IMG/VR virus record: IMGVR_UViG_3300017598_000237
Location: 1-24,206 of that record
Strand: one strand, 5' to 3'
DNA length: 24,206 nt
DNA from: a virus
Shown: positions 1 to 24,206 of the stretch, piece by piece
How the letters are laid out: each line of letters opens with the position of its first letter
Numbering within the stretch: position 1 is the first letter of the stretch
Translations under genes and position numbers: made by a program
Notes under the pieces: generated by a model
What the model was told of the DNA's origin: nothing
The model's database searches: none
What the model saw: the letters and a program-made list of their open reading frames with translations, nothing else

Positions 1-929
1 AAACCTTGTTGTTGACTTTTGCCGTCTACCTGTAACGCTAGATTTGAAGGTCCATCAAGTTTATGCTTTCCTTTTTCATCTCCTTTTTTCTCCGTATCTG
101 ATTTCTCACCATTTTTACTAACATGTTGTGAAACAGAAGCAGGAACAGCGTTACCTACTCTTTCGTTAATACCTCTAGCAAAGAAGTTATAAGTTAGACC
201 TATCGGTTCACCAGCAGGTGATATAACCATACTTTCACCTAATATATGTACGTCATTAATTGTTACGATAGTGGTTTCAGCATCTTCATATCCAGCTGCA
301 TAGTTTCCAAACGTCAGTAATATATCAAATCCATCTCTATCTATATCCTTTTTTTGACCTGACAACCCACCAGTATATTCATAATAATCTAATTCGTCAG
401 ATCTAGCTATCTTACTAGATGAACTGAATTTCCCGTCAGTCTTCTTACCCCATAATCTATCTTCCATAACTTCAGCTATATCTTCAAAGTCATTCTTCTC
501 CATTGTTGCATCGAATTGCTTACTTTCACCTAACTTAGCTGCTTCATCTAATGCTTGTTCAGGTGTAAGTCCTCTTTGGATATACTTCATAAATGTATCT
601 ATTTTATCTTTTTTACCTTTATTAAGTACACTAGTTAAACCTGAGTTATCTTGTTTTATAAGTGACATAATGATATTGAGATACCCGGTTTCTTTAAAGG
701 CGATTGTGAACGCCCCATTGACCATTAACTGACCCTTTATGACCGTTCTAAACTGATGGTCATTATATCCAAATAAGGGGGCTTTTGATTGTGATGTTTG
801 ATATTGAATTGTAGCTATATCGTCTACCCATATACCACCAAAGTATACTTTAACCTGTGATCCTGTAAAGTAATCTTGATGATATGTGGAAAAATTGGTT
901 CTATCCGTGACTGGTAATTGATCTGCCAT
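1..929 (-). CDS. Third tail-tube-like virion protein, 3' end outside window (partial)
   Basis: Open reading frame of at least 309 codons that starts with ATG at 929 and is still open at base 1, so its C-terminus is missing. The start has a strong SD (AAGGAG, 5 bases before ATG) and sits about 18 bases downstream of the predicted transcription start. The N-terminus (MADQLPVTDRTNF) leads into a segment of about residues 25-85 with the pattern of a tail-tube barrel: VKVYFGGIWVDDIATIQY, then PLFGY, then IKGQLMVNGAFTIAF and GYLNIIM. A helical charged insert follows (about 95-175). The second half of the barrel comes next (about 200-255: FDILLTFGNYAAGYED, INDVHILGESMVISPAGEPI, YNFFARGI), and then a Lys/Glu/Ser-rich linker. 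The half-barrel order matches the tube-like domains of the two genes upstream. I infer a tube-fold virion protein, perhaps a tube initiator or baseplate part comparable in role to T4 gp48 or gp54. Similarity was judged by eye only. Confidence 0.6.
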   Translation of the reverse strand, partial: MADQLPVTDRTNFSTYHQDYFTGSQVKVYFGGIWVDDIATIQYQTSQSKAPLFGYNDHQFRTVIKGQLMVNGAFTIAFKETGYLNIIMSLIKQDNSGLTSVLNKGKKDKIDTFMKYIQRGLTPEQALDEAAKLGESKQFDATMEKNDFEDIAEVMEDRLWGKKTDGKFSSSSKIARSDELDYYEYTGGLSGQKKDIDRDGFDILLTFGNYAAGYEDAETTIVTINDVHILGESMVISPAGEPIGLTYNFFARGINERVGNAVPASVSQHVSKNGEKSDTEKKGDEKGKHKLDGPSNLALQVDGKSQQQG

Positions 930-953
930 TTTAACTCCTTGTGTATACTATAT

Positions 954-982
954 ATTATACCTTTTTTATGTATAATATTCAA
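954..982 (-). promoter_or_regulatory. Sigma70-type promoter, copy A
   Basis: On the minus strand TTGAAT (982-977), a 17-base spacer (976-960) and TATAAT (959-954) form a near-consensus promoter. The expected start is near 948-946, leaving a leader of about 18 bases that contains the AAGGAG SD of the gene starting at 929. It lies right after a terminator, so it opens a new transcription unit. A matching promoter lies before the terminase gene: both share the 17-base string tactatatattatacct (plus-strand reading; here 946-962) and the same 17-base spacing. Confidence 0.8.
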
Positions 983-983
983 T

Positions 984-1013
984 AAAAAAAGCACCCTATA
1001 AATAAGGTGCTTT
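984..1013 (-). terminator. Rho-independent terminator after the 1056-aa gene
   Basis: The minus strand reads AAAGCACC (1013-1006), a 10-base loop, GGTGCTTT (995-988) and then further T residues down to 984. This is an 8-bp perfect stem followed by a run of T, the classic intrinsic-terminator shape. It sits 38 bases after the stop codon of the 1056-aa gene and just before promoter copy A, so one transcription unit ends and the next begins here. Confidence 0.85.
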
Positions 1014-1050
1014 CTATGTATTAATGTCTAAGTTGTTGTGTGTTATATAC

Positions 1051-4000
1051 TTACACCTTCTGTGTATCTTTTATACTCCTCATCATTGAATAAGGTCCAT
1101 TATGTTGACTATATCTACTTCTAGCTATGTTATTTGACGATGAATTTATAGCATCAGATTCATATCTAACGTAATGTTTAGCATTATCCTTTAATTCAGC
1201 TATCTTTTTCCTAATTGAAGCTAATTCAATAACTAAGTCACCATGTTTCTGTGTCTGGTTAACGATACTCCTAGCTAAGTTAGTCTTATAACTAGGTCCA
1301 TATCCAGCATTTATCATTTCAGCTGTATCAGCAAATAATCCATCTTCTTCAGCCTCTTCGTATGTTTTCTTAAGATCATTTACTTTTTTAGCTACTGTTT
1401 CATCACCTATAGGATTAGCTAGATCGTCAAACCTAGTGGTTTTTCCAGGAGCGTTAGCACCGCCTAATTCTCTCTGTATCAAGAACGCTTTCTTCTCTAG
1501 TTGGTTAACCATAGCATGAAGATTAGCACCTGGAGTAGATATAAATCCAGCACTATTAGCTAGTTTCTGTGGTGTCCATTCAGAGTCAACACTAGTCATT
1601 AAGTCAATATCCCTAGCTACCCATTGCATAACATTCTCTGTGTATATATCGTTAATACTATGAGTCTGACCTTCATCCACTATTTGAACACCATATATTC
1701 TCATATAAGATGCTGCACCATACTCATTTGAGTACATTACTGTTACATCAAATGGAGGTATCTGATCAGTTAGAGGAGATGATTGAGTGCCATTCGCCTC
1801 GACCTCAGTTAATATAGCATCTTTTACTTCAGCTAAAACGTGCGTATCAAATACATTAAACACTAAAGATCCAGCAATAGATCTAGTAGCCGATACAAAC
1901 GTCTTAGGATAGGCTCTGCCCAACGTTCTGACTGGAGTGACATCACGATGCACTGAATAACTAAACGCCTGTATATTGCCCAATACGAGAGTCTTAGCAC
2001 CTATAGTTATAGATGGTGTTATATCACATCCTGAGTATGAATTGTTCTGGAAGTTAGTAGGTGCATATACGTGATTTCTATAAGGATTAGCAGCGTTGAA
2101 TCTATCAGTTGCTTGTTTAGTGGCTTCATTTTCAGCATCATTATTATCAGTATAACTAGCTAAATCTTTATGTGAATATAAACCTAACTTAGAGTCAAAC
2201 GATTGTTTATTATCATGTGATGGATCACTTACTAAATTTCTATATAGATCATCTAATTCATCTCTTAACGCGTATTCAGTGCCCTGTGTTGTTGCATCGA
2301 ATAACTCAACGTCTTTAAGTCTATCGTTTATAATTTTTACGCCATGTCTATATGCCCATATACGTATAGCTTGTCTTTTATTTTCATCGAATAAACTCCA
2401 TTCTCCTGGGTTATATCCATATAGTAATCTTCTGGTTAATGCTTTCCTTCTTCTAGCGTCACTACGGTCTTTAGATTCTTGCAATAGTCTAGCTTTACGT
2501 TGCTCCGGTGTTTCATTTTGTCTTACTTCAGTTAACGCTTCATCATATAGTTGACTTATTTCAACACTTTTAGCTGCATCGAAATCATTAGTTACGAATA
2601 ACTGCGATGCATTATCTTCTGCTTTATCATTTACTGCTGCTGTATTTTGTTCTTTTTTAGCTTGTTTAGAACTAGTACTAGAACTAGGTTTGCTAGTTTT
2701 GACAGCTGTTTCAACAACTGCGTCACTTGTAGCAGGACTTTCAGGTGGTTTAACTGGTACTTTACGTTTAACTGCTTTTTTAGTAACATTTTCAATTACC
2801 TCTTCACTTTCATTAACTGATATTTCAGATTCTGGTGTAGCTTCTGATGTGCCACCTTCTCCATTTATTTGACTAATTTTACCAGTTGGAATATAAATAG
2901 ATGCATATCCATTTAAATTTATATCTGTTTGAGTTTTAAATTTTGCATTATGTTTATTTATAGCAGATGTAAATGCATCGTCAATTTTTTCTTGTATAAC
3001 ACTTATATTATCTTTCTTGTTATTGACAACTAAATAACTTGGTAAGTTAGTATAGTCACTATTATTAATAGGTGTCAATGCGGCTTTTTTTGATGCTATA
3101 TCATTTACATATGCAGTTGAATCACTTAAGTCAGATACATATTCTATGCCGGATCTATTAATTTTAATATCAGCTTCTGTAACTCCATCGATTTCATCTG
3201 ATGATTCAACGATAGGTTTATCATCTTGTTCAACTCCATAAGATGTGTATTCTGATAATCCATTATCAAATGGAAATGGTTCGTTAATACCTTTTTTTAT
3301 GAAACTTTTAATATTATTAATATTAGTAAAATCTAACTCAGTGTCATTTTCAACTCCAAAAGATGTGTATCCTGCTAACCCATTAGTAAATGGAAATGGC
3401 TCGTTAATACCTTTCTTTATGAAACTTTTAATATTATTAATAGTAGTAAAATCTAACTCGGCATCATTTTCAACTCCGAAAGATGTAAACCCTGCTAAAT
3501 CATCGTTAAATACATTGTTAAATGTATTTAATTCTGTGTTAATAAATAAATTATCTGCATATGCGTTAAACGCAGTATTATCTACCAAACTTAAATGAGT
3601 TCCAATATATGGATCTACATCATAGTTACTTACTGGAGTCGCTGCTGTATTAGCACCAGTTACTCCATCAATATTATTTAACAAATTGCGATTAGCGATA
3701 GAATTATATATAGATGAACCCACAGATACAGGATTAGTTATAAATCCTTCATAAAAAATACTTGGTAATTTTTGAGCTTGGATTGCATATGTATTTGTAG
3801 CTTCTTTTGCAAAATCACGTACACTAGAAGCGGCTGATATACCTAATTTTACATAAGGAGCTACAACATCACTTAACGAACTAGTTGGTCCAGTTGGATC
3901 ATCTTGTTCGACTCCAAATGATGTATAATCAGATAATGTTCCTTCTGAATTGAATGGAATGGGTTCTGATGCAGCATCTGATGCAGTTTGCCATAAAGAC

Positions 4001-4221
4001 GAAATGAATGAATTTAATCTTGGAGCAATATACTCACTTAATGTTGTATAATTTTCAGAAGGAAGTGGTTCATCTAATATAACGGTATTAGTATCTTCAA
4101 CTGTTGCACTTGCCTTAGCGTATTGTTTATTTCGTTCATTTGCTCTAGCTATGACACCAGCGAAATAATCTAATATTAGTTGTGAGTAATTAATTTGAGT
4201 TTGTTGTAAATCTTCTGCCAT
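1051..4221 (-). CDS. Large virion protein with a C-terminal tail-tube-like domain and N-terminal repeats
   Basis: 1056 aa. The ATG at 4221 follows the SD AAAGGGG by 4 bases. Residues 725-875 match the neighbouring tail tube protein motif for motif: SGCDI, LGNIQ, a Ser-Val-x-Arg strand, RSIAGSL, F-x-x-FD, DQIPPF, a later GV turn and SINDI. The N-terminal third carries the motif (Y/F)TS(F/Y)GVE(Q/N)D at residues 99, 245, 285 and 325; the last three are spaced exactly 40 residues. EP(F/I)PF precedes three of them (86, 274, 314), with a helix before it (for example INNIKSFIKKGI). Residues 455-545 are a Ser/Thr/Lys/Glu-rich linker and 565-640 a basic, probably helical segment. The region after 900 looks helical. 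No signal peptide is seen. The position after the tube and the tube domain suggest a tail or baseplate-junction protein, perhaps a tube-initiation component with long flexible arms. The exact role is unknown. Confidence 0.75.
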   Translation of the reverse strand: MAEDLQQTQINYSQLILDYFAGVIARANERNKQYAKASATVEDTNTVILDEPLPSENYTTLSEYIAPRLNSFISSLWQTASDAASEPIPFNSEGTLSDYTSFGVEQDDPTGPTSSLSDVVAPYVKLGISAASSVRDFAKEATNTYAIQAQKLPSIFYEGFITNPVSVGSSIYNSIANRNLLNNIDGVTGANTAATPVSNYDVDPYIGTHLSLVDNTAFNAYADNLFINTELNTFNNVFNDDLAGFTSFGVENDAELDFTTINNIKSFIKKGINEPFPFTNGLAGYTSFGVENDTELDFTNINNIKSFIKKGINEPFPFDNGLSEYTSYGVEQDDKPIVESSDEIDGVTEADIKINRSGIEYVSDLSDSTAYVNDIASKKAALTPINNSDYTNLPSYLVVNNKKDNISVIQEKIDDAFTSAINKHNAKFKTQTDINLNGYASIYIPTGKISQINGEGGTSEATPESEISVNESEEVIENVTKKAVKRKVPVKPPESPATSDAVVETAVKTSKPSSSTSSKQAKKEQNTAAVNDKAEDNASQLFVTNDFDAAKSVEISQLYDEALTEVRQNETPEQRKARLLQESKDRSDARRRKALTRRLLYGYNPGEWSLFDENKRQAIRIWAYRHGVKIINDRLKDVELFDATTQGTEYALRDELDDLYRNLVSDPSHDNKQSFDSKLGLYSHKDLASYTDNNDAENEATKQATDRFNAANPYRNHVYAPTNFQNNSYSGCDITPSITIGAKTLVLGNIQAFSYSVHRDVTPVRTLGRAYPKTFVSATRSIAGSLVFNVFDTHVLAEVKDAILTEVEANGTQSSPLTDQIPPFDVTVMYSNEYGAASYMRIYGVQIVDEGQTHSINDIYTENVMQWVARDIDLMTSVDSEWTPQKLANSAGFISTPGANLHAMVNQLEKKAFLIQRELGGANAPGKTTRFDDLANPIGDETVAKKVNDLKKTYEEAEEDGLFADTAEMINAGYGPSYKTNLARSIVNQTQKHGDLVIELASIRKKIAELKDNAKHYVRYESDAINSSSNNIARSRYSQHNGPYSMMRSIKDTQKV
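3231..3480 (-). repeat. 120-bp in-frame tandem repeat (two units plus a partial third)
   Basis: The plus-strand strings caactccata (3231), caactccaaa (3351) and caactccgaa (3471) mark unit boundaries exactly 120 bases apart. Units 3231-3350 and 3351-3470 are nearly identical, and the similarity continues past 3471 before fading. The unit encodes 40 aa (YTSFGVEND, an acidic stretch, INNIKSFIKKGI, EPFPF). The differences include silent ones and the frame is kept, which indicates a coding repeat maintained by selection or recent duplication. Confidence 0.9.
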
Positions 4222-4240
4222 GATACCCCTTTAGTTAGTA

Positions 4241-4274
4241 AAATGGTGGGGAGTTTTACATCCCCACCGTTTTA
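4241..4274 (-). terminator. Hairpin terminator between the tail tube and the 1056-aa gene
   Basis: Perfect 8-bp GC-rich stem on the minus strand: GGTGGGGA (4268-4261), an 8-base loop, TCCCCACC (4252-4245), then ATTTTAC. It is preceded by AAAAC, so the A/T flanks make it roughly symmetric. It lies about 20 bases after the tube stop codon. The T run is short (four), so termination may be partial and set a lower level of the downstream 1056-aa protein relative to sheath and tube. Confidence 0.65.
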
Positions 4275-4288
4275 TTTCTATATCTTAA

Positions 4289-4954
4289 TTATTCAGCTAA
4301 GCTAAAATTAGTTATAGACCTTCCAGCAGCAGTTTGATTAAACTTATTAACTGCTTCTTCGGTAATCTGTTTCCAGCTACCGTTTGTCTTTGGTTGCCAT
4401 GGTACAATAGACTTAGCAACAAAAGTCATCTGTGTCTCATTAACGATATCATCAATTGAAAGACCTGCACCTTCATTAAGAAGTTCAACTCCAAGAAGAG
4501 TCATCCACATAGATGCACCGTGCTCATTGTTACCAGTAAGTACGATTGAGAAAGGAGGTATCTGGTCACTATAGTTAGCGTCCGCTGATACACCTTCCAA
4601 AGGAGCATTAGGATTATTCCCATTGAATAAATCATAGGATCTTCCACCTGCTGCTATATCATGTGGTTTCTTTTTATACTGAAGATTTAATGTCTTGTTA
4701 TTTTTAACATCATATAATGCTTCTCTATCGAAGTTTGTGAATATCAACGAACCCGCGATACCACGTTTACCTCTAGAGAATGATACGGGATCAACAGAAC
4801 CCATAACATAAATTGGGGCCTTTTCTCTCGTTACACTAAAGGAAATACCTTGAATATTTCCGATAAGGGTACTTTCGATAAAAGCCTCAATATCACAACC
4901 AGACATAGAAGTATAGGTCTGAGTGATGTGTTCACTATTTAGTTTTCGTGCCAT
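4289..4954 (-). CDS. Tail tube protein
   Basis: 221 aa, lying 11 bases after the sheath gene, which is the usual sheath-tube order in myoviruses. The SD GGGGG overlaps the end of the sheath stop region and the ATG is at 4954. The sequence reads as a single beta-rich domain: SGCDIEAFIE, LIGNIQGISFSV, a loop, RGIAGSLIFTNFD, an insert of about 45 residues, then SDQIPPFSIVL, GASMWMTLLGVELL and a SIDDI-type turn ending in MTFVAKSIVPW. This alternation and the small size fit the two-sheet barrel of contractile-tail tube proteins, which polymerise as hexameric rings inside the sheath. The gene is followed by a hairpin terminator. A second copy of this domain lies in the C-terminal part of the next gene. 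The family call is by eye from context and motifs. Confidence 0.82.
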   Translation of the reverse strand: MARKLNSEHITQTYTSMSGCDIEAFIESTLIGNIQGISFSVTREKAPIYVMGSVDPVSFSRGKRGIAGSLIFTNFDREALYDVKNNKTLNLQYKKKPHDIAAGGRSYDLFNGNNPNAPLEGVSADANYSDQIPPFSIVLTGNNEHGASMWMTLLGVELLNEGAGLSIDDIVNETQMTFVAKSIVPWQPKTNGSWKQITEEAVNKFNQTAAGRSITNFSLAE

Positions 4955-4965
4955 TACTTACCCCC

Positions 4966-7851
4966 TTATCCTTGTGGTATTTCTGTTCTTAAACGTACAG
5001 TTGTACGTACAGTTTTTATTTCAAATACAGGAACTAAGATTAGATCGATATCTATGATACCAAGTACTTGCTGATTAGGTGTAGAACCTATAGTAAAACT
5101 ATATTTTCTTAGTGCACCTACTTCAACCATACCCTGTAAACCCTTAGTTATAGCAGCTTCCATAGCATTCCGTTTAGACTGCGTATTTGGCTGACCGATA
5201 AAAGGATCACATACTTCTCTTACTACATCCATGGCAGCGAAAGTGATACGTACAGTAGTTAGGTTAGTGAAATCTGATCCAGTTGCTGCAGCTGTGATAG
5301 CTTCAGTAATTACAGGATCTCTACCTGGTTTTGTACGCATAGACACTAAACGTGTATCTGTCATGTTTGATAGTTGCTGATTTGATAGTTTAAATCTAAC
5401 GTTTCTTGAAGCACCTAGTGATTTATTTGTTGGTGAATAATGAGGCATCAAACTAGCTATCATACCAGCATATGCTGCCTGACCATTAGCAGTGTAAGGT
5501 GTTCCACCAAGATTATCAAATACAGGTTCAAAAGCTGCAACACTAAGATATTTACTATCAAGTAAAGGCATAATATTTGCACCTCTTGTAGGATCTGATA
5601 AATCAACTTCAGTTAGTCTTTTAGCCCATGTATTTATATCCGCTATATTAGTGGTATCTGGACTTTCTACACCTATAATACCAATAGCTTCATTGACATT
5701 AGTAGATATACCTGCTAGAAATTCATCTAGTTGGACCTGGAATTGAGCGTTAACATCTTCAGGAAGACCAGTTATAGAGTTATAACTTGGTTTAATTGAA
5801 TCAACGTTAGCACCCATAGGAACTACTATCTGTACTTCATAGTTTTCAAGATCGTCATACGCTTTCTGTAACTCATCATATAACACACCGTTATCTAAAT
5901 TAGTTCCATTAGTACCGCCATCTAAAGACAGAGCTGTAGTTGCGATAGCAGGAAACTGAGGTAGATGATCATACTTAAATCCAATAGTTGACCTTATTGT
6001 TTCATCAATAGGTAACCCAGCAGGACCAGGTTGCAAAGAACCAGCAAACGTAAGTTCACCGTCTCTAGGATTAGTAATAAGTACATCAGAACCAATTTCA
6101 TAGTTAATTTTAATTCCATAATTAACTATAATACTAGTAGGTGGGTTATCAGAGAATTTTACTTCATTACCTTTAAAAAAGTACGTAGTCCAATCGATAT
6201 CAGCTGCAGCTTGTAACTCTGGAAGAGACTGAGCTTCAGTTATAAATCCTTTTACTGTATTACATGAAATCCTAAGTTCTTTATTAGGAACGATATAATC
6301 ACCACTTGTAGCAGGAGTATTTGCTTTAATCAGACCTCTAGATACAAGGTTATTATCTTCAGTACAACCAGATGCGTTAGCACCTATAGCTAGGTTAACT
6401 ATACCTGTTCCATCTTCTACAGTAAAACTATCAATATAGATACCTGATACTGGATGATAAAATAACTGAGACCATTCTGAATCAGATACTCCACCAGTGT
6501 CGGATATTTCTACTATAATTTGTCCCGGATATGTTCCATCTACGAAACCATCAGCGATACCAGAAGACGTTATTTTAACGAAATCAGTTACGGACGCTGC
6601 TACGCCAGATACAGCTGCATCTACATAACCTTCAGGTATATATATTCCTGAACTTGCACGAGCTGCTGCTAATGCTAAGCTAGGTGTTTCATCGGATGAA
6701 GTAGTAGCACCTGAATCACTGTCTCTATCTGTTACTGAATAAACTACTCCAGATACAGTAGGTTCTAAATGATCATCAGGACAGTTAAACAAACCTGGTA
6801 CTGTTAATTGTGAAACAAAACCCGCACCAGATGTAGCAACAGTAGCATTTAGTATAAGTTCTCTATCAAGATAATTCATATATTCTGATACAACAGAACC
6901 AGTAGGTGATAACATATAGTTATCATCACCGTCATAATCATCAAGAGCCTGAATTGTATTAAATCTATCGTCACCTTTACCATCAAATGGAGTTAAATCA
7001 GTTTTAACGTTATTAGCTCCATTAAAATCTAACAGTGTAGCGTCTGATGTAGACAATGAAAATACTTCAGTCATTGTATCAATCAAATTACCTGCTGTAG
7101 ATGATGTATCAGCTTCGTATATATATCCTGTAGGTTGTACAACACCTGGTGTGCTTTCTGTATAACCTGAAAGAATATTCTTTAAAGTGACTATTGTTTT
7201 TCCGTTTGTAACCTCAATACCAGAGTCACTTTCATTAACTGATATTTCAAAACTTGTTTCTATTGGCTCTGTAGAAGCCGTGACAATTGAACTAGCTTCT
7301 GCATCAGCATTGATTGCATCTACTAATTCTCTTACATTTCTAGCGTCAACTTGTGCGTTATTTGGATTTGTAGCATCATAGCTAAACTTTACATAATTCC
7401 CAGTTTTTGGATTATAAATGTTAACATTCTTTTCCTCGTCTTGGAATATAGCTATAGCGTTATATATGCTACCTGGATAAATAGCTTCAAGCTTAAGTGA
7501 AGTGTGACCTGTAGTTACATCATCCCATCTATTATCAGAGGAAACTCTTTCCTCTATTTCTAGCAAGGATTTCACTCCGTTACCAACTCTCATTGCACGG
7601 ATATCTGGTGTTCCTTCGGTGGTTCCATCAAGAGCCTCGAAGACTCCTCTTACGAGAGTACCTTGTCCGAAAGCTCCGAAAACTGCAAGAGTCTTTTCTT
7701 TGTTAAGAACTGGTATAGGTTCATACATAGGACCATCAGATGAAGTACCTATAATTAGAATACTATCATTATACTGAGTAGGTTCACTTGTAACTTGTAA
7801 GCCGTAATCCCTAATATTTGAAGTTACGCCAGGAAGATTTGAAACTGCCAT
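4966..7851 (-). CDS. Contractile tail sheath protein with a large central insertion
   Basis: 961 aa. The ATG at 7851 has an excellent SD (AGGAGG, about 7 bases upstream). The N-terminal region (residues 1-95: PGV, ILIIGTSSDGP, a Gly/Phe loop, IRAMRVGNG) and the C-terminal region (about 640-961: LSLDGGTNG, IMPLLDSKYLS, a long conserved block with TRLVSMRTKPGRDP, TTVRITFAAMDVVREVCDPFIG and a final IDIDLILVPVFEIKTVRTTVRLR strand pair) are typical of the subtilisin-like-core sheath family. That family surrounds the tail tube and contracts at infection. Residues about 200-600 are extra, beta-rich and Ser/Gly/Thr/Asp-rich, and probably form protruding domains on the sheath surface. Many sheath proteins are about 400-700 aa, so this one is long. 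It sits between the neck genes and the tail tube. Confidence 0.94.
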   Translation of the reverse strand: MAVSNLPGVTSNIRDYGLQVTSEPTQYNDSILIIGTSSDGPMYEPIPVLNKEKTLAVFGAFGQGTLVRGVFEALDGTTEGTPDIRAMRVGNGVKSLLEIEERVSSDNRWDDVTTGHTSLKLEAIYPGSIYNAIAIFQDEEKNVNIYNPKTGNYVKFSYDATNPNNAQVDARNVRELVDAINADAEASSIVTASTEPIETSFEISVNESDSGIEVTNGKTIVTLKNILSGYTESTPGVVQPTGYIYEADTSSTAGNLIDTMTEVFSLSTSDATLLDFNGANNVKTDLTPFDGKGDDRFNTIQALDDYDGDDNYMLSPTGSVVSEYMNYLDRELILNATVATSGAGFVSQLTVPGLFNCPDDHLEPTVSGVVYSVTDRDSDSGATTSSDETPSLALAAARASSGIYIPEGYVDAAVSGVAASVTDFVKITSSGIADGFVDGTYPGQIIVEISDTGGVSDSEWSQLFYHPVSGIYIDSFTVEDGTGIVNLAIGANASGCTEDNNLVSRGLIKANTPATSGDYIVPNKELRISCNTVKGFITEAQSLPELQAAADIDWTTYFFKGNEVKFSDNPPTSIIVNYGIKINYEIGSDVLITNPRDGELTFAGSLQPGPAGLPIDETIRSTIGFKYDHLPQFPAIATTALSLDGGTNGTNLDNGVLYDELQKAYDDLENYEVQIVVPMGANVDSIKPSYNSITGLPEDVNAQFQVQLDEFLAGISTNVNEAIGIIGVESPDTTNIADINTWAKRLTEVDLSDPTRGANIMPLLDSKYLSVAAFEPVFDNLGGTPYTANGQAAYAGMIASLMPHYSPTNKSLGASRNVRFKLSNQQLSNMTDTRLVSMRTKPGRDPVITEAITAAATGSDFTNLTTVRITFAAMDVVREVCDPFIGQPNTQSKRNAMEAAITKGLQGMVEVGALRKYSFTIGSTPNQQVLGIIDIDLILVPVFEIKTVRTTVRLRTEIPQG

Positions 7852-7868
7852 TTCTTTACCTCCTATGG

Positions 7869-8777
7869 TTAGTTAGATCGATTTTTTTCGATCCATCTTT
7901 CTATTGTTTTTTTATTTTCGTCTTCTATAAATTGATCTACATCTTTTCTATCAATTTCTTCCAACATGTTTTTTATGCTCGCATCTACATGAATCATTTT
8001 GATCTCACGTACAGGAGTAGCATTTACTTTTTCTGTTCTCACATAATAGATTAACGATCTATTAGATAGACCATTCTTCCAATTTAATATCATTTCATCC
8101 CTGATTCTACTATGAAAATGTAGTTTAGTAGTTCCGAGCTCTATAAACATTCCACGGTATTCAGTCATAAAATCTTCTAAATAATCAGCTAATTCTTCGG
8201 CACTCTTATTATTCCGTGACCAAATATCAAACTGTACTAAATTATCAAAAAATTGTCCTTCTACTTGTTGACCCATTACTCTAGCTTTAGTTGGATCAGG
8301 GGTATAACCACCTGGACCACTAAATGCATCAGGTTGCACTGGATCTATATTATAAATATATGGATCATACACTAATTCCTCCCTAATACTTGGACGAATT
8401 TCCCTTACTCCTCCTGAATTAACTGAAGACTTTAATGCAGATCCAGATACTGTACCAGGTGTACGTCTAATAACATTCCATGTTATTAGCTCATCTGGCA
8501 TGTCTTTAATTGATGTACCTGTTATTTCTTTACGGATATCTTGTTCCGCTCTGTCTAATACGTATGTAGGATAAGCTGGTTCAAATACCAATTCAGGTTT
8601 ATGAACTTGCAAAGCTTGCCACATACATACAGCAAACTGGTTTATATTTTGTATAATACCTAGTGTTTTTAATCTGTTAGATCCCTTCTCTTTAAGATGT
8701 ATACGTCTTTCGCTATTAGTTATATCGAAAGATGCAAACTTCAATAATGCTGGATCTACCTTTTCTTCTTCGTTCAT
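7869..8777 (-). CDS. Putative tail terminator / tail completion protein
   Basis: 302 aa. The start overlaps the previous stop as TAATG at 8777. Residues about 172-260 resemble the tail-terminator fold, in which a strand, a helix used for ring packing and further strands follow each other: FFDNLVQFDIWSRNNKSAEE, LADYLEDFM, then an Phe/Ile-rich strand, RIRDEMILNWKNGL and SLIYYVRTEKV. The N-terminal part (1-100) has a helix and a proline-rich strand, and the C-terminus is a charged helix. It lies directly upstream of the sheath gene and after two other neck-type genes, the place where the protein that caps the tail and joins it to the head is normally found. The call rests on this order and on a weak pattern match. 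Confidence 0.55.
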   Translation of the reverse strand: MNEEEKVDPALLKFASFDITNSERRIHLKEKGSNRLKTLGIIQNINQFAVCMWQALQVHKPELVFEPAYPTYVLDRAEQDIRKEITGTSIKDMPDELITWNVIRRTPGTVSGSALKSSVNSGGVREIRPSIREELVYDPYIYNIDPVQPDAFSGPGGYTPDPTKARVMGQQVEGQFFDNLVQFDIWSRNNKSAEELADYLEDFMTEYRGMFIELGTTKLHFHSRIRDEMILNWKNGLSNRSLIYYVRTEKVNATPVREIKMIHVDASIKNMLEEIDRKDVDQFIEDENKKTIERWIEKNRSN

Positions 8778-9319
8778 TAGTATGATACCCTATCTTTATT
8801 AACGAAGCATATCCAGTATTCGATTCTACCTGAATCGCATCTATATGGAAATACTTCTTTTATATTAAATTTATCATATACACCGTCAGTTATAATATTC
8901 AATTTAGGTTTAACTGTATGGTTATCCCATGTAAATTCTAATATCTGATCTTCTGGTCTTGGTTCTACATCGAACTCAAAGAAATACGCATCCTTACCGC
9001 CCTGTAATATTCCCATAGGTGTTGATGCTTCGTGTGATTCAGGAGAAAACGATGGATCTCTCCTAGACATTATTAAAGTGTCAGTGTATTCATATGCGTG
9101 ACCATCCACGCCAGTCCTATATACTTCGTCATAATTTTCAGTCTTTTTGGTTGTATCGAATCGTCTATATATAATCCAATGTCCACGTTGAGGTTTAGAA
9201 ATAGATCCAAAAAGTAATTCATGCATCTCATCTCTTAAATTGATTTCGCCGTTGGTATCGACAACTGAACTTCCCCATAGATTACTTGTTTCTCTATAAT
9301 TCCAAAGTTTATTTGCCAT
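8777..9319 (-). CDS. Putative head closure (neck) protein
   Basis: 180 aa. The ATG at 9319 follows GGAG by about 8 bases. The sequence is beta-rich with the layout of phage head-closure or stopper proteins: an N-terminal helix ending in MHELLFG, GHWIIYRRFD, a tyrosine-rich strand, TLIMSRRD, PMGILQGG, YFFEFDVEPRPEDQI, then FNIKEVFPYRCDSGRIEYWIC near the C-terminus. Proteins of this type bind under the head-tail adaptor and close the DNA channel. The neighbours agree: a probable adaptor lies upstream and a probable tail terminator downstream, the latter coupled through a TAATG overlap. The call is inferred from pattern and order. Confidence 0.55.
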   Translation of the reverse strand: MANKLWNYRETSNLWGSSVVDTNGEINLRDEMHELLFGSISKPQRGHWIIYRRFDTTKKTENYDEVYRTGVDGHAYEYTDTLIMSRRDPSFSPESHEASTPMGILQGGKDAYFFEFDVEPRPEDQILEFTWDNHTVKPKLNIITDGVYDKFNIKEVFPYRCDSGRIEYWICFVNKDRVSY

Positions 9320-9357
9320 TAGAATGCTCCGATTATTGTCGATTGACTAGTTGCTTA

Positions 9358-10380
9358 CTACCCAATATTTTTTCTGTAAGTTCCATATTCACCAGAGTCA
9401 CGCCATGGTCCGGTAGTTCCATTATCTAGTACTTGTCTAGGTTGTCTACCCCACATAGGATCTCTCTGAGGATGGGTTATAAAACTATTATTTAAGGATT
9501 GTACAGTCCATTGAACTGACTTTCCTTGAAGAGCACCTATAGATATAGCTGCTTCTTTCATACAGTCCTCTAGTGCTTTTCTTGTATCACCAGGAGAACT
9601 TCCTCCATCTCCGCCACCATCATATGATATAGATAGTCCACCAAGACGTTTGGATGTATTTCCTCCGCCTCCACCACCTGCAGCTATAGCAGCATTAAGT
9701 AAAAGCATTCCAGTTGCACATGTTACCCATCTATTTAACTGTTCCGGAATAGTTGTATAATCACAACCATATGGATTAGTTCCATCTAAAAATTTACTGA
9801 TAGCAGTTAACGACATTTTATGTATCATTCTATTAACTGTATCGTCTGGTATAGAGTCAGCGATCGGGCCGACTACCAACCTTACTTGATCTACTGTAGA
9901 CCACAAAGGACAGTATTCACTAGTGAAAGAGAACTCATATTCACCTTCCATGTAATCTGTACTAGGTCCAAATAGACCACTAGCTGTTCCTGATATACCA
10001 CTAGGATATACAGTAACAGTGTATTCTGTATTATAACTTAACCATGAAGGAATCTCAGCTGATCCTGAAGCAGGAGGAGGTATAAGATAAACAGTATTTC
10101 CTCCTGATGGTGCTAATGTAAAGTAACCTAATCCTGCACCATATTTACCATACATTCTATCAGTCCATGCTGTGAATTGACTATCATCTGTCATAAACCT
10201 AACAGAGTAATAAAGTGAATTAGCACCAGAGTAAGTTAATTGATTTATCCATTCAGGATAAGTTCCTACATCTGTTCCAGAAGCTACTACAGTTAAAGCT
10301 GTATCGATTTCAGTAGATTGACCAATCTGCCATTCTGCTAAATTATAATTCATTGGAGCATCGAAATTTAATGTAACCAT
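9358..10380 (-). CDS. Putative head-tail adaptor with an N-terminal Ig-like domain
   Basis: 340 aa. The start overlaps the previous stop as TAATG at 10380, and the gene ends in the tandem stops TAG TAA. Two parts can be seen. Residues 1-155 are beta-rich, with VTLNFDAPM, TLAPSGGNTVYLIP, NTEYTVTVYPSGISG and EYEFSFTSEY, and resemble a prokaryotic Ig-like (Big_5-type) fold. Residues about 160-285 are helical (VDQVRLVVGPIADSIPDDTV, MIHKMSLTAISKF, LNRWVTCATGMLLLNAAIAA, a Gly loop, LGGLSISYDGGGDGG, TRKALEDCMKEAAISIGA), the helix-loop-helix layout of head-tail connector proteins of the HK97 gp6 / SPP1 gp15 type. I infer that the C-terminal part docks under the portal and the Ig-like part decorates the neck. 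A Gly-only run of six lies near residue 235. Confidence 0.6.
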   Translation of the reverse strand: MVTLNFDAPMNYNLAEWQIGQSTEIDTALTVVASGTDVGTYPEWINQLTYSGANSLYYSVRFMTDDSQFTAWTDRMYGKYGAGLGYFTLAPSGGNTVYLIPPPASGSAEIPSWLSYNTEYTVTVYPSGISGTASGLFGPSTDYMEGEYEFSFTSEYCPLWSTVDQVRLVVGPIADSIPDDTVNRMIHKMSLTAISKFLDGTNPYGCDYTTIPEQLNRWVTCATGMLLLNAAIAAGGGGGGNTSKRLGGLSISYDGGGDGGSSPGDTRKALEDCMKEAAISIGALQGKSVQWTVQSLNNSFITHPQRDPMWGRQPRQVLDNGTTGPWRDSGEYGTYRKNIG

Positions 10381-11000
10381 TATCCTAGGACCCCTTTTTC
10401 TGTTACTTGTATATAATCATACCAATCAACTCCTGATGGTATAACATCATTGAACGTTATAGCTATGTGTTGTGTATTTAATGGAATATTAGTTCCATAA
10501 TTATCTGGATTAGTTGAAGCAACAGAGAACGATATAGCACCTGATGTAGGTCCAGTAGACCCAGAAGGAACAACTGTTTCACCTACTGGTTCAGTAGGTT
10601 CTTCATCTTCGTCATCTCCTTCTGTAGGAGTGACAACACCACATGTAGTAAAATACCATACGGTATCATGCTCCAGTGGTGTTCCGTCATCTTTATCTAA
10701 TATACCTACAGATGCTAATACTGAATATCTAGTGTTTATCTTTAAATTTTCTGTTGGCGTAAATCGTGCAATGGCTTCTAATATAATAGGAACTCCTGAT
10801 GGAGGAGTTGCATATGCTTCAGTTGTTACTACTCCTTCAACAGGAAGGTAACTATCACGTTCATTTACAGTAAAATTTATATATGTTACAGTATTAGGAT
10901 CAACTGGTTCAGAGAACCTAGCTGTTATACCTGTATCTAAATATACATTTTGCTCATCACTACGTGGAAATCTTTCTTGTACTGTTAAAGGAGTTGCCAT
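10380..11000 (-). CDS. Ig-like (Big_5-type) virion protein
   Basis: 206 aa, ATG at 11000 with a weak SD (AAGAG) 10 bases after the previous gene. Residues about 5-120 have the signature of a bacterial Ig-like Big_5 domain: a start near ERFPRSDEQNVYLDT, then ITARFSEPVDPNTV, a middle strand, RFTPTENLKINTRYSVLAS, GI and a closing WYFTT. An acidic Asp/Glu/Pro-rich linker follows (125-150). A second domain then begins (about 158-200: SVASTNPDNYGTNIPLNT, IAITFNDVIPSG) but stops before it could be complete. The next gene starts on the stop codon and also begins with an Ig-like strand (VTLNFDAP). Ig-like domains on virions are usually exposed and may bind glycans or stabilise the particle. The role here, head or neck decoration, is inferred from position. 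Confidence 0.65.
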   Translation of the reverse strand: MATPLTVQERFPRSDEQNVYLDTGITARFSEPVDPNTVTYINFTVNERDSYLPVEGVVTTEAYATPPSGVPIILEAIARFTPTENLKINTRYSVLASVGILDKDDGTPLEHDTVWYFTTCGVVTPTEGDDEDEEPTEPVGETVVPSGSTGPTSGAISFSVASTNPDNYGTNIPLNTQHIAITFNDVIPSGVDWYDYIQVTEKGVLG

Positions 11001-11010
11001 TGTTTACTCT

Positions 11011-11655
11011 TTACTTTTCTATGTTAATAGTTTCTTCTGTTTCTGATTTAATTCCACCTACACCTTTTGTTGACTTATCTTTGATTTGTTTACGAATCAG
11101 TTTAACATACTGTTTTCTAGCTGCAGCCGTATCATTTCTTCCAGCATATTCACTTTCGTATAACTTTTCAAGTGTAGATAAACTTTTAATCTTTTTGATT
11201 TCTTCTTTAAAATCATCATACTTTAACTTAAGGAAATTAACGATCTTATCTAGCTCTCCGTCAACATATTCAAATCCTTTAGGATCATCATCATTAAACT
11301 TAGCTTGAGATCTGTCTCTATCCTTTCCGTATTCATATACAGTTGGTTTCTTAGGATTATAAACTTTAAGAATTCCAAGTTTAAGAGCTTTCTCAACTCT
11401 TACTAGATCTTCGTCATCTAGGTTAGGAATCTTAGCTGTAGGGTTTTCTTCTTCTTCCCTTTTTATATAACCTTTTTCTTTGGCTTCTTTGTCATCTTTC
11501 ATATCTGCTTTAGTAGCCATATCATAAAGACCCCTGTATAGTGAAATCCCTGATAAATCATCTACCCATTGTGCACCTTTAACTAACTCAACTACAACAC
11601 CGGGTTTTGCTAACCTTTTTACTTTAGGTTCTTTGTTTTCTTGTGGTTCTGCCAT
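11011..11655 (-). CDS. Unknown charged protein downstream of the major capsid protein
   Basis: 214 aa, very rich in Lys, Glu and Asp. The ATG at 11655 follows AAGGAA closely. No enzyme motif is recognised. Visible elements are an N-terminal KPGVVVELVKGAQWVDDLSG segment, a region of about 90-110 with LVRVEKALKLGILKVYNP, and a strongly helical, probably coiled stretch of about 135-185 (KIVNFLKLKYDDFKEEIKKI, TLEKLYESEY, ARKQYVKLIRKQI). The C-terminus is a short disordered tail. It lies between the capsid hairpin and the Ig-like gene. Small proteins in this place in other phages are head-completion or capsid-associated factors, but nothing in the sequence proves it. Confidence 0.6.
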   Translation of the reverse strand: MAEPQENKEPKVKRLAKPGVVVELVKGAQWVDDLSGISLYRGLYDMATKADMKDDKEAKEKGYIKREEEENPTAKIPNLDDEDLVRVEKALKLGILKVYNPKKPTVYEYGKDRDRSQAKFNDDDPKGFEYVDGELDKIVNFLKLKYDDFKEEIKKIKSLSTLEKLYESEYAGRNDTAAARKQYVKLIRKQIKDKSTKGVGGIKSETEETINIEK

Positions 11656-11680
11656 AACTTCCTTTCTGTTAATAAAGTGT

Positions 11681-11702
11681 AGTGGGGCCCGAAGACCCCA
11701 CT
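11681..11702 (-). terminator. cUUCGg-capped hairpin after the major capsid gene
   Basis: The 22-base minus-strand element pairs its first nine bases (AGTGGGGTC) with its last nine (GGCCCCACT), including one G-U pair, around a TTCG tetraloop closed by C-G. The UUCG tetraloop with this closing pair is exceptionally stable. The following bases (ACACTTTATTA) lack a real T run, so it is either a weak terminator or attenuator, or an RNA 3' stability element protecting the capsid message. It lies 25 bases after the capsid stop codon. Confidence 0.65.
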
Positions 11703-11726
11703 AACTTATATGTATCTAAGTTTATC

Positions 11727-12986
11727 TTAGTACGATGTACCACGAGATAGATCAGATAATGTAACAGCGTTGCTGTTTTCGAACTGGTAATTTCTTGCGA
11801 TCACTACGTTTCTAGCGATTGTAAGTGCTTTACCTTGTTCCATTAAACCGAAACCATAACGTTCTTTGATCTTAAGAGCTCTTATGTCTCTAGCAGGATC
11901 ATCAAATTCCTCTGTAGATACAGGATCTCTTGTTACAAGAAGTCCACAACGACTGGAGTCAACCATAACGATGTTAGTTCTTCCTGAATAAGGATCAGCT
12001 GCAGTACTTGCAGGAGGTGTATAAGGAACGAAAGGAGTAACCAATACCTGTAATGGAGAAGGAAGAAACTTAGGAGCGATCCAGTAGTTTGATCCAAGTG
12101 CATTAAGTGTATTTGTCCATGCAGACGCACCTATTTTTTGATTTCCAGCCTGAGCAAGAGTTTCTTGACCAGTTGCTGTAGTTCTAAGACCTTGACCCAT
12201 ATGAGAAGTTCCCCAACCAGCAGCACCTGAGCCTTGAGGCATTTGGCGAGTAGCTAGAGTAGATCCGTTAAGAACCTGTTCTCTCATTTCAGAGTCGGCC
12301 ATGAAAACTCTCCACGCAAGAGGATGCATGATCAATGTATCAGGTGTGAAACCACGTAGAAGTAATTCTGCGTACATATCCCATAAGTCAGTAGTAGTCA
12401 TTGAACCATTACCAGCTCCGGATATATCTCTACCTGAACAAGAACCATATATAGCGTTAGAAGGAGTTGTGTTATTGAAAACTTCAATACCAAACTCATT
12501 AAGCAAACGCATTGCGTATTGTTCTTTGTGACGAGCTAATGCACGTCCAGCAGCTCTTAGCCATAGGCCAATAACATCAAACTGATTGTCTGAAATCATT
12601 TCATCAGTAACTCTGATCATAAGACCATGTTTCTTGATGTTAACTGCTGTCATATCTCCACCATCCATTTGAAGATCGTTTTCTTTGTATTCAGTACCTT
12701 CTGCAACTTCAGAAGCAGCTAGAGCTCCTACTGCACCGATTTGAATACGTGTACCGCGTTCTAATCTTACTTCTTCGAAGAGATTAGGTACGATAACTAG
12801 ATTAGGTTCTAAAGCTTCTCTTACCACATTTTCAACTACCTGTGGAATGAATCTTGCTACGTCTGGAGACATAACGAGATCGCTAAAGCTAAGAGTTTCA
12901 TCTTGTAAGTGTCCGTTATTTGTGAAAGCGGTATACACTCTATTAAACGCTTTTAATTCTTTTTCGTCTTTGAAATTCATATTCAT
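11727..12986 (-). CDS. Major capsid protein (HK97 fold)
   Basis: 419 aa from the first ATG at 12986. A second in-frame ATG at 12980 is 9 bases from the end of the SD AAGGGGG, against 3 bases for the first, so a 417-aa product is at least as likely. HK97-type features: a helical N-arm (residues 1-60, with PDVARFIPQVVENVVREAL), an E-loop-like segment rich in Gly and Glu (about 80-115: TRIQIGAVG, VAEGTEYKE), the spine helix with its lead-in (KKHGLMIRVTDEMISD, then LWLRAAGRALARHKEQYAMRLL), and P- and A-domain strands such as TPDTLIMHPLAWRVFM and RYGFGLMEQGKAL. It forms the hexamers and pentamers of the shell. It lies after the protease-scaffold and probable decoration genes and is followed by a very stable hairpin, as suits the most abundant message. 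No cleavage site could be assigned by eye. Confidence 0.93.
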   Translation of the reverse strand: MNMNFKDEKELKAFNRVYTAFTNNGHLQDETLSFSDLVMSPDVARFIPQVVENVVREALEPNLVIVPNLFEEVRLERGTRIQIGAVGALAASEVAEGTEYKENDLQMDGGDMTAVNIKKHGLMIRVTDEMISDNQFDVIGLWLRAAGRALARHKEQYAMRLLNEFGIEVFNNTTPSNAIYGSCSGRDISGAGNGSMTTTDLWDMYAELLLRGFTPDTLIMHPLAWRVFMADSEMREQVLNGSTLATRQMPQGSGAAGWGTSHMGQGLRTTATGQETLAQAGNQKIGASAWTNTLNALGSNYWIAPKFLPSPLQVLVTPFVPYTPPASTAADPYSGRTNIVMVDSSRCGLLVTRDPVSTEEFDDPARDIRALKIKERYGFGLMEQGKALTIARNVVIARNYQFENSNAVTLSDLSRGTSY

Positions 12987-12989
12987 GTT

Positions 12990-12996
12990 CCCCCTT
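12990..12996 (-). promoter_or_regulatory. Ribosome binding site of the major capsid gene
   Basis: AAGGGGG on the minus strand, starting inside the stop codon of the previous gene. Spacing is 3 bases to the ATG at 12986 and 9 bases to the in-frame ATG at 12980. The second distance is nearer the usual optimum, so the start is ambiguous by two codons. Confidence 0.6.
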
Positions 12997-14095
12997 AGTT
13001 CGCTTGGAATTGGAATCTAGCCATTCCAAATCTTCCATCTTTAACTGCTGATACTATTGATGCTATTGTTGGTGTTAAGCCCTGTGCAGTTAGATAGTTG
13101 TAGGCAAAGATGAATAACCAATACGGAAGCCCACCAGTATCCGTACCCGCCATTTGTGAACCTTCGTAGGTATCAACATATTCTAACATATCTTTAGGAA
13201 ATCTTGTATCAAGTGTAATCAAACGACCAACAGTTTGAGTATCAATTGCATCTCCTGTCATAGTTGTAATACCTTCTGTTACATAGTTTCCACGTACATC
13301 AGGTTTGATTTGACAACCAGTTCTTGGAATAACTCCAGAAGGAATTGTCATATATGTCATAAGACGTAAAGCGTTAGCAACTGCACTGTCGTCAGCTGTA
13401 GCTTCTGCAGCAAGAGCAGTATCATAATCAGTTCCAGCATCTTCTCTTACAAATGGACATGTAATAAAGTAATCATTTACGATACCCCATTTATCCCACA
13501 TATTATAGTTAAGGTTTTTACCCCTAATGTCTTGATACATGTCACCCATTGCGAAACCAATAGGAAGGTTTCCAGATATTAACCAACCCTCTACAGCATC
13601 ACCATCAGCTGCTAAAGCAGATGCGGATTTATATGTACCAACTGCAGCATCATTAGCTGTATATTCATAGGTACTAGCTGTTGTTCTAGCGTTACCACCA
13701 TTTGCAGGAACTAGAAGTCCGTTTACTACTTCATTATATCCCCAAAATGTTTCATCAACAGCAGTTGTTACTGTTGCGTTGTCTCTGTCCTGAAATACAG
13801 GAACTGTGCCACTTGCGTTTGGAACGCCTAATGGACCTTGAACTGCAGTTTCAGCTAGGTATTCACCTACGCCTAATGCAGATACTACTTTACCTTTGGT
13901 TATAACAACCCAATCTTCTGTGTTCACATCTTGGAACTGTACAGGTAGATATTTGGAAGGATAAAATACTTCCGCAACTCTCTGACCTTCAGATTGTTCA
14001 ATATTATAACGAAGCTTACTCTTTAGAGTTTTAGCAGGTGCCCCTCTAAGAGATTGCTTTGCGGCATTTCCAGTGTTAAATGTTAATTCTGCCAT
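12995..14095 (-). CDS. Probable capsid decoration / minor head protein
   Basis: 366 aa, ATG at 14095 after GAGGAG (9 bases). It lies between the protease-scaffold gene and the major capsid gene, where decoration (cement) proteins are often encoded. The sequence is beta-rich and low in charge. Around residues 45-110 it reads YLPVQFQDVNTEDWVVITKG, KVVSALGVGEYLAETAV, ASGTVPVFQDRDN, the pattern of short barrels in DUF2190- or lambda D-like cement proteins. The later part (170-366) has more aromatic residues and ends in an Ala/Gln-rich helix. It is too long for a simple cement protein, so it may have two domains. An alternative is a second capsid-shell protein. The function is inferred from place and pattern only. 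Confidence 0.55.
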   Translation of the reverse strand: MAELTFNTGNAAKQSLRGAPAKTLKSKLRYNIEQSEGQRVAEVFYPSKYLPVQFQDVNTEDWVVITKGKVVSALGVGEYLAETAVQGPLGVPNASGTVPVFQDRDNATVTTAVDETFWGYNEVVNGLLVPANGGNARTTASTYEYTANDAAVGTYKSASALAADGDAVEGWLISGNLPIGFAMGDMYQDIRGKNLNYNMWDKWGIVNDYFITCPFVREDAGTDYDTALAAEATADDSAVANALRLMTYMTIPSGVIPRTGCQIKPDVRGNYVTEGITTMTGDAIDTQTVGRLITLDTRFPKDMLEYVDTYEGSQMAGTDTGGLPYWLFIFAYNYLTAQGLTPTIASIVSAVKDGRFGMARFQFQAN

Positions 14096-14101
14096 AACTT
14101 A

Positions 14102-15571
14102 TTACTCCTCTGTTTCATCATCTGCGAAAATAAGGCTTTTCACAGTGTCTTCTCTTGTTACTTTTACTTCTTTATCTTTGGTAGAGTCTTCAACATCTTT
14201 AGATTCATCACTATCAGATGTTTCGCCACTATCAGAAGCTTCAATTTTTTTAACGATCATTTCGATCGGTTCTTCTTTTTCTAAATCAGAAATAGAATCT
14301 GTTAGACTTTCGTCAGATCTCTTAGCAAGTTCTGCTTTATAGTCAGCAATTTCTTTTTCATCTTTAAGATCTTTTACGTCTTTCTTTTGGAGACCTTCAC
14401 GTAATGCGAATACTTTATCAACCAAATTCATATGAACGATTGTTTTAAGATCAGCATTTTCTTTTTCCAAACTGTCAGCGTTTTCCTTTAGAGATTCAAT
14501 TTCTTTCTCTTTATCTTCGACTGTAGTTTCTAGTGTTCTAGCTTTTTCGTCTAAAGCTTGCATACCAGAAAGTTGTGTATCTTTGTCAGCCAAAGCATCA
14601 GAGATATGTTTCTGAACATCATCTCTTGCAAGGATGTCTTCTAATTTTAAGCTCATAAGCTCCTCTCTTTGCATTGTAGGATTGTCTTCTTTCGAATCAT
14701 AACCCAATGTTTTGGCCCTCTTATCAACACAGGCCAGTAGTTTTGTTTTATTACCAGAACCATTATAGTTATCAAGTATAGATCGTACTAATTCGATTTG
14801 TTCACAATCTGTAATTGGTAAAGATTTATTTGGTCCGCAGAAATCAGACGCAGGAAGTTCTTTTCTTGCAGTAGCAGAAATTCTTGCATCTTCATCTAAT
14901 TTATCGTTTAACTCTTTCATAGCCCAATAGGCCATCTCAAGATCGTCTTCAGTGTGATCAGTCCAGTCCTCTGTTTCATCTTTATCAGTAGATACTTCAT
15001 CAATCATGAAAACGTGTTTACTATCTTCTTTCTTATTATTAACATGCATACCAGTAGTTTCTTCTTCATCCATTCTTAATGTTGAAGCATACTCATCTGC
15101 AGGTGAGTTAACGTATGAGCATTCAGTGTATTTCATTCCACCTAGTTCCCAAAAACATTTTTCTCCATCATACACTTTACCACGAACATGTTCACATAAA
15201 CCTTCATCAGCTATGTTGTGATCACAAATCGAGCAGCGTACACTACTTACATCACATCCAATAGAAACAGTATTATATCTACCATCTCTTATTTTCTGTA
15301 CTGCATCCATATCAGATATTACTGCACGAAGACGTATATGTCCCTTTGGTAAATTGGTTCCACTTCCATACTTCTCATCTTCTACATATTGAGCTGCAAT
15401 AACATACCCAATGGCATCTGACTTTTTATCATGGTGACGTAATATAGGTTTATTAAATGGTGTAACCCATGTATCTACAGCAGCTCTCATGTGATCTTCT
15501 AGGTACCAAGTATTGTTACCGTTCACAAATCCAGCATGTGTAGCATCGATAGTAGCTATATATTTAACCAT
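14102..15571 (-). CDS. Head maturation protease joined to a scaffold-like coiled coil
   Basis: 489 aa from ATG 15571, chosen over the in-frame TTG at 15574 because AAGGAG lies 6 bases from the ATG. The start overlaps the portal stop by 8 bases. Residues 1-165 look like a herpesvirus-type/U35 prohead serine protease: candidate His (RHH, 46-47) before an IGYV strand, GHIRLRAVISD, then GRYNTVSIG with candidate Ser103, and NSPADEYA. A Cys/His cluster follows the serine (C113, C116, H118, C126, H128, C139, C151) and may bind zinc. Residues about 235-292 (ELPASDFCGPNKSLPITDC ... LACVDKRAKTLGYD) resemble a module found in several phage proteins (DUF6582-like). Residues about 315-440 are an acidic Lys/Glu coiled coil, as in internal scaffolds, and the tail is acidic. 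One gene therefore appears to supply protease and scaffold, comparable in logic to lambda C/Nu3. Confidence 0.85.
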   Translation of the reverse strand: MVKYIATIDATHAGFVNGNNTWYLEDHMRAAVDTWVTPFNKPILRHHDKKSDAIGYVIAAQYVEDEKYGSGTNLPKGHIRLRAVISDMDAVQKIRDGRYNTVSIGCDVSSVRCSICDHNIADEGLCEHVRGKVYDGEKCFWELGGMKYTECSYVNSPADEYASTLRMDEEETTGMHVNNKKEDSKHVFMIDEVSTDKDETEDWTDHTEDDLEMAYWAMKELNDKLDEDARISATARKELPASDFCGPNKSLPITDCEQIELVRSILDNYNGSGNKTKLLACVDKRAKTLGYDSKEDNPTMQREELMSLKLEDILARDDVQKHISDALADKDTQLSGMQALDEKARTLETTVEDKEKEIESLKENADSLEKENADLKTIVHMNLVDKVFALREGLQKKDVKDLKDEKEIADYKAELAKRSDESLTDSISDLEKEEPIEMIVKKIEASDSGETSDSDESKDVEDSTKDKEVKVTREDTVKSLIFADDETEE

Positions 15572-17516
15572 CAATTTCTCCTTCTTTGAATGCTACTGAA
15601 CATAAACTATCTAATTTATGTTTTGAGGATTCAAAAATAGAACTTATTTTTGCCACACCCTCATATTTATTTTCTATATCAAACATAGGTATAATTTTAT
15701 CTGATAGATCATCCATTAACTTATCTGTCATAGATGTTAAGAATCTATCATCCGACTTCATGTCAGATTTAGATAATACGAAAACGTAGTTACGAATATT
15801 AGATGTATATTTAATAGAGTATTCATCACTATCTATATATTCTATATATGTATCTATAACGTCATTTTTCGTGGCTTCTAATACACCATGTAAATTATCA
15901 TATATCTCATCGTTCTTAGCGTGCGTAGGTTTAGCTGTTTTCTTACCGTGTTGATTCTGTGGCTGCTCTTTATTAGCACCTGATGCATTTGCACCGTTTA
16001 CTCCTTGAGACGTTGCAGTCTTCTTAGTAGCCATTGATCCACCAGTACCTCCACCGCCAGATTTAGTAACTGTTTTAGTTTGAGTATTACCATTATTTGT
16101 TGTAGTTGTCTTAGTTACTTCATCTTCAGGATAGTCTTCATCAACAGCTTGTATGATAGCTAATGGAGCTTCAACTCTATTAAAATACATATCTTCACGA
16201 TCTTCATCTTTGAGAGGATCTCTTCCGCCGTCTTGACGCATCTCTGTTTCAGTAATTGTATGTTGTGTATACATTTGTGCAAGATGATTTTCTCTCGATC
16301 TTTGTTCTTCTTTGTCAACAGGAGGAAAGAATAATGATACTTTATTATCATCATCTATCGCATCGTATGTATAACCACCTTCAGCTAATAGTTCTTTAAT
16401 TATAAAATCATTAATAAACATAGCTATGATCTTCTGAAACGTTTCAGTAGTATTATGCATGTGCTTATCAACAACCTGTGCTGTTCCACGGTTGGCTGTA
16501 CCACCATCACCCATACCTACAGATGACATACCAAGACCAGCAATTATTCTACCTTTAAAATATCCAAGATATTTCTCAACATCAAGTGCTTTCTTCTCAG
16601 CACCTATAGCTACAACTTCATGTCTCTCAGGTGTAACTATTGCACCATTAGGAGGCATTCTTTGTATCTCTGATTGCATTGCAGAAATCTCATCATCCTG
16701 TCCTGGACGTTCTGCTGTACCTATCTTATATTGATATAATGGTAATGCATGTTGGAATACAAGTAACTCAACATTCTGCTCCATCTTACGAAGAGCTCTA
16801 ATATCATCTAGTACAGGCCAAACTAATGGAGTACCAACTCTAAGACCTGGTTTACGACTATAATACATATGTATCATATTCCATGGTCTCCAGATTTTCT
16901 TCTTCTGCATTCCAGGTATCTGTTGTTTATAACCAATAGGATCGCCGTTTTTCTTAACAGCTAATTCCATTGATACAGTGTCTTCAACGAAATAACCAGC
17001 TACTGGTGCTAGTACTTGTCCTGTAAATGTACGTCTATAACTACCACCGGAGGCGGAGTCATCTCTTACCTTAGATACATATGCATTACTATATGTAACA
17101 ATCTGATAACTAATTTGTCTGAATAATTCATCAGTTGGTGTATTAGTAACCATAGCTATCTGTTCTAATCTTTTTCTTAGATATTTAACAGCATTTATAT
17201 TTCTTCCAACAAACTTATACTCACTTTTCCATATAAGTTCTACGTACTTTTCAACAGCTCTACGAAATAACGAATCAGTATCGATACAATTAGCTATGCC
17301 TGTCATATCGTATTCTGGTTGAGTGTATATCTCAGATCCAGGTTTCTCTGCTATTGATGGGTTATAAACCATGCCAGCATGTTTAGCTCTAGCATTTACT
17401 TTCTTAGGTTTCTTAGCAGGTGGAGTTTTAGCGTTAGCTGAGAGTATAACAGCTTTGTCTTGGACTTCATCCGACTCGCCATTCCAAAATGTTTTAATTG
17501 ATTTTAAGATATCCAT
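15564..17516 (-). CDS. Portal protein
   Basis: 650 aa, ATG at 17516 one base after the stop of the previous gene. The central part shows the portal pattern: a helical wing (DSLFRRAVEKYVELIWKSEY), a stem-like region with APVAGYFVEDT, RPWNMIHMYYSRKPG, GTPLVWPVLDDIRALRKMEQNVELLVFQHALPL, PPNGAIVTPE, KYLGYFKGRIIAGLGMSSVGMGDGGTANRGTA, then a long crown helix from VDKHMHNTTETFQ. Portals are dodecameric rings at one capsid vertex through which the terminase packages DNA. Residues about 465-535 are a Thr/Gly/Asn/Lys-rich linker, and 536-650 form an extra helical C-terminal domain not needed for the portal core. The gene overlaps the protease gene, matching the common terminase-portal-protease order. 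Confidence 0.92.
   Translation of the reverse strand: MDILKSIKTFWNGESDEVQDKAVILSANAKTPPAKKPKKVNARAKHAGMVYNPSIAEKPGSEIYTQPEYDMTGIANCIDTDSLFRRAVEKYVELIWKSEYKFVGRNINAVKYLRKRLEQIAMVTNTPTDELFRQISYQIVTYSNAYVSKVRDDSASGGSYRRTFTGQVLAPVAGYFVEDTVSMELAVKKNGDPIGYKQQIPGMQKKKIWRPWNMIHMYYSRKPGLRVGTPLVWPVLDDIRALRKMEQNVELLVFQHALPLYQYKIGTAERPGQDDEISAMQSEIQRMPPNGAIVTPERHEVVAIGAEKKALDVEKYLGYFKGRIIAGLGMSSVGMGDGGTANRGTAQVVDKHMHNTTETFQKIIAMFINDFIIKELLAEGGYTYDAIDDDNKVSLFFPPVDKEEQRSRENHLAQMYTQHTITETEMRQDGGRDPLKDEDREDMYFNRVEAPLAIIQAVDEDYPEDEVTKTTTTNNGNTQTKTVTKSGGGGTGGSMATKKTATSQGVNGANASGANKEQPQNQHGKKTAKPTHAKNDEIYDNLHGVLEATKNDVIDTYIEYIDSDEYSIKYTSNIRNYVFVLSKSDMKSDDRFLTSMTDKLMDDLSDKIIPMFDIENKYEGVAKISSIFESSKHKLDSLCSVAFKEGEIDG
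15578..15583 (-). promoter_or_regulatory. Ribosome binding site deciding the protease-scaffold start
   Basis: AAGGAG on the minus strand inside the last codons of the portal gene. It lies 6 bases before ATG 15571 and only 3 before the in-frame TTG 15574, which favours the ATG. Confidence 0.7.
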
Positions 17517-17517
17517 A

Positions 17518-19407
17518 TTACACTTTCAAATCCCAACTTGACATTAGTTTAGCTAAATCCATAATTTTATTGCTATTTATTGTTCTAGCACAATCACCGA
17601 TCGCATGTTCTAAATCGCTTTCATTACCGATATTATTTGAACCAGTAACGGGGCTGCTATTTTCAACTCGTTTTGCAGTAGCTAATACTTGATCTGCAAA
17701 CTCAGTTGATTCGCCCATTCTATTTGTTATGAAAGCATGTATTTCATTATCTGTAGGAAATACTACACCTCCGTTAAATCCAAAACCAGCAGGTTTATTT
17801 AAACCTTGCGTTCCTAATCCAGCGTTTATTGGTTCAGTTAATGAACCACCTCTTGATTGATCTGAAGTATCAGATCCATCGGATGCATCGTTTAAGTCTT
17901 CATCTCCGTTAAAATCAGCCTCTATACAAAGTTCATAATTTAACACGGCATCTCTTAGCCATATTAATAAATTAATTAATTTATCTATAGCTGTTATATC
18001 AATCATTTTCTTTTTATCAGCAGATGTAAAATTTTTAGGTCCAGTTGAAAATTCACTAAGGAATCCATTGACCCATCGTTCTACGTCTTTAAATAAACCA
18101 TTTGGACCAGTTACCCAATCAGCTATTAATCTCAATAGCCTTTCAATAGGGAAACATTGTCTCCAGTTTTCATGCCAATTATCTTCAACCCAAGCTAACA
18201 TCTTATAGTAAACTTGATCCTGTAACATCTGTTGCAACGACATTAATATAGCAACGAGTGCTGAAAGAGATGCTTTTGATATAGCTAAACCTAAATCCAA
18301 TGATAACATTAAATCGAATGATATACTAGATTGTAAAAACTTCTTAATAAGATTTAATATAACTATCATCTTATCGAAAAATTCACGAGTCTTAGTTATT
18401 CCTTCGTATTCATAATCACCATTAAGGATGGCTTTAACTGTATCTACTTCTTTTTGAACTACTTTACCAGTCTCAGGATCTATTACTGGATTACCTAATT
18501 CATCTTTTTCGTCAACCCATACTGTATCTTTACCAAAATAAGAATGTGCAGCAGCTGTTATATTCTTTATAAAACAACAAAGAGTTCTTGGGTCATGCCA
18601 CCATTCAACTAAAATTTCCATTAAGTCACTGGTGAACATACGTAGATGTTTATTAACTTTTCTATGTACCTTACCGTAATGAGGAGAATCTTTAAATAAA
18701 CCTTCACTTGCCTTACTTAATTTATCAGGTGCATTTCTAAAAGCATCTATCCCATTCATTCCGTTTCTAATTAACTCTGAATTAGCTATTTCCTTTTTGA
18801 AATTCTCAGCTGATGTTAATCCTTTATTTAAGTAACCATCTTTTCCTACACCAAAACGTGAATTAGTTGCACCAGCAAGCATATTATGAGCTGTATTATC
18901 GTCGTCTCTTATAAAAGCACCGACAGCGTTTATACTATCATCAGCGTAAGAAATAGGAACATCCAATATATGATTTGCGTTTTTATCGTACTTAGAGTTT
19001 ACTTTACTTCTTTCTTCTCTTAGTTGATTCTCATATGTAGTATTAGCTCTACTTCTAGTGTTCTGTATGAAAGCTGCACGATGTTCATCATTATCCTGAT
19101 AAGCACTAAAACTTCCAGAGTACGCGTTTTGTCTAGCTCTACTTGAACTACCTATAACATCTTCATTATATTCTTCTAATATTTCTCTATTATCGTATAA
19201 TGATTGTTGATGTTCTTCATTTAATAAACGTCTGCGGTCATCTTTAAATACATCTCTATTATAGTTCTCTTTTATTATAGCTATGTCAGATTCACTTAAA
19301 CCATTACCAGTTGTTAGTGAATATTCATATAACTCACTTATAACTTCGTAACTAACTTCGTTTTCTTGATCACGTAGAAGATTTATTAAATGCGTATATT
19401 GAGACAT
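17518..19407 (-). CDS. Unknown large protein between terminase and portal (629 aa)
   Basis: 629 aa, start overlapping the previous stop as TAATG at 19407. No family is recognised. Residues 1-150 are hydrophilic and helical, rich in Asn, Arg and Glu, and look coiled. Residues about 255-300 contain two neighbouring Trp (VEWWHD) and Cys-Cys. A hydrophobic and amphipathic block of about 345-400 (FFDKMIVILNLIKKFLQSS, LMLSLDLGLAISKASLSALV, AILMSLQQML) could be membrane-interacting or a buried helical bundle. A Trp-rich segment follows (405-450), then an acidic linker (500-520) and a Gly/Asn-rich tail. Its place before the portal, together with the coupled small gene and the 456-aa gene, suggests a virion or packaging-related role, such as an internal head or portal-vertex protein. 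This is inference. Confidence 0.7.
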   Translation of the reverse strand: MSQYTHLINLLRDQENEVSYEVISELYEYSLTTGNGLSESDIAIIKENYNRDVFKDDRRRLLNEEHQQSLYDNREILEEYNEDVIGSSSRARQNAYSGSFSAYQDNDEHRAAFIQNTRSRANTTYENQLREERSKVNSKYDKNANHILDVPISYADDSINAVGAFIRDDDNTAHNMLAGATNSRFGVGKDGYLNKGLTSAENFKKEIANSELIRNGMNGIDAFRNAPDKLSKASEGLFKDSPHYGKVHRKVNKHLRMFTSDLMEILVEWWHDPRTLCCFIKNITAAAHSYFGKDTVWVDEKDELGNPVIDPETGKVVQKEVDTVKAILNGDYEYEGITKTREFFDKMIVILNLIKKFLQSSISFDLMLSLDLGLAISKASLSALVAILMSLQQMLQDQVYYKMLAWVEDNWHENWRQCFPIERLLRLIADWVTGPNGLFKDVERWVNGFLSEFSTGPKNFTSADKKKMIDITAIDKLINLLIWLRDAVLNYELCIEADFNGDEDLNDASDGSDTSDQSRGGSLTEPINAGLGTQGLNKPAGFGFNGGVVFPTDNEIHAFITNRMGESTEFADQVLATAKRVENSSPVTGSNNIGNESDLEHAIGDCARTINSNKIMDLAKLMSSWDLKV

Positions 19408-19625
19408 TAATTCCCTTTAAATAGTTTATTCCTAGTTTTTAAAGAAGTTGAATTAAGATACCTAGCTTTAAAGAATCCTTTTTTAGCAGTATCCTTCATT
19501 AGTAATTTAGCACCTTCGGAATTATCAACCGTATAAAACATATATTTAACCATTTCTTGTTGTTCTCTAGCTTCGTCCACTAAGTTCTTAACAATAATAG
19601 CTTGTTTATTATATTTACCTGACAT
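19407..19625 (-). CDS. Small basic protein, unknown function (72 aa)
   Basis: 72 aa, overlapping both neighbours by TAATG: its ATG at 19625 uses the last base of the upstream stop, and its own stop supplies the A of the next ATG at 19407. GGAG lies 9 bases before the start (AAAAGGAGTCGTTATAATG). The protein is lysine-rich and mostly helical (an N-terminal helix of about 5-35 with VKNLVDEAREQQEMVKYMF, then a basic half). No motif is recognised. Tight coupling to two large genes argues that it is real and made in step with them. Confidence 0.75.
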   Translation of the reverse strand: MSGKYNKQAIIVKNLVDEAREQQEMVKYMFYTVDNSEGAKLLMKDTAKKGFFKARYLNSTSLKTRNKLFKGN

Positions 19626-20995
19626 TATAACGACTCCTTTTCTACTTTATTTTTTATAGCTTCTGCGTATACAAAACACTCAGGTGGTATAAAACCTGCA
19701 TTAGTAGGTCCAGGTTTGATTTCAGTTTTTATACCTGGACCGAACTTGCTATTTATTTCACCTAATTCATCAGTAGTTTCAATATCAATGTTATAGCTAT
19801 TAGGTATCATAGCGAACCATATACACCCATGTATAAAAATGTTATTAAGTAAAGTCATTAGAAAGAATGGAACTTTTATAATAGACACTATTCCTGGCCA
19901 TATGTAGTCACCAACTATAGTTATATTTTCTATCCAACTCATTTTCTCTAAAAACTTTAGTAGAAACTTTATCATCCCTGTAACTACTTTTGGAACAAGG
20001 CTAATAAGCATCATAAGTAAACCTAATATAAATCCGGATTCTAATGCTGGTATACCTAGATCAAAAAATTTAATTCCGTTATCTATATCAAAGAACGTAT
20101 CTAATGCTGGGTATATAGCAGCTGAATTATCATTTATTTTACTATAATAAGGTTTATTCTGTTTAATAGTATAACCTGAATAAAACCTAGATGAAGGATC
20201 CACTGTATAATCAACTATATCACCTTTTGTAGATTCCCATTTCAATTGAGATTCATGCCAAGGTCTTTCTTCAGCTATAAGTGATGAAAAATCATTTCTT
20301 AATACACTTTCAGCTAAAGTAGCAGCTTTCTTATGTTCACCTGCTGCTTTTAATTCATTTATCTTAACATTTACATCTTCAGGATTAAGAGTTCCAGCTT
20401 TAGACTGAGTTTTAAATGGTTCTTTCATTGCAGGTTTCCCCCACAACATATCCCAAAATAACATTAACAACGCCCAATCTTTCTGGTTTCTAGCTGCTAC
20501 GTAGCTTAGATGTTCTGGCGTTAACTCAGGATCTTCATTATCTTCCGCAACGTCATCATCGTCAGTTAAAGCATCAGCATATGATTCCATGTCGAACTCT
20601 CTACAGTTAAACATAATTGGTCCATCATGTCTCTTAATTTTGCCATGTATAGCTTGAACAGGGTCGAAACCATTGGTAATCCAAGGTAACACTTTAAGTA
20701 AATCTTTAGCTTTTTTATAACAATTCCAATCGATTGATTCTTTGCCACACAACCTACGAGCTGCGTCAGCTAACTCATCCGCTGGAATTTCAAAATCTTT
20801 CATTTGGTCATCGATGATATCATCTAATCTATCGAGGTCTTGATCAACCTCAAGTAAATCAGCCATTACATTATCACGTTCTAGTACAAGATCATTAAGT
20901 CTATCTTGTTCTGTTGGGACATATTCACCTATATCGCTTTCGACACGACCAGGTGTATATTTTACATCTCCTCCATTGCCAAATGGATTAGCCAT
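19625..20995 (-). CDS. Unknown protein with hydrophobic C-terminal segments (456 aa)
   Basis: 456 aa, ATG at 20995 with a near-perfect SD (TAAGGAGG, about 6 bases upstream). It is the first gene after the terminase. Residues about 28-70 are an acidic coiled coil (LNDLVLERDNVMADLLEVDQ and onward). The middle is hydrophilic with an Asp-rich stretch near 143-157. Two strongly hydrophobic blocks follow: 321-346 (GFILGLLMMLISLVPKVV and a helix of Ile/Leu/Phe) and 361-397 (IWPGIVSIIKVPFFLMTLL, FIHGCIWFAMIP). These could span a membrane two to three times, or form a hydrophobic virion element. No signal peptide is visible. The family is not recognised. Together with the 72- and 629-aa genes it forms a block between terminase and portal, where most phages have nothing or only small genes. 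Confidence 0.72.
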   Translation of the reverse strand: MANPFGNGGDVKYTPGRVESDIGEYVPTEQDRLNDLVLERDNVMADLLEVDQDLDRLDDIIDDQMKDFEIPADELADAARRLCGKESIDWNCYKKAKDLLKVLPWITNGFDPVQAIHGKIKRHDGPIMFNCREFDMESYADALTDDDDVAEDNEDPELTPEHLSYVAARNQKDWALLMLFWDMLWGKPAMKEPFKTQSKAGTLNPEDVNVKINELKAAGEHKKAATLAESVLRNDFSSLIAEERPWHESQLKWESTKGDIVDYTVDPSSRFYSGYTIKQNKPYYSKINDNSAAIYPALDTFFDIDNGIKFFDLGIPALESGFILGLLMMLISLVPKVVTGMIKFLLKFLEKMSWIENITIVGDYIWPGIVSIIKVPFFLMTLLNNIFIHGCIWFAMIPNSYNIDIETTDELGEINSKFGPGIKTEIKPGPTNAGFIPPECFVYAEAIKNKVEKESL

Positions 20996-21040
20996 AGATT
21001 TCCTCCTTAGTTAGAAGAGTAGGTATATGGGAATAACCTG

Positions 21041-21057
21041 ATGTTCTCCTAGAACAT
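21041..21057 (-). repeat. Short palindrome over the terminase stop codon
   Basis: ATGTTCT (21041-21047) and its complement AGAACAT (21051-21057) with a 3-base loop; the loop includes part of the TAG stop of the terminase gene. There is no T run on either side, so it is not a terminator. It may fold in the mRNA ahead of the next gene's SD. Confidence 0.4.
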
Positions 21058-22989
21058 ACTACGTGATGGATTACCATTGTTCGACCAACCTGTTCCGAAG
21101 CTAACTTTAACAAACGGACTCCTCTGTTTACCATTATTACTTTTCTTTGCGATGTCGTCATAATCCATATGATTACCTCGACTATCACTGTGATAATTAT
21201 CGGCGTTTAACGCAGGAGCACGTTTTGGTATACCCCTAGTTTCTAATTCATCTTTCTCAACAGAAACTTGCCTATCACTAACATTCATACTACTACCCAT
21301 CAATAACGCTGGCTTATTAGTCATAGCTACTGATGATGCATATGTTACTTTAACTAGTTCACTATATTCCATTTGAAATCCATATAGAGATAACATGAAT
21401 GCATCTAATATATGATCATTCTCTCTACTGAACTGTGGAACACCTTGTGGACTCATTTTATCTATACGATATTCTCTTACCTGACCAACGAGTTTAACTT
21501 TCTCATCTTCAGCTTCAGGTAATAATACCTCATGTCTTTCAATACAGTTTTGTGCATTGTATACCATGAAAGGTTTAACTGCTTTCTTAACTTGTTCCTT
21601 TGTATAAGGATCAGTTACATAGATACTTCCGCCGAATTCTACTGGAACTAATTTCTCAGATATTCCGGACTCTCTATGAGTTCTTCCGTATAATTTAAGT
21701 TCTTCTATATTAGTAGTACCGAAACCAGCATCAACATACATATGATCTATCTTAAAACGCTTATTAAGTTCTATAACACGCTTAATAGATTGAAGTTGTG
21801 TCATATCCTTAATCGCTACAGATTCGCGGTAGAACACTCTGTATTTGCCTTGATACGTAGCCTTATGTACATTATAGTCATGTAGACTCTTAGTATCATC
21901 AGCTAATAGTTCATATTCAATTTCAGTAGGTTCTCTCATGAATTCAGTTATAACAAACTGTGTTCCGTTTTCTTCGCCGTTCCAATCAATACCTAATATA
22001 AATACATTCTGTTTATTCTGTTCTTCACCACACCACCAGTGTCTACCCATTGGATCTACTTGTTCTACTTCAGTGTTATATCTAAGCAAACATTTATCTA
22101 TATGTTCGTGCTTAAATACACCTGCAGCTTCTTCACCAAATATAGCTAGGTACTCATGATTAAATACATGCTCAGGAGATTGATTACGGAATAAGTACTC
22201 TTGTGATTTACTTAAATCCTTACCTTGTGCTTTACAATCAGCAATAGATATCCATTCCGGACTAACATCAGAACCGAAGTGATATTCATCGTAACCAAGC
22301 TTCTTATTGGTGCAAGCCTCGTAGTAAAATTCTCGTCTACCTGTTGGTGTAGAAGAAATAACGAAATTAGTATTCTGCGTTGTAGCCTGGATAGCTAGGA
22401 TAGAATGAATTGCTTCATCTCCCATATAATCAGCTTCATCGAGGTATAAATCATCCGCAGATTGACCACGAATAGATGAACCCTTGTTACCTGTTTTAGA
22501 TCCAGCAGTTAATCCCATTATCCTCGAGCCATTCTTGAACTCAATGGTGTAAGGGTTTGAACTTTGGCGACTTATGGCAGCTTCGATGAATGGATTCCCC
22601 TTAATTAGCTTATTGAAACCATCTTTCCATAACTGTTGCACCTGATTCTTATATGGTGCACATACCAAAATTCTCTTATCATCATTAACAAATGCTTTCC
22701 AAAGCATCTCTATACAGAGAACAATAGATTTACCTACACGTCTTCCGCATCGATAAACCTTTTGCTTTGATTCAGATCTAAGCATGTCTGCCTGATACCA
22801 ACGAACAGAAAGAGCTTTTCTAGGATTTTCAGGATCCTTCAGAAAAGTCTCTGCCCATATCACAGGGTCAAGTTGTATCGAAAGATGATTAATGTCTTCT
22901 TTGGACCAACCTTGCCTAACAAGCTCGCGTTTTTGTGCTGCTGTTAGCTTTCTTACCTTATTTTTAGGTTTATATTTTACTTTATCCAT
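21049..22989 (-). CDS. terL: Terminase large subunit (packaging ATPase and nuclease)
   Basis: 646 aa from ATG 22989; an in-frame GTG at 22995 would add two residues but would sit almost at the predicted transcription start. ATPase domain: an adenine-binding-like RWYQAD before it, Walker A CGRRVGKS (80-88 region), Walker B DLYLDEAD (about 180-187), and coupling motif SSTPTG (212-217). Nuclease domain with the RNase H-like acidic residues: D335 in LGIDWNG, D420 in MYVDAGFG, and D525 or D529 in ENDHILDAF. The C-terminus is Asn/Ser-rich and basic. The protein docks on the portal, drives DNA into the procapsid and cuts the concatemer. No small terminase subunit is seen nearby. The gene opens the packaging and head unit behind a sigma70-type promoter. 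The order terminase, portal, protease, capsid is normal, but three unknown genes separate it from the portal. Confidence 0.97.
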   Translation of the reverse strand: MDKVKYKPKNKVRKLTAAQKRELVRQGWSKEDINHLSIQLDPVIWAETFLKDPENPRKALSVRWYQADMLRSESKQKVYRCGRRVGKSIVLCIEMLWKAFVNDDKRILVCAPYKNQVQQLWKDGFNKLIKGNPFIEAAISRQSSNPYTIEFKNGSRIMGLTAGSKTGNKGSSIRGQSADDLYLDEADYMGDEAIHSILAIQATTQNTNFVISSTPTGRREFYYEACTNKKLGYDEYHFGSDVSPEWISIADCKAQGKDLSKSQEYLFRNQSPEHVFNHEYLAIFGEEAAGVFKHEHIDKCLLRYNTEVEQVDPMGRHWWCGEEQNKQNVFILGIDWNGEENGTQFVITEFMREPTEIEYELLADDTKSLHDYNVHKATYQGKYRVFYRESVAIKDMTQLQSIKRVIELNKRFKIDHMYVDAGFGTTNIEELKLYGRTHRESGISEKLVPVEFGGSIYVTDPYTKEQVKKAVKPFMVYNAQNCIERHEVLLPEAEDEKVKLVGQVREYRIDKMSPQGVPQFSRENDHILDAFMLSLYGFQMEYSELVKVTYASSVAMTNKPALLMGSSMNVSDRQVSVEKDELETRGIPKRAPALNADNYHSDSRGNHMDYDDIAKKSNNGKQRSPFVKVSFGTGWSNNGNPSRSMF

Positions 22990-23004
22990 AAGCACTTACT
23001 ATAT

Positions 23005-23033
23005 ATTATACCTCTTTTTTTTATAAAATTCAA
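23005..23033 (-). promoter_or_regulatory. Sigma70-type promoter, copy B, for the terminase unit
   Basis: Minus strand TTGAAT (23033-23028), a 17-base spacer (23027-23011) and TATAAT (23010-23005). It has the same hexamers and spacing as copy A, with the shared string tactatatattatacct here at 22997-23013. The expected start is near 22998, about 9 bases before the terminase ATG. The SD-like AGAGG nearby lies upstream of the -10 box and so would not be in this transcript. Confidence 0.8.
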
Positions 23034-23044
23034 ATAATTATGTA

Positions 23045-23097
23045 CGTTATATAAAGTTAACACTACCTAACATGACTTAAGTAGTTGATATATAACG
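23045..23097 (-). repeat. Nested inverted repeat before the terminase promoter
   Basis: Outer arms cgttatata (23045-23053) and tatataacg (23089-23097) are perfect 9-bp complements, and inner arms actac (23062-23066) and gtagt (23081-23085) are perfect 5-bp complements. No T run follows on the minus strand, so it is not a typical terminator. It lies between the stop of the upstream gene and the promoter. Possible uses are a weak RNA 3' structure or a protein-binding site. Confidence 0.5.
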
Positions 23098-23098
23098 A

Positions 23099-24206
23099 TT
23101 ACCAAGTATTTCCAACATGACTTAAAGCAGCTTCAGAACCTACTGCACGCCTACCATTAAACCCAGATTGTGATATTGCTTGCACTGCACGTTGTCTATC
23201 TGTTGCTGATCCTTGTCCATAAAATCCGGCACCCACATTTCCACCGAATTCCATAGAACCAGCACCACCACCTAATGATCCTATATTATTATCTATAGCT
23301 TGTATTGTATTACCTAATGCATTAGCAGTTACATTCATAGCTAATTTACCTAATTCATATGCAAGTAATACGTTACCAGCTACTCCAACTGTTTTTCCTA
23401 ACCTACCTATTACTATTCGTCCACCTTTTGCTTTAAGGGATTTAGACGCAAAATCTCTCATTTCTTCAGTATATTTAGTACCAACACCATCCGCAAATTT
23501 CTTATGTTCACTGCCAAACCCAAGAAACGCTTTAAGTCCATGCCATCCTCTCATCCACTTTCTATCTAAACCACGAGATGTGCCACTCCTTACTTCTCCG
23601 GATGGATTATAACTAACGTTACCTTGACCAAGCGACATTTTAAGATCTGCATCGAATTGTTTTAGCTTTGCTAGACTGTCTGATGTTGCATAAGTAGACA
23701 CACCTTTACCTTTAATTATCTTATTTAATTCTTTTGGATCCGAACTAACATGTCGTTTAGCTAGTCGTTCTAAATTGGCACCCTCACCTGAAACTTCTTC
23801 TACAACTTCTGTAGCCGCTTTACCTGCTGCAGGTTGTCCAGGCTCTGGAACGTCAACTACTTTGTGAGATCCTGTTTTAGTTAACTTATTTAAATGATTA
23901 TTAAAATCACTTTTAGTAGCAAACATTGCCTTAAAAGCATCCATCGATGTATTAGCTGCACCCATATTCTGAGCACCACCAACTACTGCACCTAATCCAT
24001 TAAGAAATTTATTAGCTTTAGAGTTACTAGCTGAAAATACTCCACCTTCACCTATTAAACCACCTGCTCTAAATCTCTGACCAACATCGTTTCCGAATAT
24101 TTTACCGATAGCCCAGCCTAGCGGTCTTCCAGGTCCAGGTGCAAGCCCATTAAATCCCGTCTGACCAGTAGCTATATGTCTAAGGCCGAATACACCTGTC
24201 CATCTT
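23099..24206 (-). CDS. C-terminal part of a Gly-rich protein, 5' end outside window (partial)
   Basis: The frame is open from the right edge (first in-frame residues RWTGVFGLRHIATGQTG) to the TAA at 23099, about 368 codons, so the ATG at 23965 is internal and the true start lies beyond the window. The product is rich in Gly, Ala and Asn. It shows a Gly-rich N-part (PGPGRPLGWAIGKIFG, AGGLIGEGG), a central charged region with KKFADGVGTKY, a hydrophobic helix (GKTVGVAGNVLLAYELGKLA) and a C-terminal ATDRQRAVQAISQSGFNGRR ... EAALSHVG segment. The Gln/Arg-rich end recalls C-termini of some large tail or internal virion proteins, but I cannot assign it firmly. It ends just before a nested inverted repeat and the terminase promoter, so it belongs to the preceding transcription unit. 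Confidence 0.65.
   Translation of the reverse strand, partial: RWTGVFGLRHIATGQTGFNGLAPGPGRPLGWAIGKIFGNDVGQRFRAGGLIGEGGVFSASNSKANKFLNGLGAVVGGAQNMGAANTSMDAFKAMFATKSDFNNHLNKLTKTGSHKVVDVPEPGQPAAGKAATEVVEEVSGEGANLERLAKRHVSSDPKELNKIIKGKGVSTYATSDSLAKLKQFDADLKMSLGQGNVSYNPSGEVRSGTSRGLDRKWMRGWHGLKAFLGFGSEHKKFADGVGTKYTEEMRDFASKSLKAKGGRIVIGRLGKTVGVAGNVLLAYELGKLAMNVTANALGNTIQAIDNNIGSLGGGAGSMEFGGNVGAGFYGQGSATDRQRAVQAISQSGFNGRRAVGSEAALSHVGNTW

Follow-up and report, generated by a model that had tools for sequence, protein, structure and literature searches.

The tail gene block and its three tube-like genes

The window, a stretch of 24,206 nucleotides corresponding to positions 1 to 24,206 of the virus record IMGVR_UViG_3300017598_000237, carries on its minus strand, in this order, the genes for terminase, portal, protease and capsid, five small genes, and the genes for the tail sheath and for three proteins here termed T1, T2 and T3. 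The major capsid protein (MCP, 419 aa, positions 11727..12986, minus strand; PHROG 3922, E 7e-18) has a conserved hairpin 3' of its gene; the tail sheath protein (961 aa, 4966..7851, minus strand; PHROG 16991, E 4.5e-66) is followed directly by the major tail-tube protein T1 (221 aa, 4289..4954, minus strand). Next come T2 (1056 aa, 1051..4221, minus strand), a proposed low-copy tube-fold ring protein with large extensions, and T3 (309+ aa, 3..929, minus strand), a proposed tube-fold end-ring protein with a helical insert; T3 is open at its 3' end, since the window itself stops inside this gene, and the gene order further downstream was read from relatives. Each member of the trio independently matches PHROG 9206 (T1, E 1e-40; T2, 5e-34; T3, 1e-8); the label of this family, "major head protein", was rejected for all three, as their fold is that of a tail tube and the capsid protein is encoded by another gene. 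T1 is the tail tube protein; it is the slowest evolving of the trio (28-74% identity to relatives) and an ortholog of ME3 gp30, whose annotation points to the "major structural protein" of phage 0305phi8-36.

Sequence comparisons confirm T1, the tube domain of T2, and T3 as homologous. T1 aligned with residues 728-872 of T2 at 34% identity over 172 columns (BLASTP, E 3e-25), and the two have the motifs SGCDI, (L/I)GNIQ, GSLxFxxFD, DQIPPF and GVx in common; the near-literal agreement reported in the first-pass annotation is real, except that T1 has IGNIQ and not LGNIQ. T1 and T3 gave no BLAST signal; profile-profile comparisons built from relatives linked T1 with T2 (E 3.8e-37), T1 with T3 (1.3e-10) and T2 with T3 (7.1e-12), against E values that were always at least 0.08 when the trio was compared with control profiles of six neighbouring virion families and of five column-shuffled T3 alignments. 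The earlier reading of one segment order running through all three proteins, the third retaining the layout with little identity, is thus upheld by homology. A T3 profile built without the cultured phages also matched the T1 proteins of MTATph1 (6.7e-21) and KLEB27-3 (1.1e-13). Sequence searches of the PDB with the T1 and T3 profiles yielded no relative, and direct searches of viral contigs with T2 (residues 560-1056) or T3 alone retrieved only chance patterns.

Structure models were obtained with AlphaFold from alignments that placed the window sequence first and added relatives from viral contigs. The T2 model contains a barrel at residues 733-878, with strands at a pLDDT of about 90, and nearly all of its PDB matches were tail-tube proteins, at VIA Z values of up to 11.6 and a Foldseek E value of 2e-7. 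The T3 model, of moderate confidence as a whole (pTM 0.51), has core strands at a pLDDT of 77-95 and a helical insert at residues 83-160, and likewise matched almost only tail tubes (Z up to 9.5; Foldseek E 1e-4). These matches came from phages, extracellular injection systems and type VI secretion, AFP and PVC baseplate chains among them, and several of the top structural matches were tube rings in neck or cap maps. Whether T2 and T3 might lack a tube barrel was examined in this way, and the models confirm for both a predicted tail-tube beta-barrel fold of the gpV/gp19/Hcp type; T1 has the same predicted fold, because it is 34% identical to the modelled T2 domain.

In T2, the roughly 700 residues that the first-pass annotation described as arms and linkers are better divided into a unique N-terminal extension with repeats, a helical region, and then the barrel. 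The extension (residues 1-~550; 2572..4221, minus strand), a lineage-specific arm and linker, holds a P/S/T/K-rich linker and, at residues 231-345 (3187..3531, minus strand), ~2.3 tandem copies of a ~43-aa unit with the motif YTSFGVEND (84% identity between neighbours, E 9e-23). It is followed by the helical region (residues ~560-680; 2182..2544, minus strand), which is helical in the model at a pLDDT of mostly 75-92, by the tube barrel defined by the model and its fold matches (residues ~729-878; 1588..2037, minus strand), and by a segment C-terminal of the barrel (residues 880-1056) that holds a long C-terminal helix (residues ~977-1039; 1105..1293, minus strand), modelled as a single helix at a pLDDT of about 66-79. 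In the nearest relative, locus L004, T1 is 75% identical and T2 measures only 464 aa and lacks the window's first ~550 residues; the helical region is partly common to both, the alignment running from residue 600 on. The N-terminal extension had no match in Pfam or in the phages and loci searched; an intein was rejected, there being no Hint signal here, unlike in the T2 of locus L066. In the Pfam searches as a whole, matches to P16-Arc, AbiJ_NTD4 and Cucumo_2B were dismissed as chance, being below cut-off and without context. T2 lengths vary between 162 and 1056 aa across loci, and T3 lengths between 140 and 1691 aa (one T3 cut by a contig end left out); this variability agrees with a published remark on the 0305phi8-36 lineage, in which exchangeable domains are joined to conserved structural ones (PMC2147016).

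Conservation, hairpins and gene spacing

One search recovered 55 loci, and a broader search 473 relatives. The order sheath, T1, T2, T3, two small genes and a gene of tape measure protein (TMP) size is kept in nearly all loci of the first set, and T1, T2 and T3 follow each other in 41 of 41 fresh, non-redundant loci of the second set, a count restricted to loci with >4 kb of downstream sequence; the cultured phages KLEB27-3, MTATph1 and ME3 carry orthologs of T1 to T3 in the same order. Nine whole records (137-264 kb) had all their tube-like matches within this block, with the exception of one 40-residue fragment, so that these nine records contain no other tube initiator detectable by sequence. 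A tree of 96 domains, in which long branches leave the finer details unsure, set all 30 T2 domains apart at one branch (support 100) and all 31 T3 domains at another (support 99); T2b, a fourth paralog found in four genomes, branched inside T1. Since T2 and T3 each form one clade, the paralogy of the trio, as judged from this tree, is ancient and lineage-wide, with duplications that predate the radiation of the lineage. What the first-pass annotation had taken for a duplicated and elaborated set particular to this DNA is accordingly peculiar to this phage only in the long N-terminal extension of T2.

A terminator-like hairpin with a 16-pair stem lies between T1 and T2 (GGTGGGGA-loop-TCCCCACC; 4237..4276, minus strand), with a folding energy of -17.6 kcal/mol vs -6.7 kcal/mol for shuffled sequence; for the hairpin after the capsid gene the values are -19.6 vs -7.5 kcal/mol. 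Where a hairpin in relatives was called from a folding-energy excess over shuffles of >6 kcal/mol, it followed T1 in 82% (n=49) of the first and 96% (n=56) of the second set, and the capsid gene in 93% (n=44) and 86% (n=29), respectively. The corresponding frequencies were 7% and 6% after T2 and 10% and 4% after T3; in the first set they ranged from 2-26% after the remaining genes of the stretch from capsid to tape measure, and in the second they reached 32% after the gene preceding T1. Within gaps of 40-200 nt only, hairpins occurred in 91% of cases after T1, in 92% after the capsid gene and in 31% elsewhere (Fisher p 7e-20, relatedness ignored); the loci are related to each other, and the counts are therefore not independent. 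Most hairpins are without a clear T-run, with at least five T in the next eight bases in 12 of 40.

The gap between T1 and T2 has a median of 68 and 64 nt in the two sets and usually spans 50-90 nt with a strong hairpin; T2 and T3 nearly always abut in relatives (median gap 2 and 4.5 nt). The window is an exception, with a T2-T3 gap of 121 nt that contains a hairpin and a promoter-like site of its own. The terminator-like hairpin with a T-run (AAAGCACC-loop-GGTGCTTTTTTT; 984..1013, minus strand) was read from the sequence; its loop is too long for the terminator scan. The promoter-like site TTGAAT-17-TATAAT before T3 (954..982, minus strand) has 10 of 12 matches, which is at background level (23 such sites found vs 24.9 expected); it sits in a 37-bp repeat, a second copy of which, 89% identical, lies upstream of the terminase gene at 22997-23033.

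Among virion proteins, capsid and tube are the ones classically present in many copies, and for this reason the hairpins may mark high-copy products, as terminators or as 3' stabilisers. We infer copy number from the hairpins in this sense; they suggest an abundant T1, with T2 and T3 as a scarce pair downstream. The conserved hairpins would then offer a cheap genomic readout for two presumed high-copy virion proteins, capsid and tube.

Position and role of T2 and T3

In the relatives nearest to the window, T3 measures 469-1691 aa and has an exchangeable C-terminus. In L152, a locus that shares its contig with L066, T3 terminates with an SLT transglycosylase domain (E 7.4e-22), and in L072 with an NlpC/P60 domain (E 5.5e-8), both above the curated cut-offs; the other three of the five hydrolase matches are below theirs, to a lysozyme/pesticin-like domain in L068 (1e-3), to SLT in L074 (0.02) and to VanY in L006 (5e-4, NCBIfam), and their differing types are as expected of swapped domains. 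PDB searches with these T3 tails returned nothing useful, and for this reason the assignments rest on Pfam and NCBIfam. The nearest relative of the window's T3, in L145 (62% identical, 499 aa), has no recognised hydrolase, and the window's own T3, cut by the contig end, may therefore lack one as well. Peptidoglycan-cutting enzymes belong at the cell-facing end of the tail; the hydrolase fusions in relatives thus suggest that T3 lies near this end, at the baseplate junction, as the ring nearest the hub.

Taken together, T2 and T3 are probably best understood as ancient, co-inherited and likely scarce tube-fold rings of the distal, initiator type. An ancestral tube gene would have been duplicated twice before the lineage radiated; T1 would have kept the capacity to polymerise into the tube of the contractile tail. 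T2 and T3 would have turned into rings that retain the tube fold but are made in few copies; most likely hexameric, they would be stacked on the baseplate hub ahead of the first T1 ring and, in the manner of T4 gp48 and gp54, would cap the hub and give T1 polymerisation its starting point. The likely ring order is T1, T2, T3 and hub, in which T3, having diverged the furthest, would be next to the hub; outward extensions would vary by phage, as the N-terminal arm of T2 here and the C-terminal tail of T3, hydrolase-ended in near relatives. Several observations count against an initiator role: the genes of the trio precede the tape measure, unlike genes 48 and 54 of T4, which are encoded with the hub genes; T2 and T3 are not tightly coupled in the window; the T3 of L145 is without a recognised hydrolase, and three of the five hydrolase matches fall short of their cut-offs; and most of the hairpins from which copy number is read have no clear T-run. 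Of the proposal in the first-pass annotation, a tube protein with its initiation or baseplate-junction proteins, the tube fold of T2 and T3 holds, and the initiator role is plausible and better supported, though unproven.

There is a modest chance that only one of the two proteins is an initiator ring and that the other, probably T2, has a different job, for example holding a fibre or a sheath component. One tube initiator suffices in many contractile systems (XM1 gp11; PMC10457771), and the extension of T2 is large and phage-specific; against this, T2 and T3 are found together in all second-set loci that are long enough, and their expression layout is common to both in most relatives. A position of T2 and/or T3 at the head-proximal end of the tube, on the terminator or neck adaptor side and not at the baseplate, is improbable: tube-like folds occur near necks too, as the neck- and cap-map rings among the top structural matches illustrate, and a low copy number would suit either end, but the wall hydrolases that relatives carry on T3 would have no use at the neck, and three other conserved genes between capsid and sheath form a natural neck set. 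Equally unlikely is a mixed polymer in which T2 and/or T3 are interspersed as minor subunits that display their extensions along the tube, like evolved Hcp of type VI secretion, as might be read from the T1 core motifs that T2 largely keeps, from the long variable extensions of T2 and T3 and from the fourth paralog branching inside T1, since hairpins and gaps set T1 expression apart from that of T2 and T3, the sheath would need to leave room for 700-residue arms on numerous rings, and T3 has lost the RGxR(G/T)IAG loop motif of T1 and T2.

The reading of T2 and T3 as distal rings can be carried further, in a form that we regard as possible rather than probable: the lineage may complete its tube on the cell-facing side with two dedicated rings of tube fold, T2 displaying phage-specific arms and the terminal T3 acting as a mount on which wall-cutting enzymes (SLT, NlpC/P60, lysozyme-like, VanY-like) can be exchanged, so that the hydrolase is carried on the tube itself rather than on hub, spike or tape measure. 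With T2 and T3 read as special tube-fold rings beside the tube protein, three vaguely annotated genes that recur across hundreds of phage contigs, where "major head protein" and "hypothetical" are common labels for them, would be joined into a coherent model of how the tube is started and capped.

Comparison with known tail systems

The closest counterparts are found in the lineage of Bacillus phage 0305phi8-36 (0305phi8-36, KLEB27-3, MTATph1 and ME3, whose annotation relates it to 0305phi8-36), with its order of sheath, T1, T2, T3, tail chaperonins and tape measure; in contrast to the 1056 aa of the window's T2, the T2 proteins of the cultured phages measure 174-244 aa. All three genes are already annotated as "tail tube protein" in KLEB27-3. 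In 0305phi8-36, the gene of gp142 immediately precedes the chaperonin orfs 143/144, and its product is listed as a virion protein with no known function (PMC2147016); by gene order, traced through ME3, it would be of the T3 type. The literature yielded no published role for the second and third tube-like proteins of this lineage.

In phage T4, gp48 and gp54 are tube initiators beside the tube protein gp19. The likeness consists in two further tube-fold proteins with extra domains beside the true tube protein; no sequence relationship to the T4 proteins was detected. T2 and T3, with their tube fold and their clades apart from T1, have a trait of the initiator type, seen in gp48/gp54 and in gp11 of phage XM1, where a ring of this tube-homologous protein starts tube polymerisation (PMC10457771). 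The initiator rings of AFP and PVC are similarly tube-homologous, and their baseplate chains are among the fold matches of T2 and T3; XM1, AFP and PVC differ in having one initiator, in contrast to the two candidate rings of the present lineage.

Within type VI secretion systems, evolved Hcp tube proteins carry C-terminal effector domains. The T3 proteins of L072 and L152 resemble them in the fusion of a tube fold to an enzyme domain, and differ in that the enzymes added in the phages are peptidoglycan hydrolases and probably sit on just one ring at the tube end. Wall-cutting enzymes on a tube-fold ring have, to our knowledge, not been described for phage tails, and the T3-hydrolase fusions suggest such a ring as a location for these enzymes.

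Additional tube-like sequences in relatives

In four non-redundant relatives (loci L038, L043, L054 and L055), the region between T1, the gene of the presumed main tube protein, and T2 encodes a fourth tube paralog of 409-590 aa, the origin of which lies within T1; downstream of this paralog, no counterpart was found of the conserved RNA hairpin that usually follows T1 and the capsid gene. A T1-like fragment of 40 residues (E 1.7e-6) occurs at 123351-123467 of contig G003, which also bears locus L014; it is isolated, distant from the tube block and located on the opposite strand.

Intervening and repeated sequences

The T1 gene is split by inserts in two relatives (L045:9003-10022 and L048:9245-10058); each insert carries a LAGLIDADG-type ORF, at a similar insertion site, and the L045 insert, the only one searched against Rfam, contains a group I intron (E 2.7e-16). 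An intein was found inside T2 of locus L066 (7757-10120; Intein_splicing 1e-10, LAGLIDADG_3 4e-15), and T2 length variation is therefore partly non-structural. At locus L145, where the nearest relative of the window's T3 is found, the sequence near the 3' part of a TMP-sized gene (L145:2560-7833) reads like a candidate intein or homing insert.

Within the window, a repeat of 37 bp occurs upstream of T3 (946-982) and again upstream of the terminase gene (22997-23033); its core is promoter-like, and it is perhaps a shared late promoter. A separate match of 24 identical bases links T2 (2804-2827) and the sheath gene (7226-7249), encoding the same short peptide (around EISVNES) in both.

Family annotation and cultured phages

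The label "major head protein" of PHROG 9206, the family matched by T1, T2 and T3 of the window, is a misannotation, as its members are tail-tube proteins; the label has been carried into deposited genomes (MTATph1 CDS20 and CDS22, and T1 of NC_041884). The cultured phages KLEB27-3 and MTATph1 (L059 and L060), of the 0305phi8-36 lineage, each have two sheath genes upstream of T1, whereas the window encodes a single sheath protein of 961 aa.
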